Shown here: positions 1 through 64,000 of the stretch, one piece after another
Layout: each line of letters starts with the position of its first letter
Numbering within the stretch: position 1 is the first letter of the stretch
NCBI RefSeq assembly: GCF_001894985.1
Contig: NZ_BCXG01000009.1
Coordinates: forward strand, 1 to 64,000
Length of the DNA stretch: 64,000 nucleotides
From: Rhodococcus tukisamuensis NBRC 100609
Lineage (GTDB): Bacteria > Actinomycetota > Actinomycetes > Mycobacteriales > Mycobacteriaceae
Direction of reading: 5' to 3'
The notes under the pieces: generated by a model
The model's input: only the letters and a program-made list of their open reading frames with translations
The model's database searches: none
What the model was told of the DNA's origin: nothing
Program-made: the position numbers and the translations under genes

Positions 1-110
1 AGGGCGCGCTCGGGGTCCCAGCCGAGCTGGAGGGTGCCGCTGGGCCGGAGCAGGACCGGGATCCGCGGATCGAGCTGCGGTCCGGCTGCGGGGACGGGGG
101 CCGGTGCCAT
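1..110 (-). CDS. N-terminal fragment, possible ThiF/cyclodehydratase-like protein
   Basis: A minus-strand frame opens with ATG at 110-108 and runs off the left edge after 36 codons. It begins M-A-P-A-P-V-P and contains the stretch L-Q-L-G-W-D-P-E-R-A. In mycobacteria the gene after the zinc metalloprotease is a ThiF-like protein (Rv3196), and this start resembles my memory of that family. It lies 119 bp downstream of the metalloprotease on the same strand, so the two may be co-transcribed. Too little is visible to assign a function; the family name rests mainly on position. Confidence 0.4.
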   Translation of the reverse strand, partial: MAPAPVPAAGPQLDPRIPVLLRPSGTLQLGWDPERA

Positions 111-229
111 GCACCGACTCTGTCAGCCCCGTCCGCCGCGACGGCCGCTCCGGAGCCGGTTGTCCACAGGCTCACGGCACCCGGACCAGGTGTTTCGTGT
201 CTTCTCCGGATCTGTCGAAACTCGACGGA

Positions 230-1603
230 TCAGTCGGTCGGGCGCTCCGGGTCCGCGGACGGTCCACGGCCCTCTTCCCGCTCACGGGCCTCGGTCTCCT
301 CGAGCAGGGCCATCGGGTCGAAGGTGCTCGAATCGCCGCCGATCACCCGGTCGACGAAGGCCGCGGTGTCGTCGAGGTCGCTCGGGTCAGGCAGCAGGTC
401 CGGGTGCGCCCAGACGCCGTCGCGTCCCTCCATGCCGCCGGCCTCGGCGAGCTGACGCCACAGCTGCGCGGCCTCGCGGACCTTGCGGGGCCGCAACTCG
501 AGGCCGACGAGGGTGGCAAAGGTCTGCTCGGCCGGTCCGCCGGTCGCGCGGCGACGACGCAGCGTCTCGCTGAGCGCGGCCACGCCGGGCAGCCGATCGC
601 CGAGAGCGGCCGCGACCACCGTCTCCACCCAGCCCTCGATCAGGGCCAGCAGCGTCTCGAGGCGTTCGAGGGCCTGCTTCTGCTCGGGGGTGGTCTGCGG
701 TTCGAAGGCGCCCTGCTGCAGGATCTCCTGGATCTTCGACGGATCGGTCAGCGCGCTCGGGTCGATGCCCTGCGCGGCCTCCTCGATCGCGGAGAAGTCC
801 ATCCGGATGCCACGCGCGTACTCCTCGACGGTGGCGAGCAGTCGCTGACGCAGCCACGGCACGTGCACGTACAGCCGCTGGTGCGCGGCCTCGCGGGCGG
901 CGAGGAACACCAGGATCTCGCGGTCCGGCTGCTCGAGGCCCTCGCTGAACTTCTCGATGGCCGTCGGCAGCAGCGCGGCCACCCCGGTCGGCCCCAGCGG
1001 CAGGCCGATGTCGGTGGAGCTGAGCACCTCGGAGGAGAGTTGGCCGAGGGCCTGGCCGAGCTGCGAGCCGAACGCGAGTCCGCCCATCTGCGTGAGCATG
1101 CCCATCATCGGCCCGGCCATCTCGCGGGCCTCCTCGGGCAGGCCGGAGGCCCACATGCCGGAGATCTGCTCCGCGACCGGGTCGCACAGCCGCTTCCAGG
1201 TGTCGAGGGTGTTGTCGAGCCAGTCGGCCGCCGTCCATGCGACCGTCCGGGTGGCGCCCGCCGGCAGCGTTGTGGCCCCGTCGAGCCACAGCTCGGCGAG
1301 GTGCGAGGCGTCCGCGACCGCGGAACCGGTGCCCTCCGCGATCGGGGCGACCGTGCCCAGCTGTTGCTTCGCGAGCTGCTTGGCGACGTCGTAGTTCACC
1401 GGCCCGGCGGAGCCGCCGGAGCCCATCGAGTTGCCCATGCCGCTGAGCATCTGGCCGAACTGGGTCAGCATCTGGCCCAACGCCGCCGGGTCGAAGCCCT
1501 GCGCGCCGAAACCGAACGGATCGCCCTGGCCTCCCTGGCCGGGCCCCTTGCCGGGGTCGGAGTCGTCGTCGGAGTTCGAGAAACCAAACGGCAGATTGCT
1601 CAT
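230..1603 (-). CDS. Zinc-dependent metalloprotease-like protein (TIGR03624/zincin_2 type)
   Basis: This 457-residue protein begins M-S-N-L-P-F-G-F and has a Gly/Gln/Asp-rich, probably disordered first 60 residues. It matches the actinobacterial putative hydrolase family with a zincin fold. The segment R-E-A-A-H-Q-R-L (residues 237-244), followed by Y-V-H-V-P-W-L, is the family's diverged stand-in for HExxH; E238 and H241 are likely catalytic or metal-binding residues. No signal peptide or membrane segment is visible, so it is probably cytoplasmic. It diverges from the YlbL gene across 124 bp, as in mycobacteria. The physiological substrate is unknown. Confidence 0.85.
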   Translation of the reverse strand: MSNLPFGFSNSDDDSDPGKGPGQGGQGDPFGFGAQGFDPAALGQMLTQFGQMLSGMGNSMGSGGSAGPVNYDVAKQLAKQQLGTVAPIAEGTGSAVADASHLAELWLDGATTLPAGATRTVAWTAADWLDNTLDTWKRLCDPVAEQISGMWASGLPEEAREMAGPMMGMLTQMGGLAFGSQLGQALGQLSSEVLSSTDIGLPLGPTGVAALLPTAIEKFSEGLEQPDREILVFLAAREAAHQRLYVHVPWLRQRLLATVEEYARGIRMDFSAIEEAAQGIDPSALTDPSKIQEILQQGAFEPQTTPEQKQALERLETLLALIEGWVETVVAAALGDRLPGVAALSETLRRRRATGGPAEQTFATLVGLELRPRKVREAAQLWRQLAEAGGMEGRDGVWAHPDLLPDPSDLDDTAAFVDRVIGGDSSTFDPMALLEETEAREREEGRGPSADPERPTD

Positions 1604-1714
1604 ATCTCAACGGTACAAGGCGACGCGGCGTGTGGTGGCACGGGAAATGACGCCGAGGGCGAACATCACCGCGACCCGCGGGCCTCCTCTACTCTTCCGC
1701 CGCGGCCCGACCTC

Positions 1715-1720
1715 TACGCT
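1715..1720 (+). promoter_or_regulatory. Candidate -10 box for a leaderless YlbL transcript
   Basis: TACGCT ends 7 nt before the GTG at 1728, which would put the transcription start at the start codon itself. No Shine-Dalgarno sequence precedes that GTG. Leaderless mRNAs are common in actinobacteria; this site is inferred from spacing alone. Confidence 0.4.
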
Positions 1721-1727
1721 GGGCCGG

Positions 1728-2750
1728 GTGAATCGACGGATTGTCACCCTGGTCGCTGCGCTCGTGCCGGTGCTGGCGCTGTTGCTGTTCGGGATGTCGG
1801 TGACGGTGCCGTTCGTGGCGCTCGGTCCCGGCCCCACCTTCAACACCCTCGGCGAGGTGGACGGCAAGCAGGTCGTCGAGATCAAGGGCACCGAGGTCGA
1901 TCCGACGTCGGGCAACCTCAACATGACCACCGTCTCGGTGCGGGACGGGCTGAACATCTTCGAGGCCTTCGGTTACTGGCTCAGCGGCCGCCACGGACTG
2001 GTGCCGCGCGAGGAGGTGTACCCGGCGGAGAAGACCCGGGACCAGGTCAAGGAGGAGAACACCCAGGAGATGCAGCAGTCGGAGAGTTCCGCCGAGCTGG
2101 CCGCACTGAATTACCTGAACCTGCCGGTCGCGGTCGAGGTGTCCGACGTGTCGGCTGACGGGCCGGCCGCCGGGGCGCTGCGCGAGGGCGACCAACTGCT
2201 GACGGTCAACGGTGAGCCGGTGCGCACCGTCGGCGAGGTGCAGAAGGCCGTGGCCGCGCTGAGCCCGGGCACGGTGGTCCAGATCGGGGTTCGGCGCGAC
2301 GGCCAGGACCTGACGGTGCCGGTGACACTCGGCGAACGACCGGGCGGACACGGCGCCGGTTACCTGGGCATCACCCCGACGGAGAATCCGGAGGTCCCGT
2401 TCACCGTCGACTTCAACCTGGCGGAGGTCGGCGGGCCGTCGGCGGGGCTGATGTTCACCCTGGCGGTGATCGACAAGCTGTCCCCGGGCGAGCTGAGCGG
2501 CGGGGAGTTCGTCGCGGGCACGGGCACCATCGACTCCGGCGGCGCCGTCGGCCCGATCGGCGGCATCCAGTACAAGCTGATTGCCGCCCGCGACGCCGGT
2601 GCGACCACCTTCCTGGTGCCGGCGCGCAACTGCGACGAGGCCCGTCAGCGCACGCCGGACGGGCTGCGACTGGTCAAGGTGGAGAACCTTGACGGTGCGG
2701 TCGAGGCGCTGGACTCGCTGAACGCCGGCGGCGAAGCGCCCGCCTGCTGA
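1728..2750 (+). CDS. YlbL-type PDZ / Lon-like serine protease, membrane-anchored
   Basis: The protein has 340 residues from the GTG at 1728. An uncleaved N-terminal membrane helix (about residues 5-27) anchors it, with the rest outside the membrane. A PDZ domain follows (about 130-205, with A-L-R-E-G-D-Q-L-L-T-V-N-G), then a Lon (S16) protease domain. The Ser-Lys dyad is visible as S238 in G-G-P-S-A-G-L and K283 in Q-Y-K-L-I-A-A-R-D-A. The frame stays open upstream to 1431, but that part overlaps the divergent gene and is rejected. The gene is coupled to the following SMR gene (TGATG). Relatives are membrane proteases; the substrate here is unknown. Confidence 0.9.
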   Translation: MNRRIVTLVAALVPVLALLLFGMSVTVPFVALGPGPTFNTLGEVDGKQVVEIKGTEVDPTSGNLNMTTVSVRDGLNIFEAFGYWLSGRHGLVPREEVYPAEKTRDQVKEENTQEMQQSESSAELAALNYLNLPVAVEVSDVSADGPAAGALREGDQLLTVNGEPVRTVGEVQKAVAALSPGTVVQIGVRRDGQDLTVPVTLGERPGGHGAGYLGITPTENPEVPFTVDFNLAEVGGPSAGLMFTLAVIDKLSPGELSGGEFVAGTGTIDSGGAVGPIGGIQYKLIAARDAGATTFLVPARNCDEARQRTPDGLRLVKVENLDGAVEALDSLNAGGEAPAC

Positions 2751-3133
2751 TGAGGTGGCTGCTGTTGGTCGGCGCGATCGTCAGCGAGGTCACCGCCACG
2801 TTGTCGCTGCGCGCGGCCGTCGACCACCCGGGGTGGTACGTGCTGGTGGTGGCCGGTTACGGCGCCTCGTTCGTGTTCCTGGCGGCGGTCCTGAAGCGGC
2901 AGATGCCGGTGGGCGTCGCCTACGGCATCTGGGGCGCAAGCGGGGTCACCGCGACCGCGATCCTGGCGGCCTGGCTGTTCGGTGACGCGCTGACCTGGCT
3001 GATGGGTGCGGGGATCGCGCTGGTCATCGGCGGCGTCCTCATCGTGGAGGTGGGTTCGCAGAAGGCCGAGGAGTCCCGGGCGCGGGCACTGGCCGACACG
3101 GACGTGCCGGTCGGGTCGGAGCGCTCGCGATGA
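2750..3133 (+). CDS. SMR-family efflux subunit A
   Basis: This 127-residue protein has four predicted membrane helices and is typical of small multidrug resistance pumps. The conserved helix-1 glutamate (E13 in V-S-E-V-T-A-T) that couples proton and drug binding is present. A hydrophilic tail of about 20 residues extends past helix 4. Its ATG shares one base with the upstream stop (TGATG), and its own stop overlaps the next start (ATGA), so three genes are translationally coupled. Two adjacent, unequal SMR genes usually encode an antiparallel heterodimer. Substrates may be quaternary ammonium or similar cations, but this is not shown. Confidence 0.88.
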   Translation: MRWLLLVGAIVSEVTATLSLRAAVDHPGWYVLVVAGYGASFVFLAAVLKRQMPVGVAYGIWGASGVTATAILAAWLFGDALTWLMGAGIALVIGGVLIVEVGSQKAEESRARALADTDVPVGSERSR

Positions 3134-3456
3134 CCTGGGTGCTGCTGATGGCCGCGATCGTGCTGGAGGTGACGGCGACGCTGAGCCTGAAGGCGTCCGA
3201 CGGCTTCACTCGGCGCCGGTGGATCGCGCCCGTGGTCCTGGGCTACCTCGCGTCGTTCGGGCTGATCGCGGTGGTGCTCGCGCGGGGCATGGCGGTGGGG
3301 GTGGTCTACGGCATCTGGGTGGCCTGCGGCGTTGCGCTCACCGCCGTCCTCGGCCGCGTGGTCTTCGGCGAGCCGCTGACCAGGGCGATGCGTTTCGGCA
3401 TCGCCCTGATCATCGGCGGTGTGCTGCTGATCGAGCTCGGCTCGGTCGCGGGCTGA
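3130..3456 (+). CDS. SMR-family efflux subunit B
   Basis: This 108-residue, four-helix SMR protein has the conserved glutamate at E13 (V-L-E-V-T-A-T) and the G-x-x-Y-G-I-W motif (G-V-V-Y-G-I-W). It starts inside the last codon of the preceding SMR gene (ATGA), which argues for equal synthesis of both subunits. It is shorter than its partner and lacks the hydrophilic C-terminal tail. As in other paired SMRs, the two chains probably insert in opposite orientations; checking Arg/Lys bias in the loops would test this. Confidence 0.88.
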   Translation: MTWVLLMAAIVLEVTATLSLKASDGFTRRRWIAPVVLGYLASFGLIAVVLARGMAVGVVYGIWVACGVALTAVLGRVVFGEPLTRAMRFGIALIIGGVLLIELGSVAG

Positions 3457-3499
3457 CCCGGTGGCCTGAGCCGACCGCGTGTCGGTCTGCGCCCCGGAC

Positions 3500-4114
3500 T
3501 CAGTCGTCGGACGCGTCGAACGTCGCGTACAGCGCGTGCACCAGGTTCGGCGCGAGGTCGTCGTAGGTGACCAGTTCCGGTTCCGCGTCGTCGTCGTCCT
3601 CGGGCATCAGTTGCAGGACGCAGGCGGACGGCCCGTCTCGCAGCACCGCGGCGATCAGTCTGGCCGCGCGCCGCTCCGGGTGGGCCTGGGCGGTGGCCCG
3701 GGCGATCTCGTCGGCGGCGTGCTCGTCGGTGAGCACCGGCGCGACCGCGTGGTCCAGGTCGGACTCGGCGGTCGGCGGCAGCACCACGATCTCCTGCACC
3801 AGGACACACCCGACGACGCCGTCGGGCCAGCTGGTGGTCGCGAGGAACTCGTCGAGGGCGGGTGACCCGCCGCCGACGTCGTCCGGGAACGGCTCCTGCT
3901 CGATCGGGGTCAGCTCGGCGCCGTCCTCGAGCTGGTCGTGCAGTTCCGGCTCGGCGGCGGCCAGCACGGCGGTCGGGACGAGGGCGAACATCTGCGGGGG
4001 CCGGCCCCAGCCGCCCGCGTCCGCGAAGTCGGCGACCTCGCGCACACAGCGCGGCAGGGCGTCGGGGGAGAGGTCTGGCTGGTAGCCGTAGTCGAGGCCG
4101 TCGAAATCACTCAC
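3500..4114 (-). CDS. PPA1309-family protein of unknown function
   Basis: This 204-residue acidic protein starts at GTG 4114 (V-S-D-F-D-G-L-D-Y-G). It contains the conserved stretches R-P-P-Q-M-F-A-L-V-P-T and L-P-P-T-A-E-S-D-L, which I recall from the actinobacterial PPA1309 family. There is no signal peptide or membrane helix. An Asp-rich patch (P-E-D-D-D-D-A-E-P-E) lies near the C-terminus. The frame remains open to 4372, but the region above 4114 is the promoter area of the divergent UPF0182 gene. The same pair is adjacent in mycobacteria. The function is unknown. Confidence 0.8.
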   Translation of the reverse strand: MSDFDGLDYGYQPDLSPDALPRCVREVADFADAGGWGRPPQMFALVPTAVLAAAEPELHDQLEDGAELTPIEQEPFPDDVGGGSPALDEFLATTSWPDGVVGCVLVQEIVVLPPTAESDLDHAVAPVLTDEHAADEIARATAQAHPERRAARLIAAVLRDGPSACVLQLMPEDDDDAEPELVTYDDLAPNLVHALYATFDASDD

Positions 4115-4256
4115 CCGACCATCCTCCCACCTCGCGGGGACGGCAGGCGCCTTGCCGGTCCGTGAATCGACGTACAGTGGACGGCAACCACGGCGGTGCA
4201 CGTCACCGCCGCAACCGCGGCGCCTGGCGTGCCGCCTGAAATACGGAGAGTGGCAC

Positions 4257-7205
4257 GTGGGCATGCGGCCCCCCACCGGTCTACCGACGTTGTCCCGACG
4301 GAGCCGAGTGTTGTTGGTGCTGGCACTCGTTGCGGCGGCGCTGCTGCTGATCGGACCCCGGCTGATCGACACCTACACAAATTGGCTGTGGTTCGGCGAG
4401 GTCGGCTTCCGGGAGGTCTTCACCACGGTGCTGTTCACGCGCGTGGCGATGTTCGTCGTCTTCGGACTCCTCATCGGTCTCGCCACCTTCCTCGCGTTGT
4501 TCCTCGCGTACCGCAGCCGGCCGGTGTTCGTGCCGGTCGCCGGACCGAACGATCCGATCGCGCGGTACCGCACCACGGTCATGAGCCGGCTCAAGGTGTT
4601 CGGGGTCGGTATCCCGATCGCGATGGGCATCCTCGCCGGCCTCATCGCCCAGTCGAACTGGGTTGCGGCACAGATGTTCGTCCACGGCGAGTCGTTCGGG
4701 ATCACGGACCCGCAGTTCGGACTCGATGTCGGGTTCTACGCCTTCGACCTGCCGTTCTACCGGCTGGTGCTGAACTGGCTGTTCGTGGCGGTCATCCTTG
4801 CGTTCCTCGCTAACCTGCTGACCCACTACGTCTTTGGCGGGCTGCGGCTGAGCGGGCACGACGGTGCGCTGACCAAGTCCGCCCGCATCCAGCTGGCCGT
4901 GCTGGCCGGTACCTTCGTCCTCCTCAAGGCCGTTGCCTACTGGTTCGACCGCTACTCCCTGCTCACGAGCGGTCGTAAGGAGCCCACCTTCACCGGTGCC
5001 GGCTACACCGACATCAACGCGGTGCTGCCGGCCAAGCTGATCCTGCTCGCCATCGCGGTGATCTGCGCCCTCGCGTTCTTCTCCGCGATCTTCATGCGGG
5101 ACATGCGGATTCCGGCGATGGCGACCGGTCTGCTGGTGTTGTCCTCGGTGCTGGTCGGTGCGGTGTACCCGCTCGTGGTCGAGCAGTTCTCGGTCAAGCC
5201 GAACGCGGCGGACAAGGAGAGCGAGTACATCGAGCGGAACATCGCGGCCACGCGCGAGGCGTACGGCATCACCAACGAGCAGGTGACGTATCAGCCGTAC
5301 TCGGGTGACGGCACCGCGGCGCCGCGCGACGTGCCGGCCGACGTCACCACCATCGCCAACGCGCGCCTGCTGGACCCGAACGTGCTCTCGCCCACCTTCA
5401 CGCAGCAGCAGCAGCGGCAGAACTTCTACGGGTTCCCTCCGACCCTGGACATCGACCGCTACACGATCGCCGGCTCGATGGCCGACTACATCGTGGCGGC
5501 CCGCGAGCTCTCGCCGAACAACCTGCAGGGCAACCAGACCGACTGGATCAACAAGCACACCGTCTTCACGCACGGTGACGGGCTGGTGGCGGCGCCCGCC
5601 AACCGGGTGACGGCCCCGGTGCTGGACCCGACCCAGGACTCCTCGAACAACGCGGGATACCCGATCTACACGGTCAGTGACATCGCGTCGCTGGCCGAGG
5701 GCAAGCAGATCATCAAGGTCGACCAGCCGCGAATCTACTACGGCGAGGTGATCGCCCAGGGTGCCGAGGACTACTCGATCGTCGGCGGTACGCCGGGTTC
5801 GGCGCCGCGGGAGTACGACACGGACACCACGAAGTTCACCTACGACGGCCAGGGCGGCGTCCCGCTCGGCAACTGGGTCAACCGTCTGGCGTTCGCGGCC
5901 AAGTACACCGAGCGCAACATCCTGTTCTCCGGCACGATCGGCTCCGACTCGAAGATCATCTTCAACCGGGACCCCCGCGACCGCGTCGGTGAGGTGGCCC
6001 CGTGGCTGACCACGGACGGCGACGCCTACCCCGCGGCGGTCGACGGGAAGATCGTCTGGATCGTCGACGCCTACACCACGCTCGACAACTACCCGTACGC
6101 GCAGCGCAGCTCGCTCGAGGGACTGGTGGCCGACAGCGTCGACGCGAACACCGGCCGACTGCTCCCCAAGAAGGAGGTCTCCTACATCCGTAACTCGGTG
6201 AAGGCGACCGTCGACGCGTACGACGGCACGGTGAAGCTCTACCAGGTGGACGAGAAGGACCCGGTCCTCAAGGCCTGGATGGGGGTGTTCCCCGGCACGG
6301 TGGAGCCGCAGAGCGAGGTCACCGACGAACTGCGGGCGCACTTCCGTTACCCGGAGGACCTGTTCAAGGTGCAGCGCGAGATGCTCGCGAAGTACCACGT
6401 GGACGATCCGCGAGAGTTCTTCACCAACAACGCCTTCTGGTCGGTGCCCAACGAGCCGACCGTCGAGAACTCGAAGGAGAACGAGCCGCCGTACTACGTG
6501 CTGGTGGGTGATCAGGAGACCGGGGACCCGTCGTTCCGGCTGACCAGCCCGATGGTCGGGTTCCGCCGGGAGTTCCTCTCCGCCTACATCACGGTGAACT
6601 CCGATCCCAAGGACTACGGCAAGATCACCGTGCTGCAGCTGCCGATCAACAAGCAGACGCAGGGGCCGGCGCAGTCGCAGAACTCGATGATCTCCGACGC
6701 CCGGGTCGGCTCGGAGAAGGCGCTGCTGGAGAAGACCAACAAGATCCAGTACGGCAACCAGCTCGCGCTGCCCATCGCGAAGGGCGGCATCCTCTACGTG
6801 GAGCCGATGTACACCGAGCGCAGCGGGGCCAACACGGCGACCTTCCCGCAGCTGACCCGGGTGCTGGCCAGCTACCAGGAGCCCGGCCCGACCGGCCGCA
6901 TCCGGGTGGGTTATGCCGCCACCCTGGCCGAGGCGCTTGACCAGGTCTTCGACGGCGGGACATCCGGCACCGCAACGGCTCCGGGCGGTAGCGCGACCAC
7001 GCCGCCGCCGAGCGGTGGCACGCCGCCCGCACCGGAGACGGCGCCGGCACCGCTCGCGCCGAACGCGGCCGCGGTTGTCGGGGAACTCGACGCCGCGCTG
7101 GCGAACCTGCGCGCGACGCAGCAGAGCGGTGACTTCGCCGCGTACGGCGCCGCGCTCGATCGACTGCAGAAGGCGGTCGACGCCTACCAGGGCCTGCCGA
7201 AGTAG
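4257..7205 (+). CDS. UPF0182 family large membrane protein
   Basis: The protein has 982 residues from GTG 4257, which has a GGAG seven bases upstream; an in-frame ATG at 4263 is the alternative. The first third carries about seven membrane helices (first at about 20-40, with N-Y/W-L-W-F-G-E-V-G-F after it). A long extracytoplasmic region follows, with conserved aromatic motifs such as Y-R-R-E/R-N-I-A-A-T-R-E-A-Y-G. It ends in a Pro/Thr/Ala-rich linker (about 905-945) and a short helical tail. The length matches the family. Its role is unknown. It converges on the Rpf gene and shares a bidirectional terminator with it. Confidence 0.92.
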   Translation: MGMRPPTGLPTLSRRSRVLLVLALVAAALLLIGPRLIDTYTNWLWFGEVGFREVFTTVLFTRVAMFVVFGLLIGLATFLALFLAYRSRPVFVPVAGPNDPIARYRTTVMSRLKVFGVGIPIAMGILAGLIAQSNWVAAQMFVHGESFGITDPQFGLDVGFYAFDLPFYRLVLNWLFVAVILAFLANLLTHYVFGGLRLSGHDGALTKSARIQLAVLAGTFVLLKAVAYWFDRYSLLTSGRKEPTFTGAGYTDINAVLPAKLILLAIAVICALAFFSAIFMRDMRIPAMATGLLVLSSVLVGAVYPLVVEQFSVKPNAADKESEYIERNIAATREAYGITNEQVTYQPYSGDGTAAPRDVPADVTTIANARLLDPNVLSPTFTQQQQRQNFYGFPPTLDIDRYTIAGSMADYIVAARELSPNNLQGNQTDWINKHTVFTHGDGLVAAPANRVTAPVLDPTQDSSNNAGYPIYTVSDIASLAEGKQIIKVDQPRIYYGEVIAQGAEDYSIVGGTPGSAPREYDTDTTKFTYDGQGGVPLGNWVNRLAFAAKYTERNILFSGTIGSDSKIIFNRDPRDRVGEVAPWLTTDGDAYPAAVDGKIVWIVDAYTTLDNYPYAQRSSLEGLVADSVDANTGRLLPKKEVSYIRNSVKATVDAYDGTVKLYQVDEKDPVLKAWMGVFPGTVEPQSEVTDELRAHFRYPEDLFKVQREMLAKYHVDDPREFFTNNAFWSVPNEPTVENSKENEPPYYVLVGDQETGDPSFRLTSPMVGFRREFLSAYITVNSDPKDYGKITVLQLPINKQTQGPAQSQNSMISDARVGSEKALLEKTNKIQYGNQLALPIAKGGILYVEPMYTERSGANTATFPQLTRVLASYQEPGPTGRIRVGYAATLAEALDQVFDGGTSGTATAPGGSATTPPPSGGTPPAPETAPAPLAPNAAAVVGELDAALANLRATQQSGDFAAYGAALDRLQKAVDAYQGLPK

Positions 7206-7223
7206 GTCCGGCAGCACACGAGG

Positions 7224-7254
7224 AAGGCCCCGCCATCATCGATGGCGGGGCCTT
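7224..7254. terminator. Bidirectional intrinsic terminator between UPF0182 and rpf
   Basis: The 14-bp perfect inverted repeat AAGGCCCCGCCATC / GATGGCGGGGCCTT has a 3-nt loop. The A-T ends give a short U-tract on both strands. It sits between two convergent genes and fits termination of both. Confidence 0.85.
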
Positions 7255-7267
7255 TCCGGTCTCCGGG

Positions 7268-8280
<1,013 letters not shown>

Positions 8281-8357
8281 CGCGGGGTGGAGCAGCTCGG
8301 TAGCTCGCTGGGCTCATAACCCAGAGGTCGCAGGTTCAAATCCTGTCCCCGCTACCA
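8281..8357 (+). tRNA. Initiator tRNA-fMet (CAU), copy 1
   Basis: This 77-nt cloverleaf has anticodon CAT at 8315-8317 and an encoded CCA. It carries three consecutive G:C pairs at the base of the anticodon stem (GGG/CCC) and a mismatched first acceptor pair (C1 opposite U72). Both features mark initiator rather than elongator tRNA. Confidence 0.97.
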
Positions 8358-8363
8358 AAGTAC

Positions 8364-8391
8364 GAAAGCCCGGTCCTCGGACCGGGCTTTC
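8364..8391 (+). terminator. Terminator of initiator tRNA copy 1
   Basis: A 13-bp perfect hairpin, GAAAGCCCGGTCC / GGACCGGGCTTTC, with a 2-nt loop lies 6 nt after the CCA end. The identical hairpin follows copy 2. Confidence 0.85.
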
Positions 8392-8483
8392 GGCGTTTCC
8401 GGGTGCGGCCGGTCGTGGTCGGACCGGCGCCTACGGCGGGTGGTCAGGGGCACTCAGAAGTTCGTGTAGAGTAGTAAGTGCAT

Positions 8484-8560
8484 CGCGGGGTGGAGCAGCT
8501 CGGTAGCTCGCTGGGCTCATAACCCAGAGGTCGCAGGTTCAAATCCTGTCCCCGCTACCA
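8484..8560 (+). tRNA. Initiator tRNA-fMet (CAU), copy 2
   Basis: It is identical over 77 nt to the copy at 8281, with the same C1:U72 mismatch and GGG/CCC anticodon stem. It is preceded by TAGAGTAGTAAGTGCAT. It lies 126 nt after copy 1, with a complete terminator between them, so it needs its own promoter. Confidence 0.97.
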
Positions 8561-8566
8561 AAGTAC

Positions 8567-8594
8567 GAAAGCCCGGTCCTCGGACCGGGCTTTC
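8567..8594 (+). terminator. Terminator of initiator tRNA copy 2
   Basis: Same 13-bp hairpin as after copy 1, at the same distance from the tRNA end. This shows that the tRNA was duplicated together with its terminator. Confidence 0.85.
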
Positions 8595-8596
8595 GT

Positions 8597-8690
8597 CGTT
8601 CCCTGGGTGGTGAGCCCGGGCGTTTGTCGTTCCCTGGGTGGTGAGCCCGGGCGTTTGTCGTTCCCGGGGTGGTGAGCCCCGGGCTTGTGT
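8597..8690 (+). repeat. Three tandem 31-bp units downstream of tRNA copy 2
   Basis: Two identical 31-bp units (8597-8627 and 8628-8658) begin CGTTCCCTGGGTGGTGAGCC. A third diverged unit starts at 8659. A related single copy lies after tRNA copy 3 at about 9299-9330. Each unit can form a small GGGC/GCCC hairpin. The role is unknown. Confidence 0.8.
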
Positions 8691-8797
8691 GGCTTCTCGG
8701 GTCGGGCATCCGTCGTCTCTGGGGTTCTGCGGGTGGTCGGCGTAGGTTCGTTCCCGACGGACACGTTCAGTGGTCCGAAGACGAAAGGGCGGAAGCC

Positions 8798-9121
8798 GTG
8801 ATCTTCATCGTCGTCAACTTCACTGTGCGGCCCGAGTATTCGGGCAGATGGCTCGAACTGGTGCAACCGTTCACCGATGCGACCCGGGCCGAACCGGGCA
8901 ACCTGTGGTTCGACTGGTCCCGCTCGACCGAGAACCCCGACGTCTTCGTTCTGGTCGAGGCCTTCCGTGACGACGAGGCGGCCGTTGCGCACGTGCAGAG
9001 CCGGCACTTTCAGGACGCAATGCGGGACTTGAAGCCGGCACTGGTGAGCACGCCGAGAATCATCAACACGAAGATCGACGCCGCGGACTGGTCGCTGATG
9101 GGCGAGCTCGCCGTCGACTAG
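8798..9121 (+). CDS. Antibiotic-biosynthesis-monooxygenase (ABM/YgiN) domain protein
   Basis: The protein has 107 residues from GTG 8798, preceded by a purine-rich AAAGGGCGGAAG. It is a single small ferredoxin-like ABM domain. The start V-I-F-I-V-V-N-F-T-V and the central N-L-W-F-D-W-S and E-A-F-R-D-D-E-A-V/A are typical, with the conserved H at R-H-F. Relatives act as quinol monooxygenases or cofactor-free oxygenases, usually as dimers. It sits alone between initiator tRNA copies 2 and 3, apparently caught in the tRNA duplication. The substrate is unknown. A start at 8669 would extend through the tandem repeats and is unlikely. Confidence 0.85.
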   Translation: MIFIVVNFTVRPEYSGRWLELVQPFTDATRAEPGNLWFDWSRSTENPDVFVLVEAFRDDEAAVAHVQSRHFQDAMRDLKPALVSTPRIINTKIDAADWSLMGELAVD

Positions 9122-9182
9122 AGGCCCCCTCTGGGCGAGTGGTAATTGACGTCCGAAAAGTGGGCTACAGTAGTAAATGCAT

Positions 9183-9259
9183 CGCGGGGTGGAGCAGCTC
9201 GGTAGCTCGCTGGGCTCATAACCCAGAGGTCGCAGGTTCAAATCCTGTCCCCGCTACCA
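9183..9259 (+). tRNA. Initiator tRNA-fMet (CAU), copy 3
   Basis: It is identical over 77 nt to copies 1 and 2. The upstream TACAGTAGTAAATGCAT closely resembles the sequence before copy 2, so promoter and tRNA were copied together. Confidence 0.97.
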
Positions 9260-9266
9260 AGGTACG

Positions 9267-9297
9267 AAGGCCCGGTCCCGCAAGGACCGGGCTTTTG
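9267..9297 (+). terminator. Terminator of initiator tRNA copy 3
   Basis: The GGCCCGGTCC / GGACCGGGCT stem has a longer loop and a TTTT tail. It is a diverged version of the hairpins after copies 1 and 2. Confidence 0.75.
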
Positions 9298-9343
9298 TCG
9301 TTTCCGGGGTGGTGAGCCCGGGCTTTCGTCTTCTCCCGGGCAC

Positions 9344-10969
9344 TCAGGTGTACGGCGAGTCCATCTCGATCAGCACCCGACGCATCAACTTGCCGGTGGC
9401 ATTGCGGGGCAGCTCCTCGAGGAAGACCACCTCGCGGGGCACCTTGTACCGGGCGAGGTGCGTCTTGACGTAGGCCTTGAGGTCCTGTTCGTCGCGCGGC
9501 GCGCCAGCGGCGGTCACCACGTAGGCCTTGAGGCGGTGACCGAACTCGGTGTCCTCGACACCGATTACCGCCGCCTCCAAGACATCCGGACGGGCGACGA
9601 GCAGGTTCTCGACCTCGAGCGGGTAGACGTTCTCGCCGCCGGAGACGATCATGTCGTCGTCGCGGCCGTCGACGAACAGCAGTCCGTGCTCGTCGAAGTG
9701 TCCGACGTCGCCGGTGCAGAGCAGCCCGTTGATGCGCTCCTTGTCGTGACCGTCGGTGTAGCCGTTGAAGCTCAGCCCGCTGGAGACGAAGATCCGGCCG
9801 ATCCGTCCGGGCTTGGTGATACGGGTGCCGGCGTCGTCGTACAACTCCACGTGGCAGGTGACCGGCGCGCGGCCGGCGGTGCCGGGTGCCTCGGCGAGTT
9901 CGGCGGGAGTTGCCACCGTCGCGACCGCGACTTCCGTTGAGCCGTAGAGGTTGTACAGGACGTGCCCGAACGCCTCGGTGGTCCGGGTGCACAGGTCGGG
10001 GGAGAGGGCGGAGCCGGCGGCGAAGATCACCTTGAGGTTCGAGGTGTCGTACTTCGCCACCGTCTCGGCGCCGAGGTCGACGATGCGCTGCAGCATGGTC
10101 GGCACCACCACCAGTGTGTCGGCGCGATTCTCGGCGACCAGGGACAGGGCCGCCTCGGGGTCGAAGTTGCGCTGCATCACGACGGTCTGACCGAGCGCCA
10201 GCGCGACGCCGACCTGTGAGAGCCCGGTGCCGTGGAACGCGGGCGCGGCCATCACCATGGTCTGGCCGTTGCGCAGCGGGATCCGGTCCAGGAACTGCGC
10301 GGCGGACAGCGCCGAGGTGCGTTCGCGGGGCGCGCCCTTGGGTGTTCCGGTGGTGCCGCTGGTGAGCAGTACGAAGCTGCCGTGCGTGGGCGGGCGCGGC
10401 ACGGTGTCGGTCGGCCGGTCGAGCACCAGTTCGTCCAGGGCGCGGACGCGTCCGGAGGGGTCCTCGCCCCAGGACAGGTAGCGCCGCACGTCGGCGGGCA
10501 GCGCGTCCGCGACCTCCTGGAACTCCTCGTCGTAGACGAACGCTCGAACCTGTTCGCGGGCAGCGACATCCATCAACTGCGGCGGGGCGAACCCGGTGTT
10601 CATCAGCACGAGTTTGGTGCCGGCCTTGGCGGCCGCGAGCATGGCCAGCACCAGGCCGCGGTGATTGCGGCACATCGCGCCCATCACCGAACCCGGCGTG
10701 ACGCCGTCCGCGACCCAGGCGCGGACCAGGGCGTTGGAGAGTTCCTCGAGCTCGGCGTAGGTGAGCTGGCCCCGCTCGTCGACGACGGCGACCGCGTCGA
10801 GTCCGTTCCGGGCGTGCGCGTGGACCACCCCGGCGAAGGGCCCGTACCTGTCCACGGAGAGGATCGAGTAGATGCCGCGGTCCGCCCGCGGGATGGGCAC
10901 CAGGCCGGCGCGCAGAATGACCCTCGCTGCTCCGAGGTTGTCGGTCACCTTCTTGAGTGCGCCTGGCAT
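9344..10969 (-). CDS. Acyl-CoA synthetase / fatty-acid-CoA ligase (FadD12-like)
   Basis: This 541-residue adenylate-forming enzyme activates a carboxylic acid to acyl-AMP and then acyl-CoA. The ATP-binding loop T-S-G-T-T-G-T-P-K-G is at residues 203-212. Y-G-S-T-E-V (motif A5), T-G-D-V-G-H-F with D-G-R-D-D-D-M-I-V-S-G-G-E-N-V (A7/A8) and the C-terminal catalytic lysine in N-A-T-G-K-L are all present. There is no signal peptide. The length fits FadD12-type enzymes of mycobacteria; chain-length specificity cannot be read from sequence. A TAGGCT box on the minus strand near 11030 may be its promoter. Confidence 0.9.
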   Translation of the reverse strand: MPGALKKVTDNLGAARVILRAGLVPIPRADRGIYSILSVDRYGPFAGVVHAHARNGLDAVAVVDERGQLTYAELEELSNALVRAWVADGVTPGSVMGAMCRNHRGLVLAMLAAAKAGTKLVLMNTGFAPPQLMDVAAREQVRAFVYDEEFQEVADALPADVRRYLSWGEDPSGRVRALDELVLDRPTDTVPRPPTHGSFVLLTSGTTGTPKGAPRERTSALSAAQFLDRIPLRNGQTMVMAAPAFHGTGLSQVGVALALGQTVVMQRNFDPEAALSLVAENRADTLVVVPTMLQRIVDLGAETVAKYDTSNLKVIFAAGSALSPDLCTRTTEAFGHVLYNLYGSTEVAVATVATPAELAEAPGTAGRAPVTCHVELYDDAGTRITKPGRIGRIFVSSGLSFNGYTDGHDKERINGLLCTGDVGHFDEHGLLFVDGRDDDMIVSGGENVYPLEVENLLVARPDVLEAAVIGVEDTEFGHRLKAYVVTAAGAPRDEQDLKAYVKTHLARYKVPREVVFLEELPRNATGKLMRRVLIEMDSPYT

Positions 10970-11077
10970 GTGGTTCTGCCCCCCTGGGAAACGGATGCGA
11001 AAGTGTGCCGGGGTCGGTCGGCATCCAGCCTAGATGTCGGGCGCGTAAATCTGCAGGGTTTGAAAACGGCGGAAGGA

Positions 11078-11108
11078 CACCGTGGCGAGGCCGGACCTCG
11101 CCGCGGTG
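11078..11108 (-). terminator. Hairpin downstream of the fadE23 3' remnant, likely the original fadE23 terminator
   Basis: A 13-bp stem (one G-T pair) with a 5-nt loop lies 21 nt beyond the duplicated fadE23 stop codon. This is where the native terminator would be before the inserted element separated the two copies. Confidence 0.6.
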
Positions 11109-11129
11109 CCCCTCGGTCGAAACGGGCGT

Positions 11130-11224
11130 TGCTACTTCAGCTCGGACGACGACTTGCCGAGGATTCGGCGGGCGACGATGAGCTGCTGGATCTGCTGCGT
11201 GCCCTCGACGATGTCGAGGATCTT
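11130..11224 (-). repeat. Left attachment-site-like copy: stranded 3' end of fadE23
   Basis: It encodes on the minus strand the last 31 codons of FadE23, including the catalytic-Glu motif and the stop, with one change (F to V before E-G-T-Q-Q-I-Q). The frame has no start and no upstream domain. It is best read as the host half of the original attachment site. Confidence 0.85.
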
Positions 11225-11386
11225 CGTTACGTGTGGTCGCCACCTTGGGTGTTCGAATTACCGCAGGTGGCAATTGCTTTCACTGGTTTCCTGTTTTGCA
11301 TGAATGTCGACGCCAGTGACCTGAGTCGGGACCGGGCCGGGACGAGATGTGCCGGTCGACCTCGCTCGTCGGCCCCCTCTGGCAGG

Positions 11387-11821
11387 ATGCCGGGCACGGG
11401 CGCACCGACACCGGGCTGGTACCCGAACCCTGACGGCTCCGACTCGATGCGGTACTGGGACGGCCAGAAGTGGACCGCCGTGCAGGCGAATGACGCACCG
11501 ACCATCCCGACGGCCCCCATCCCCGCGCCGACGCCCGCTGAGCGGGAGCCGACGAAGCGCGGCCCGAAGATCGCCGGCGGCATCGCCCGGGCGGTCGTGG
11601 CCCTCGCGGCGATGGGTGCCATGTTCGGCGGAGGCGGCGAGGATGTCGCGGATGCGCCAGCCGTGAGCGGCGGGGTGTCCGACGAGATACGGCAGGCGGC
11701 GCGGGACGCGAAGGCTGCGCCAGTGAACGCGGAGTTGCAGTGCGAGGAGTTGGCGACGGGGCAGGCTGACTCGCCGTCGACGGTGGACTTGCCGGGGCGC
11801 ATCAGGTGCGTGGCGGCCTAG
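11387..11821 (+). CDS. DUF2510 small membrane protein
   Basis: The protein has 144 residues from ATG 11387. A DUF2510 domain is at residues 6-33 (P-G-W-Y-P-N-P-D-G, then R-Y-W-D-G-Q-K-W-T). A Pro-rich linker, one membrane helix (about 65-82, G-I-A-R-A-V-V-A-L-A) and an outer tail with a single Cys follow. DUF2510 occurs at the N-terminus of many actinobacterial membrane proteins of unknown role. It is inside the element bounded by the fadE23 duplication and may be cargo. A longer upstream reading frame crosses the fadE23 remnant and is rejected. Confidence 0.7.
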   Translation: MPGTGAPTPGWYPNPDGSDSMRYWDGQKWTAVQANDAPTIPTAPIPAPTPAEREPTKRGPKIAGGIARAVVALAAMGAMFGGGGEDVADAPAVSGGVSDEIRQAARDAKAAPVNAELQCEELATGQADSPSTVDLPGRIRCVAA

Positions 11822-11859
11822 ATGCGTGCGGCCGTCCTGCCGTGTGGTTGCATTTGACG

Positions 11860-11985
11860 ATGTCGTTACGTGCGCTTTGGAAATCTATTGCTGTGGCAGT
11901 TGGCCTTGTCGTTGCCCTGTATGTGGCAGCCGCGATCCGACTGGGCAGTCCGCCGCACGCAGACAATCACCCGACGATGGTATAG
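11860..11985 (+). CDS. Tiny hydrophobic protein, possible element-borne membrane peptide
   Basis: This 41-codon frame from ATG to TAG encodes a Lys/Arg-containing start, one hydrophobic segment (residues 10-26) and a polar His/Pro-rich tail. Base composition is lower in GC than the surroundings. There is no clear ribosome site and no family match that I recognise. It lies between the DUF2510 gene and the integrase relic. Confidence 0.3.
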   Translation: MSLRALWKSIAVAVGLVVALYVAAAIRLGSPPHADNHPTMV

Positions 11986-11997
11986 GCGGACGTAGCA

Positions 11998-12288
11998 GTG
12001 TGAGGTACGTGCCGGTGCCGCCCTGGATGGCGTCGTCGTACTCGGGGTCACCTTGTTGTTGTCAGCCTTCGGCACTCCTGTGCGAGCTCGCTGATTCATG
12101 CCGGCGCGAGCGTGAAGACGCCAGAGGTCTGGACGCACCTGTGGCCCGGCGAGGATGAGCGGACCCGGCTTGCGATGGACTCCGCGCCAAGCCGCGACCG
12201 GGTCGGGACCGGCGGTGGCGAGGCTGGCTCGGATGACGAAACCGCCCCCGTCGCGGGGAACTGCGACGAGGGCGGCTTGGTGCTGTAA
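11998..12288 (+). pseudogene. Decayed tyrosine recombinase (phage-type integrase), C-terminal part
   Basis: Two frames together read like an actinobacterial integrase. Frame 0 gives R-Y-V-P-V-P-P-W-M (about 12001-12030), the strand before the catalytic core. After a frame change, frame 12064-12288 gives S-L-R-H-S-C-A-S-S-L-I-H-A-G-A-S-V-K-T, the catalytic L-R-H region, then H-L-W-P-G-E-D-E-R-T-R and a TAA at 12286. The expected x-L-G-H-A-S stretch with its His between S-V-K-T and H-L-W-P is missing, so there is an internal deletion as well as a frameshift. It cannot be active. Its end abuts the right fadE23 copy, the usual position of an integrase. Confidence 0.7.
12242..12275 (-). terminator. 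Hairpin downstream of the present fadE23 stop
   Basis: A 13-bp stem (CCGCCCCCGTCGC / GCGACGAGGGCGG, one mismatch) with an 8-nt loop lies 29 nt past the fadE23 stop, inside the integrase relic. It may serve as the replacement terminator for fadE23. Confidence 0.5.
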
Positions 12289-12301
12289 TGCTGACCTGAC
12301 C

Positions 12302-12396
12302 TGCTACTTCAGCTCGGACGACGACTTGCCGAGGATTCGGCGGGCGACGATGAGCTGCTGGATCTGCTGCGTGCCCTCGAAGATGTCGAGGATCTT
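12302..12396 (-). repeat. Right attachment-site-like copy: functional 3' end of fadE23
   Basis: 94 of 95 positions match 11130-11224. It includes the fadE23 stop (TAG, complement of 12304-12306) plus two downstream bases. In 3'-end integration this side carries the copy supplied by the element. Confidence 0.85.
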
Positions 12397-13512
12397 GCTG
12401 TCGCGCGCCCACTTCTCGAGCAGGGGACGCTGCGAGTAGCCGAGGGTGCCGGCGAGCTCGACGGCCTTGAGCGAGACCGCGGTGCCGGTGCGTCCGGCCT
12501 TGGCCTTCGACATCGACGCCTCGAGCGAGTTCGGCTTCTTGTTGTCGGCCATCCATGCCGCGCGCAGCGACAGGAGGTAGGACGCCTCCCAGTCGGCCTC
12601 GAGCTGCAGGAACTCGGCGGCCGCGGCGTGCTGGTTGTAGGCGGGGGTGTCGTAGGAGACCTCCACGCCGGCGTCGGAGAGGACCGTCCGGAGCTCCTCG
12701 AGGGCCGCGCGACCGAGGCCCACTGCCATGCCGGCGACGATCGGGCGAGTGTTGTCGAAGGTCTGCATGACCCCGGCGAAACCCTTCTCGACGTTCACCT
12801 CGGGGGTGCCGAGCAGGTTGTCCTTCGGGATCCGGCAGTCCTGCAGCAGCAGCACCGCGGTGTCGGACGCCTTGATGCCGAGCTTGTGCTCGAGCCGGGC
12901 GACGCTCAGGCCCGGAGCGTCCCGCGGGACCACGAACGACTTGATCGCGGCGCGGCCCTTGCTCTTGTCGACGCTCGCCCAGACGACGATGTGGCTGGAC
13001 CGCTCGCCGGCGGTGACGAAGATCTTCTCGCCGTTGAGCACGTACTCGTCGCCGTCGAGCACGGCGGTGGTGGTGACCGCCGCCGAGTCGGAGCCGAAAC
13101 TCGGCTCGGTGATGGCCATCGAGGCCCACACCTTGCCGAAGCGCTCGAGCTGTTCGTCGGTGGCCACGGCGGCGATCGCCGAGTTGCCCAGGCCCTGGTA
13201 CGGGATGGAGAGGGTCAGGCCCACGTCGCCCCAGCAGGTCTCGATGACGTTCATCAGCGAGGACATGTTGCCGCCGTTGGCATTTCCGATGACGCTCGGT
13301 GCGTCGCCGCGCCCGAGCGCGGCGCCGGACGCACCCGCGCCCGAGTCGTTGAGGCCCTCGACCATGGCGGCCATGGTGTCGAGTTCCTTGGGGTAGGCGT
13401 GCTCCGCGAGGTCGTACTTGCGCGAGATCGGCCGCATGATCTGCGCCGCGACCTGGTGCGCCTGGTTCGCGGAGGCTTTGAGCTTCTTGGGGAGTTCGAG
13501 GTTGATCATCAC
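12304..13512 (-). CDS. fadE23: Acyl-CoA dehydrogenase FadE23
   Basis: This 402-residue flavoenzyme of fatty acid or steroid beta-oxidation forms an enoyl-CoA. The catalytic base is E379 in D-I-F-E-G-T-Q-Q-I-Q-Q, near the C-terminus. FAD/substrate segments such as I-T-E-P-S-F-G-S-D-S and K-I-F-V-T-A-G are seen mid-protein. It follows fadE24 by 26 bp on the same strand, as Rv3140 follows Rv3139. Paired fadE genes of this type often encode the two chains of a heterotetramer. The last 31 codons lie in the 95-bp duplication, so its C-terminus may derive from an inserted element. Confidence 0.9.
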   Translation of the reverse strand: MMINLELPKKLKASANQAHQVAAQIMRPISRKYDLAEHAYPKELDTMAAMVEGLNDSGAGASGAALGRGDAPSVIGNANGGNMSSLMNVIETCWGDVGLTLSIPYQGLGNSAIAAVATDEQLERFGKVWASMAITEPSFGSDSAAVTTTAVLDGDEYVLNGEKIFVTAGERSSHIVVWASVDKSKGRAAIKSFVVPRDAPGLSVARLEHKLGIKASDTAVLLLQDCRIPKDNLLGTPEVNVEKGFAGVMQTFDNTRPIVAGMAVGLGRAALEELRTVLSDAGVEVSYDTPAYNQHAAAAEFLQLEADWEASYLLSLRAAWMADNKKPNSLEASMSKAKAGRTGTAVSLKAVELAGTLGYSQRPLLEKWARDSKILDIFEGTQQIQQLIVARRILGKSSSELK

Positions 13513-13538
13513 AGTCTCCTAGTGGTGCAGCAGCGGCG

Positions 13539-14945
13539 TCAGATGAGGACGATGCCCTCGGCAACGCCGATGGCTCGGAGGTCGCGGTACCAACGCTCGA
13601 CCGGGTGCTCCTTGGTGTATCCGTGGCCGCCGAGCAACTGGACGCCGTCCAGTCCGATCTGCATGCCCTTGTCGGACGCCAGCTTTCGGGCCAACGCCGA
13701 CTCACGTGCGAACGACAGGCCCTGCTCGGCGCGGGAGGCGCCGCGGAGGGTGACCAGGCGCAGGCCGTCCAGTTCGATGGCGATGTTCGCCACCATGAAC
13801 GCGACGGCCTGGCGGTGGCTGATCGGCTCGCCGAAGGCCTCACGCTCGTTGACGTACGGGATCACATAGTCCAGGACGGCCTGGCCGGTGCCGACCGCCA
13901 TCGAGGCCCAGCCGAGGCGGGCCAGGCGGATCGCGTTGGCGTAGTCCTCGGTGCGGGCCGTCGCGTCGCCGTCGCCGAGGATCGCGGACTCGGGCACCGC
14001 AACGTCGGTGAGGATCAGTCGGCCGAGGCCGGCGGCGCGCAGGCCCATGCTCGGGTCGGCTTCCACGACAAGGCCCTTGGCGTCGGACTCGACGATGAAG
14101 AAGGTGGGCCGGCCGTCCAGCTCGGCGGCGACCAGGAACAGCTCGCAGTCGGCGGCGGCGGGGACGAACGACTTGACGCCGTTGAGCTTGTAGCCGCTGG
14201 GGGAGCGGACGGCCTTGGTCTGCAAGGCAAACGGGTCGAACAGTGCCCGCGGCTCGTTCACCACGACCGCGGCGTTGGGCACCTGCTCGCCGGTGAACGC
14301 CGGCAGGTAGGTCCGCTGCTGACCGTCGGTGCCCCACTGGGTGAGCGCGACCGCGACACCGCTGGGCGCGAGGATCGGCAGGGCCAGGCCCATGTCGCCG
14401 TGTGCGAGCGCCTCGGCCACCAGGGAGTTGGTGACGGCGCCACGCTCGCTGGCCGCACCGTCGAGTTCCTCGGGGACGTTGATGAGGGTGATGCCCAGCT
14501 CGGCGGCCCGCTTGGTCAGGTCCGCGGGGGAGGCGGCGGCCTCGTCGGCGTCGTGCGCGGCGGGGCGCAGGATCTCGGCGGCGAAGTCCCGGACCGTCTC
14601 GACGATCATCTGCTGCTCGTCGTTGGGCGTGAGGTCGAAGTAGCCGGCGTTCTTGCTGGCACCGTCGGGGAGACGCTTGGGCTGGTTGCCGCCCGCGACC
14701 TTGGTGAAGGTGCGGGTGGCGGCGCCGAGCGTCTTGAAGCCGGTCTTGGTGCCCTCGTAGGTGACGCGGTCGATGGTCTGCCGGAGGTTGTACTTCTCGG
14801 CCAGGTCGGAACCGGTGATCCGGGTCAGCACACGCATTGCGGCGCCCATGGCGTCCCGCTTGATCGGGTTCAGTCCGACGCCCGAGGTGTCGCGGGGCTC
14901 GCGCGTCGCACCGTTCGATTTCACAACGCTGTCTTGCTTGCTCAT
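13539..14945 (-). CDS. fadE24: Acyl-CoA dehydrogenase FadE24
   Basis: The protein has 468 residues from ATG 14945, the length I recall for mycobacterial FadE24; a GTG two codons upstream is possible. About 100 extra N-terminal residues precede the usual acyl-CoA dehydrogenase core, which begins near F-D-L-T-P-N-D-E-Q. The core shows G-V-A-V-A-L-T-Q-W-G-T and L-L-G-G-H-G-Y-T-K-E-H. The chain stops right after R-A-I-G-V-A-E-G, so the position of the catalytic Glu is kept but the last helix is missing. Its partner FadE23 probably completes the complex. A perfect palindrome 41 bp upstream is a likely operator. Confidence 0.9.
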   Translation of the reverse strand: MSKQDSVVKSNGATREPRDTSGVGLNPIKRDAMGAAMRVLTRITGSDLAEKYNLRQTIDRVTYEGTKTGFKTLGAATRTFTKVAGGNQPKRLPDGASKNAGYFDLTPNDEQQMIVETVRDFAAEILRPAAHDADEAAASPADLTKRAAELGITLINVPEELDGAASERGAVTNSLVAEALAHGDMGLALPILAPSGVAVALTQWGTDGQQRTYLPAFTGEQVPNAAVVVNEPRALFDPFALQTKAVRSPSGYKLNGVKSFVPAAADCELFLVAAELDGRPTFFIVESDAKGLVVEADPSMGLRAAGLGRLILTDVAVPESAILGDGDATARTEDYANAIRLARLGWASMAVGTGQAVLDYVIPYVNEREAFGEPISHRQAVAFMVANIAIELDGLRLVTLRGASRAEQGLSFARESALARKLASDKGMQIGLDGVQLLGGHGYTKEHPVERWYRDLRAIGVAEGIVLI

Positions 14946-14985
14946 GATCACCAGGTTTCTCGGTGTTCGGTCTTGGACGGCCTTA

Positions 14986-15003
14986 TCTTACTCTGGAGTA
15001 AGA
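14986..15003. promoter_or_regulatory. Perfect 18-bp palindrome, likely operator of fadE24-fadE23
   Basis: TCTTACTC-TG-GAGTAAGA has 8-bp perfect arms. It lies in the 180-bp divergent region between fadE24 and the response-regulator gene, nearer to fadE24. The size and symmetry fit a dimeric TetR-type repressor. Neither the regulator nor a known consensus is identified. Confidence 0.55.
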
Positions 15004-15125
15004 AGTGAAGTCGAGCGGATCCGGTCAGTGATCACCGTCACTGTGGGCAGTGGTGTCCCGAACCTGCACGAAACCTTCACATTTCCCGACTGGCATCCCC
15101 ACACCCGCCCCTTAGTGTCGAGATC

Positions 15126-15806
15126 ATGACCCAGCGCAGAGTGCTCGTCGTCGACGACGAACGCACCATCTCCGAGTCGATCGCGGCACGCCTGCGCGCC
15201 GAGGGCCACCACGTACAGACCGCCGCCGACGGTCCGGACGCGGTGATGCGCTGCGCCGAGTACCGGCCGGACCTGGTGGTCCTGGACGTGATGCTGCCCG
15301 GCTTCGACGGACTCGAGGTGTGCCGGCGGATTCAGGCGGACCGCCCGGTCCCGGTGCTGATGCTGACCGCCCGTGCCGACGAGACCGACCTGGTGATCGG
15401 GCTGGGCGTCGGCGCCGACGACTACCTGAGCAAGCCGTTCAGCATGCGGGTGCTGGTGGCGCGGGTGGCGGCGCTGCTGCGCCGCGCCGACCGCACGCTC
15501 GTGGCAGCCGAGTCGGACGTCCTGGTGTTCGGCGACGTGACCATGGACCTGACCCAGCGGCGGGTCCGCGCCGCCGACCTCGAGGTGCACCTGACCCGGA
15601 CCGAGTTCGACCTGCTTGCGCATCTCGCAGCCCGGCCGCGCGCCGTGATCGACCGCGAGTCGCTGCTCGAACAGGTGTGGGGCTGGGGTGACGGGGCGAA
15701 CAGCCGCACCGTCGACAGTCACGTGAAGGCCTTGCGCCGCAAGCTCGGAGGGGACCTGATCCGCACCGTGCACGGCGTCGGGTACGCGTTGGAGGCGCCG
15801 CGATGA
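15126..15806 (+). CDS. OmpR-family response regulator
   Basis: The protein has 226 residues. The receiver domain (5-115) has the acidic pair D10-D11, phospho-acceptor D54 (V-V-L-D-V-M-L-P-G), T81 and K103 (L-S-K-P-F). The winged-helix DNA-binding domain (about 130-225) includes R-R-V-R-A-A and S-H-V-K-A-L-R-R-K-L. Its stop overlaps the kinase start (ATGA). It controls transcription on phosphorylation by that kinase; target genes are unknown, with the downstream DUF4173 gene an obvious candidate. Confidence 0.93.
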   Translation: MTQRRVLVVDDERTISESIAARLRAEGHHVQTAADGPDAVMRCAEYRPDLVVLDVMLPGFDGLEVCRRIQADRPVPVLMLTARADETDLVIGLGVGADDYLSKPFSMRVLVARVAALLRRADRTLVAAESDVLVFGDVTMDLTQRRVRAADLEVHLTRTEFDLLAHLAARPRAVIDRESLLEQVWGWGDGANSRTVDSHVKALRRKLGGDLIRTVHGVGYALEAPR

Positions 15807-16792
15807 GGCTGCCCAGGCCACTGGACCCGCTGCGCTCGTTCAAGGTGAAGACCGGCCTGCTCGTGGTGGCCTCGCTGGTCCTGGCGTCCGTGACGTTCTG
15901 GGCCGCCTCCCAGTGGCAGTTCCGGTTTGCACTGCTGACGGCGCTGGTCGTCGCGCTGGTGGTCACCCAGGTGCTCGCGCACGGGATGACGTCCCCGTTG
16001 CGGGAGATGACGGCGGCGGCCCGAGCGATGGCGACCGGTGACTACTCGCGCCGCGTCCGGGCCACGTCCCGTGACGAGATCGGCGAGCTGGCCGTCGCAT
16101 TCAACCAGATGGCGGCGGACCTCGAGGCCGAGGACCGGTACCGACGCGAGCTGGTGGGCAACGTCTCGCACGAGCTGCGCACCCCGATCACGGCGTTGCA
16201 GGCCGTGCTCGAGAACGTCGTCGACGGGGTGGCCGAGCCCGACGAGGCGACGATGCGGGCGGCCCTGGCCCAGACCGAGCGGCTGGGCCGGTTGGTGACG
16301 GACCTGCTGGATCTCTCACGGCTCGAGGGCGGCGTGGTTCCGTTGCAGCGCACGGTGTTCGAGGTGCGGCCGTTCCTCGACGAGGTGGTGCGCCTGGCGG
16401 CCGACCCCGCCCGCCCCACGGCCGTCCGCATCGACGTCGAGCCGACGGGGCTGCGCGGTCACGCCGACCCCGCGCGGCTGCATCAGGTGGTGGCCAACCT
16501 GCTCGACAACGCCGCCCGGCACGGTTCCCCCGAGTCGCCGGTGCTGGTGCGGGCCCGCCCCGGTGACGCGGCGTGCGGGCTGGTCCTGGACGTGCACGAC
16601 GACGGCCCCGGGATCGCGGCCGTCGACCGGTCCCGGGTCTTCGAACGGTTCACCCGGGGCGGCGCGCAGGACGGCGGCACCGGCCTCGGCCTGGCGATCG
16701 CCCGCTGGGCGGTCGAACTGCACGACGGCCGGATCGGCGTCGTCGACACCGAGACCGGCTGCTGTATCCGGGTGGTCCTACCGCCCGGCTGA
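15803..16792 (+). CDS. Small membrane sensor histidine kinase
   Basis: The 329-residue chain has two membrane helices (about 16-35 and 42-60) joined by a loop of only about six residues, leaving no periplasmic sensor domain. HAMP is at about 61-113. The phospho-acceptor is H123 (N-V-S-H-E-L-R-T-P), the N-box has N232 and N236, and the G-boxes are D-D-G-P-G-I and G-G-T-G-L-G-L-A-I. It is translationally coupled to the regulator. The layout suggests that it senses within the membrane or through a partner protein. Confidence 0.92.
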   Translation: MRLPRPLDPLRSFKVKTGLLVVASLVLASVTFWAASQWQFRFALLTALVVALVVTQVLAHGMTSPLREMTAAARAMATGDYSRRVRATSRDEIGELAVAFNQMAADLEAEDRYRRELVGNVSHELRTPITALQAVLENVVDGVAEPDEATMRAALAQTERLGRLVTDLLDLSRLEGGVVPLQRTVFEVRPFLDEVVRLAADPARPTAVRIDVEPTGLRGHADPARLHQVVANLLDNAARHGSPESPVLVRARPGDAACGLVLDVHDDGPGIAAVDRSRVFERFTRGGAQDGGTGLGLAIARWAVELHDGRIGVVDTETGCCIRVVLPPG

Positions 16793-16917
16793 CCGCCGGA
16801 TCCCCTTCTCCTCCCGATCGATTCCGTCGGGACGCGTCGTCACCCGACGGCGCGTCCCGCGATGACCCCTGCCCCGAGACGACCCCTGCCTGACGCCCAC
16901 CGACCCGAGGAGACCCT

Positions 16918-18408
16918 GTGACGACGACTGCAACCACAACCGAAACACCCGTGCCCACGCCGGCCCGGCCCGGGCGGCTCCGCGCCGCCTGGCGCCCCGA
17001 CCGGACGTCGGTGGCTCCGCGGGCAACCCTGGTCGCGGCCCTGGGGGCGGGTGCCGTTGCTGCGGTGACGCTCGACCCGTCCCTGGTCAGCATCGCGTAC
17101 CTGCTGGCCGGTGCGGCGGTGGCGGCCACGGCGTTCGTCACGGTCGCGCCGCGACCGACGGGCCTGCAGGTGTGGGCCGTCGCCGCCGCGCTCGCGTTGC
17201 TGGCCGTGGCGGCGATCCGGGGCGCGGGCTGGCTCGTCCTGGTGTGCGTGGCCGCGAGCTGGATGGTCGGTTCGGTCGCGCTGGTGGGGGGCCGGACCTG
17301 GACGGGCCTGGCCCTCGCCCCGGTTTCGTTGTGGTGCACGCCTACCCGGCTGGTGGGCTGGGTGCACCGCGGCCGGGCGCGGTACCCGAGCGCGTCCCGG
17401 GTGCGGCCGGGGCGGGTGCTGGCGGTGGCCGCGGTGAGCGCATGCCTGGTGCTGCTCTTCGGTGCACTGTTCGTCAGCGCCGACCCGGAGTTCGGCCGGG
17501 TGTTCGAATCGGTGGTACCCAGCGTGGGACTGGGCAATCCGATTCCGCACCTGGTGCTGGGCGTCCTGGTGGCGGGTGCGGCACTGGCGTCGGCCTACCT
17601 GCGCCGGCGATCGCCGCGGCTCGACGCGCTCGCCCCCGCCCCCGCGCGTCCGTTGGCCCGCTGGGAGTGGGCGGTGCCGGTGGCCCTGCTCGACCTGCTG
17701 TTCGCCGCCTTCGTCGCGGTGCAGCTGCGGGTGCTGTTCGGCGGCGACGGTCACGTCATGGGCACCGACCACCTCACCTACGCCGACTACGCACGCCAGG
17801 GGTTCTGGCAGCTGTCTGCGGTGACGGTGCTGACCCTGCTGGTCGTCGCGGTCGCGGTGCGCCGGATCGACACCACGGCGCCGCGCGACCGCCGACTCGC
17901 CAGGGTGGCGCTGGGCCCGCTGTGCCTGCTGACGCTGGTGGTCGTCGCGTCCGCGGTGCACCGGATGGCCCTGTACGAGAGCGTATTCGGGTTCACCCGG
18001 CTGCGGCTGGGCGTGATGGCGACGGAGCTGTGGCTGGGCGCGGTGTTCGTGGCCCTGCTGGCGGCCGGGGTGCGGATGACCGGTCGCTGGCTGCCGCGGG
18101 CGGTGCTGGCGTCGGCGGTGCTCGGGACGCTGGCCTTCGCCGCGATCAACCCCGACGGGCACATCGCCGACCGGAATGTGGCGCGGTACGCGGAGACCGG
18201 CAGCATCGACGTGTCCTACCTGCGGGGGCTGTCGGTGGACGCGGTGCCGGCGTTGGACCGGCTGCCCGAGCCGGTGCGCTCCTGCGCGCTGCTGGGGATC
18301 GGCGTCGGCGGCGGCGCATCGGGCTTCGCGTACAACGCCGCGCGCTCGCGGGCGGCGCAGATCCTGCGGGAGCGCCCGGTGGGGCCGTGCGACCTCGGTC
18401 GGTGGTGA
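16918..18408 (+). CDS. DUF4173/DUF4153-type polytopic membrane protein
   Basis: This 496-residue protein starts at GTG 16918 with GAGGAG eight bases upstream. It has a polar, Thr-rich N-terminus, roughly ten to twelve membrane helices and a soluble C-terminal tail. The segment H-L-T-Y-A-D-Y-A-R-Q-G-F-W-Q-L and, further on, N-V-A-R-Y are typical of the DUF4173 family. The first is followed by a helix rich in Val and Leu. The function is unknown. It follows the two-component genes on the same strand after 125 bp and may belong to their regulon. Confidence 0.78.
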   Translation: MTTTATTTETPVPTPARPGRLRAAWRPDRTSVAPRATLVAALGAGAVAAVTLDPSLVSIAYLLAGAAVAATAFVTVAPRPTGLQVWAVAAALALLAVAAIRGAGWLVLVCVAASWMVGSVALVGGRTWTGLALAPVSLWCTPTRLVGWVHRGRARYPSASRVRPGRVLAVAAVSACLVLLFGALFVSADPEFGRVFESVVPSVGLGNPIPHLVLGVLVAGAALASAYLRRRSPRLDALAPAPARPLARWEWAVPVALLDLLFAAFVAVQLRVLFGGDGHVMGTDHLTYADYARQGFWQLSAVTVLTLLVVAVAVRRIDTTAPRDRRLARVALGPLCLLTLVVVASAVHRMALYESVFGFTRLRLGVMATELWLGAVFVALLAAGVRMTGRWLPRAVLASAVLGTLAFAAINPDGHIADRNVARYAETGSIDVSYLRGLSVDAVPALDRLPEPVRSCALLGIGVGGGASGFAYNAARSRAAQILRERPVGPCDLGRW

Positions 18409-18462
18409 CCCGCCCCGTGCCGGGTCGCGGTGGCGGCTCGAAGTTTGTGGGATCGTTTCCCC

Positions 18463-18831
18463 ATGCCGGTCATCGCGCAGGTCTTCGCCGCCCTCGCCGC
18501 CCTGCTGCACGTCGCGATCTTTGCGATGGAGAGCCTGCTGTGGACGCGGCCGCAGGTGTGGAAACGGTTCGGGTTGACCAGTCAGCAGGACGCCGAGGTG
18601 ACGCGGCCGCTGGCCTACAACCAGGGCTACTACAACCTCTTCCTCGCGATCGGCATCGTGGCCGGTCTGGTCATCGGGGGAGTCGGCGGGCACGCGATCG
18701 TCGTGTTCTGCTGCGTGAGCATCATCGGTGCCGCGATCGTGCTGGCCTCCAGCGGTGCGGCGTACCTGCGGGCCGCCGCGGTGCAGGGGGTCTTCCCGGT
18801 GCTGGCGTTGCTCGCCGCGGCGGTCGTCTAG
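18463..18831 (+). CDS. DUF1304 family membrane protein
   Basis: This 122-residue protein starts at ATG 18463 and has four predicted membrane helices. H16 in L-L-H-V-A-I-F-A-M-E-S and N-Q-G-Y-Y-N-L-F-L-A are the family signature. An in-frame start at 18430 would add eleven unconserved residues. The role is unknown. It converges on the P450 gene 36 bp away. Confidence 0.85.
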   Translation: MPVIAQVFAALAALLHVAIFAMESLLWTRPQVWKRFGLTSQQDAEVTRPLAYNQGYYNLFLAIGIVAGLVIGGVGGHAIVVFCCVSIIGAAIVLASSGAAYLRAAAVQGVFPVLALLAAAVV

Positions 18832-18866
18832 GCGGGAGGTGGCACGGTCTCCCGCGCCGGCCAGTT

Positions 18867-20222
18867 CTAACCCTCGGCGCGAGAGAACTTCAGCCGCAGG
18901 CCCTTCGGGCGCAGCGTCAACGTCTCCTCGACGGCGAGCGCGTATCCGGGTTCGGGCTCGACGTCGAACCGCACGAGCAGCGTGGCCAAGGCGAGCGTCA
19001 TCTCGTGCAGCGCGAACTGGCGCCCGATGCAGGACCGGATCCCGGTGCCGAACGGCTTGAACAGTTCCGGCGCGCGGCCGCGGCTGTTCTCCGGAGCGAA
19101 CCGGTCCGGGTTGAACTCCTCCGCGTCGGACCCCCAGGCCGGATCGCGCTGGACGGCGAGCAGGAGCACGAAGACCCACTCGCCGGCCGAGATGTCGTGG
19201 CCGCCGAGCGTGGTGTCCTGCTTCGCCGACCGGAAGAACCCGGGCGCGGTCGGCCACAGGCGCAGCGCTTCGGAGATCACCTGGCGGGTGTAGCGCAGGC
19301 GCGGGACATCGTCGTAGGTCACCTCGCCGCTCGACACGACGGAGCGGGCCTCGGCGCGCATGCGCGCCGCGATCTCGGGACTCTGCGCGATGAAGTGCAG
19401 TGCGAACGCGAGGGCGTTCACCGAGGTTTCGTGGCCGGCCACCAGGAAGGTCAGCACCTGGTTGCGGATGTTCTCGGCGTCGAGCTCGATGGCGCCGTCC
19501 GGGTGCAGCATGCGGTCGAGCAGGTCGGACCGTCGCTCGCCGGTGGTTCGCCGCTCCTCGATCACCTCGTCGACCGTGCGGACCAGCAGTCCCTGGTCCA
19601 GCTCGTTCTGCCTTTCCTCCTTGCGTCGCAGCAATTTCCCGACGAACGGCAGCGGGAGAGCGGACCTCTGCGCGTGGGTCAGGGTGCGGCTCATCGCGCC
19701 GACCAACGGGTGCTCGGCGCCGCCGAACGAGTCGAAGGTGTACCCGAACCCGCAGCGGCCGATGACCTCGAGGGTGAGCTTGCCCATCTGCTCGACGACG
19801 GGCACGAATTCGCCGGCGCGGGTGTCCAGGCTCGTACACAGCTCGTCGACGACCTCGGTCATCGTGCCGTGATAGGAGACCATCGCCTCCTTGGTGAATG
19901 CCGGCAGCAGGACCTCATGGGCCTTCGCCCAGTTCGATTCCCAGTTGTAGGCCGTGAACAGGGCGTCGCCCACGACCGGCCGCAGACGCTCGAGCGGGCG
20001 GCCGACGAACTTCTCCCACACGGTCTCGTCGTAGACCTGCGCAGCCAGCTCCGCAGAACCGACGAAGGTGAGGTCGGTGCCCATGATCGAGCGGCGGTAG
20101 ATCGGTCCGATCTCCTCGAACCGCTTCAGCGTGGTCTGGTTCGGCGTGACCGTGTTCAGGCCCAACACGTCCCCCACGAACGGCACTCGGCGCGGCGGGT
20201 GGGGAATGGTCGTCTTCGGCAC
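18867..20222 (-). CDS. Cytochrome P450, CYP102 (BM3 heme-domain)-like, no reductase
   Basis: The protein has 451 residues from GTG 20222, with GGAGG five bases upstream. The I-helix A-G-H-E-T-S is at 262-267 and the K-helix E-x-x-R at E318/R321. The heme loop F-G-T-G-I-R-S-C-I-G has C398 as iron ligand. The heme loop and the C-terminal T-L-T-L-R-P-K-G resemble the Bacillus BM3 heme domain, which hydroxylates fatty acids. The fused reductase is absent here, so separate redox partners must donate electrons; none is adjacent. There is no N-terminal membrane anchor. The substrate is unknown; a fatty acid is an inference. Confidence 0.88.
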   Translation of the reverse strand: MPKTTIPHPPRRVPFVGDVLGLNTVTPNQTTLKRFEEIGPIYRRSIMGTDLTFVGSAELAAQVYDETVWEKFVGRPLERLRPVVGDALFTAYNWESNWAKAHEVLLPAFTKEAMVSYHGTMTEVVDELCTSLDTRAGEFVPVVEQMGKLTLEVIGRCGFGYTFDSFGGAEHPLVGAMSRTLTHAQRSALPLPFVGKLLRRKEERQNELDQGLLVRTVDEVIEERRTTGERRSDLLDRMLHPDGAIELDAENIRNQVLTFLVAGHETSVNALAFALHFIAQSPEIAARMRAEARSVVSSGEVTYDDVPRLRYTRQVISEALRLWPTAPGFFRSAKQDTTLGGHDISAGEWVFVLLLAVQRDPAWGSDAEEFNPDRFAPENSRGRAPELFKPFGTGIRSCIGRQFALHEMTLALATLLVRFDVEPEPGYALAVEETLTLRPKGLRLKFSRAEG

Positions 20223-20223
20223 T

Positions 20224-20271
20224 AGGTCCTCCTGTGGTCAGGCACGAAGGTCCTTCTGTGGTCAGGCGCGA
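20224..20271 (-). repeat. 24-bp tandem duplication carrying the P450 ribosome site
   Basis: Two adjacent 24-bp units (20224-20247 and 20248-20271) differ at two positions. The unit next to the P450 start carries GGAGG on the minus strand; the other carries GAAGG. The second unit overlaps the hisN stop codon. Confidence 0.8.
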
Positions 20272-21035
20272 AGGCGCTCGAGCACCGCGTCGTGCAGCAG
20301 CCCGTTGCTCGCGACCGCGCTGCCCCCGTGCGGGCCGGCGGTGCCGTCCAGCGACGTGAAGCGTCCACCGGCCTCGCGGACCAGCAGGTCGAGCGGCGCC
20401 AGGTCCCACAGCGACACCTCGGGCTCGGCCGCGATCTCGAGCGCGCCCTCGGCCAGCAGGCAGTAGGAGAAGAAGTCGCCGTAGCCGCGCACCCGCCACA
20501 CCTCGTCGGTGAGATCGACGAACTGGTCACGGATGCCACGGTCGCGCCAGCCGCTCAGGCTCGAGAAGCTCAGGCTCGCGGCACCCAGTCGGTCCACCGC
20601 GGACACCGAGATCTGTGCGGCCGCGCCGCCGTCGAAACTGGTGAACGCGCCGTCGCCGGCGCAGGCCCACCAGCGCCGGGTCAGCGCGGGGGCGCTGACG
20701 ACGCCGACCACCGGGACGCCGTCCTGCAGCAGCGCGATCAGCGTGGCCCACACCGGCACGCCGCGCACGAAGTTCTTGGTGCCGTCGATCGGGTCGATCA
20801 CCCACTGCCGGCCCTCGAACCGGGCGTCGCCGCCGAACTCCTCGCCGAGCACCGCGTCGTCCGGACGTTCGGCCGTCAGCCTCGCGCGCACCGCGCGCTC
20901 GACGGCCAGGTCCGCGTCGGAGACCGGCGTCAGGTCCGGCTTGTCGTCCACCTTCAAGTCCAGCGCGCCGAACCGGGCGCGGGTGATGGTGTCGGCGTCG
21001 TCGGCGATGCTCAGGGCGAGTTCGAGATCGGTCAC
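20262..21035 (-). CDS. hisN: Histidinol-phosphatase, inositol-monophosphatase fold
   Basis: This 257-residue protein starts at GTG 21035. Metal-binding motifs are clear: the E-E-F region (G-E-E-F-G-G), [12 protein letters not shown] and, near the end, S-L-W-D-L-A-P-L. These place it in the Mg-dependent, Li-sensitive phosphatase family. Rv3137, the mycobacterial counterpart by position near fadE24/23 and prfB, acts on histidinol phosphate. Related enzymes act on inositol phosphates, so the substrate is likely but not proven. The P450 gene follows 39 bp later on the same strand and may be co-transcribed. Confidence 0.82.
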
Positions 21036-21141
21036 CGGACGAACCTACTCGACTGTGCCTCCGGACCGCCGTCCCGTGCGGGCGGCGGGCACCACGGACC
21101 GCCCCACGACGACCGCGGCACCGGCTGTCGGCGGGCACCGG

Positions 21142-21147
21142 TAGCCT
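21142..21147 (+). promoter_or_regulatory. Candidate -10 box for a leaderless prfB transcript
   Basis: TAGCCT ends 8 nt before the prfB GTG at 21156, and no ribosome-binding purine tract lies between. The spacing fits transcription beginning at the start codon. Confidence 0.45.
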
Positions 21148-21155
21148 TGGGAACC

Positions 21156-22259
21156 GTGCAACCCGACGTTTCCGCAGACCTTGCCGAGCTCGACACCACT
21201 CTCACCACGGTCGAGAGGGTGCTGGACGTGGATGAGCTGCGCCGACGCATCGACGAACTCGAGCATCAGGCAGCAGACCCCGACCTGTGGAACAACCAGG
21301 ACCACGCCCAGCAGGTGACCAGCCAGCTGTCCCACGCGCAGGCCGAACTGCGGCGCGTCGAGGGCCTGCGGCAGCGGCTCGACGAGATGCCGATCCTCTA
21401 CGAGCTCGCCGAGGACGAGGGCGGCGACGCGGTGGCGGACGCCGACTCGGAGCGGGCGAGCCTGCGCGAGGACATCGCGGCCATGGAAGTCAAGACCATG
21501 CTGTCGGGTGAGTACGACGAGCGCGACGCGCTGGTCAACATCCGCTCCGGCGCCGGCGGAGTCGACGCCGCGGACTGGGCCGAGATGCTGATGCGCATGT
21601 ACATCCGCTGGGCCGAGAAGCACGGCTACGGCGTCGAGGTCTACGACACGTCGTACGCCGAAGAGGCCGGCATCAAGAGCGCGACGTTCGCGGTCAAGGC
21701 GCCCTACACGTACGGCACCCTCTCCGTGGAGATGGGCACCCACCGCCTGGTGCGGATCAGCCCGTTCGACAACCAGGGCCGCCGGCAGACCTCGTTCGCC
21801 GAGGTCGAGGTGCTGCCCGTGGTGGAGACGACCGACCACATCGACGTCAACGAGAACGACGTGCGCGTCGACGTCTACCGCTCGTCCGGCCCCGGTGGCC
21901 AGTCGGTCAACACCACCGACTCCGCGGTGCGGCTGACGCACATCCCCACCGGCATCGTGGTGACCTGTCAGAACGAGAAGTCGCAGCTGCAGAACAAGGT
22001 CTCGGCCATGCGGGTGCTGCAGGCCAAGCTGCTCGAGGTCAAGCGCCGTGAGGAGCGGGCCGAGATGGACGCGCTCAAGGGCGACGGCGGCAGCTCCTGG
22101 GGCAACCAGATGCGCTCCTACGTGCTGCACCCGTACCAGATGGTCAAGGACCTGCGCACCGAGTACGAGGTCAACAACCCGTCCGCGGTGCTCGACGGCG
22201 ACATCGACGGCTTCCTCGAGTCGGGGATCCGCTGGCGGATGCGCGGGGAGCAGAACTAG
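21156..22259 (+). CDS. prfB: Peptide chain release factor 2
   Basis: This 367-residue RF2 ends translation at UGA and UAA. The tripeptide anticodon S-P-F (R-I-S-P-F-D-N) and the catalytic G-G-Q ([10 protein letters not shown]) are present. The N-terminal coiled-coil domain has [10 protein letters not shown]. The frame is continuous; the in-frame UGA and programmed frameshift known from E. coli prfB are absent. The downstream MscS gene starts at the next base, so prfB heads a run that may extend to smpB, with separate starts such as that of ftsE. Confidence 0.95.
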
Positions 22260-23177
22260 TTGTCGGTCCTCGCGCTCAACCTGCTGCCGGAGAACACCAC
22301 GACCCTGAGCAACTGGTTGAGGACCAGTTTCCTGGAGATCGTGTTGTACGTCCTCGGCGGTCTGATCGTCGGGCGCTTCCTCAGCTGGGCCGGCAACCGC
22401 ATCACCGACCGCATCGACCTGAACTACAGCCAGGGCGACGCGCTGGTGCGCTCGGAGGCCACCAAGCACCGGCACGCGCTGGCGCAGGTGATCACCTGGG
22501 TGCTCATCACCATCGTCTACGTGCTGGTCACCGTCGAGGTGCTCCAACGCCTGGGCTTCGCGGTGTCGAGCCTGGTCGCCCCGGCCACCGTCCTCGGCGC
22601 CGCGCTCGGCTTCGGCGCCCAGCGGGTGGTGCAGGACATCCTGGCCGGGTTCTTCATCATCGCCGAGCGGCAGTACGGCTTCGGTGACGTGGTATCGATC
22701 ATGGCCGTCGGCGCCGGGGACGCGGCGCTCGGCACCGTCGAGGACGTGACGCTGCGGGTCACGCGCTTGCGCTCGTCCGACGGCGAGGTGATCACCATCC
22801 CGAACGGTCAGATCGTCAAGGTGGTCAACCTCTCCAAGGACTGGGCACGCGCGGTGGTCGACGTCCCGATCCCCGCGACGGTCGACATCAACCACGTCAA
22901 CGACGTGCTGCACAGCGTCGGCCGGGAGGCGTACCAGGACCCGGACCTCGAGCCGCTGCTGCTCGACGAGCCGTCGGTGATGGGGGTGGAGAGCATCGAG
23001 GTGGACACGGTGAACATTCGGATGGTGGCCCGCACCCTGCCCGGCAAGCAGTTCCAGGTGGGACGCGAACTGCGGGCCCGGGTCGCGGAGCGGCTGCGCC
23101 GCGAGGGGATCCTCGTCGGCCCGGAGCTGATCACCGACCAGCCGGTTCATTCCTCCCAGCCGGATCATTCCTCGTGA
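22260..23177 (+). CDS. MscS-family mechanosensitive ion channel
   Basis: The protein has 305 residues. TTG at 22260 directly abuts the prfB stop and is taken as the start, since no closer ATG exists. Three membrane helices are visible (about 22-42, 70-92 and 96-118). The pore-lining third helix has the Gly/Ala pattern G-A-A-L-G-F-G-A-Q-R-V-V-Q-D. The beta domain with I-P-N-G-Q-I and a soluble C-terminus follow. MscS channels release solutes under hypo-osmotic shock. Position matches Rv3104c in the mycobacterial prfB-smpB block. Confidence 0.88.
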   Translation: MSVLALNLLPENTTTLSNWLRTSFLEIVLYVLGGLIVGRFLSWAGNRITDRIDLNYSQGDALVRSEATKHRHALAQVITWVLITIVYVLVTVEVLQRLGFAVSSLVAPATVLGAALGFGAQRVVQDILAGFFIIAERQYGFGDVVSIMAVGAGDAALGTVEDVTLRVTRLRSSDGEVITIPNGQIVKVVNLSKDWARAVVDVPIPATVDINHVNDVLHSVGREAYQDPDLEPLLLDEPSVMGVESIEVDTVNIRMVARTLPGKQFQVGRELRARVAERLRREGILVGPELITDQPVHSSQPDHSS

Positions 23178-23638
23178 CCGCGGAGCAGGGGCCTGACTCG
23201 CCCGGTCTCGGCTGGTACGAGAAGGTGCCGAAGCGCCTTCTCGGCGGGCGTGTCCGGACCTCGACGGTGCTCCTCGTCGTCGCCTTCCTGGCGACGGCGG
23301 TGTTCTACATCTACCTCAATCCGCCGCCGCCGGAATCGGAACAGTCGCCCGCGCCGGTACAGACCACCGCCGAGCCCGAGGCGCCGCGGCAGCAGCAGTC
23401 GACGAGCCGGCCGCCGACCTCCACCACGCCCACCCCGACGACGCCGTCGCCGAGCCCGGGCGCCGAGCCGTCCGTGACCACGGAGACCACCCCGACGAAG
23501 CCGCCGCTGATCGTGCTGCCGCCCGGGATGACCATCCCGTCCGGGATGGAATTACCACCCGGCGTGGTGGGCGAGGCCCCGACCACGCCGACCACGCCGA
23601 CGTCGCCGACGCCGGAACCGACGCCGAGCACCCCCTGA
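23174..23638 (+). CDS. Pro/Thr-rich single-pass membrane protein
   Basis: This 154-residue protein has a short cytoplasmic start (G-L-G-W-Y-E-K-V-P-K-R-L-L-G), one membrane helix (about 33-49) and a long extracytoplasmic tail rich in Pro, Thr and Ser. The tail ends with P-P-G-M-T-I-P-S-G-M-E-L-P-P-G type repeats. Its GTG start overlaps the MscS stop by 4 bp. A Pro-rich membrane protein is at the same position in mycobacteria (Rv3103c). The function is unknown; a wall-spanning or divisome-linked role is only suggested by its position next to ftsEX. Confidence 0.75.
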   Translation: MTAEQGPDSPGLGWYEKVPKRLLGGRVRTSTVLLVVAFLATAVFYIYLNPPPPESEQSPAPVQTTAEPEAPRQQQSTSRPPTSTTPTPTTPSPSPGAEPSVTTETTPTKPPLIVLPPGMTIPSGMELPPGVVGEAPTTPTTPTSPTPEPTPSTP

Positions 23639-23705
23639 CCGAGGCCCGCTGACGGCCTGGCCTGCGGCCTCGTCGTTACCCGAATGGGCACGCCGTGAAC
23701 ATGGC

Positions 23706-23711
23706 TAAACT
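23706..23711 (+). promoter_or_regulatory. Candidate -10 box for a leaderless ftsE transcript
   Basis: TAAACT ends 8 nt before the ftsE GTG at 23720, with no ribosome site between. The 81-bp gap after the preceding gene makes a separate promoter plausible. Confidence 0.45.
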
Positions 23712-23719
23712 GGCTCCTC

Positions 23720-24409
<690 letters not shown>

Positions 24410-24466
24410 CCGCAACACCGAGCCAGCGCCGACCCACCCCGACCACACGAAGGACAGTCAACTCCG

Positions 24467-25372
24467 ATGCGTGCCAGCTTCATCTTCGGCGAGGTCCTCA
24501 CCGGCCTGCGCCGCAACCTGACCATGACGATCGCGATGATCCTCACCACCGCGATCTCGCTCGCCCTGTTCGGCGGTGGCCTGCTCGTCGTCCAGATGGC
24601 AGGCAAGACCCAGCAGATCTTCCTGGACCGCGTCGAGGTGCAGATCTTCCTCACCGACGACGTGTCCGTCTCGGACCCAGGCTGCACCCAGGACCTCTGC
24701 CGGAACCTGCGTGCCGACCTCGAGAACACCGACTCCGTGGTCTCGGTCCAGTTCCTCAACCGCGACGACGCCGTCGCCGACGCGAAGGACCGGGTGTTCA
24801 AGGACCAGCCCGAGTTGGCGTCGATGGTCAGCCCCGACGCGCTGCCGGCCTCGTTCAAGGTCAAGCTGTCCGACCCGGACCGGTTCGGCGTGGTCAACGA
24901 CACCTTCGCCAGCCGGCCCGGCGTGGACAGTGTGCTCAACCAGCGGGACCTGGTGGAGCGGCTCTTCAGCGTGCTCGGTGGCATCCGAAACGCCGCGTTC
25001 GCGATCGCGATCGTCCAGGCGATCGCGTCGATCCTGTTGATCGCCAACATGGTCCAGATCGCCGCCTTCACCCGTCGGGCCGAGGTGGGCATCATGCGGC
25101 TGGTCGGCGCGACCCGCTGGTACACCCAGCTGCCGTTCCTGCTGGAGGCCATCGCGGCCGCGCTGGTCGGCGCCGTCCTCGCGATCGTCGCGCTGTTCAC
25201 CGCGAAGAACCTGTTCATCGACGACGTGCTCACCGACGTCTACGACGCCAACATCGTGGCCAAGATCTCCAACAGCGACGTGCTGCTGGTCTCGCCGTTC
25301 CTGGTGCTGGTGGGCGTCGGAATGGCCGCCGTCACGGCGTACGTGACGCTCCGGCTGTACGTGCGGGAATAA
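24467..25372 (+). CDS. ftsX: Cell-division protein FtsX
   Basis: This 301-residue permease-like partner of FtsE has four membrane helices (about 22-42, 175-195, 225-245 and 270-290). A large external loop lies between helices 1 and 2 (about 45-170) and contains two cysteines in D-P-G-C-T-Q-D-L-C that may form a disulfide. In actinobacteria this loop binds NlpC/P60-type hydrolases such as RipC. E-V-G-I-M-R-L-V-G-A-T in the cytoplasmic coupling region is typical. Confidence 0.95.
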   Translation: MRASFIFGEVLTGLRRNLTMTIAMILTTAISLALFGGGLLVVQMAGKTQQIFLDRVEVQIFLTDDVSVSDPGCTQDLCRNLRADLENTDSVVSVQFLNRDDAVADAKDRVFKDQPELASMVSPDALPASFKVKLSDPDRFGVVNDTFASRPGVDSVLNQRDLVERLFSVLGGIRNAAFAIAIVQAIASILLIANMVQIAAFTRRAEVGIMRLVGATRWYTQLPFLLEAIAAALVGAVLAIVALFTAKNLFIDDVLTDVYDANIVAKISNSDVLLVSPFLVLVGVGMAAVTAYVTLRLYVRE

Positions 25373-25442
25373 GCAGTTGCCCGTTCGACCTATCCTGGTG
25401 GAGACACCGAACATCGCACGCGTGGACTGAAGGGGCCCAGAC

Positions 25443-25916
25443 GTGAAGGAAAAGGGCCGCAAGGTCATTGCAAGCAACCGCAAGGCTCGCCACAACTACA
25501 CGATCATCGACACCTACGAGGCCGGCATCGCCCTCGTCGGCACCGAGGTCAAGAGCCTCCGCGAGGGCAAGGCGTCGCTGGTCGACGCCTTCGCCACCGT
25601 GGACGACGGGGAGGTCTGGCTGCGCAGCCTGCACATCCCCGAATACACCCAGGGCACCTGGACCAACCACTCGCCGCGGCGCACCCGGAAGCTGCTGCTG
25701 CACAAGCGGGAGATCGAGCACCTGGTCGGCAAGACCCGGGAAGGCAACCAGACGCTGGTGCCGCTGTCGATGTACTTCAACGACGGCAAGGTCAAGGTGG
25801 AACTTGCGCTGGCCAAGGGCAAGCAGGACTACGACAAGCGTCAGGACCTGGCGCGGCGGACCGCGGAGCGCGAGGTCACTCGCGAGCTGGGGCGCCGTGT
25901 GAAGGGCATGCGCTGA
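25443..25916 (+). CDS. smpB: SsrA-binding protein SmpB
   Basis: This 157-residue protein starts at GTG 25443 (after G-G-G-C-C-C-A-G-A-C). It binds tmRNA and delivers it to stalled ribosomes. The OB-fold motifs [22 protein letters not shown] and [12 protein letters not shown] are clear. A basic C-terminal tail inserts into the empty mRNA channel. Its RNA partner, ssrA, is 4.5 kb downstream. It ends 3 bp from the convergent EF-G-like gene. Confidence 0.96.
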
Positions 25917-25919
25917 CGC

Positions 25920-27974
25920 TCAGGCAGGCGAGTGGCCGTTGCCGGTGAACTGGGCGGCCACCGCCGCCGGCATCAGTTCGTACCGCAGGTGCGCGCGGGC
26001 GAACTCGGCGGTGCCGTGGGTCAGCGACCGCAGGTCGGTCGGGTAGCGGGAGAGTTCGAGTTCCGGGACCTCGGCGCGCAACAGCGCGACCCCCGGCTCG
26101 CTCGACTCGGTGCCGAGGACATGGCCGCGGCGTGCGGACAGGTCGCTGAGCACCGCGCCGAGGTAGTCGTCGGGCAGGATCACCCGGACGGCCGAGACCG
26201 GTTCGAGCAGTCGGATGTCGGTGTGCGTGGCCGCGTCCCGCAGGGCCAGGCCGGCCGCGGTCTGGAAGGCGGAGTCGGAGGAGTCCACCGAGTGGGCCTT
26301 GCCGTCGACCAGCGTCACCCGCACGTCGACCAGCGGGTGACCGGTGCCGACGCCGCTGGCGAGCTGGGTGCGTACGCCCTTCTCGACGGACGGGACGAAG
26401 TTCTTGGGTACCGCGCCGCCGACGACCCGGACCGCGAACTCGAAGCCGGTGCCGGTCGGCAGCGGCTCGACCTCGAGGTCACAGATGGCGTACTGCCCGT
26501 GCCCGCCTGACTGCTTGACCAGTCGGCCGTGCCCGGCGGCGGCGCCGGCGAAGGTCTCCCGCAACGCCACCCGGTACGGCACCGTGTCGACGTGCACGCC
26601 GTGCCGGTTGCGCAGCCGGTCGAGGGTGACCTCGGCGTGGGCCTCGCCAGTGCACCACAGCACCAGCTGGTGGGTGTCCGTGTTCTGCTCCAGGCGCAGC
26701 GCCGGGTCCTCCACGGTGAGCCGGGTCAGGGCCTGGGAGAGCTTGTCGTCGTCGGTCTTGGTGTGCGCCTCGACGCCGATCGGCAACAGCGCGTCCGGCA
26801 GCGGCCAGGTGGGCAGGGCCGTGGGATGCTCGTCGTCGCCGAGGGTGTCGCCGATCCGCGCGACGGTCAGCTTCGGTACACAGACGAGGTCGCCCGCGAT
26901 CCCCTCCGGCACCGGCCGTTGCTGCTTGCCGAACGGCCCGGTCAGCGTGGTCACCCGCTCCTCGGCCTCGTCGTTGCCCGCGACGCGGACGTGGGTGTCC
27001 GGTCGCAGCGTCCCGGCGAAGACCCGGACCAGGCTGATCCGCCCGACGTACGCGTCGCCGGTGATGCGGAGCACCTGTGCCGACAGCGGCGCGTCGGGAT
27101 CGCAGGCGGGGCCGGGGCGTCCGCCGCGGCGCGTGGGGTCCGGGAACGCGGTGGCCACCAGGTCCAGCAGTTCGACGGCCCCGAGCCCGTTGTCGGTGAC
27201 GGCCAGCGCCGGGTGCAGGGCGCAGTCGACGACCTCGCGACGCAGGCCCTCGGCCAGCGCCTCGGCGTCGAGTTCCTCGCCCGCCAGGTACCGCTCCATC
27301 AGCGTGTCGTCCTGGCCGGAGATTGCCTCCACGAGGCTCTCGCGCGCCGCGTCCGCGTCGGGGTGTGGGCCGGCTTCGCCGTAACTGCGGCCGGTGAGCA
27401 GGTCGATCGAACCGCATGGACGGCCGTCCCGGTAGACGGGCAGGAACAGCGGTCGCACCGAGTCCGGGCCGAGCCCGAACGCGTCGTGGCAGGCGGTGAG
27501 CATCTCGTCGAATCCGCTGCGGGCGACGTCGAGTTTCGAGACGACGATTGCACGGGGGATGCCGGCCTCGGCGCACTCGCGCCACAGCGCGCGGGTGGGC
27601 GCGGACACCGGGTCGGTGGCCGAGACCACGAACACCGCGGCGTCCGCGGCATGGAGTCCGGCCCGCACCTCGGCGTCGAAGTCGGGGTGGCCCGGGGTGT
27701 CGATCAGGTTGACCTTGAGGCCGTTCCACTCCAGCGGCAGCACCGCCAGCTGAACCGAGCGCTGTTGCTGGTGCTCGATGTCCTCGTAGTCCGAGACGGT
27801 GTTCCCGTCCGCGACCCGGCCGGCCCGGCCGATCGCGCCGGACGCGAGGGCCAGTGACTCGGCGAGCGTGGTCTTGCCGGTTCCGCTGCAGCCGACCAGC
27901 ACCACGTTGCGCAACTGCTCCGGTTTGTCGACGGGCGGCGGTTGCCCCGTTCGTACCGAGTTGCGGTCGGCCAT
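25920..27974 (-). CDS. EF-G-like translational GTPase (EF-G2 / FusA2 type)
   Basis: The protein has 684 residues from ATG 27974, with GGAGG nearby. The G1 loop G-C-S-G-T-G-K-T is at 28-35 and D-T-P-G-H at 92-96. The G4 motif reads S-K-L-D (146-149), where EF-G has N-K-x-D, and the switch-1 region (Q-Q-Q-R-S-V-Q) departs from R-G-I-T-I. Domains II-V of EF-G follow at normal length, including G-G-H-G-Q-Y in domain IV. It resembles the EF-G paralog of mycobacteria (Rv0120c). These paralogs do not replace EF-G in elongation; their role is unsettled. Confidence 0.85.
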   Translation of the reverse strand: MADRNSVRTGQPPPVDKPEQLRNVVLVGCSGTGKTTLAESLALASGAIGRAGRVADGNTVSDYEDIEHQQQRSVQLAVLPLEWNGLKVNLIDTPGHPDFDAEVRAGLHAADAAVFVVSATDPVSAPTRALWRECAEAGIPRAIVVSKLDVARSGFDEMLTACHDAFGLGPDSVRPLFLPVYRDGRPCGSIDLLTGRSYGEAGPHPDADAARESLVEAISGQDDTLMERYLAGEELDAEALAEGLRREVVDCALHPALAVTDNGLGAVELLDLVATAFPDPTRRGGRPGPACDPDAPLSAQVLRITGDAYVGRISLVRVFAGTLRPDTHVRVAGNDEAEERVTTLTGPFGKQQRPVPEGIAGDLVCVPKLTVARIGDTLGDDEHPTALPTWPLPDALLPIGVEAHTKTDDDKLSQALTRLTVEDPALRLEQNTDTHQLVLWCTGEAHAEVTLDRLRNRHGVHVDTVPYRVALRETFAGAAAGHGRLVKQSGGHGQYAICDLEVEPLPTGTGFEFAVRVVGGAVPKNFVPSVEKGVRTQLASGVGTGHPLVDVRVTLVDGKAHSVDSSDSAFQTAAGLALRDAATHTDIRLLEPVSAVRVILPDDYLGAVLSDLSARRGHVLGTESSEPGVALLRAEVPELELSRYPTDLRSLTHGTAEFARAHLRYELMPAAVAAQFTGNGHSPA

Positions 27975-28013
27975 GGAGGTCTCCTCCCAAGCGACGGGAG
28001 TACTCCTCCCAAA

Positions 28014-28053
28014 GCGGCGGGCTGCCACGAGTCTAGGCGTGGCAGCCCGCCGC
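28014..28053 (-). terminator. Strong hairpin between the secreted hydrolase gene and the EF-G-like gene
   Basis: The 16-bp perfect inverted repeat GCGGCGGGCTGCCACG / CGTGGCAGCCCGCCGC has an 8-nt loop. It starts 24 bp past the hydrolase stop on the minus strand and isolates that gene from the EF-G-like gene. No U-tract follows, as is often true in high-GC actinobacteria. Confidence 0.65.
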
Positions 28054-28077
28054 CGCGGGGCTTGCGAGGAAAGGACG

Positions 28078-30195
28078 CTACTTCGCGACGCGCTCCCACA
28101 TCTGCAGGTACGCCTCGGCGCCGCGGCTCATGTCCTCGATGAGCTGATCGCCGTCGTCGCCGGCCGCGTTGCGCATGTCCGCGATCCAGTCCGGGATCAG
28201 GCCGTACTGCGCAACGCCGTCGGTGTTGACGTTGAAGACCCGCTCGCCGGTGCGCTGGCGGTCCATCACGGTGCCGCCGTCGAACGTCGTGTACGGGTAC
28301 TGCAGCGGGTCGGTCTCGGCGCTCGCGCGCGGGGCGGCCTGCGGTCCGAAGCCGTTGGTGTCGGCGCCGTACCCGAAGCCGAAGTAGAACTTGTCGCTGC
28401 GGGCCTCGCGGGCCTTACGCCAACTGGCGACGAAACCGGGTTCGCGATCGGCCTTCGGGTCCTGGCCCGGCTCGGCCTTCTGGGGGTCGAGCTGGCTGGC
28501 GTACAGCGCGACGAATCCGCCGAGCGCGTAGATGCGCGGGTACATCGAGGTGTCGGACCAGCTGTGGCTCGACACCACCCCCGAGTACTTGGCGTCCTCG
28601 AGGATCTTCATCGTCGCGTCGGCCGTCTTGACGCCCATGTGGTCGATGTCGACGATCATGCCGCGGCTCATCATGCCGCGGATCATGTGCTCGCCCAGCG
28701 GCGTCAGGCCGCGGGTGTTGCAGACCGGGCCCTCGGGGTAGATCGGGGTGGTGACGCCCGGCGGCAGCGCGGCGACGGCCTCAGCGGGCCCCTCGCCGAG
28801 GCTGAGCAGCGGGTTGTCCTTCGCCGCACCGGTGCACGGCTCGGCCTCCCAGAACTTGCCTGTGCTCAGGAAGTTGCCGACGTTGACGGCCACGCCCTGC
28901 ACGGCGGGATCGAACCGCACCCCGCCGAAGGCGTTGTCGAACTTGTGGGTGACGACCATCTGCCGCACGCCCAACGCGTACACCTCGTCGAGGCCGCGAT
29001 CGATGTCCTCGGCGGTGCACTGCGGTACGTCGTTGACGATTTTGCACCCGAACGGCTCGGACGTCTCGATGCCGAGGGTGACGGCCAGCTTGCCCTCGGC
29101 CGCGACCCGGCGGACCTGTTCGGGGGAGCTGACGATCCGGAACCAGCCCCGGCCGGGGCCGCCGTACTGGGCGTCGATGTAGTCCTGCATCTCGTGGGCC
29201 TGCTGGGCCTGGAGCCGGATGGTGTCCATGTCGTTGCACGACTTGGACTTGAGCGGGTACAGGTCGCACAGCACCCGGTTGTTGACCAGCAGGTTGGTGA
29301 AGATCCGCAGGCCGCCGCGCCAGGCCCGTTCGACCCACTTGTAGTAGGTCTGCTCGTGGGTCAGCGAGTCCTGGGCGGGCCAGTCCGCGAAGGTCGGCCA
29401 GCCGGTCGTGTCGTGCTCCTCGAACGGCGAGCCGTGCGAGATGACGTTCTCGAGCAGGGCCGGCATGCCGTTTGTGCCGTGGTCCTCGCAGTCCTTCAGT
29501 GCCGCGGTGATGCCCTGCGGGTCGAAGGGCTTGCCGCAGTGCACGTCGCCGCCCATGAAGAGGTTCGCGGTCATGTGGACGTGCGCGTCGATGAAGCCCT
29601 GGACCTCGCCGTTGGGGCCGGTGCCGGCCAGGGGAGTGCCGGTGGCGTTGACCTCGGAGTCCGGGAACTCGGCGCAGCCGCCGGTGGACACCAGAGAGAA
29701 GCGGCCGCCGGTGGGGTTCACGCCGGGGTCGGTGAGTCGCAGGTCGGGTCCGGCGGCGGTGAGCTGGCTGCCGTTGGACGTGGCCGTGATGCTGTAGCCG
29801 CCGTCGGTGTGGGTCAGTGTCCAGTCCGTGGTCGGCAGGGCGTCGCGGGTGGGGACCACCGCGCCGGCGCTGTCGTGGGCGAGCATGTTGCCGCCGGGGC
29901 CGTAGAACATGAACCGGCCGAGCTGGGCGGCGTGGGCCCGGAAGGGCTCGGCGTCGCTGACGGTCGCGCCGTTCGCCCGGTAGCCCTCGGGGGTGAGCCG
30001 GACGAACTGTCCGGTCGGCTCGGACTGCAGGGCGTAGCAGCCGTTGGCGAGGCCGTAGACGGGATCGTCCCCGGGGGCCACCGGGTCAGGGGAGGGCGCC
30101 GCGCCCGCCATGGTGGCGCCCCCGACGGCCAACACGAGCGCGGCGGACAGGGCCTGGACGAACCGGCGGCGGCGCCGCGTGGCGATTGGTGTCAT
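28078..30195 (-). CDS. Secreted metal-dependent hydrolase (amidohydrolase / membrane-dipeptidase-like)
   Basis: This 705-residue protein has a Tat- or Sec-type signal (T-R-R-R-R-R-F-V-Q-A-L at 6-16, cleavage near 32). Residues 45-175 form an extra domain with repeated short beta-like segments. The hydrolase domain starts with the metal motif F-I-D-A-H-V-H-M (H205, H207) and has D-I-D-H-M-G and V-S-S-H-S-W further on. This suggests an amidohydrolase or M19-dipeptidase TIM barrel at the cell surface. The substrate is unknown. It is much longer than ordinary M19 enzymes because of the N-terminal domain. Confidence 0.7.
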   Translation of the reverse strand: MTPIATRRRRRFVQALSAALVLAVGGATMAGAAPSPDPVAPGDDPVYGLANGCYALQSEPTGQFVRLTPEGYRANGATVSDAEPFRAHAAQLGRFMFYGPGGNMLAHDSAGAVVPTRDALPTTDWTLTHTDGGYSITATSNGSQLTAAGPDLRLTDPGVNPTGGRFSLVSTGGCAEFPDSEVNATGTPLAGTGPNGEVQGFIDAHVHMTANLFMGGDVHCGKPFDPQGITAALKDCEDHGTNGMPALLENVISHGSPFEEHDTTGWPTFADWPAQDSLTHEQTYYKWVERAWRGGLRIFTNLLVNNRVLCDLYPLKSKSCNDMDTIRLQAQQAHEMQDYIDAQYGGPGRGWFRIVSSPEQVRRVAAEGKLAVTLGIETSEPFGCKIVNDVPQCTAEDIDRGLDEVYALGVRQMVVTHKFDNAFGGVRFDPAVQGVAVNVGNFLSTGKFWEAEPCTGAAKDNPLLSLGEGPAEAVAALPPGVTTPIYPEGPVCNTRGLTPLGEHMIRGMMSRGMIVDIDHMGVKTADATMKILEDAKYSGVVSSHSWSDTSMYPRIYALGGFVALYASQLDPQKAEPGQDPKADREPGFVASWRKAREARSDKFYFGFGYGADTNGFGPQAAPRASAETDPLQYPYTTFDGGTVMDRQRTGERVFNVNTDGVAQYGLIPDWIADMRNAAGDDGDQLIEDMSRGAEAYLQMWERVAK

Positions 30196-30375
30196 GTGTG
30201 TTCTGTGTCCCCTGAAATCAGCTGACGGATTCCCCGCAGACTAGTTCATTTTGGACGCTCGTCCAGATGTTTTCGTGGTATGGGGCGGGGTCAGACACGC
30301 GGGCGCGTTAATGGGGATGATTTCCGCGCCGCGGGGCGTTACAGTATGTGGTCCCAGCAAGTTGCTGGGACGTAC

Positions 30376-30743
30376 GGGGCTGAACGGTTTCGACTTTGTA
30401 CGTTGAGTTAGGGGAAGCGTGTCGGTGCAGGCAAGAGACCACCGTAAGCGTCGCTGCAAACCTATAAGCGCCGATTCCAATCAGCGCGACTACGCTCTCG
30501 CTGCCTAAGTAGCGAAGCGTGTCTGTCAGTCCGATCTCGCCCTCGGGTCGGGTACTGGCATCAGCTAGAGGGCTTTACCGCGCGGCTCGGTCACGGAGTC
30601 GAACGGGACATCAAACAGTGACTGGGATCGTCATCACGGCTTGTTCGCGAGACCGGGAGATCCAAGTAGAGGCTTAGCGAACTGCACACGGAGAAGCCCT
30701 AGCGATTCGGCAGAGGACCCGGGTTCGATTCCCGGCAGCTCCA
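30376..30743 (+). ncRNA. ssrA: tmRNA (transfer-messenger RNA)
   Basis: This RNA of about 368 nt has a tRNA-Ala-like closure: 5' GGGGCUG pairs with 3' CAGCUCC, and a T-arm G-G-U-U-C-G-A-U-U-C-C is present; the terminal CCA is not encoded. The tag frame begins at GCC 30470 and ends at TAA 30506-30508, encoding A-D-S-N-Q-R-D-Y-A-L-A-A. The tag marks stalled nascent chains for proteolysis by ClpXP-type proteases. The tag differs from the mycobacterial one mainly at N for H. smpB is 4.5 kb upstream. Confidence 0.96.
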
Positions 30744-30746
30744 CAA

Positions 30747-30788
30747 AGGCCCGGTCAGGCCCCAGAAATGGGAACCCTGACCGGGCCT
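30747..30788 (+). terminator. Terminator of ssrA
   Basis: The 13-bp inverted repeat AGGCCCGGTCAGG / CCTGACCGGGCCT has a 16-nt loop and a following CTTTT, and it starts 4 nt after the tmRNA. Confidence 0.85.
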
Positions 30789-30794
30789 CTTTTG

Positions 30795-31105
30795 CATCCA
30801 TGCAACCGGCGCTCACCGACCACTCACCGGAATGGATTACGGCGTCCAGGGCGTCCGCCACCACCGAATGTGTCCGGCCTCGCCCCGTGTACACGTCCTG
30901 CGTCATCGACACCCGCGCGTGCCTACCCTTTCGAGGGTGGGGGCGTTTGTCATCGGTGCAGGCCGCGGCTTCCGACTTGTATGTCGGAGCGGCGTCGTGT
31001 TCGAACCGACGGGTCGTAGCGTGCCGTAGGAGACCGTGGGGATAGCTCGATGGCCTCCCGCGACCCGTCCGGCCGGGGGGTTGGCCCTACGAGGGTTCGT
31101 TCGGA
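30795..31105. other. Noncoding interval between ssrA and the GDPD gene
   Basis: No convincing reading frame or RNA was found in these 311 bp. tmRNA 3' ends are frequent integration sites, but no integrase relic or copy of the tmRNA end is seen here. Confidence 0.5.
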
Positions 31106-32119
31106 CTACCCGACCGGATACCGCGGCGGAAGCGGCAGGCCGCGCTCGCGCATGACTTCGCGCAGGTGGTCGGGGTAGTCGGTGATGATGCCGTCCACGC
31201 CGATGTCCAGGAGCGAGCGCATGGCGGCGGCATCGTTGACGGTCCACGGCACGACCAGCATGCCGTTTTCGTGGGCCTCGTCGACCATGGCGCGCGTTAC
31301 CAGCGGCAGGCTCACCGAACCGTCGGGCGGCAGGGCGTACATGGGCGACAAGGCCGTAGCGCCGAAGGATTTCGCAGCGCGGACGAGGCTGCCGCCGAAC
31401 TGGATCGGATACAGCCCGCCCAGCCATGGGGAAAAGGGGTAGACCTTTGTGGGCTCGGTCAGGGCGTAGAGACGCAGGCCGGGATCGGTCTGGTGCATCA
31501 GGATGAGCGTGCCCCAGTCGAAGCTCTGGATGGCCGCGCGGTCCCGCATCCCGGCCCGGGTGATCTCCTGCACCGCTCGCTGGACAAACGCCTCCCGCGA
31601 CGCGGTGTCCCTGCCATTCGCGTCGGTCTTCAACTCGATGCTGAAGCGGACATCGTCGGCGGAGCGGTCCCGGGTGAGGGCGAACACCTCGTCAAGGGTG
31701 GGCATTTTCGCGCCGGGGGCGGTGCGCTGACCGGGGTAGTCGGACTGCGCCGTGGAACCGCAATCCACCGTCCGCACCTGGTCGAACGTCAGGTCCTTGA
31801 TGAACTTGCCGACGTACGGGAACTGCAAGTCACCCGGTGTCGCGGGTTGTGTGTCCGTGCACTTGCCGCCGTCGATGGCGGCGTCGTGGGTAATGACTTC
31901 GCGACTGTCCCTGGTGATCGCGATGTCGAGTTCCAGCGTGGACACCCCGAGATCGAGCGCATTCGCGAAGGCGGGCAGCGTGTTCTCGACCACGAGCCCA
32001 CGCCCGCCGCGGTGCGCTTGCAGATCGAAGGCGCTCGTGGGTGCGGCGGCAGCGCCTGGCATACCGAGAACGGCGGCGGTGCTGGTCGCGAGGGCAAGCG
32101 TAAGCAGAGCGGCTTTCAC
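31106..32119 (-). CDS. Secreted glycerophosphodiester phosphodiesterase
   Basis: This 337-residue protein has a signal peptide (1-26, cleavage at G-A-A-A-A). The GDPD TIM barrel shows the catalytic H36-R37 (L-Q-A-H-R-G-G-R-G) with E45-N46 (V-E-N-T-L-P-A-F), E-L-D-I-A-I-T and F-S-I-E-L-K. It hydrolyses glycerophosphodiesters to glycerol-3-phosphate and an alcohol. It sits 45 bp after the PhoD-like gene on the same strand, suggesting joint phosphate scavenging outside the cell. Confidence 0.92.
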   Translation of the reverse strand: MKAALLTLALATSTAAVLGMPGAAAAPTSAFDLQAHRGGRGLVVENTLPAFANALDLGVSTLELDIAITRDSREVITHDAAIDGGKCTDTQPATPGDLQFPYVGKFIKDLTFDQVRTVDCGSTAQSDYPGQRTAPGAKMPTLDEVFALTRDRSADDVRFSIELKTDANGRDTASREAFVQRAVQEITRAGMRDRAAIQSFDWGTLILMHQTDPGLRLYALTEPTKVYPFSPWLGGLYPIQFGGSLVRAAKSFGATALSPMYALPPDGSVSLPLVTRAMVDEAHENGMLVVPWTVNDAAAMRSLLDIGVDGIITDYPDHLREVMRERGLPLPPRYPVG

Positions 32120-32164
32120 TGTCGGAACCTCCTGCCTTCGAGGTGGAATCGGACCACGGTCACG

Positions 32165-33706
32165 CTAGGGGAGGATCATCGTCCGCTCGAAGGCGGCGCC
32201 GCCCTTGTCGTCGACGAAGACGAGCTTCACCGAGTCCGCGTGCGGATCGAAGGTCAGGAACGGCACATGCGGGGTCCCGCTCTTCCAAACGAACTGCTGG
32301 TCTGGAAGAAGTATCCATCCGGGGTTGGTGTTGCCGGACGTGCAGCAGATTTCCCACATCTGCCCGGCGAGCGACCCGTCATCGGCGGGCAGCTCCATCT
32401 GGCCCGCGTAACACATGTGAATGTCGCCGGTGACCCAGAGGACCTTGCGGATGTTCTTCTCGTTGATGAATGCCTTCACCCGGTCGCGCTCGGCGCCGTA
32501 CCCCTCCCAGCGGTCCTCTTTCGAAGTGAGGTGGTTGACCCGTGCGAAGGGCACGGAGGTGACCACGCATTTGAAATGGCAGGGCGACTGCTCGAGGCGC
32601 TGCAGGAGAAAGTCGAGCTGCGCCTGGCTCATCATGCGATCGGCGGTCCGCTCCTGACGGCAGTCGAGGATGATGAATTCGACCGTGTTGCCCCAACGGA
32701 AGGTGCGCCACAGCGGCGTCTCTTCGGGGTCGTCGGCTTCGAGCGCCTGCACGCGGTAATAGGCGCGCTTGGCATTGTCGATCTTCTGCCGCTCCGCCGG
32801 GTTGCTGGTCCAGGGAACGACTGTGCCGCTGTCGGTGACCTCGTGATCATCCCAGGTTGCGTAGATCCCCGAACGTGGGAAGAGGTCGCGATAGCCGCCG
32901 GCGTGATACGCCCCCCATCCGGCGAGATAGCCCTCGTACGTGCCACCGTTGGCATACACCAGGTCCATGTAGCCCTGGTCGCCGAGCGTGATGAAGGCGT
33001 CGAAATCGCGTTCGGCGGCCTTGCTGAGCAGGGGCCAGTGGAAGGGGGTGATGTTGAGCGGGTTCGCGTAGTCGGGTAGGACGGTGCCCTGTCCGACGCA
33101 GGAGCTGACGCCGACCGTGACGGGCTCGAGGCTGCCTTCGGCGAGCGCGGTGCGTGCGCGTCCGATGAGTGAGCGAAGTGTCGCACTCTCGGCCTCTCCG
33201 TCGAAAAGGCCGTAGGAGTACCAGGTTCCCGCCTCCAGGTTGTCGACCTTGGTCTTCGAGAAGCCGTCCGCATCGGGGACCACGTCCGACTCGAAGGCGA
33301 CCTCGACCGTTTTCGGCGTCGCGCCTGCCCGCCAGACGACCAGGTGCTTGGGTGCCTTGTCAGCCACGTAGCACGCGACGACGAACGACGTCGGTCGCAT
33401 GTCCCCCGCGATCACGGTGCGGGGGAAGACCGCGGTCGATTCGGCCACGGCCTCGGGCTCCCAAGGCCGCACGGTGACGGGAGACGAGGAGATGTGGGGC
33501 GATCCGCTCGTGCCCGCACCGCCTCCGGCGGGTCCCGTGCCGGGCTTCGCGTCGAGCACGGTGGCATTGGCTTCGGCGCTACCCACGGCGAGTGCCGGGA
33601 CGCCGATGGCAAGGGTCCTCAGAAATTGACGGCGAGCGAACTCCGGCAGGACGACGGAGGCGGAGTGTTCATTCGTACGTTCAGCATTGAACGACTTCTT
33701 CGACAA
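32165..33706 (-). CDS. PhoD-like alkaline phosphatase / phosphodiesterase, Tat-exported
   Basis: This 513-residue protein starts at TTG 33706, which has AGGTGG six bases upstream. A twin-arginine signal F-A-R-R-Q-F-L-R-T-L (residues 24-33) precedes a hydrophobic stretch ending near G-S-A-E-A. The PhoD core shows S-S-C-V-G-Q-G, L-G-D-Q-G-Y-M-D, W-D-D-H-E-V-T-D and V-T-G-D-I-H-M-C-Y, ligands for the metal cluster of the family. It releases phosphate from esters at the cell surface. No PhoB-type box was identified by eye. It probably shares a transcript with the GDPD gene. Confidence 0.9.
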   Translation of the reverse strand: MSKKSFNAERTNEHSASVVLPEFARRQFLRTLAIGVPALAVGSAEANATVLDAKPGTGPAGGGAGTSGSPHISSSPVTVRPWEPEAVAESTAVFPRTVIAGDMRPTSFVVACYVADKAPKHLVVWRAGATPKTVEVAFESDVVPDADGFSKTKVDNLEAGTWYSYGLFDGEAESATLRSLIGRARTALAEGSLEPVTVGVSSCVGQGTVLPDYANPLNITPFHWPLLSKAAERDFDAFITLGDQGYMDLVYANGGTYEGYLAGWGAYHAGGYRDLFPRSGIYATWDDHEVTDSGTVVPWTSNPAERQKIDNAKRAYYRVQALEADDPEETPLWRTFRWGNTVEFIILDCRQERTADRMMSQAQLDFLLQRLEQSPCHFKCVVTSVPFARVNHLTSKEDRWEGYGAERDRVKAFINEKNIRKVLWVTGDIHMCYAGQMELPADDGSLAGQMWEICCTSGNTNPGWILLPDQQFVWKSGTPHVPFLTFDPHADSVKLVFVDDKGGAAFERTMILP

Positions 33707-34088
33707 CGGAGTCCACCTCGAGTGTCAGAAACATACCGATTGGCCGTCGGGGATCTTATGCCCCACCCAGTCGCCGTCGCAGTCGAACGGCGGGTTCACG
33801 GAGTCGTCGCAACACTGCAGGTAGCGGGCCGAACTTGTCCGGGGCCTTCGTCGTTGTCGGGCCTGCGTCGACGTCGGTGGTCCAGGGGCGAGGGTCGGCC
33901 GCTACCGGGTCCCGGCGTCGGACCTCGGCGTCGGCGGGGCCGCCGCCACCGCCCGGGCGTCGCGTCGGGCGGCAGCGCCGCCGACCTCACGGCGCGCGAG
34001 GTGGGCGGGTCCGCAACCAGGCACCCGAGAGCTGAAAACGCTGCACCCACTCGATAGGCTCGGAACCCGCAGAAGGAGGTGCCCGCAG
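33707..34088. other. Interval of 382 bp with no assigned gene
   Basis: It should contain the promoter of the PhoD-like gene (minus). A minus-strand frame ending at TAA 33758-33756 has a protein-like tail (P-D-K-F-G-P-L-P-A-V-L-R-R-L) but no usable start codon, so it may be a decayed gene end. AGAAGGAGG just before 34089 is the ribosome site of the next gene. Confidence 0.4.
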
Positions 34089-34418
34089 ATGGAGCCCGAC
34101 GATGTCGACTTTGCGCACACCGACCTGGCCGACCGGATGCGTCGCGACAAGGCGGTGGGCCTGGCCCGCTACGTGTGGGAACGCGCGATCAGCGGTGCGG
34201 AACTGCTGGCACTGCCCGACGACCGGTTGCGCAAGCTGGCCCGTGCGGCCGACGTGAACCCGCCGAGCACGCGGGAGACCTGGACCGTGGTGGCGTCCCT
34301 GCTCGACGAGAAGTCGCGCTGGGCGGCCGCGCACCAGGCGCATCCGCAGGCGACGCCGGCGCACGCCGACGAGAAGATCATGTGGGTCAAGCCGCCGTTG
34401 CCGCCCTGGCCGTCCTGA
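34089..34418 (+). CDS. Hypothetical actinobacterial protein, 109 residues
   Basis: ATG 34089 follows a good AGAAGGAGG. The protein is soluble, helical and charged, with R-M-R-R-D-K-A-V-G-L-A-R-Y-V-W-E-R near the N-terminus and a proline-rich end (V-K-P-P-L-P-P-W-P). A helix-turn-helix-like stretch (L-A-L-P-D-D-R-L-R-K-L-A-R-A-A-D) suggests nucleic-acid binding, but this is weak. No family is recognised. Codon usage and the strong ribosome site argue for a real gene. Confidence 0.65.
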   Translation: MEPDDVDFAHTDLADRMRRDKAVGLARYVWERAISGAELLALPDDRLRKLARAADVNPPSTRETWTVVASLLDEKSRWAAAHQAHPQATPAHADEKIMWVKPPLPPWPS

Positions 34419-34448
34419 GCCCCGTGCCGTCCTGAGCTTGCGGAGCGC

Positions 34449-35681
34449 TCAGCAGTTGCTCGGCGCCGGTGCCCCGGCGAAGCGGTCGCCGAGCCAGCCG
34501 AAGGCCCCGGGGATCCCCTCGATCGCGGCGGGGCCGTGGTCGCCCGGCACGACGTCGAACTGCACCCGGGTGCCGGCGTTGCACCAGTTGCGCACGGTCG
34601 TGGCGACCGAGCCGACCGGGGCGAGGACGTCGCCGCTGCCCTGCCAGATGTGCACCGGCGCGCGCGGGGCGCCGCCGTAGAACAGCACGCTGTTCTCGTC
34701 GAAGACCGAACGGGCGAGGGGCGACTCGATCTGCATGGGGTCCTTCGCCACCTCCGCGGCACTGCGGTTGGCACCCGCGTCGATGATCTCCTGCGAGCAG
34801 TCGTTCTCGATCTGGTCGCGCAGCGACATCCCGGCAGGACTCAGGTCGGCGCTGACCATCATCCGGCTGGGGTACTCACGCTCGAGCCCGAGGGTCGCGG
34901 CGAAGGCCAGGCCGAACAGCGGGTGCGGCGCGGTGCCCAGGCCCGTCGCGAGCTCGTTCAGGTTGGCCGGCACCCCGCCCGGGGCGACGCCGACGATGGG
35001 CAGCTCCGGTGCGTACGTCGGGGCGAGTGCCCCGGCCCACGCGGTGGCCATCCCGCCGCCGGAGTAGCCGGTCAGCCCGACGGGGCTGCGGCCGAGCCGG
35101 GCCTCGGGCAGGCGCTGGACCGCCCGGATCCCGTCGAGCGTCACCTGGCCGCCGAGGCGGGCGGCGCCGTAGGCGCTGTACGGGCCCAGGTGGTCCGGCA
35201 GTGCGACGGCCCAGCCGCGGGCGAGGAGCACCCGCAACGTCGGGGCCTCCTGGAGCTGGCCGTTGAACAACGTGTGCGACGGGCCGCATTCGGTGCCGAG
35301 CGAGTTGATGATGGCCTGGTAGGACACCAGCGGACCGTCCACGCCGCCGCGCGGGACCATCACCGTGGTGACCGCGGCGAGTGGTCCTCCGGTGGAGTTG
35401 GTGGAGCGGTAGAGGATCTGCCAGCCGTCGGCATTGCCGAACCGGGACACGTCCACCGGTCGGTACCTCAGCACGTCGCCGTTGCCGCGCCCGGCCAGGT
35501 CCGGCGGCGCCGCGTAGAACGGGTCGGGGTCCGGTCGGGGAATCGTCGGCTGTGCGTGCGCCGCCGGCAGGAACGTGAGTGCCACTGCGAGAACGGCGAA
35601 TACAACCGTGGTGAGCCGGGACTTCGAGACTGCGGCGGGCCGGGACTTCGAGACTGCGGCGGGCCTGGCTACTTGGGCCAT
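34449..35681 (-). CDS. Secreted lipase (LIP / PF03583-type alpha/beta hydrolase)
   Basis: The protein has 410 residues from ATG 35681, with GGGAGGG six bases upstream. The signal peptide ends near A-H-A-Q (43). The nucleophile elbow G-Y-S-G-G-G places the catalytic Ser at 207; C132 and later cysteines may form disulfides. D-V-L-A-P and G-D-H-G supply likely Asp and His of the triad. Such enzymes hydrolyse triacylglycerols or other esters outside the cell. The N-terminus contains a doubled R-P-A-A-V-S-K-S block from a 24-bp tandem duplication. Confidence 0.88.
   Translation of the reverse strand: MAQVARPAAVSKSRPAAVSKSRLTTVVFAVLAVALTFLPAAHAQPTIPRPDPDPFYAAPPDLAGRGNGDVLRYRPVDVSRFGNADGWQILYRSTNSTGGPLAAVTTVMVPRGGVDGPLVSYQAIINSLGTECGPSHTLFNGQLQEAPTLRVLLARGWAVALPDHLGPYSAYGAARLGGQVTLDGIRAVQRLPEARLGRSPVGLTGYSGGGMATAWAGALAPTYAPELPIVGVAPGGVPANLNELATGLGTAPHPLFGLAFAATLGLEREYPSRMMVSADLSPAGMSLRDQIENDCSQEIIDAGANRSAAEVAKDPMQIESPLARSVFDENSVLFYGGAPRAPVHIWQGSGDVLAPVGSVATTVRNWCNAGTRVQFDVVPGDHGPAAIEGIPGAFGWLGDRFAGAPAPSNC
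35616..35663 (-). repeat. 24-bp perfect tandem duplication inside the lipase signal region
   Basis: Units 35616-35639 and 35640-35663 are identical and keep the reading frame, adding eight residues to the signal peptide's basic N-region. Confidence 0.9.
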
Positions 35682-35787
35682 GAGATCCCTCCCAGTTTGC
35701 TGGGTGATCAACCTCACAAGTGAACCACAGTCCGCCTGGCCGGGCCACGGGTCTGCGGACGTCGCCGCGGTGGTGCATGCTGGCACG

Positions 35788-36438
35788 GTGGACGCTTTCC
35801 CGATGTTTCCCCTGGGTGCGGTGCTGCTGCCGGGTGAACTGTTGTCGCTGCAGGTTTTCGAGCCGCGTTACCTCGTGATGATCGAGGAGTGCACCGCGTA
35901 CCCGGACCGGATGAGCTTCGGGGTCGTGCTGATCTCCCGCGGGCAGGAGGTCGGCGGCGGCGACGAGCGCACCGCCATCGGGACGGCGGCCCGAATCGTC
36001 AGCGCGCGGCCCGTCGCCGGCGGCCGGCTGCTGCTCGACTGCGAGGGCACGCAACGGATCCGGGTCGAGCGCTGGCTGGCGGATGCCCCGTACCCGCGCG
36101 CAGAGGTGGCGCCCTGGCCGGACGAGCGGTCCGCGATCGGCGACGGCGTCATCGGCCTTCTCGACGACCGGGTCGCCGAACTCGGCGAGGTGTACGGCGA
36201 ACTCGCCCGCCGTCGCGGGTTGTCGGCGCCGGTCTTCCCCGCGCTCGGGGAGCTGCCAGGGGACGCGGCGGCGCAGACCTACGGCCTGGCCTCCCGGCTG
36301 CCGCTCGGACCCGCGGATCGGCTCCGGGTGCTGTCCGCGCCCGGCGTCGGCGCGCGCCTCGAGGTGCTCGCCGACACCGTCGAGGATGTGCTCGCGGCGG
36401 CGCGATTTCGGCTTTCGGGGCTGGAAACCGGGAGGTGA
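35788..36438 (+). CDS. LON-protease substrate-binding-domain protein (stand-alone Lon-N)
   Basis: The protein has 216 residues from GTG 35788; GTG 35773 is an alternative. The PF02190-like fold starts F-P-M-F-P-L-G-A-V-L-L-P-G, with L-Q-V-F-E-P-R-Y and a later E-G-T-Q-R-I. No AAA or peptidase domain follows, so it may present substrates or bind other proteins. Its TGA overlaps the GTG of the first fluC gene by 4 bp, so the two are coupled. The biological role of stand-alone Lon-N proteins is unknown. Confidence 0.85.
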   Translation: MDAFPMFPLGAVLLPGELLSLQVFEPRYLVMIEECTAYPDRMSFGVVLISRGQEVGGGDERTAIGTAARIVSARPVAGGRLLLDCEGTQRIRVERWLADAPYPRAEVAPWPDERSAIGDGVIGLLDDRVAELGEVYGELARRRGLSAPVFPALGELPGDAAAQTYGLASRLPLGPADRLRVLSAPGVGARLEVLADTVEDVLAAARFRLSGLETGR

Positions 36439-36845
36439 AGCCGGAGGGATCGGTGTTGGCCGTCATCTCGGTGGGCGGCGGACTCGGTGCACTCGCCCGT
36501 TACGGCCTGGAGCGGGCGATCCCCGCCGAGGCCGGCCACATCCCGTGGGCGACCCTGCTGACAAACGTCCTCGGCTGCTTCCTGATCGGGATCGTCACGG
36601 TGGTCGTCACCGAGGTGTACAGCGCGCCCGCGCTGGTCCGCCCCCTGTTGGTCACCGGATTCCTCGGCGGCTTCACCACGTTCTCCACCTACGCCGTGGA
36701 GGTGCACGGGCTGGCCTACGAGGGACACCTCCCGGTGGCCGTCTTCTACCTGTTCGGCACGTTGCTGCTGGCGCTGGGAGCCGCACTGGCCGGGCTGACG
36801 GCCGCCCGGTTCGCCGCGGGCGCGCTCACCGAGAGGGGGGACTGA
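36435..36845 (+). CDS. Fluoride exporter subunit, FluC/CrcB (first copy)
   Basis: This 136-residue protein has four membrane helices and the family signature G-F-L-G-G-F-T-T-F-S-T-Y with N-V-L-G-C-F-L-I-G. FluC channels carry F- out of the cell as dual-topology dimers. With two tandem copies in one operon they form heterodimers, each copy in a fixed orientation. It starts within the stop of the Lon-N gene and ends 6 bp before the second copy. Confidence 0.92.
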   Translation: MKPEGSVLAVISVGGGLGALARYGLERAIPAEAGHIPWATLLTNVLGCFLIGIVTVVVTEVYSAPALVRPLLVTGFLGGFTTFSTYAVEVHGLAYEGHLPVAVFYLFGTLLLALGAALAGLTAARFAAGALTERGD

Positions 36846-36851
36846 CCGGCC

Positions 36852-37220
36852 GTGATGTTCCTGCTGGTGATTCTCGGCGGCATGATCGGTGCGCCCGCGC
36901 GGTACCTGATCGACGGCGCCGTGAAGTCGCGCACCACGGGCCCCTTCCCGTGGGGCACCCTGACGGTCAACGTGATCGGGTCGCTGATCCTCGGCACGCT
37001 GACCGGTGCGGCCGTCGCCCACGACGGCGAGGTGATGGCGATCCTCGGCACCGGGTTGTGCGGGGCACTGACCACCTACAGCACCTTCAGCTACGAGACG
37101 GTGAGCCTGCTCGAGAGCGGCGACCGCCGCAACGCGCTGGCCAACGTCGCGGCCACCCTGGTCGCGGGGCTCACCGCGGCATCGGTCGGGTTCGCCGCGG
37201 CGCACGCGATGTTCGCGTGA
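36852..37220 (+). CDS. Fluoride exporter subunit, FluC/CrcB (second copy)
   Basis: This 122-residue FluC paralog starts at GTG 36852 or the adjacent ATG 36855. It carries N-V-I-G-S-L-I-L-G and G-L-C-G-A-L-T-T-Y-S-T-F-S, including the Thr/Ser/Phe that line the fluoride path. It partners the first copy. No fluoride riboswitch was recognised by eye before the operon. Confidence 0.92.
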   Translation: MMFLLVILGGMIGAPARYLIDGAVKSRTTGPFPWGTLTVNVIGSLILGTLTGAAVAHDGEVMAILGTGLCGALTTYSTFSYETVSLLESGDRRNALANVAATLVAGLTAASVGFAAAHAMFA

Positions 37221-37264
37221 TCGAATGACGAGAGCAGTCGTCCGACCGAGCTAGGAGATCCACC

Positions 37265-38908
<1,644 letters not shown>

Positions 38909-38942
38909 CCCGTCCGGCCGCTGACTAGGCTCTGCGGTAATC

Positions 38943-40202
38943 ATGCACACCACCGCAGCGAAACTGCCACGCGAGATCTGGGTCCTGGTATCGGCCAGCT
39001 TCGTCATCGCCCTCGGGTTCGGCATCGTCGCTCCGGCGCTGCCGCAGTTCGCCCGCAGCTTCGACGTCGGGTACATCGCGGCGAGCGCGGTGATCAGCGT
39101 GTTCGCCCTGATGCGACTGCTGTTCGCGCCGCTGGCCGGTGCCCTGGTGCAGCGGCTGGGGGAGCGCCCCACCTATCTCACCGGGCTGCTGATCGTCGCC
39201 GCGTCGTCGGGCGCGGTCGCGTTCGCGGGCGACTACTGGCAGCTGCTGCTGTTCCGGGCGGCCGGCGGCGTCGGGTCCACCATGTTCACCGTGTCCGCGT
39301 TCGGGCTGCTGATCCGGATCACGCCGCCGGGCATCCGCGGCCGGGTGTCCGGCCTGTATGCGACGTCCTTCCTGTTCGGCACCATCGGCGGCCCGCTGCT
39401 CGGCGGCGCGCTGGCGGGCTTCGGCCTGCGCGCGCCCTTCCTGATCTACGCGGTGGCGCTGCTCATCGCGGCGGCGGTGGTCTACGTGAGCCTGAAGGGG
39501 TCCGCGCTCGCCTCACCGGACACCACCGGCGCACCGATCACCATGACGCTGCGCCAGGCACTGGCCTCGGCGACGTACCGGGCGGCTCTGATGTCGAACT
39601 TCGCCAACGGTTGGGTGTCGTTCGGCGTCCGGGTGGCGATGGTGCCGCTGTTCGTGGTCGAGGCGCTGGACGAGGGCACCGCGCTGGCGGGTGTCGCGCT
39701 CACCGTGTACGCCGTCGGCAACGCATTGGTGCAGATCCCGGCGGGGCGGATGTCGGACCTGCGCGGAAGGCGGCCCTTCGTGCTGGCCGGGCTGGTGGTC
39801 AGCGGGAGCGCGACCGCGGTGCTCGGGTTCAGCGAGAACCTGCTGGTGTTCCTGGCGCTCTCGCTGGTCGCGGGCATGGGGTCCGGGCTGATGAACCCGG
39901 CCCAGCAGGCGGCGGTCGCCGACGTGATCGGCTCCAAGGCCCGGGGCGGCCCGGTCCTCGCCACCTTCCAGATGGCCTCGGACGTCGGCGTGGTGGCCGG
40001 CCCGCTGATCGCCGGCGTGCTGGCCCAGTACCTGTCGTACGGGGTGGCATTCGCGGTCACGGGCGCGCTGATGCTGCTCCCGATCGCGTTCTGGCTGGTG
40101 GCGCCGAACCGGGTCCCGCAGGCGTCAGCCGGGGACCCCGCCGCCGAGGAGGCTGCCGACGGCGTACGTAGCGCCGACGGCGATCGTCCCGAACACAAGT
40201 AG
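38943..40202 (+). CDS. MFS transporter, 12 helices
   Basis: This 419-residue protein has twelve predicted helices. The loop-2/3 region (A-G-A-L-V-Q-R-L-G-E-R-P-T) and the loop-8/9 D-L-R-G-R-R-P-F match major facilitator motif A. Motif C-like Gly-Pro pairs (G-T-I-G-G-P-L-L-G-G) point to a drug:H+ antiporter of the DHA1 type. The hydrophilic C-terminus (about 26 residues) is encoded in DNA that also encodes the end of the convergent VIT gene. The substrate is unknown. Confidence 0.85.
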   Translation: MHTTAAKLPREIWVLVSASFVIALGFGIVAPALPQFARSFDVGYIAASAVISVFALMRLLFAPLAGALVQRLGERPTYLTGLLIVAASSGAVAFAGDYWQLLLFRAAGGVGSTMFTVSAFGLLIRITPPGIRGRVSGLYATSFLFGTIGGPLLGGALAGFGLRAPFLIYAVALLIAAAVVYVSLKGSALASPDTTGAPITMTLRQALASATYRAALMSNFANGWVSFGVRVAMVPLFVVEALDEGTALAGVALTVYAVGNALVQIPAGRMSDLRGRRPFVLAGLVVSGSATAVLGFSENLLVFLALSLVAGMGSGLMNPAQQAAVADVIGSKARGGPVLATFQMASDVGVVAGPLIAGVLAQYLSYGVAFAVTGALMLLPIAFWLVAPNRVPQASAGDPAAEEAADGVRSADGDRPEHK

Positions 40203-40859
40203 CCGCAGCGCGCCGCGCACCCGCGACTGCGAGGTGAACCCGGCGGCGAGCGCGCCGGTGACCAGCAGGCCGGCGGCGCCCGCGGCCAGACCGGCGGCCA
40301 GCGAGGCGAACCCCAGCAGGTAGGGGATCAGCGGGACGATCCCGCCGATCGAGAACATCAGGAACGACGAGACCGCCGCGAGCAGTGCCGAGGGTTGCTC
40401 GGTCGGGTCGACGCCCAGTTCCTGCGTGAGGTGGATGGTCACCGCGCGGTCGGAGTCGTTGTGCACCTCGGCGGCGGCGGCCGCGGCGGTCGGCTCGCTC
40501 ATGCCCATCTCGACGAACATCCCGACGAGTTCGGCCTGCTCCGCCTCCGGGTGCCGGGCCTGGGCGCTCGCCTCGACCCGGACCTCCGCGTCGATCTGCT
40601 TGTTGGCGGTGGAGACCGAGGTGTACTCGCCGAGGGCCATCGAGAATGCCCCGGCGACCAGGCCGGCCACGCCGCTCAGGACGATGGACCGCGGCTCGAG
40701 GCCGGCGCCGCCGACACCGGCGATCAGCGAGGTGTTGGTGACCAGTCCGTCCATCGCGCCGAAGGTGGCGGCCCGCAGCCAACCGCCGGACACGTCGGCG
40801 TGGGTGTGGTCGAAATCGTGGGGCAGTGCGCCCCCGGCTGCCGGCGTCGAGTCGGGCAT
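40125..40859 (-). CDS. VIT1/CCC1-family iron or manganese transporter
   Basis: The protein has 244 residues from ATG 40859. Helix 1 contains G-A-M-D-G-L-V-T-N-T-S-L, helix 2 contains A-F-S-M-A-L-G-E-Y-T-S, and a cytoplasmic Glu-rich loop (about 90-150) likely binds metal; three more helices complete the five. Family members move Fe2+ or Mn2+ out of the cytosol. The last 26 codons overlap the end of the MFS gene on the other strand. A start at 41030 would run over the divergent MauE promoter and is rejected. Confidence 0.88.
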   Translation of the reverse strand: MPDSTPAAGGALPHDFDHTHADVSGGWLRAATFGAMDGLVTNTSLIAGVGGAGLEPRSIVLSGVAGLVAGAFSMALGEYTSVSTANKQIDAEVRVEASAQARHPEAEQAELVGMFVEMGMSEPTAAAAAAEVHNDSDRAVTIHLTQELGVDPTEQPSALLAAVSSFLMFSIGGIVPLIPYLLGFASLAAGLAAGAAGLLVTGALAAGFTSQSRVRGALRLLVFGTIAVGATYAVGSLLGGGVPG

Positions 40860-40910
40860 GTCCGTGAATCTACGCGGGCCGCGTCCCCGGCGGTGGGTAG
40901 CGTGGGGCGC

Positions 40911-41399
40911 GTGTGGATTCGTATCGTCAGCCTCCTCGCCCGACTCGGCCTCGCCGCGGTCTGGCTGATCTCGGGCGCAGTCAAGTTCGTGGACCCGACG
41001 CAGACGGAGGTCGCGGTGCGGGCGTACCAACTGCTGCCCGAGTCGCTGGTGCGGCCGGTGGCGAACACCCTGCCCATGCTGGAGATCGCGTTGGGGCTGC
41101 TGCTGCTGATCGGACTCGGGGTGCGGGTGGCGGCGATCGCGTCCGCGGCGGTGCTGGTGGTGCTGATCGCCGTCATCGTCTCGGTGTGGGCCCGCGGGCT
41201 GTCCATCGACTGCGGGTGCTTCGGCGGCGGGGGCGCCGCGGACGTCGACGGCTGGGACTACGCCCGTGAGATCGCCCGCGACGTCGGCTTTCTCGCGCTC
41301 GCCGGATGGCTGATCGTGTTCCCGCGCAGTCCCTTCTCGCTCGGTCCGCGGTCGCGGCCGGTGCTCTCAGGGGCGGCTCAGCCTGAGGTGACAGAGTAA
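40911..41399 (+). CDS. MauE/DoxX-family membrane redox protein
   Basis: The protein has 162 residues from GTG 40911, with four membrane helices. S-G-A-V-K-F-V-D-P follows helix 1. A redox-like pair C101-x-C103 (I-D-C-G-C-F-G) is in the external loop before the last helix. MauE proteins are needed for disulfide formation in partner proteins. The next gene encodes a DsbA-like thioredoxin-fold protein 37 bp away, so this one probably re-oxidises it, in the place of DsbB or VKOR. Confidence 0.85.
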   Translation: MWIRIVSLLARLGLAAVWLISGAVKFVDPTQTEVAVRAYQLLPESLVRPVANTLPMLEIALGLLLLIGLGVRVAAIASAAVLVVLIAVIVSVWARGLSIDCGCFGGGGAADVDGWDYAREIARDVGFLALAGWLIVFPRSPFSLGPRSRPVLSGAAQPEVTE

Positions 41400-41436
41400 A
41401 GCCACTATTTGCAATTCGGATGCGAAGGACTGATCA

Positions 41437-42189
41437 GTGAGCTCGAACAAGCCCAAGCCCAAGCCCGGCAAGTACACGCCGCAGGCTTCCTCGAGTCGGT
41501 CGACGTACATCCTCGGCGGGCTCGCGATCCTGGTGATCGCGGCGCTCGTCATCGGCGGCGTGCTGTGGACGAGCAGCCGCAGCAAGCCTCGCAACGAGGG
41601 CTACGGCGGGGTGTCGAACACCGCGGTGCAGGTTTCGGTCGCCGACGACGGCGCGGTCCTGCTCGGCCTTCCGGACGCGAAGAACACGATCGACGTCTTC
41701 GAGGACCCGTTGTGCCCCTACTGCGCGCAGCTCGAGAACACCAACGGCCAGGAGGTCGCGCAGAAGGTGGACGAGGGCACGCTCGCGGTCCGGTACCACA
41801 CCCTCGACTTCCTCAACCGGCTCTCGGCCAGCGGCGACTACTCCACCCGCGCGGCCGGCGCGTTGATGTGCGTGGCGAAGTCGGGTGACGCGGTCGCGTT
41901 CTCGGCGTTCCACGGTGCCCTGTTCACCCCGGCGAACCTGCCGCCGGAGAACGGCAAGTCCGATCACTCCAACGCGGACCTGGCGCAGATCGCGAAGGAC
42001 GCGGGCGCCGACGACGCGACCGTCGCCTGCATCTCCGACGGCACCCAGGTCGAGGCCGCGTCCGCGGCGGCGCAGAAGGGCAGCGAGGCGCTGGCGGCCA
42101 GCGGCGCCCGTGGCACGCCGACGGTGGTCCACGACGGCACGTTGATCGACGCGCTCGGCGATCCCGACTGGGTGTCCCAGTTCAACTGA
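41437..42189 (+). CDS. DsbA-like thiol oxidoreductase, membrane-anchored
   Basis: The protein has 250 residues from GTG 41437. A Lys/Pro-rich cytoplasmic tail (1-22) and one membrane helix (about 24-45) tether an external thioredoxin-like domain. The active site is C93-P-Y-C96 (E-D-P-L-C-P-Y-C), and the cis-Pro loop is G-T-P-T-V-V. Two further cysteines (C-V-A-K and C-I-S-D) may form a structural disulfide. It should introduce disulfides into exported proteins and pair with the MauE-like neighbour. Confidence 0.9.
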   Translation: MSSNKPKPKPGKYTPQASSSRSTYILGGLAILVIAALVIGGVLWTSSRSKPRNEGYGGVSNTAVQVSVADDGAVLLGLPDAKNTIDVFEDPLCPYCAQLENTNGQEVAQKVDEGTLAVRYHTLDFLNRLSASGDYSTRAAGALMCVAKSGDAVAFSAFHGALFTPANLPPENGKSDHSNADLAQIAKDAGADDATVACISDGTQVEAASAAAQKGSEALAASGARGTPTVVHDGTLIDALGDPDWVSQFN

Positions 42190-42366
42190 CGTTCGACGGA
42201 CGGGCACCCGGCGGCAGGTCCGCCGTGGTGCCCGTTCGTGTCGGTGGGGCCGATGTGGCAACCAGGGCCGTGACCAGCCAATTTGTTGCCTGCGGCGGCG
42301 ATGGTGTAACTTCGTCCAGGCAAGCAGGGAGCAAGACAAGCCCTGCTGCGGAGCACAACTGAACAC

Positions 42367-42439
42367 GGGGCTATGGCGCAGCTGGTAGCGCACCACACTG
42401 GCAGTGTGGGGGTCAGGGGTTCGAGTCCCCTTAGCTCCA
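42367..42439 (+). tRNA. tRNA-Ala (GGC)
   Basis: This 73-nt cloverleaf has acceptor GGGGCTA / TAGCTCC, D-stem GCGC/GCGC and anticodon stem CCACA / TGTGG. The loop CTGGCAG gives anticodon GGC at 42400-42402. The CCA end is not encoded. Confidence 0.96.
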
Positions 42440-42447
42440 CCCGAACA

Positions 42448-42477
42448 GAAAACCCCTCGCCTCAGGCGGGGGGTTTT
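42448..42477 (+). terminator. Terminator of tRNA-Ala
   Basis: AAAACCCC-T-CGCC pairs with GGCG-G-GGGTTTT around a short loop, with an A/T-rich base that makes it work on both strands. It lies 8 nt after the tRNA. Confidence 0.8.
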
Positions 42478-42667
42478 CTGCTGTCCGGGGTTCGTTCAGG
42501 TGTCTGAAGGTTCGTTCGGGTGGGTGCCCGCCCGCCGTGTGGGGAAGGTCACGGAATCCCAACGGTTCGATGCCGAAGCGAGTTCGATACCCGCGGGTGG
42601 GCGCAAACACTGTTTCACTCGGTGCACATGTGACCGGTGTTACTGATGTTGTGAGGACTACCAGCCG

Positions 42668-43822
42668 ATGAAGAAGTCGACCCTGACCGCCGCGCTGGCC
42701 GCGACCGCACTCACCGCGATGCTGGTGCCCGCCGTGGCCGTGGCCGCGCCCGAGGCGGACCAGCCCACCCCGCTGACCGGCAAGGCGGTGTTCCTCGACC
42801 CAGGCCACCAGGGCACCGGACACAGCGAGAACCTGGCCAAGCAGGTAGACGACGGCCGCGGTGGCACCAAGGACTGCCAGACCACCGGCATGACGAGCCT
42901 CGGCGGCGTGCCCGAGCACACCATCACCTGGAACGTCTCCCAGTTGGTGAAGACGAGCCTCGAGACGCTCGGGGCCAAGGTGGTACTCAGCCGCGCCGAC
43001 GACACCGGCTGGGGCGGCTGCGTCGACGAGCGGGCCAGGGCGGCGAACGCGTCCGCCGCGGACCTCGCGCTCAGTGTGCACGCGGACTCGACCGCGGCCG
43101 GTGCCGACGCCGGGGACCACGGCTTCCACATGATCGTGCCGACGCTTCCGGTGCCGGACCAGAAGGTCGACGCCGTGCAGTCGACGTCTGGCCTGCAGGC
43201 GTCCAAGTTGATGCGCGACGCCTACGTCAAGAACGGCTTCACCCCGGCGAACTACGCCGGCGTCGTCGACGGGCTGCAGAGCCGCAGCGACATCGCCGGG
43301 CCCGCCCTGACCACCGTCCCGCTGGTGTTCGTGGAGATGGGCAACGGCTCCAACCCCGACGACGCCGCGGTGCTGGACACCCAGGACGGCCAGCTCAAGC
43401 ACGCCATCGCGATCATCACCGGCGCGGTGAACTACCTGATGGGCACCCCGGTGGCCGCCGCCGAGGCGGACCCCTCGACCACCGCTGCGGCCCCGACCAC
43501 GACCGCCGCGCCGGCCGCCACTGCGCCGTCGACGGCCGAGCCCGCGACCACTGCGCCTTCGACCACGACACCGAAGACGGCCGCGCCCAAGGCCACGACA
43601 CCGAAGGCCACGACACCGAAGTTCACGACCCCCAAGGCAGCTGTGCCCGACGCCTCCCCGGCCGACGAGCTGCTCGGCGGACTGGCCACCATCCGCACCC
43701 TGCTCGACGCGGTCGGGCTGGACGGACTGCAGGACTTCGCCACCGCCGAGAACCTGGGCCTGTTCGCCGATCTGATCGGCAAGCTGCTGGGGATCCTCAA
43801 CGGCGGGGCCGCGCAGGGCTGA
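42668..43822 (+). CDS. Secreted N-acetylmuramoyl-L-alanine amidase with Thr/Pro-rich tail
   Basis: This 384-residue protein has a signal peptide (1-27, A-V-A-V-A-A). The Amidase_3 domain (38-260) carries zinc ligand H47 (L-D-P-G-H-Q-G), E at P-E-H-T-I-T-W, H in L-S-V-H-A-D-S and catalytic E in V-F-V-E-M-G-N. It resembles mycobacterial Rv3717. A Thr/Pro/Ala linker (about 262-328, with K-A-T-T-P-K repeats) and a conserved-looking amphipathic C-terminal segment (332-384) follow; Rv3717 lacks both. It cleaves the bond between MurNAc and the stem peptide. Confidence 0.92.
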   Translation: MKKSTLTAALAATALTAMLVPAVAVAAPEADQPTPLTGKAVFLDPGHQGTGHSENLAKQVDDGRGGTKDCQTTGMTSLGGVPEHTITWNVSQLVKTSLETLGAKVVLSRADDTGWGGCVDERARAANASAADLALSVHADSTAAGADAGDHGFHMIVPTLPVPDQKVDAVQSTSGLQASKLMRDAYVKNGFTPANYAGVVDGLQSRSDIAGPALTTVPLVFVEMGNGSNPDDAAVLDTQDGQLKHAIAIITGAVNYLMGTPVAAAEADPSTTAAAPTTTAAPAATAPSTAEPATTAPSTTTPKTAAPKATTPKATTPKFTTPKAAVPDASPADELLGGLATIRTLLDAVGLDGLQDFATAENLGLFADLIGKLLGILNGGAAQG

Positions 43823-43837
43823 CCCTTCGCCTTCGGC

Positions 43838-43867
43838 TGCCGCACCCACCCTAGGATGGGTGCGGCA
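43838..43867 (+). terminator. Hairpin between amidase and CobW genes
   Basis: TGCCGCACCCA / TGGGTGCGGCA is an 11-bp perfect stem with an 8-nt loop, 16 bp after the amidase stop. There is no U-tract. The loop contains TAGGAT, which could instead be a -10 box for the CobW gene. Confidence 0.5.
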
Positions 43868-43887
43868 ATCGAATGGAGGGACGGCGA

Positions 43888-44946
43888 GTGGCGAAGCGGC
43901 TCATACCGGTCATCCTCGTCGCCGGCTTCCTCGGCTCCGGCAAGACCACCCTGCTCAACCACCTGCTGCGCAACAACCGCGGCGTGCGAATAGGCGTGGT
44001 GGTCAACGACTTCGGCTCGGTGAACATCGACTCGATGATGGTGGCGGGCCAGGTCGACTCCATGGTCTCGCTGAGCAACGGGTGCCTGTGCTGCGCCGTG
44101 GACGTCAGCGAGATGGACGAGATGCTGGACCGGCTGGCGCATCCGCGCTCGGACATCGACGTGATCGTCGTGGAGGCCAGCGGGCTGGCCGAACCCCGCA
44201 ACATGGTCCGGCTGGTCCTGGGCAGCGAGAACCCCCACATCGGCTACGGGGGACTGGTGGTGACCGTCGACGCCGCCGAGTTCGAGGACAGCCGCGCCCG
44301 GCACCCGGAGCTCGATCTGCACGTGCGGATGGCGGACCTGGTGGTGCTGAACAAGATCGACCGGATCGCCGAGGCCGAGCGCGACCGCGCGGTCGCCGTG
44401 GTGGCCGAGCTGAACGACCGCGCGCCCGTGCTGTGCACCGAGCACGGCCGGGTGGACCCGCGACTGCTCTTCGACGAGGCGGCCCGGGCCGACGACGGCC
44501 CGCGGCAGCTGAGCCTCGACGAGTTGCTCACGGAGACAGACGGCCACGACCATGCCTGCGGGGACGCCGCCTGCGGTGACCACTCACACCTGCACGACGG
44601 CTACGACAGCGTCAGCTTCGTCGGCGAGCGGCCGATGGACCCGCGGGCGCTGATCGCGTTCCTGGAGAACCGTCCGCCGGGCCTGTACCGGGTCAAGGGT
44701 TTCGTCCACTTCGCGGTCGCGGGGCACCGGCAGAAGTACCTGCTGCAGGCCGTCGGCCCGCACATCAGGTTCGAACGGACCGGCTGGGCACGCGGGGAGC
44801 CGCGCACGACGACGCTGGTGTTGATCGGGTGGGGCATCGACCCCGACGCCGTCGCACACCGGCTGGAGGAGTGCACCGCGGTGCAGGAACACGAAAGCGG
44901 TGCAGAGGCCATGACTGGCGTGCACCGCTACGTGGTGTCGAACTAG
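43888..44946 (+). CDS. CobW/P47K-family GTPase metallochaperone
   Basis: The protein has 352 residues from GTG 43888; GGAGGG lies seven bases upstream, favouring this over ATG 43873. The P-loop G-F-L-G-S-G-K-T is at 13-20, the metal motif C-L-C-C at 66-69, and the base motif N-K-I-D follows later. A His/Cys-rich insert (H-D-H-A-C-G-D-A-A-C-G-D-H-S-H) precedes the CobW C-terminal domain. Such proteins insert or distribute Zn, Co or Ni; the exact metal is unknown. It overlaps the rhlE stop by 3 bp, tail to tail. Confidence 0.88.
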   Translation: MAKRLIPVILVAGFLGSGKTTLLNHLLRNNRGVRIGVVVNDFGSVNIDSMMVAGQVDSMVSLSNGCLCCAVDVSEMDEMLDRLAHPRSDIDVIVVEASGLAEPRNMVRLVLGSENPHIGYGGLVVTVDAAEFEDSRARHPELDLHVRMADLVVLNKIDRIAEAERDRAVAVVAELNDRAPVLCTEHGRVDPRLLFDEAARADDGPRQLSLDELLTETDGHDHACGDAACGDHSHLHDGYDSVSFVGERPMDPRALIAFLENRPPGLYRVKGFVHFAVAGHRQKYLLQAVGPHIRFERTGWARGEPRTTTLVLIGWGIDPDAVAHRLEECTAVQEHESGAEAMTGVHRYVVSN

Positions 44947-46448
44947 GGGCGGGTGGCGCGACGGCGCTGGCCGTTGCCGCTGCCCTGCGAGCCACCTGAC
45001 CGCGGGGACTCGCTGCTGTACATCACCGTGGGCTGGCCGGAGCCCTGGCCACGTCCGCGGCCGCCGGAGCTTCGACCGCCGCCGGCAGCGGCGCCCTGGC
45101 TGCCACCGCGTCCGCCGCCCTGTGCACCGCCGCGTCCGCCGCCCTGACCGCCGCGTCCGCCGCCGGCCTGGCCGCTGCCGCCGCTGCGGCGCTGGCCGCC
45201 ACCGCCGCCACCACGGCGGGCACCGCCGCCGTTGCCTGCCGGCTGCGGCGCCGCCTTGGGGACGGGGACCACGTGCGGCGCGATCTCGCCGACCAGCGCG
45301 TTGACCGGGTCGGAATCGGCCGTCACCTGCTGCGGGGTCACCTTGATGGCGGCCTTGCGCATCAGGATGGCCAGGTCCTTGCGCTGCTCGGGCAGCACGA
45401 CGGTGACCACGTCACCGGCGCTGCCGGCGCGGGCCGTACGACCCGAGCGGTGCAGGTACGCCTTGTGCTCGGCCGGCGGGTCCACATGCACGACCAGTTC
45501 CACGTCGTCGACGTGCACGCCGCGGGCGGCGACGTCGGTGGCCACCAGCACCCGGGCCTCGCCGGCCGAGAACGCGGCCAGGTTGCGGTCACGGGCGGCC
45601 TGCGACAGGTTGCCGTGCAGGTCCACCGACGGGATGCCGGCCTCGGTGAGCTGACGCGCGAGCTTGCGCGCCTGGTGCTTGGTGCGCATGAACAGGATGC
45701 GGCGACCGGTGCCCGACGCCAGCTTCTGCACCAGCACCTTCTTGGCCTCGACGCCCGCGACGTCGAAGACGTGGTGGGTCATCGCGGCGACCGGCGAGTT
45801 GGCCTCGTCGACCGAGTGCAGCACCTCGTTGTGCAGGAAGCGCTTGACCAGCTTGTCGACGCCGTTGTCCAGGGTCGCCGAGAACAGCAGCCGCTGTCCG
45901 TTCTGCGGGGTCGCGGACAGGATCCGGGTGACGACCGGCAGGAAGCCGAGGTCGGCCATGTGGTCGGCCTCGTCGAGGACGGTGATCTCCACGGCGTCGA
46001 GGGAGACGAACTTCTGCTTCATCAGGTCCTCGAGGCGGCCCGGGCAGGCGACGACGATGTCGACACCGGCCTTGAGCGCCTGCACCTGACGGTGCTGCGA
46101 GACGCCGCCGAAGATGGTGGTGACCTTGAGGTTGTACGCACCGGCCAGGGGCTCGAGCGCGGCACTGATCTGGGTGGCCAGCTCGCGGGTCGGGGCCAGG
46201 ATCAGGCCGACCGGGTGGCCCGGGCGGCGCTTGCCGCCCGCGAGGTCGCCGGCGAGCCGGGCGACCATGGGGATGGAGAAGGCCAGCGTCTTTCCGCTGC
46301 CCGTCTTTCCGCGGCCGAGCACGTCGCGGCCGGCGAGCGTGTCGGGAAGGGTGTCGACCTGGATCGGGAACGGCGAGGTGATTCCGTTGGCGGCAAGCGC
46401 CTTCACGAGGGGATCGCGTACGCCGAGGTCGGCAAAGGTTTTCGTCAT
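44943..46448 (-). CDS. rhlE: DEAD-box RNA helicase, RhlE type
   Basis: The protein has 501 residues from ATG 46448. The Q-motif (F-P-I-Q) is near 27-30. Motif I G-K-T-G-S-G-K-T is at 47-54, D-E-A-D at 159-162, S-A-T in F-S-A-T-L and H-R-S-G-R-T-A-R is motif VI. After the two RecA domains (about 1-365) comes a Gly/Arg-rich tail with R-G-G repeats, which should bind RNA non-specifically. It probably remodels structured RNA or assists ribosome assembly and RNA decay. Mycobacterial RhlE (Rv3211) has a similar tail and length. Confidence 0.92.
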   Translation of the reverse strand: MTKTFADLGVRDPLVKALAANGITSPFPIQVDTLPDTLAGRDVLGRGKTGSGKTLAFSIPMVARLAGDLAGGKRRPGHPVGLILAPTRELATQISAALEPLAGAYNLKVTTIFGGVSQHRQVQALKAGVDIVVACPGRLEDLMKQKFVSLDAVEITVLDEADHMADLGFLPVVTRILSATPQNGQRLLFSATLDNGVDKLVKRFLHNEVLHSVDEANSPVAAMTHHVFDVAGVEAKKVLVQKLASGTGRRILFMRTKHQARKLARQLTEAGIPSVDLHGNLSQAARDRNLAAFSAGEARVLVATDVAARGVHVDDVELVVHVDPPAEHKAYLHRSGRTARAGSAGDVVTVVLPEQRKDLAILMRKAAIKVTPQQVTADSDPVNALVGEIAPHVVPVPKAAPQPAGNGGGARRGGGGGGQRRSGGSGQAGGGRGGQGGGRGGAQGGGRGGSQGAAAGGGRSSGGRGRGQGSGQPTVMYSSESPRSGGSQGSGNGQRRRATRP

Positions 46449-46776
46449 GTGGGTCGAGGCCTTTCGGGGCATCGGGTCGCGCCGGGCATCGCACGGTCGG
46501 CCCCGAGGAGCCACGCGCTATGTCAGCACAAGAATGGCGAGATTGCCGGTGGGCAAAATCGATCGCCGTAAGAAGAGTTCGTGCTGTGCACGTGAAAACC
46601 GTTCCACGACGGCTGGCGCCGAAAACCCGCGCCAAGTGACACCCACCTTAGCCGACGGTGTGGGCAATCCCGCCGTCGACTGCGTCACACCCGGCTCAGT
46701 GTTCGGCGCACCGTCGTATGTCGAGCGTTGCGGCCGCCGGTGACGCCGGCCCCTGGGGCGCCCGTCGCGGTGAGCG
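46449..46776. other. Noncoding interval upstream of rhlE
   Basis: No gene was found in these 328 bp. They should contain the rhlE promoter and a long leader on the minus strand, a common place for auto-regulation of DEAD-box helicases. Confidence 0.45.
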
Positions 46777-47080
46777 CTACTCGAGGGTGTACCCGGCGTC
46801 GACCGGCAGGGTGACACCGGTGATGTAGCGGCCGGTGCGGCCGCAGAGACAGATCAATGCCTCGCTGATGTCGACCGGCTCGAGAAGCGGGACCGGCAAC
46901 GGGTTCTGCAGTCCTGCAAGATCTTCCGGGTGCTCGTCGAAGAACTGTCCGAACTGCGGGTTGAGGGTCATCGGAGTGGCGACCCCGGCCGGGTGCACGG
47001 TGTTGACCCGGATGTTCTTCTCCGCCAAGGTAATTGCGTAGTACCGCATCAGGCCCACGACGGCGGCTGTGATCGACTTG
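46777..47080 (-). pseudogene. 5'-truncated short-chain dehydrogenase (mycofactocin-linked SDR type), C-terminal half
   Basis: The frame encodes V-V-G-L-M-R-Y-Y-A-I-T-L-A-E-K, I-R-V-N-T-V-H-P-A-G-V-A-T-P-M and I-T-G-V-T-L-P-V-D-A-G-Y. These are the substrate and C-terminal parts of an SDR close to carveol-dehydrogenase-like, mycofactocin-associated enzymes. The N-terminal NAD-binding half and most of the catalytic Y-x-x-x-K helix are missing. Upstream the frame continues into unrelated repeat sequence to 47220. The fragment cannot bind NAD and is read as a relic. Confidence 0.75.
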
Positions 47081-47123
47081 GGCGTGGCCGAATTCGGTCG
47101 CGTCGACTTCATTCTCACGCGAG

Positions 47124-47177
47124 ACTTGATCAGCGGGAAGGACTCGATCAGCGGGCAGGACCAGATCAGCGGCAAGA
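47124..47177 (-). repeat. Three imperfect 18-bp tandem units at the broken SDR end
   Basis: The units at 47124-47141, 47142-47159 and 47160-47177 share GATCAGCGG at their centre. They lie at the truncation point of the SDR relic. Confidence 0.75.
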
Positions 47178-47398
47178 CTCCGCCCACTGGCCCGCGAATC
47201 ACGGCCCCGTGAATGTGCATGTGTTCGGCGAGCCCGGTTGCATCAGATGCATCACCCCCGGTGTCAATGCTGGTGAGAGCGTGGCGTGAGCCCGTGCTCG
47301 GCCGCCACGGCTCGGCGCACTGACGACTGCGATTCTATCGGGTCTCGCGCGAGAGTTCTCCTGCCGCGAGAGCATGACGGGGGCAGTCGCGCGTCGAA

Positions 47399-47812
47399 CT
47401 ACAGGCCCACCCACTCGGTGACCCCGTCGGCGAAGTGCTGACGCTTCCAGATCGGTACCTCGGTCTTGATCCGCTCCACCAGCAACGAGCACGCGGCGAA
47501 GGCCTCGGCCCGGTGCGGGGCGGCGGCCGCGGCGACCAGCGCCAGGTCCCCGACGACCAGCGGGCCCACCCGGTGCACCGCCGCAACCGGCAGGCCGGTC
47601 TCGGCCGAGACCTGCTCGCAGCAGGTCCGCAGGAATCGCTGCGCATCCGGATGTGCCTGGTACTCGAGTGCGGAAACCGGCTGTCCGCCATCGTGGTTGC
47701 GGACCACACCGCTGAAGAGCACCACGGCGCCGTGTTCAGGACCGGCGACCGCGGCGTCCACCGCGGCCGGGTCGAGCGGGTCCGGCGAGATCGCGGCCAG
47801 CAGCTCACCCAT
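47399..47812 (-). CDS. moaE: Molybdopterin synthase large subunit MoaE
   Basis: The protein has 137 residues from ATG 47812, starting 8 bp inside the preceding moaC-mogA gene. F-S-G-V-V-R-N-H-D-G, L-E-Y-Q-A-H-P and the catalytic lysine region (E-R-I-K-T-E-V-P-I-W-K) are conserved. With MoaD it converts cPMP to molybdopterin. It is the last gene of the minus-strand moeA-moaCB-moaE operon. Confidence 0.92.
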   Translation of the reverse strand: MGELLAAISPDPLDPAAVDAAVAGPEHGAVVLFSGVVRNHDGGQPVSALEYQAHPDAQRFLRTCCEQVSAETGLPVAAVHRVGPLVVGDLALVAAAAAPHRAEAFAACSLLVERIKTEVPIWKRQHFADGVTEWVGL

Positions 47813-48800
47813 CGTGAGACCCGCCGCCCGCGACCTGTGCCAGCAGGTGGTCGAGGACTGGTTCGAGCACCGAGATCCCGTCGCGCACACCGCCCGGCGA
47901 CCCGGGCAGGTTCACCACCACGGTGCGTCCGGCCAGCCCGGCCAGTCCCCGGCTCAACGAGGCGTGCGCAGTCTTCTCGGATCCCTTGCGGCGCATGGCC
48001 TCCGCCAGGCCCGGGAGCTCGCGGTCCAGAACCGCCCGGGTGGCCTCGGGAGTCCGGTCGGTGGGGGAGGCGCCGGTACCGCCGGTGCTCAGCACCAGCA
48101 CGGGCGCGTCGCTGAGCGCATCGGCCAGCCCCGCCGCGATGTCCGCGTCCGGGTAGACCAGCGGACCGCGCACCGAGAACCCCTGCTCGGCAAGCCAACT
48201 CACTAGCTCGGGTCCGGTGGTGTCGGTTCGGGTACCGCTCGCGCCGCCGGTGGACGCCACCAGCACGACCGCCGACCGGACCGGGAGGTCCCCGGCCGGG
48301 GCGGGCCCGGGGTCCGGGGCCGTGGTCGCAGCATCGCGCACCCAGTGGCCTCGCTTGCCGCCGTCCTTGGTGAGCAGTCGCACCGCGTTCAGCGTCGCGG
48401 CCGGGTCGAGGGCCTTGACCATGTCGTGCAGCGTCAGCCCGGCGACGGCCACCGCGGTCAGCGCCTCCATCTCCACCCCGGTCTGGCCGGAGGTCTTCGC
48501 GGTCGCCTCGATGGTGATGGTGGTGTCGGTGAACGCGAACTCCACCTTCACCGACGACAGCGCGAGCTGATGGCACAGCGGGATCAGTTCGGAGGTCTTC
48601 TTGGCCCCGGCGATGCCCGCGATTCGCGCGGTGGCCAGGACGTCGGCCTTCGGCATGCCATCGGCACGCACCAGCGCGACGACCTCGGCGGTTGTCTGCA
48701 GTTCGCCCGCGGCCACCGCGACGCGCGCGGTGCTGGCCTTGGCGCTCACGTCGACCATCCGGGCCCGGCCCTCGTCGTCGAGATGGGTCAGCTCACTCAT
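47805..48800 (-). CDS. Fused MoaC-MogA protein (cPMP synthase subunit plus molybdopterin adenylyltransferase)
   Basis: The protein has 331 residues from ATG 48800, which overlaps the moeA stop (ATGA). Residues 1-155 are MoaC (I-P-L-C-H-Q-L-A-L-S-S-V-K-V, V-E-M-E-A-L-T-A-V). MoaC makes cPMP from the MoaA product. Residues 170-325 are MogA-like (V-L-V-A-S-T-G-G-A-S, L-S-T-G-G-T-G-A-S-P-T-D-R-T-P-E-A), adenylating molybdopterin before metal insertion. The fusion joins an early and a late step, with MoaD/MoaE acting between them. Confidence 0.92.
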   Translation of the reverse strand: MSELTHLDDEGRARMVDVSAKASTARVAVAAGELQTTAEVVALVRADGMPKADVLATARIAGIAGAKKTSELIPLCHQLALSSVKVEFAFTDTTITIEATAKTSGQTGVEMEALTAVAVAGLTLHDMVKALDPAATLNAVRLLTKDGGKRGHWVRDAATTAPDPGPAPAGDLPVRSAVVLVASTGGASGTRTDTTGPELVSWLAEQGFSVRGPLVYPDADIAAGLADALSDAPVLVLSTGGTGASPTDRTPEATRAVLDRELPGLAEAMRRKGSEKTAHASLSRGLAGLAGRTVVVNLPGSPGGVRDGISVLEPVLDHLLAQVAGGGSHDG

Positions 48801-49993
48801 AGCGGCCACACCTGCACGTTCTCTCCCGCTTCCATTGTCGTGACGTCCGCCGGCACGTCGATCAGGACATCCGCCCTGGCCAGCGCCGCGACCAGATGCG
48901 AACCCGGTCCCGACTCCAGTCTCACACCCTCGTCGACGAGGCGCCCGCGCAGGAACTGGCGTCGGCCCGCAGGTGAGGTCAGGGGGCCGGCGAGGGCGCG
49001 GGCGCCGGCGTGCACGGGGGCCAGTCCGGCGGCCCGCAGCAGCAGCGGGCGTGCGAACACCTCGAAGGAGACCAGCGTGCTCACCGGGTTGCCCGGGAAG
49101 CTCAGCACCGGGACGCCGTCGACCACGGTCAGGCCCTGCGGTCCGCCCGGCTGCATCGCGACGTGCCCGAACCAGCCACCGAGCGGGGTGAGCACCTCAC
49201 GCACCACCTCGAACTCGCCCATCGACACCCCACCGGAGGTGAGCACCAGGTCGGCGGACTCGGTGGCCCGCCGGAGGAGGTCGCGGAATTGGTCCGGGTC
49301 GTCCGTGCTGCTCTCGGCGAAGACCACGTCCGCGGAGTTCGTCGTCAGGCTCGCGGCCAGGGCGATGCCGTTGGACTCGTAGATCTGACCGGGCCGCAAC
49401 GGGTTTCCCGCGGCGACCAGTTCGCTGCCGGTGGTGAGCACCGCGACCCGGGGCCGGCGCCGGACCGGCAGCTCGGCCGCACCGACCGCCGCGAACATCG
49501 CCAGGTGCCGTGCGGTGAGGACCGCGCCCGCGCCCAGCAGCAGCTCCCCGGCGTGGACGTCGCCGCCGCGGTCGCGGACGAACTCGCCGGACGCTCGCCC
49601 CCGGTGGACGGTGACCGTGTCCGTCGTCGCCCCGGCGGTGGGTTCGGTGTCCTCGACCGGCACCACCGCGTCCGCGCCGTCGGGGAGCGGCGCCCCGGTC
49701 ATGATCCGGACCGCGCTGCCGGGCACGAGCCGGGCGGGTCCGGCCGACCCCGCCGCGACGGTCGCGGAGACGGGCAGCGTGACGGGCACGGCGCGGACCG
49801 AGTCGGCCGCGACCGCGAAACCGTCCATCTGCGAGTTGCGGAACGGCGGCAGGTCGAGGGGGGAGTGCACGTCGGCATCGAGCACGCGACCCAGCGCCGC
49901 AGCCACCGCGACGGACTCGGTGTGCGGCGTCAGGGCCGGGCCGAGCAGGCGCGCCACCGCGCGTGCGTGGTCTTCGACAGATCTGCTGGTCAT
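48797..49993 (-). CDS. moeA: Molybdopterin molybdenumtransferase MoeA
   Basis: This 398-residue protein inserts molybdate into adenylylated molybdopterin. F-R-N-S-Q-M-D-G-F-A, R-I-M-T-G-A-P-L-P, T-S-G-G-V-S-M-G-E and F-P-G-N-P-V-S are the family's substrate motifs. It is the first gene of the minus-strand operon and diverges from moaA over 101 bp. Confidence 0.94.
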   Translation of the reverse strand: MTSRSVEDHARAVARLLGPALTPHTESVAVAAALGRVLDADVHSPLDLPPFRNSQMDGFAVAADSVRAVPVTLPVSATVAAGSAGPARLVPGSAVRIMTGAPLPDGADAVVPVEDTEPTAGATTDTVTVHRGRASGEFVRDRGGDVHAGELLLGAGAVLTARHLAMFAAVGAAELPVRRRPRVAVLTTGSELVAAGNPLRPGQIYESNGIALAASLTTNSADVVFAESSTDDPDQFRDLLRRATESADLVLTSGGVSMGEFEVVREVLTPLGGWFGHVAMQPGGPQGLTVVDGVPVLSFPGNPVSTLVSFEVFARPLLLRAAGLAPVHAGARALAGPLTSPAGRRQFLRGRLVDEGVRLESGPGSHLVAALARADVLIDVPADVTTMEAGENVQVWPL

Positions 49994-50094
49994 CGCGATC
50001 CCTCAGGCATGAGATCACATCCTAGGCAGGCCGCCGGTCGGTCGGGTACCGCGTCCGGGCGGCATACTGGACCGCAGGAGAAGGCGGTGACCCG

Positions 50095-51168
50095 ATGACG
50101 ACGACGCAGCGACCGGTGCAGATGGGGCTGCCCCGTGTGCGTCCGCGCGCGGGCATGTCGGCGGCCGACCGCCCCGAGGTCCCGGAGCTGGTGGACCGGT
50201 TCGGCCGGGTCGCCCGCGACCTGCGGGTCTCGATCACCGAAAAGTGTTCGCTGCGCTGCACTTACTGCATGCCCGCCGAGGGGCTGCCGCAGATTCCGCG
50301 CGAGCGGCTGCTGAGCGTCGCGGAGATCGTGCGACTGGTACGGATCGCGGTGACGGACCTCGGGGTGCGGGAGGTCCGCTTCACCGGTGGCGAACCCCTG
50401 ATGCGCCACGACCTCGAGGAGATCGTCGCGGGCTGCGCCGCGGCGGTGCCAGGGGTGCCGCTGACCATGACCACCAACGCCGTCGGGCTCGAGCACCGGG
50501 CGCGGGGACTGGTCGCGGCGGGCCTGAGCCGGGTCAACGTCTCGCTCGACTCGGTGGACCGCGCCCACTTCGCCGAGCTCACCCGCCGGGACCGGTTGCC
50601 CGCGGTGCTGGCGGGTATCCGGGCGGCCGCCCGGGTGGGGCTGACGCCGCTCAAGGTGAACGCGGTGCTGATGCCGGAGACCCTTGCCGGCGCAGCGGAT
50701 CTGCTCCAGTGGTGCCTCGACGAGGGCTGCCGGCTGCGGTTCATCGAGGAGATGGCGCTGGATGCGGACCACGCCTGGGACCGCGACTCGATCGTCGACG
50801 CGGCCCGGCTGCTCGACGTGCTCGGGGGGCGGTTCACTCTGCACCCGGTCGAGCGCGAGGACCCGGCGTCGCCCGCCGAGGAGTGGCTGGTCGACGGCGG
50901 GCCGGCGACCGTCGGCATCATCGCGTCGGTGACGCGGAACTTCTGCGACGCCTGCGACCGGACCCGGCTCACCGCCGAGGGCACGGTGCGCTCGTGCCTG
51001 TTCAGCGACGACGAGGTGGACCTGCGAGCCGGGCTGCGGTCCGGCGCCACCGACGCGGAGCTGGCCGCGCAGTGGCGCGCCGCGATGTGGGACAAGTGGG
51101 CCGGTCACGGCATGGATTCGGCGGGTTTCGAGCCGCCGCGACGGAGCATGGGGGCCATCGGTGGCTGA
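50095..51168 (+). CDS. moaA: GTP 3',8-cyclase MoaA (radical SAM)
   Basis: The protein has 357 residues. The SAM-cluster cysteines C51, C55 and C58 ([10 protein letters not shown]) and the second C-terminal cluster (N-F-C-D-A-C-D-R and, after 13 residues, C-L-F) are complete. So is the terminal G-G needed for activity. It cyclises GTP in the first step of molybdenum-cofactor synthesis. It overlaps moaD by 8 bp. Confidence 0.95.
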
Positions 51169-51415
51169 CGGTTCGGTGACGGTGCGGTACTTCGCGGCGG
51201 CGGCGGAGGCCGCCGGGTGCACCGAGGAGACCCTCCCGCTGGGCGCCGGTGCGAGCCTCGGCGACCTCCGGACCGCACTGGCCGCGCGGCACGGCGCGCG
51301 GATGGAGCGGGTGCTCGCGGTCGCGGCCTTCCTGCAGGACGACGAGCTGACCCGCGATCCGGCCGTGCCGGTGGCGGGCCGGGTGGACGTGCTGCCACCG
51401 TTCGCCGGTGGCTGA
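51161..51415 (+). CDS. moaD: Molybdopterin synthase sulfur carrier MoaD
   Basis: This 84-residue ubiquitin-fold protein ends in P-F-A-G-G. The terminal Gly-Gly is thiocarboxylated and supplies sulfur to MoaE. GTG 51161 is inside the end of moaA, so the two are coupled. The activating E1-like enzyme (MoeB/MoeZ) is not in this window. Confidence 0.92.
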
Positions 51416-51438
51416 GCGGTCCCGCCGGGTGCGGTGCG

Positions 51439-52212
51439 CTAGCCGGCCGCCAGCCACTGCGCGAAAGTGGTTCTCCCGTAGCGGTTCTCGGGGGTAAGGT
51501 TGCCGCCCTCGCGCAGGAAACGGCCGAACTCGCCGGGAAGCGGGACGTCGACCACCCGGGCCCGGCTGCCGGTGACCCGCTTCCAGGTGGCGGCGAGCTC
51601 ACGCATGGTCAGCACCTCGGGTCCGCCGACCTCGATCGGGCCGTCCGGGCCGGGCGCCTCGGACAGCGCCGCGTCGGCGAGCGCTCGGCCCACGTCGGCC
51701 GGGGCGATCGGCTGGAACGAGACGTCGGTGAACGCGGGTACCAGCCCGCCCCGCGCGGCCGGCCGGAAGATCATCGACAGGAACGAGTGGAACTGGGTGG
51801 ACCGCACCACCCGCACGTCCAGCGCCGACGCCGAGTAGATCCGTTCCTGCTCGGTCAACGCCTGGTAGTAGGCGAACGCCGGACGGTCGACGCCGACGAT
51901 GGACAGCAGCACGGCTCGGCGGACCCCCGCGGCCTCGGCCGCCCGCACCAGGTTCCGGGCGCCGTCGGTGAAGACCGGCCGGGCCTTGCGCGAGCGGCCG
52001 TCGGCGGCGCTGACCAGCACCTCGACCCCGGCCAGGGCCTCGGGCAGTCCCTCGCCGGTGCGCAGGTCGCCGCGCACGTGCCCGACCGCCGCGGCCGGGT
52101 CCGTGGGCGCGTGCCTGCTGAGGACCCGGACCAGGTAGCCGCGCGAGCGCAGCGCCCGGGCCGCCGCGCTACCCGCGGTGCCGGTGCCGCCGACGACCAG
52201 TGCCGTGGTCAC
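51439..52212 (-). CDS. NAD(P)-binding atypical SDR (NmrA/NAD(P)H-binding type)
   Basis: This 257-residue Rossmann protein starts T-T-A-L-V-V-G-G-T-G-T-A-G-S, giving a G-x-x-G-x-x-G dinucleotide loop at residues 8-14. The usual SDR Y-x-x-x-K is not conserved; Y-Y-Q-A-L-T-E-Q-E replaces it. Relatives are redox-sensing regulators or quinone/flavin reductases. It starts 3 bp after nadE on the same strand, so co-expression is likely. Confidence 0.8.
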   Translation of the reverse strand: MTTALVVGGTGTAGSAAARALRSRGYLVRVLSRHAPTDPAAAVGHVRGDLRTGEGLPEALAGVEVLVSAADGRSRKARPVFTDGARNLVRAAEAAGVRRAVLLSIVGVDRPAFAYYQALTEQERIYSASALDVRVVRSTQFHSFLSMIFRPAARGGLVPAFTDVSFQPIAPADVGRALADAALSEAPGPDGPIEVGGPEVLTMRELAATWKRVTGSRARVVDVPLPGEFGRFLREGGNLTPENRYGRTTFAQWLAAG

Positions 52213-52215
52213 CGG

Positions 52216-53055
52216 TCACAGCCACCAGGTGTCGAGCGGGGTGACCGGGACGGTGCGCTTGTGCCGGGTCGCCAGGTACAGGCTCTCGAGCCGCTCGGAG
52301 ACCGTCGCACTCACGTCGCGGCCCTCGAGGTAGTCGTCGATCTCGCTGTAGCGGACCCCGAGTGCCTCCTCGTCGGGCAGTGCGGGCCGGTCGTCCTCGA
52401 GGTCGGCGGTGGGGACCTTGCTCCAGGTGCTCCCGGGGGCGCCGAGGTGCGCGAGCAGGGCCGCGCCCTGCCGCTTGGTGAGGCCGGTGAGCGGGGTCAG
52501 GTCCACTCCGCCGTCGCCGAACTTGGTGAAGAAGCCGGTGACCGCCTCGGCGGCGTGGTCGGTGCCGATCACCAGGTAGCCGAGCTGGCCCGCGACGGCG
52601 TACTGGACGACCATCCGCTCGCGCGCCTTGATGTTGCCCCGCACGAAGTCGCGCAGTTCGCCGCCGTCGCCGACGATCGCGGCCAGACCCGCCGCGCTCT
52701 CGGCGGCGACCGCGTCCACGCTCGGCTTCACGTTCACCGTCACCGACCGGTCCGGCGCGATGAACTTCAGCGCGATCTGGGCGTCATGCTCGTCGGCCTG
52801 GACGCCGTAGGGCAGCCGGACCGCGACGAACTCCGCGGGGTGGCCCTCCGCCCGCAGTTCCGTCGTGGCGAGCTGCGCGAGTCGGCCGGCCAGCGTGCTG
52901 TCCTGCCCGCCGCTGATGCCCAGCACGAATCCCTTTGCGGGCGTGGACAACAGGTAGGACTTGAGGAAGTCGACGCGGGCGCGGACCTCGTCGGCGGGGT
53001 CGATGGTCGGCTGCACGCCGAGTTCCTTCTGAATCTGGGCGCGGAGGTTGTCCAT
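52216..53055 (-). CDS. nadE: Ammonia-dependent NAD+ synthetase
   Basis: The protein has 279 residues from ATG 53055; GTG 53064 is an alternative. The PP-loop ATPase motif S-G-G-Q-D-S-T is at 48-54. G-T-D-H-A-A-E-A and F-T-K-F-G-D-G-G bind NaAD and ATP. It lacks the glutaminase domain of the mycobacterial enzyme and matches E. coli-type NadE in length. It therefore needs free ammonia. It makes NAD+ from deamido-NAD+. Confidence 0.92.
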
Positions 53056-53119
53056 GCGGGCCACTCTATCGAGGGTGGCCCGGGCCCGCAGCGGCGTCGG
53101 CGGCGGGCGGGTGGGTCGA

Positions 53120-53125
53120 TAGAGT
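53120..53125 (+). promoter_or_regulatory. Candidate -10 box for a leaderless nucleosidase transcript
   Basis: TAGAGT ends 7 nt before GTG 53133, supporting that start over the GTG at 53124, which overlaps the box. Confidence 0.4.
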
Positions 53126-53132
53126 GCCCGTC

Positions 53133-53687
53133 GTGACCACCGCGCCGATTCTCGTCGTCTCCGCCACCGCCGGGGAGGCCTCCCATGTCCCCGACCGCTT
53201 CGAGGTGCTGGTCACCGGGATCGGCAAGGTGAACGCCGCCGTCGCGGTCACCGAGGCGCTGGCCCGCCACCGCCCCGGCGCGATGCCGTTGGTGGTCAAC
53301 ATCGGCACGGCGGGTGCGCTGCACGACCGGCACGCCGGGCTGTTCCTGCCGTCCGCGGCGCTCAACCACGACATCAGCGCGGAGGTGCTGCGGTCGCTCG
53401 GGCACCCGGTGCTGGACCGGATCGGTCTCGACGACGGCGACGGGACCGTGCTCGCGACCGGCGACGCGTTCGTCTCCGACGCGGCGGTGCGGGACGCGCT
53501 CGCAGTGCGGGCGGACCTGGTCGACATGGAGGGGTTCGCGGTGGCCTCGGCGTGCGCGCGGATGGGTGCGCGCTGCCGGCTGGTCAAGCACGTCAGCGAC
53601 CGGGCCGACGACTCCGCGATGGACTGGCCCGCCCAGGTCGACGCCAGTGCGCGGGTCCTCGCGCACTGGCTCACCCAGAACCTCTAG
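53133..53687 (+). CDS. Nucleosidase of the purine-nucleoside phosphorylase / MTAN superfamily
   Basis: The protein has 184 residues from GTG 53133. [19 protein letters not shown], the catalytic D-M-E-G-F-A-V-A region and a C-terminal S-D-R-A-D-D match MTA/SAH nucleosidase-like enzymes. It is shorter than typical MTAN (about 230). Its likely activity is cleavage of a purine nucleoside, possibly for NAD or methionine salvage. It diverges from nadE over 77 bp. Confidence 0.82.
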
Positions 53688-53730
53688 GGCAGGGGCTCGC
53701 CCCTCCAGGGCCGGGACAGGGGGAGTCGCG

Positions 53731-54516
53731 CTACTGGGCGTGCAGGCCCAGGCCGTGACCCTCGGCGTTCATGATGCGCAGCCGGTCGGCGTCGATCGTC
53801 GCGGTGGTCTCGCCGGACAACGCGGTCAGCACGGCCTGCTCGATCTCGGCGGTCTCCGGCGTGCACGCCATCCGGGTGACGCCGAGGGGGCCGAAGGTCA
53901 CCTTCTCGCCGGCGACCTGTGCGGTGCCGAACATCCGGTTGCAGCCGGTGAAGCCGGTGACGGCGCCGTCGGCGGCGATCTGCAGCGACGGCTGTGCGGT
54001 CTCGAGCGCGCGTGAGGTGGTGATGGCGGTCGGGGTGATCAGCGTGTCGACGATCCAGACGGTGTCGGTCAGCGGGCGGTCCGGCTGCGCGACCTTCTTG
54101 TCGAGCAGGGTGACGGTGGCGTTGTCGGTGCGCAGGGCGAGGGTGTTGCCGTCGAGGCTCCAGCGCGGGTTCTCCTCGAAGAACCCGGTCATCCACTGGT
54201 CGGACAGGGCGGCGTCGCCGACGCAGGCCATCATCGTCATCGCCAGCGGTCCGGTGTCGATGGTGCCGCCGGAGAGGTCGGCGCTGCCCGTCGCGCGATT
54301 GCAGCCCGCGTGCATGGCGATCCGGTCGGGCTCGGGGAAGGCGACGGTCAGCGGCCCGCCGCCCGGGATCGTGGTGCCCTCGACGTCGGTGGAGACGAAC
54401 GTGCGTCCCAGCAGCTCGGCGTTCGGCGGTCCGTCGCTGGCGACCGCGGAGTTCGAGCAGGCCGTCAGGGTGAGCGCGGTGAAGAGGGCAAGTCCGGCGG
54501 CGCGACTGATGTGCAT
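53731..54516 (-). CDS. Lipoprotein with two META (HslJ-like) domains
   Basis: This 261-residue protein has a lipobox L-T-A-C at residues 17-20. Each half carries a META domain: G-C-N-R-A-T-G with M-M-A-C, then G-C-N-R-M-F-G with R-M-A-C. The repeated C-N-R and M-x-C pairs suggest one disulfide per domain. It should sit on the outer face of the membrane. The function of META lipoproteins is unknown; stress roles are proposed in other bacteria. Confidence 0.88.
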   Translation of the reverse strand: MHISRAAGLALFTALTLTACSNSAVASDGPPNAELLGRTFVSTDVEGTTIPGGGPLTVAFPEPDRIAMHAGCNRATGSADLSGGTIDTGPLAMTMMACVGDAALSDQWMTGFFEENPRWSLDGNTLALRTDNATVTLLDKKVAQPDRPLTDTVWIVDTLITPTAITTSRALETAQPSLQIAADGAVTGFTGCNRMFGTAQVAGEKVTFGPLGVTRMACTPETAEIEQAVLTALSGETTATIDADRLRIMNAEGHGLGLHAQ

Positions 54517-54525
54517 ATCCGGAGC

Positions 54526-55137
54526 CTAGCCAGCACTTGGGGTTCCGGTGACGAGGCGCACCAGGGTCTCCCAGCCGTCGGCGATCCGGTCGACGGGCAT
54601 GTGCAGCTCGCGGATCTGGTAGAGGACGAGGCCTGCCTCCAGGGTGGCGAGCAGTGCCTGGGCGAGGAGTTCGAGGTCGCCTGCGGCCCCGGTCTGGCGC
54701 AGCAACGCGACCACATGGGTGAGGCTGACCTGCCGGGCGGGGCCGCCGAACCGGAGTTCGGGGGAGACCTCGACCGCGCGCAGGGTGTCGCCCTGCAGTT
54801 CCACGATGGCCAGTCGGGCGCGGCCGAAGGCGATCAGTCGGGCCACGGCGTCGGCGCCCGGTCCCAGCGGCGGCGGACCGGTGAGAAACGCGCCCTGCAG
54901 TTCGTGCTCGCTGTGGTCGAGCAGGGATTGCATCAGCCCGGATCGGCTGCCGAACCGTCGGAACACTGTGCCCTTGCCCACACCGGCGCGCTCCGCGACC
55001 GCATCCATGGTGACCGCGTCGGCGCCGCGCTCGGAGACCAGCGCGGTGGCCGCTTCCAGTAGCAATGCGCGGTTGCGGACGGCGTCGCAGCGTTCGGCGT
55101 CGGGGCCGTCGGCCATCGGGATCGGGGTGTTCTGCAC
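54526..55137 (-). CDS. TetR-family transcriptional regulator
   Basis: The protein has about 203 residues from GTG 55137; ATG 55116 and GTG 55164 are alternatives and none has a clear ribosome site. The helix-turn-helix is in A-D-A-V-T-M-D-A-V-A-E-R-A-G-V-G-K-G-T-V-F-R-R-F-G. The ligand domain has no recognised relative. It diverges from the FMN-reductase gene and is 9 bp from the META lipoprotein, so the reductase is its likely target. Confidence 0.85.
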   Translation of the reverse strand: MQNTPIPMADGPDAERCDAVRNRALLLEAATALVSERGADAVTMDAVAERAGVGKGTVFRRFGSRSGLMQSLLDHSEHELQGAFLTGPPPLGPGADAVARLIAFGRARLAIVELQGDTLRAVEVSPELRFGGPARQVSLTHVVALLRQTGAAGDLELLAQALLATLEAGLVLYQIRELHMPVDRIADGWETLVRLVTGTPSAG

Positions 55138-55236
55138 GCCGCGATCGTAGCCGCCCGGGAACACAAGTGGACCGCAGTCCGTTTATGCTGTTGCATCTTC
55201 AACTGCATCGCCCCCGGACCCCGAAGGAATCTCTAC

Positions 55237-55803
55237 ATGACTGACACCCGTGTTCTCGTCCTCGTCGGCAGCCTGCGCGCCGGCTCCGTCAATCGGCAGC
55301 TCGCCGAGACTGCGGTCGCCCACGCTCCCGAGGGTGCCGAACTGACGGTGTTCGACGGCCTGGCCGTGGTCCCCTTCTACAACGAGGACGTCGACGTCCC
55401 CGGCGCGACCATCCCGGGCGCCGACGAGCTGCGCGCCGCCGCGGCCGCGGCCGACGCGCTGCTGCTGGTCACCCCCGAGTACAACGGCACCATGCCCGCC
55501 GTGCTCAAGAACGCGATCGACTGGATCTCGCGGCCCTACGGCGCCGGCGCGGTCTCCGGCAAGCCGGTCGCCGTGATCAGCGCCTCGCCGAGCCCGAACG
55601 GTGCGCAGTGGGCGCATGCCGAGGCCCGCAAGGCCGTGGGCATCGCGGGCGGCAAGGTCGTCGAGGACGTCACCCTGTCCATCGGCGCCACCCATGAGAA
55701 GTTCGGTGCCGGCCACCCCAGCGAGAATGCGGAGATCGTGGCCGAGGTCACGAAGGCGGTCGCCGAGCTCGTCGCGGCCGCGAAGGACCTCGTCGACGCC
55801 TAG
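55237..55803 (+). CDS. NADPH-dependent FMN reductase
   Basis: This 188-residue flavodoxin-fold protein has the FMN loop G-S-L-R-A-G-S-V-N-R-Q-L near the N-terminus and P-E-Y-N-G-T-M-P-A-V-L-K-N-A-I-D-W, the hallmark of the NADPH-dependent FMN-reductase / chromate-reductase family. It reduces FMN, quinones or azo compounds. It is probably repressed by the divergent TetR regulator. Confidence 0.9.
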   Translation: MTDTRVLVLVGSLRAGSVNRQLAETAVAHAPEGAELTVFDGLAVVPFYNEDVDVPGATIPGADELRAAAAAADALLLVTPEYNGTMPAVLKNAIDWISRPYGAGAVSGKPVAVISASPSPNGAQWAHAEARKAVGIAGGKVVEDVTLSIGATHEKFGAGHPSENAEIVAEVTKAVAELVAAAKDLVDA

Positions 55804-55833
55804 TCAACTGACTACTCGGTCCCGTACCGACAC

Positions 55834-55878
55834 GTGAGGCCCCGGCCGGATGCATCCAGCATCCGGCCGGGGCCTCAC
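55834..55878. terminator. Bidirectional terminator between FMN reductase and esterase
   Basis: The 20-bp inverted repeat GTGAGGCCCCGGCCGGATGC / GCATCCGGCCGGGGCCTCAC has a 5-nt loop and lies between convergent genes. Confidence 0.8.
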
Positions 55879-55907
55879 TGTGTCCGGGGGGGGGCATCGT
55901 CGCCACG

Positions 55908-57389
55908 TCACCGCACGCCGTCCCACAGCGCCCGCAGGGTGGGGTTCGGGTCGGTGACCAAGGGATCGTCGGCGCCGAACCGCCGGACCGTGCGGTCGCT
56001 GCCGTAGGCGGGCCAGCCCGGGTTGCCCTTGTCCACGAACGACACCCAGGCGCGGTGCATCTCGTCGGCCAACTCCTGTGGCGGCTGGGCCCCCGCCAGC
56101 GGTCTGCCCGCGGCGTCGTGCAGGGTGTCGAACACGAAGCTGATCTCCAGGCCGTGGGTGGCACCCAGGCGGCCGTCGAATTGTGGTGACGGCCAGGCAA
56201 ACTCGTAGACGAAGGTGTCGGCGGCGTGATCGGCCCGGGCCTCGGCGGCCCGGATCGCGGGGATCGTGAAGGTGCGGTCGCGCAACACCGCGGCCAGCAC
56301 GTCGCCGGGGGTCGAGCCCGGGCGGGCCCGGTGGTAGGCCGGCAGCGCGGTCGCCGCGTCGAGGCCGAGTGCGGTGGCGGTCAGGGCCAGCGCGTCCTCG
56401 CCGACCGCGTCGGCGATCCCGGTCGGCGTCAGGAACAGGGTGAACTCGTCGGCGTTGGTGCCGATCAACAGGTCCACGTCGGCGCCGGCGCCCGCGGCGA
56501 GTGCGTCGACCGGGCGGGCGGTGAGGACCTCGCCGTCGACGCACGGCTCGAACGCCATCGAGTCGGCGGCGATCTCGCCCCACAGCTCGGGGTTCGGTTC
56601 GCGGGCGATCCGTGCGGACAACTCGGCCTGCGCCGCGGTGAGGTCGGTGGCCGGGACCGAGGCGAACCCCTCGACCGTCGGCGGCACCGAGAGCTGCTCG
56701 GCCAGCGCCGCGGTCACCCGGCGCGCGGTCTCGGCGGCCATCACGTGATGGCCGGCGCCGCTCTGCGCCACGGCCCGTCCGAACAGCCCCGCAGACTCGG
56801 GCATGGACAACAGCGTCGTCACGCTCATCGCGCCCGCCGACTCGCCGGCGACGGTGACCCGGTCCGGATCGCCGCCGAAGCAGCCGATGTTCTCGCGGAC
56901 CCAGCGCAGGGCCGCGAGCTGGTCGAGCACCCCACGGTTCGCCGGGGCGTCGTCGATCAGCAGGAACCCCTCGGCTCCCAGCCGGTAGTTGACCGTGACG
57001 CAGACGACCCCGTCCCGCGCGAACGCGGTCCCGTCGTACAGGCTGACCGCGCCCGAGCCGTGGACGAAGGCGCCGCCGTGCAGCCAGACCAGCACCGGCA
57101 GCCGGCCGTCGAGATCCGGGGTCCAGACGTTGAGGTTGAGGTAGTCGTCGCCGGCGATCACGGGTTCGGGCAACAGTTTCGCCAGCGGGTCCGGGTACGG
57201 GGGTTTGGGCGCGGTCGGGCCGTAGCCGGTCGCGTCGCGGAGCCAGTCCCAGTGCGGCGCGGGCGACGGCGCCGTGAACCGGCGCCGGCCGTCCGGCGCG
57301 GCCGCGTAGGGGATCCCCTTGAAGGAGAGCACCCCGTCGTGCGCCGCCCCCCGCATCGCTCCCTGGGCGATCGAGACCAGTGGTTCCAC
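55908..57389 (-). CDS. Type-B carboxylesterase
   Basis: The protein has 493 residues from GTG 57389; GGAGG is five bases upstream, so the longer frame to 57608 is rejected. The N-terminal F-K-G-I-P-Y-A, the oxyanion H-G-G-A-F and the nucleophile G-E-S-A-G-A with S184 are clear. G-T-N-A-D-E-F and later T-H-G-L-E-I supply acid and His. There is no signal peptide, so it is likely intracellular. The substrate is unknown. It diverges from a MarR regulator. Confidence 0.9.
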   Translation of the reverse strand: MEPLVSIAQGAMRGAAHDGVLSFKGIPYAAAPDGRRRFTAPSPAPHWDWLRDATGYGPTAPKPPYPDPLAKLLPEPVIAGDDYLNLNVWTPDLDGRLPVLVWLHGGAFVHGSGAVSLYDGTAFARDGVVCVTVNYRLGAEGFLLIDDAPANRGVLDQLAALRWVRENIGCFGGDPDRVTVAGESAGAMSVTTLLSMPESAGLFGRAVAQSGAGHHVMAAETARRVTAALAEQLSVPPTVEGFASVPATDLTAAQAELSARIAREPNPELWGEIAADSMAFEPCVDGEVLTARPVDALAAGAGADVDLLIGTNADEFTLFLTPTGIADAVGEDALALTATALGLDAATALPAYHRARPGSTPGDVLAAVLRDRTFTIPAIRAAEARADHAADTFVYEFAWPSPQFDGRLGATHGLEISFVFDTLHDAAGRPLAGAQPPQELADEMHRAWVSFVDKGNPGWPAYGSDRTVRRFGADDPLVTDPNPTLRALWDGVR

Positions 57390-57537
57390 GTCTGCCTCCG
57401 ATGGTCGGGTCCACCGTTCGGGAACTGAAGGTGTGTCTGCGCCGACGCGCCGCGGGGCGGAAATCGCCATCGCGGTGCCCGGAGACGGTGGGCTACTGAT
57501 TTGATGGTCGCGCACATCGACGTGAAGGGATACCCGC

Positions 57538-57960
57538 GTGGCTTCGGATCCGATCACCGACCTCGAGGTCGAACTGGTGGACATGTGGCGCCGGGGCGGC
57601 ATTCGCATGCGCGAGCGCGCGCACCGGATCCATCCCCGCCTGGACCCGTCCTGCTACCCGCTGCTGATGTTGCTGACCCGACGGGACGAGGCGGTGCCGA
57701 TGTCCGAGCTGATCGACCACCTCGGGGTCGAGAAGTCGACGCTCAGCCGGCAGATCGACGCGGTGACGCGACTCGGGCTGGCGCGGCGGATCCCGGATCC
57801 CGAGGATGCGCGGGCGAAGCTTGTCGAGCTCACCGAGGAGGGGCGGAGCAGGCTGGGTCAGCAGCGCGCGGAGGGGATCGCGCAGTGGCGCCGGGACCTG
57901 TCCCAGTGGGATCCGGTGGACGTGCGGATGCTGACCGCGCTGCTGCGTCGCCTCGGGTAG
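57538..57960 (+). CDS. MarR-family regulator (first)
   Basis: The protein has 140 residues. The winged helix shows V-P-M-S-E-L-I-D-H-L-G-V-E-K-S-T-L-S-R-Q and the wing R-R-I-P-D-P-E-D-A-R. GTG 57538 is preceded by GAAGGGA. Its divergent neighbour is the carboxylesterase, the natural candidate target. It is unlike the second MarR outside the helix-turn-helix. Confidence 0.88.
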   Translation: MASDPITDLEVELVDMWRRGGIRMRERAHRIHPRLDPSCYPLLMLLTRRDEAVPMSELIDHLGVEKSTLSRQIDAVTRLGLARRIPDPEDARAKLVELTEEGRSRLGQQRAEGIAQWRRDLSQWDPVDVRMLTALLRRLG

Positions 57961-57982
57961 TCCGACCGCCTCGTCACCTTGA

Positions 57983-58030
57983 TAGTTGATGGACGCAACT
58001 AACTGATGCTATGGTTGCAAGTATCAACTA
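57983..58030. promoter_or_regulatory. Two MarR-type operator boxes before the efflux operon
   Basis: Box 1 (57983-58001) is TAGTTG-N7-CAACTA. Box 2 (58013-58030) read on the minus strand is TAGTTGATACTTGCAACC, which shares TAGTTGAT and GCAAC with box 1. The pair is inverted, immediately upstream of the second marR gene, and overlaps its probable promoter. This is the usual arrangement for MarR auto-repression. Confidence 0.6.
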
Positions 58031-58042
58031 AAAGGAGTGGGA

Positions 58043-58507
58043 ATGATCAGCCCGGAAGCCGCGTCAGAACTGATCGACGCCCTGCGGGGGGTGGTGCTGC
58101 GCAGCCGCGCGGTGGCCGCCGGCCAGCAGAGCGCGGGGGCGCTCCCACCGCCGCTGGGTGCGCTGCTCACGCGGATCGAGTGCTCGGCGGGGCACCGGCC
58201 CAGTGCGCTCGCGGAGGAACTGTGGGTGACCCAGTCGGCGCTCAGCCGCCAGGTGGCGCAGGCCGAGGCGCTCGGATACGTCCAGCGACACCCGGATCCG
58301 CTCGACGGCCGGGCCGCGTTGCTGTCGCTGACGGAGGCCGGCGCCGAGGCGCTGCGCCGCCATCGCGAGATGCGGGCCCGCTGGGTCCACACCGCGCTCG
58401 CGGACTGGACCGAGGACGAGGTCGGTGACCTGACGGCCCGCCTGGACCGATTCTGTGCCGCCATCGAGGCGGGCGCCAACCACCCGGTGACCCCCGCCGG
58501 TCGCTGA
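58043..58507 (+). CDS. MarR-family regulator of the downstream efflux pump
   Basis: The protein has 154 residues from ATG 58043, five bases after AAAGGAG; GTG 58037 overlaps that site. H-R-P-S-A-L-A-E-E-L-W-V-T-Q-S-A-L-S-R-Q forms the helix-turn-helix and R-H-P-D-P-L-D-G-R the wing. The efflux gene follows 80 bp later. It probably represses itself and the pump until a ligand binds. Confidence 0.9.
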   Translation: MISPEAASELIDALRGVVLRSRAVAAGQQSAGALPPPLGALLTRIECSAGHRPSALAEELWVTQSALSRQVAQAEALGYVQRHPDPLDGRAALLSLTEAGAEALRRHREMRARWVHTALADWTEDEVGDLTARLDRFCAAIEAGANHPVTPAGR

Positions 58508-58544
58508 CCCTCGCCGGTCCCTGACCCTCGCCGGTCCCTGACTC
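58494..58544 (+). repeat. Three 17-bp tandem units at the end of marR
   Basis: The units TCGCCGGTCCCTGACCC (58511-58527), a near copy (58528-58544) and a diverged copy (58494-58510) run through the marR stop. Each unit offers a TGA, which may create nested stops. Confidence 0.75.
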
Positions 58545-58587
58545 TGCCCATCACACCGCACCACCCAACAGCCCGAGGAGCCACATC

Positions 58588-60315
58588 GTGAGCAACCCCG
58601 CGTCCCAGGACGCTCCGCCCGTAAGAGAAGGGTCGTCCGGTGACGGCCGGATGACCCATCGTCAGCGCATCGAGGCCCTGATCGGCCTCATGATGGGCAT
58701 GTTCGTCGCGCTGCTGTCGTCGACGATCGTCTCCAACGCCCTGCCGACCATCATCACCGACCTGCACGGCACCCAGGACCAGTACACCTGGGTGGTCACG
58801 GCCACCCTGCTGGCCTCCACCGCGACCACCCCGATCTGGGGTAAGTTCGCCGACCTGGTCAGCAAGAAGATGCTGGTGCAGTTGTCGCTGCTGGTGTTCA
58901 CCCTCGGTTCGGTGCTGTCCGGCCTGGCGACGTCGGTGCCGATGCTGATCGGTTTCCGCGCGGTCCAGGGACTGGGCCTCGGCGGACTGCAGGCGCTGGT
59001 CATGATCGTCATCGCCGCGATGTTCAGCCCCCGGGAACGCGGCCGCTACCAGGGCCCCCTGGCGGCGGTCATGTCGCTCGCCACGGTCGCCGGCCCGCTG
59101 ATCGGCGGCGTCATCGTCGACACCAGCTGGCTCGGCTGGCGCTGGACGTTCTACGTGGGCGTCCCGCTGGCGATCGTCGCGCTGGTCGTCATCCAGCGGA
59201 CCCTGAACCTGCCCGTCGTCAAGCGCGACGTGAAGGTGGACTACCTCGGCGCCACCCTCATCGCCGGCGGTGTCAGCGTCCTGCTGATCTGGGTCACCTT
59301 GGCGGGCAAGAACTTCGACTGGGCGTCCGGGATGTCGTTCGGGCTCGTCGCGCTGGGCGCCGTCCTGCTCGCGCTGGCGATCTTCACCGAGACCAAGGCC
59401 AGCGACCCGGTGGTGCCGCTGCGTCTCTTCCGTGACCGCACCATGACGCTGGCCACCCTCGCCAGCATCGCGGTCGGTGTCGCCATGTTCGGCGGCGCGG
59501 TGTTCCTCGGACAGTACTTCCAGATCGCCCGCGGCTACTCGCCGACCGCCGCCGGCCTGCTCACCCTGCCGATGGTGTTCGGGTCGATGCTGTCCTCGAC
59601 CGTCTCCGGCCAGCTGATCACCAAGTACGGCAAGTGGAAGCGCTTCCTGCTGATCGGCGCCACCGCCATGGCCGCCGGGTTCCTCCTGCTCGCCACCACC
59701 GACCACACCACCGACATGGCGCTGATCGGGGTCTACCTGTTCGTCCTCGGCGCCGGCATGGGCATGGCCATGCAGAACCTGGTGCTGCCGGTGCAGAACA
59801 ACGCCGCTCCCTCGGACCTGGGCGCGGCCACCGCCACGATCACGTTCTTCCGCTCGCTCGGCGGCGCGGCCGGCGTCTCGGTGCTCGGCGCGGTCCTGTC
59901 CTCGCACGTGGCGACGCTGACCACCCAGGGTCTCGTCGGCGCGGGAATCGACCCCGGGCCGTCGGCCGGGTCGGGTGCCGGGCTGTCGAACCTGAAGGAA
60001 CTGCCCGCCGCCGTCGGTGACATCGTCCGGGCGGCCTACGGCGACGCCACCGCCCGGGTGTTCCTCGTCTCCGGCGTCCTGGCGCTGCTCGGGCTGGTCG
60101 CGATCGCGTTCATGAAGGAGGTGGCGCTCAAGACCACCACAGGACTCGAACAGCTCGACCAGGAGCGGGCGGCGAACGTCGCCAAGGCAGACGGCCAGAC
60201 GACTGACGGCCAGGCGGTCGACGCGGCACTGGTCGCGGAGATCGACGAGGTCGAGCCCGCGCTCGCCGGCGGTACGGACGGTGCCGGTCGCGGCAGGCCC
60301 GCGGCCCACGCCTGA
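58588..60315 (+). CDS. DHA2-family (EmrB/QacA type, 14 helices) drug efflux pump
   Basis: The protein has 575 residues from GTG 58588. L-L-S-S-T-I-V-S-N-A-L-P-T-I is the family's helix-1 motif (D1 region). G-K-F-A-D-L-V-S-K-K is motif A, and G-P-L-I-G-G-V-I-V-D is motif C. A long cytoplasmic C-terminus (about 525-575) follows helix 14. It exports hydrophobic or cationic drugs using protons. It is controlled by the preceding MarR. Confidence 0.92.
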   Translation: MSNPASQDAPPVREGSSGDGRMTHRQRIEALIGLMMGMFVALLSSTIVSNALPTIITDLHGTQDQYTWVVTATLLASTATTPIWGKFADLVSKKMLVQLSLLVFTLGSVLSGLATSVPMLIGFRAVQGLGLGGLQALVMIVIAAMFSPRERGRYQGPLAAVMSLATVAGPLIGGVIVDTSWLGWRWTFYVGVPLAIVALVVIQRTLNLPVVKRDVKVDYLGATLIAGGVSVLLIWVTLAGKNFDWASGMSFGLVALGAVLLALAIFTETKASDPVVPLRLFRDRTMTLATLASIAVGVAMFGGAVFLGQYFQIARGYSPTAAGLLTLPMVFGSMLSSTVSGQLITKYGKWKRFLLIGATAMAAGFLLLATTDHTTDMALIGVYLFVLGAGMGMAMQNLVLPVQNNAAPSDLGAATATITFFRSLGGAAGVSVLGAVLSSHVATLTTQGLVGAGIDPGPSAGSGAGLSNLKELPAAVGDIVRAAYGDATARVFLVSGVLALLGLVAIAFMKEVALKTTTGLEQLDQERAANVAKADGQTTDGQAVDAALVAEIDEVEPALAGGTDGAGRGRPAAHA

Positions 60316-60331
60316 GCAACGCGGCAGACCG

Positions 60332-60378
60332 AACGCCCGCCGGAGGTGGTGATCCCACCGCCCCCGGCGGGCGTTTCG
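60332..60378 (+). terminator. Terminator after the efflux pump
   Basis: AACGCCCGCCGG / CCGGCGGGCGTT is a 12-bp outer stem, followed by T-C-G; an inner GGTGG/CCACC stem is possible. It ends 15 bp before the CHAP-protein gene. Confidence 0.75.
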
Positions 60379-60393
60379 CTACATTCGACTCCC

Positions 60394-60990
60394 ATGAGCA
60401 CCCTCGCGCCCACCCGTCGTCGCCGCACGGCGCTGTGGATCGCCGCCGTGGTCGCCGTGATCGCCGTTGTCGCCGCGGGTGTGGCGTTGATGCTGCCGAG
60501 CCGGTACCTGCCGTGGGACACCACCGCCTTCCCCGACGTCGACACGTCCGTGCTCTCGGCCGACCAGGCGAAGATCGTCGAGCTGCTCGAGGCCGAGCAC
60601 CGGGACCAGCGACCGGGCACCTTCTACGCGGAGGGCATCGAGGAGCCCTGGTGCGCGGACTTCGTGAGCTGGGTCATGCGGGAGGCCGGGCGGCCGCTGT
60701 CGAACCCGAACTCCGGGCACTGGCGGATTCCCGGCGTCTACACGCTGCAGGAGTACTACCAGTCGCAGGGCCGGTTCGAGGAGGTCGGCGGCGGATACGT
60801 TCCGACGGTCGGCGACGTGGTGCTCTACGACAACAGCAGCTGGGTCGGACAGCACACCAACTTCGTGGTCGCGGTCGACGGCGACACCGTGACGACCGTC
60901 GGTGGCAACGAGTTCGGCCGGATCCGGGTGCACACCGTGGACTGGGCGAGCGACTCCGCGGTCGTCGGGATCGGCCGGCTCGAGGCCTGA
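60394..60990 (+). CDS. Membrane-anchored CHAP-domain peptidoglycan amidase
   Basis: The protein has 198 residues from ATG 60394. An N-terminal basic stretch (R-R-R-R-T) and one helix (13-33) act as anchor or signal. The CHAP domain has catalytic C87 (P-W-C-A-D-F-V-S-W-V) and H154 (G-Q-H-T-N-F-V-V-A-V). Such enzymes cut peptide cross-bridges or the MurNAc-Ala bond. The longer frame from 60346 crosses the terminator and is rejected. Confidence 0.85.
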   Translation: MSTLAPTRRRRTALWIAAVVAVIAVVAAGVALMLPSRYLPWDTTAFPDVDTSVLSADQAKIVELLEAEHRDQRPGTFYAEGIEEPWCADFVSWVMREAGRPLSNPNSGHWRIPGVYTLQEYYQSQGRFEEVGGGYVPTVGDVVLYDNSSWVGQHTNFVVAVDGDTVTTVGGNEFGRIRVHTVDWASDSAVVGIGRLEA

Positions 60991-61009
60991 CCGACGCCGC
61001 GGCCGGTGG

Positions 61010-61828
61010 CTACAGTCCGGCCTCGGTGAGCGCGTCGTCGACGGTGTCGCGGACCTCGTCGAGGCTCTGGCCCGCGGACAGCCCGGCGACGGTGAGTTCC
61101 TCGATCCGGGCCTCCACCCGCCGGTAGCCGGCGAGCCAGCGCTCCTTGTCGGCCTGCCAGTACCCCATGACGTCGAAGCGGTCCGACGTCCAGCCCAGCT
61201 CGCGGCGGACGTGTCGGCGGATCCGCCGGGACGCGCCGGTCTCGCCGGCCGACCAGAGGTAGCCGGGGCCGGCCGGCAAGTCGAGGGTGGCGAGCCGGTC
61301 GGGCAGCGCGCTGGGGGTCAGGCCGTTGCCGGTCCCGTGCAGCCACGTCACGGTGAGGTCCGCCGGGGTGGTCCAGCGCTGTTCGTCCGCGGCCTCGGGA
61401 ACCTCGGCGATCAGGTGCGCGGCGACGCCGGCGGGCAGGGTCTCGACGATGCGCGCCGCCGCGGGCAGCGCACTCAGGTCCGCGAGCAGCAGTTGCCATC
61501 GCGCGTCGGCGGGCGGGCGGTACCAGCCCTTCGGCCGCGAGAGCCGCACCGGCATCCCCGGCGTCGCCCCACGCGCCCAGGCCGCGGCCGCGCCGCCGGC
61601 GTGCACCGCGAAGTCGACGTCGAGGGCGTGTGCGGCCGGGTCCCAGTGCCGGACGGTGTAGCTGCGGGCCTCGTCGCCGAACTCCACGAGCAGGCGCTCG
61701 TCGGGGTCGCCGCTGGAGGCGAAGCCGGCGAGCCCGGGCCCGGCGAACCGGATCCGGCGCAGGCTGGGGGAGACGGGCACCGCGGCCGTCACCGCGGCGT
61801 GGAACCGGGGTTCGTCGTCGGTGGGCAC
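61010..61828 (-). CDS. Siderophore-interacting flavoprotein (SIP family)
   Basis: This 272-residue protein has an FAD-binding N-domain with the motif R-S-Y-T-V-R (F-G-D-E-A-R-S-Y-T-V-R). The SIP C-terminal domain has W-S-A-G-E-T-G-A-S-R-R-I-R-R and G-Y-W. It reduces ferric siderophores to release Fe2+ in the cytoplasm. No siderophore synthesis or uptake genes are nearby, and no iron box was identified by eye. Confidence 0.9.
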   Translation of the reverse strand: MPTDDEPRFHAAVTAAVPVSPSLRRIRFAGPGLAGFASSGDPDERLLVEFGDEARSYTVRHWDPAAHALDVDFAVHAGGAAAAWARGATPGMPVRLSRPKGWYRPPADARWQLLLADLSALPAAARIVETLPAGVAAHLIAEVPEAADEQRWTTPADLTVTWLHGTGNGLTPSALPDRLATLDLPAGPGYLWSAGETGASRRIRRHVRRELGWTSDRFDVMGYWQADKERWLAGYRRVEARIEELTVAGLSAGQSLDEVRDTVDDALTEAGL

Positions 61829-61978
61829 GGGCCCACCCTAGGCGGCCGGTGACGTGGCCATGCACACGCCGGTGAGTGTGACCAGCAGCACCCAGTATTT
61901 GTGACGTGCGACACGCCGGTTCGCGACACGATTTGGCGACTTCGGGTGCTTACGACCAGGGAATTTCATCTTTGTCGT

Positions 61979-62025
61979 TCACAACATCTCGGGTTCTATG
62001 GATTGTCGGACACAAGGTGTAGTGT
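61979..62025 (+). promoter_or_regulatory. Tandem NrdR-box-like sites in the nrdH promoter region
   Basis: Box 2, ACACAAGGTGTAGTGT (62010-62025), matches the NrdR consensus as I recall it (ACACwATATATwGTGT) at 13 of 16 positions. Box 1, TCACAACATCTCGGGT (61979-61994), matches at 11 of 16. Their starts are 31 bp apart, the three-helical-turn spacing typical of NrdR pairs. They lie in a 353-bp interval (61829-62181) without a gene. Confidence 0.6.
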
Positions 62026-62181
62026 CAGGAACGCCAAGAGGGCAGAGCGGCCGCGACCCCAGTCCGAAGGCTCGACCATCGTTTGTCAAGGCCGGACAGC
62101 TGTTCCAGTAGGTGAGATTCACACCGTGATCCTCCGCTTCACTGACCATCAGTTCCGTAAGCCAGGGAAAGAGGGACTTAC

Positions 62182-62415
62182 ATGAGCATCACCGTCTACA
62201 CCAAGCCGGCGTGCGTTCAGTGCAATGCGACCTACCGGGCGCTCGACAAGGCCGGTATCGAGTACTCCATCATCGACATCAGCGAGGACGCGGAGGCCCG
62301 CGACTACGTGATGGCGCTGGGTTACCTGCAGGCCCCCGTGGTGGTGGCCGGTGACGATCACTGGTCGGGCTTCCGTCCGGACCGGATCAAGTCGCTCACG
62401 GTCAACGCCGCCTGA
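62182..62415 (+). CDS. nrdH: Glutaredoxin-like protein NrdH
   Basis: The protein has 77 residues. The redox motif C-V-Q-C is at residues 11-14, and W-S-G-F-R-P-D is the C-terminal NrdH signature. It reduces the class Ib ribonucleotide reductase using thioredoxin reductase. G-A-G-G-G-A-C-T precedes the start. First gene of nrdHIE. Confidence 0.95.
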   Translation: MSITVYTKPACVQCNATYRALDKAGIEYSIIDISEDAEARDYVMALGYLQAPVVVAGDDHWSGFRPDRIKSLTVNAA

Positions 62416-62438
62416 AGAACTTACGGAGATGACAGGCC

Positions 62439-62897
62439 ATGACATCGCTGGTCTACTTCTCCAGCGCGTCGGAGAACACCCACCGCTTCGTTCAGAAGTT
62501 GGGTGTCCCGGCCACGCGCATTCCGTTGCATGACCGCGCCGGCACATTCGAGGTCGACGAACCGTACGTCCTGATCCTGCCCACCTACGGTGGCGGGATC
62601 ACCGCGACGGGTCGGGACACGAGCTACGTGCCGAAGCAGGTCATCCGGTTCCTCAACAACGAGCACAACAGGTCGCTGATCCGTGGGGTCATCGCGGCAG
62701 GCAATACCAACTTCGGTGAGTCCTTCTGCTTCGCCGGAGACGTCATTTCAAGGAAGTGTCAGGTCCCGTACCTGTACCGCTTCGAACTCATGGGCACCGC
62801 CGAGGACGTCATTCGCGTCCGCGAGGGCCTCGAACAATTCATGGAGAGTGAACAGTGGCACCGACCATCACAGACACAGCCCCGGCTGGGAGTGTAG
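62439..62897 (+). CDS. nrdI: Flavodoxin-like protein NrdI
   Basis: The protein has 152 residues. [12 protein letters not shown] binds FMN, and L-P-T-Y-G-G-G and [11 protein letters not shown] are typical. NrdI generates the oxidant that builds the dimanganese-tyrosyl cofactor of NrdF. Its last 43 bp overlap the start of nrdE. Confidence 0.94.
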
Positions 62898-64000
62898 AGC
62901 GCGCTGTGGCACGACCCGACGTCTCCTCGGGGGAGCTCGACTACCACGCGCTCAACGCGATGCTCAACCTGTACGGCCCCAACGGCGAGATCCAGTTCGA
63001 CAAGGACCGCGAGGCCGCGAACCAGTACTTCCTCCAGCACGTCAACCAGAACACCGTCTTCTTCCACAACCAGGACGAGAAGCTGGACTACCTGGTCAAG
63101 GAGAACTACTACGAGCGTGAGGTCCTCGACCAGTACACCCGCAACTTCGTCAAGTCGCTGATCGACCACGCGTACTCCAAGAAGTTCCGGTTCCCCACCT
63201 TCCTCGGCGCGTTCAAGTACTACACCTCGTACACGCTCAAGACGTTCGACGGCAAGCGCTACCTGGAGCGGTTCGAGGACCGGGTCTGCATGGTCGCGCT
63301 CACCCTCGCCGCGGGCGACGAGGACCTGGCCGTCAAGCTGGTCGACGAGATCATCGCCGGCCGCTTCCAGCCGGCCACCCCGACCTTCCTCAACTCCGGC
63401 AAGAAGCAGCGCGGCGAGCCCGTGTCCTGCTTCCTGCTGCGCATCGAGGACAACATGGAGTCCATCGGTCGCTCCATCAACTCGGCCCTGCAGCTGTCCA
63501 AGCGCGGCGGCGGAGTTGCGTTGCTGCTCAGCAACGTTCGCGAACACGGGGCCCCGATCAAGAAGATCGAGAACCAGAGCTCGGGCGTCATCCCGATCAT
63601 GAAATTGCTCGAGGACTCGTTCTCGTACGCCAACCAGCTCGGCGCGCGTCAGGGCGCGGGCGCGGTGTACCTGCACGCGCACCACCCGGACATCTACCGC
63701 TTCCTCGACACCAAGCGGGAGAACGCGGACGAGAAGATCCGCATCAAGACCCTCTCGCTCGGCGTCGTCATCCCGGACATCACGTTCGAGCTGGCGAAGA
63801 AGAACGAGGACATGTACCTCTTCTCGCCGTACGACGTCGAGCGCATCTACGGGAAGCCGTTCGCGGACATCGACGTCACCGAGAAGTACTACGAGATGGT
63901 CGACGACAAGCGGATCCGCAAGACGAAGATCAAGGCCCGCGAGTTCTTCCAGACCGTCGCGGAGCTGCAGTTCGAGTCCGGCTACCCGTACATCATGTAC
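62855..64000 (+). CDS. nrdE: Class Ib ribonucleotide reductase large subunit NrdE (partial)
   Basis: The frame opens at GTG 62855 inside nrdI and is still open at the window end (382 codons, about 55% of the usual length). [12 protein letters not shown] and N-Q-N-T-V-F-F-H-N match mycobacterial Nrd[10 protein letters not shown] has one redox cysteine, and the loop [10 protein letters not shown] follows. It reduces ribonucleoside diphosphates. GTG 62906 just after nrdI is an alternative, but the distance to D-Y-H-A-L favours 62855. nrdF is not in the window. Confidence 0.93.

Follow-up and report, generated by a model that had tools for sequence, protein, structure and literature searches.

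The duplicated end of fadE23 and the DNA between its copies

In the window, by which we mean the whole 64-kb stretch (64,000 nucleotides) of the Rhodococcus tukisamuensis NBRC 100609 genome that was analysed, the acyl-CoA dehydrogenase gene fadE23 lies on the minus strand at 12304-13512, with an open and complete frame of 402 aa that carries the Pfam domains PF00441 and PF02770 and has its nearest named relatives in Prescottella subtropica, Rhodococcus triatomae and R. hoagii. The end of this gene is present twice, as a 95-bp direct repeat at 11130-11224 and 12302-12396 (the gene end reading on the minus strand in both), with 94 of 95 positions identical and a spacing of 1172 bp, just as had been claimed in an earlier, sequence-only reading of this DNA. 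That reading counted 31 codons plus the stop; the stop is indeed included, preceded by 30 sense codons (93 bp together) and followed by 2 bp past the stop. In the sense of the gene, the block starts at codon 373, at K-I-L-D-I-F-E, and runs through the stop. The right copy completes the intact fadE23, as was also claimed, and is the inner, attR-like attachment site beside the integrase remnant described below. The left copy stands without a gene body and is regarded as the outer, attL-like site, the same block recurring in other genomes and in a phage attP. The single mismatch between the copies changes the F of the K-I-L-D-I-F-E stretch to V in the stranded copy; since F is found at that position in all the other copies compared in frame, we read the V either as drift after selection was lost or as an element-borne variant. 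Both copies lie inside one 182-kb contig. At the inner end of the block, the right copy in the window and several relatives have the near-palindrome CCTCGA-N5-TCGAGG, which is less perfect in others and may be the core recognition site; there too is an E-G-T motif, the Glu of which we take to be the catalytic base of acyl-CoA dehydrogenases.

Beyond the stranded copy there is a hairpin at 11072-11114 (minus strand), with a folding energy of -39.5 kcal/mol for an 82-nt stretch (z -3.3, none of 200 shuffles as good), and it is probably the original terminator of fadE23, in agreement with the role that was given to it from the letters. A second hairpin, at 12239-12278 (minus strand, z -6.35), falls within the 3′ end of the integrase remnant and is probably the present terminator of fadE23, a similar one occurring at the equivalent place in the integrase 3′ end of the Rhodococcus phage Sleepyhead (z -7.12). 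From the strong integrase-end hairpin in both the window and Sleepyhead, together with the well-folding one to the left of the stranded copy, it is expected that the element probably brought a terminator along with the gene end, provided that these hairpins do terminate transcription.

Starting from the stranded copy, the interior contains an arm-like repeat pair (11327-11343, plus strand), a DUF2510 gene, a small frame and the end of an integrase. The DUF2510 protein gene (11387-11821, plus strand; PF10708, E 1.2e-8), which confirms the DUF2510 protein named by the sequence-only reading, is probable cargo beside the outer attachment site. The DUF2510 domain is common among actinobacterial proteins and is found also in 81 phage records, where the matches are confined to this short domain, with only 19% of the query covered among the matches listed. 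The small frame (11806-11985, plus strand), which that reading called a tiny membrane frame, does encode 59 aa that look membrane-like by eye, and it has no Pfam family match.

The last of the interior frames (12061-12288, plus strand) is the C-terminal remnant of a Sleepyhead-type tyrosine integrase, and its stop at 12288 falls 13 bp short of the right copy. By tblastn it aligns with residues 323-408 of Sleepyhead Int at 54% identity with a gap of 13 residues, and the search within its own genome gave E 2.4e-15. With a 61-residue piece of the remnant as query, tblastn finds matches in nine of 50,697 phage records, the best being Sleepyhead (deposited twice) at 6e-11, so that the integrase C-terminus read earlier from the letters at this place is borne out by matches to phage tyrosine integrases. 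The profile check with PF00589 that had been proposed for it came out negative, the remnant matching no Pfam and no PHROGs model; its identity therefore rests on the pairwise similarity to Sleepyhead Int in tblastn, on its frame and on its place. The remnant has no Tyr where the residue of Sleepyhead Int that is presumably the catalytic tyrosine aligns, and it consists of the C-terminal end, the full catalytic domain being absent. When the three interior frames were scanned against Pfam, DUF2510 was the sole family, with neither RepSA nor FtsK, and scanning the frames of the 1.1-kb interior against Pfam and PHROGs brought up no structural gene of a phage. It is for this lack of phage structural genes in the interior that we call the element a scar and not a prophage.

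Sleepyhead, related prophages and the genus

The closest intact relative that we found is phage Sleepyhead (NC_048782 / MK967380), whose integrase end and attP match positions 12124-12397 of the window at 72% DNA identity. The attP, which lies beside the phage integrase, agrees with R. qingshengii fadE23 at 90 of the first 91 bp from codon 373 and at 8 of the 25 bp before it. As in the window, the 30-codon fadE block of Sleepyhead adjoins int (gp38), arm-like repeats stand at similar distances and the int 3′ end contains a hairpin. Unlike the window, with its 1.2 kb and dead integrase end, Sleepyhead is a whole phage of 43.9 kb with a full integrase, and the gene beyond the block encodes a lipoprotein in Sleepyhead and a DUF2510 protein in the window. 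In PMC13313380 (June 2026), a 90/91 match of the Sleepyhead attP to the extreme 3′ end of the R. erythropolis acyl-CoA dehydrogenase gene is reported, and integration is presumed there to rebuild the end of that gene. A fadE-type site is thus on record, contrary to the sequence-only reading, in which fadE23 was not known as a target; the window relic is a fossil of an already known kind of insertion, and the site itself is not new.

Note also that gp37 of Sleepyhead (L111:3682-3906), which carries the annotation hypothetical protein, has at its C-terminus the last 30 residues of the acyl-CoA dehydrogenase of the host and is probably the attachment site and no true gene. This calls for caution in annotation, as short annotated genes beside a phage integrase can be the ends of host genes.

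Related prophage contigs of IMGVR_UViG_2744054509 (L136, L139 and L141) resemble the window in having arm-like pairs on both sides and differ from it in having an intact integrase and a lipoprotein-like frame beside the outer site; L139 and L141 both end at the fadE block, and the integrase is 89.6% identical to that of Sleepyhead. More distant phage-type users are found in genome G158, where the two copies are 53 kb apart and the integrase is 43% identical to that of Sleepyhead, and in a Corynebacterium metagenome-assembled genome (MAG; L063), where the integrase is 41% identical and an anti-repressor and a phage metallo-protease are among the genes that come next. Moreover, the viral contig 3300013824_000012 has nearly the whole of fadE23 in the piece from its start and a 30-codon copy about 47 kb further on. 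By contrast, in SamW, ReT1v-1 and L138, which have phage-type integrases, the DNA examined after the integrase gene lacks the fadE block, and hence the integrase type alone does not fix the target.

In the genus, which the nearest named relatives of fadE23 lead us to assign to the Prescottella group, the search covered six genomes including the window's own, and two copies are present in the window's genome (G000) and in G001. Those of G001 lie 9968 bp apart and have 92.5% identity over 93 columns. The integrase end beside the inner copy in G001 matches Sleepyhead Int at 76% identity over 29 residues and, in a different reading frame, at 70% over 20 more. The G001 element also contains what looks like a split transposase, in the form of two neighbouring frames (L025:11319-12836) that carry helix-turn-helix and rve domains. 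In G004, fadD is followed after 136 bp by fadE23, with one copy and no interior, and in G002, G003 and G005 there is one copy with other genes in the gap. The sequence-only reading had named relatives with a single fadE23 end and no interior, or with longer elements carrying a full integrase at this site, as what would support an insertion; G004 is of the first kind and the second was also found in relatives. A candidate integrase relic in G002 and G003, about 70 bp beside fadE23 that blastn finds common with the window, was rejected, its sequence reading as an ordinary terminator-like hairpin.

The arm-like repeats were found by scanning for GGGAC within 200 bp of the core, the pair pattern being picked after inspection. 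In Sleepyhead, the related prophage (L139/L141) and G001, pairs of CGGGAC-N5-CGGGAC flank the core on either side at a distance of 98-114 bp. The distances of the GGGAC motifs on the integrase side and on the other side are, respectively, 112 and 101 bp and 103 and 114 bp in Sleepyhead, 112/101 and 99/110 bp in the L141/L139 contigs, and 112/101 and 102/113 bp in G001. In the window they are 98 bp plus a partner with one base changed on the integrase side, and 103/114 bp on the other. The outer pair of the window, at 11327-11343, is the sole strict match in the 64-kb window, against 0.08 expected, with at least one match in 7 of 100 shuffles. The inner pair (12193-12209, plus strand, within the integrase remnant) is found with a relaxed pattern, set after that pair had been seen, which gives two matches in the window, exactly the two arm positions, against 0.39 expected, with at least two in 5 of 100 shuffles. 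These pairs are putative integrase arm sites. No such pair is present in L063 and G158 (the Corynebacterium type) or in contig L142, on the sides inspected.

Recurrence of the fadE23 end as a target

Insertion at a conserved protein-gene end with restoration of the gene is known for the integrases of phage 21 and e14 at icd and of islands at guaA; the fadE23 elements share this mode with them, the target genes and hosts being different. Two surveys, which overlap in at least one genome, were made of the use of the fadE23 end. Among 80 named fadE23 loci, four have an integrase-like stretch at most 1.3 kb from the fadE23 stop, namely those of Nocardia takedensis, Nocardia sp. CNY236, N. wallacei (a remnant) and the Corynebacterium MAG, and Amycolatopsis jejuensis in the same set has an 85-bp repeat (86%) about 6 kb away. 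It is noted that in this set L055 is without downstream DNA and several loci have little, and that, because no locus extends beyond 10 kb, the survey would not see the distal end of a large prophage. By contrast with fadE23, the control gene, the neighbouring fadE24, has no downstream duplicate of its last 93 bp in any of 73 testable loci (80 loci, 7 untestable).

In the second survey, 359 of 401 family genomes were matched and at least 10 have an element-type pair, a count that is a lower bound; the two best candidates per genome were scored. The pair is on one contig in the window's genome and in G001, G083, G236, G243, G300, G376, G388 and G158, and over two contigs in G368. Two hits were obtained in 79 of the 401 genomes. 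The 26 two-hit genomes outside the genus and group g9 comprise eight with element-type pairs, three with tandem paralogs and 15 whose hits are widely separated or fall on different contigs; among the 51 in group g9, none has two nearby hits on a single contig. Some of the hits on different contigs may be split elements, because G368 alone among them was followed. Several look-alikes were set aside: the tandem fadE23 paralogs of G041, G017 and G012 (L127, L128 and L129), about 1.25 kb apart, which mimic a duplicated end in the DNA search; the short repeats of 16-28 bp in L070, L097 and L099; a match to an integrase at a distance of 4 kb in L102; and matches in eight plasmid records, three of which were inspected, two lying within fadE-type genes and the third being unannotated, with no second copy listed.

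In seven of the eight pairs outside the genus, the alignment of the second copy covers exactly residues 373-402; in G388 it starts from residue 360 and has lower identity. Compared copy with copy, nine pairs agree at 84-92 positions of the 93-bp core and Amycolatopsis at 76, whereas over the 27 bp before codon 373 the agreement is 3-10 of 27 in all eleven pairs (the ten element pairs and Amycolatopsis). This means that the shared block starts at the same place. As a separate observation, CAGGTCA occurs directly or 1 base past the fadE23 stop, on the integrase side, in the window (12291-12303), G158, L063, G083, G243 and G368; it is common to both integrase types, with CTGGTCA as the Sleepyhead variant.

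The users are of two kinds. Besides the phage-type elements, there are three Nocardia loci (L117, L121 and L044) in which genes for an integrase, RepSA and FtsK separate fadE23 from the rest of the locus; a GntR gene is present as well in L117, and the second copy of the block was found in L117 and L121. These elements of the pSAM2 type (AICEs) resemble the window in targeting the fadE23 end and in having the integrase tail-to-tail with fadE23; they differ in having RepSA and FtsK genes and an integrase about 26-29% identical to the phage type, and they are not phages. The four full Nocardia integrases have 75-94% mutual identity and about 26-29% identity to those of Sleepyhead, G158 and L063. 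In a tree of 12 integrases the phage-type and Nocardia groups are split with full support, the Nocardia group and the Corynebacterium pair also being supported. The order among the phage types is unsure owing to long branches and make-up bias, and we therefore claim no number of independent gains. In G236, G300, G376 and G388 the integrase frames are broken or partial.

According to a 2011 survey (PMC3218068), AICEs with tyrosine integrases use tRNA 3′ ends in the vast majority of cases, the pSLS subfamily excepted. In the open-licence literature we found no record of the use of the fadE23 end by conjugative elements or in other genera. What is new here is that the site recurs and that its users are both prophages and RepSA-type conjugative elements, with distantly related integrases. 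We consider it rather likely that the 3′ end of fadE23 corresponds, among protein genes, to the tRNA attachment sites, the 30-codon block being shared by distant phage and conjugative integrases in Rhodococcus, the Prescottella group, Nocardia, Corynebacterium and perhaps Amycolatopsis, and that they are maybe drawn by the CCTCGA-N5-TCGAGG in the L-D-I-F-E codons. Such reuse provides a natural set for studying which properties suit a protein-gene end to serve as an attachment site, and the integrase/attP pair could allow single-copy integration in laboratory Rhodococcus without gene disruption.

Origin of the scar

Based on these data, the scar is very probably a dead integrative element, probably a prophage, formed by recombination of a Sleepyhead-type attP with the fadE23 3′ end and then mostly deleted. 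A temperate phage or phage-like element with a Sleepyhead-type tyrosine integrase would have recombined its attP, which would have carried its own last 30 codons, stop and terminator-like hairpin, with the fadE23 3′ end. With its own copy of the gene end in attP, the element would keep fadE23 whole and displace the host's tail and terminator. The crossover would have occurred near the inner end of the block, perhaps near codons 373-379, so that the gene would be completed by element DNA. A later deletion of most of the element would then have left the 1172-bp scar, containing both attachment sites, arm-like repeats on each side, one DUF2510 gene and the dead integrase end, and presumably no longer able to move by itself. 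Against this reading stands the near-identity of the copies around a decayed interior, which would require that the insertion was rather recent and that large deletions came after it, or else gene conversion. The lack of a profile match for the remnant and of phage structural genes in the interior, the wide occurrence of DUF2510 and the choice of the arm-like pattern after inspection, with no such pairs in L063, G158 and L142 on the sides inspected, also count against it. The site-specific insertion rebuilding fadE23 that the sequence-only reading proposed is thus supported, its testable predictions having held except for a Pfam match on the remnant.

As to the donor, which was probably a phage, it might instead be supposed that a small RepSA-type integrative conjugative element, of the sort that sits at this gene end in Nocardia, integrated by the same mechanism, and in favour of this the window retains no phage structural gene. 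We regard this as quite improbable, as the remnant is phage-like, with 54% identity to Sleepyhead Int while the Nocardia integrases have about 27%, the arm-like repeats of the window match those of Sleepyhead, and the interior frames gave DUF2510 alone, without RepSA or FtsK. That the near-identity of the copies beside a decayed interior reflects a fortuitous duplication, tandem or segmental, at the end of fadE23, or an error of assembly, with a coincidental integrase-like frame, is hardly credible, given that the remnant and the arm-like repeats are placed where site-specific insertion puts them, that the 30-codon block is repeated elsewhere with integrases between, that the fadE24 end is duplicated in none of the 73 control loci and that, as against an assembly fault, both copies share a contig.

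Turning from the preferred reading, an inserted and mostly deleted Sleepyhead-type element, to the surroundings, we note a DUF2510-like stretch elsewhere in the same genome, on contig C26 (72960-73171; L030:6961-7172), which has 79-80% DNA identity to that of the window and is separated from a tRNA-Leu gene by about 50 bp; it may mark a further old site of integration. Five more phage-integrase-like stretches, two of them short, are present in this genome on contigs C26, C10, C5, C39 and C21. Finally, the window itself has three tRNA-Met genes inside 1 kb (8281-9259), and in two of the gaps between them repeated short peptides can be seen by eye in one reading frame.
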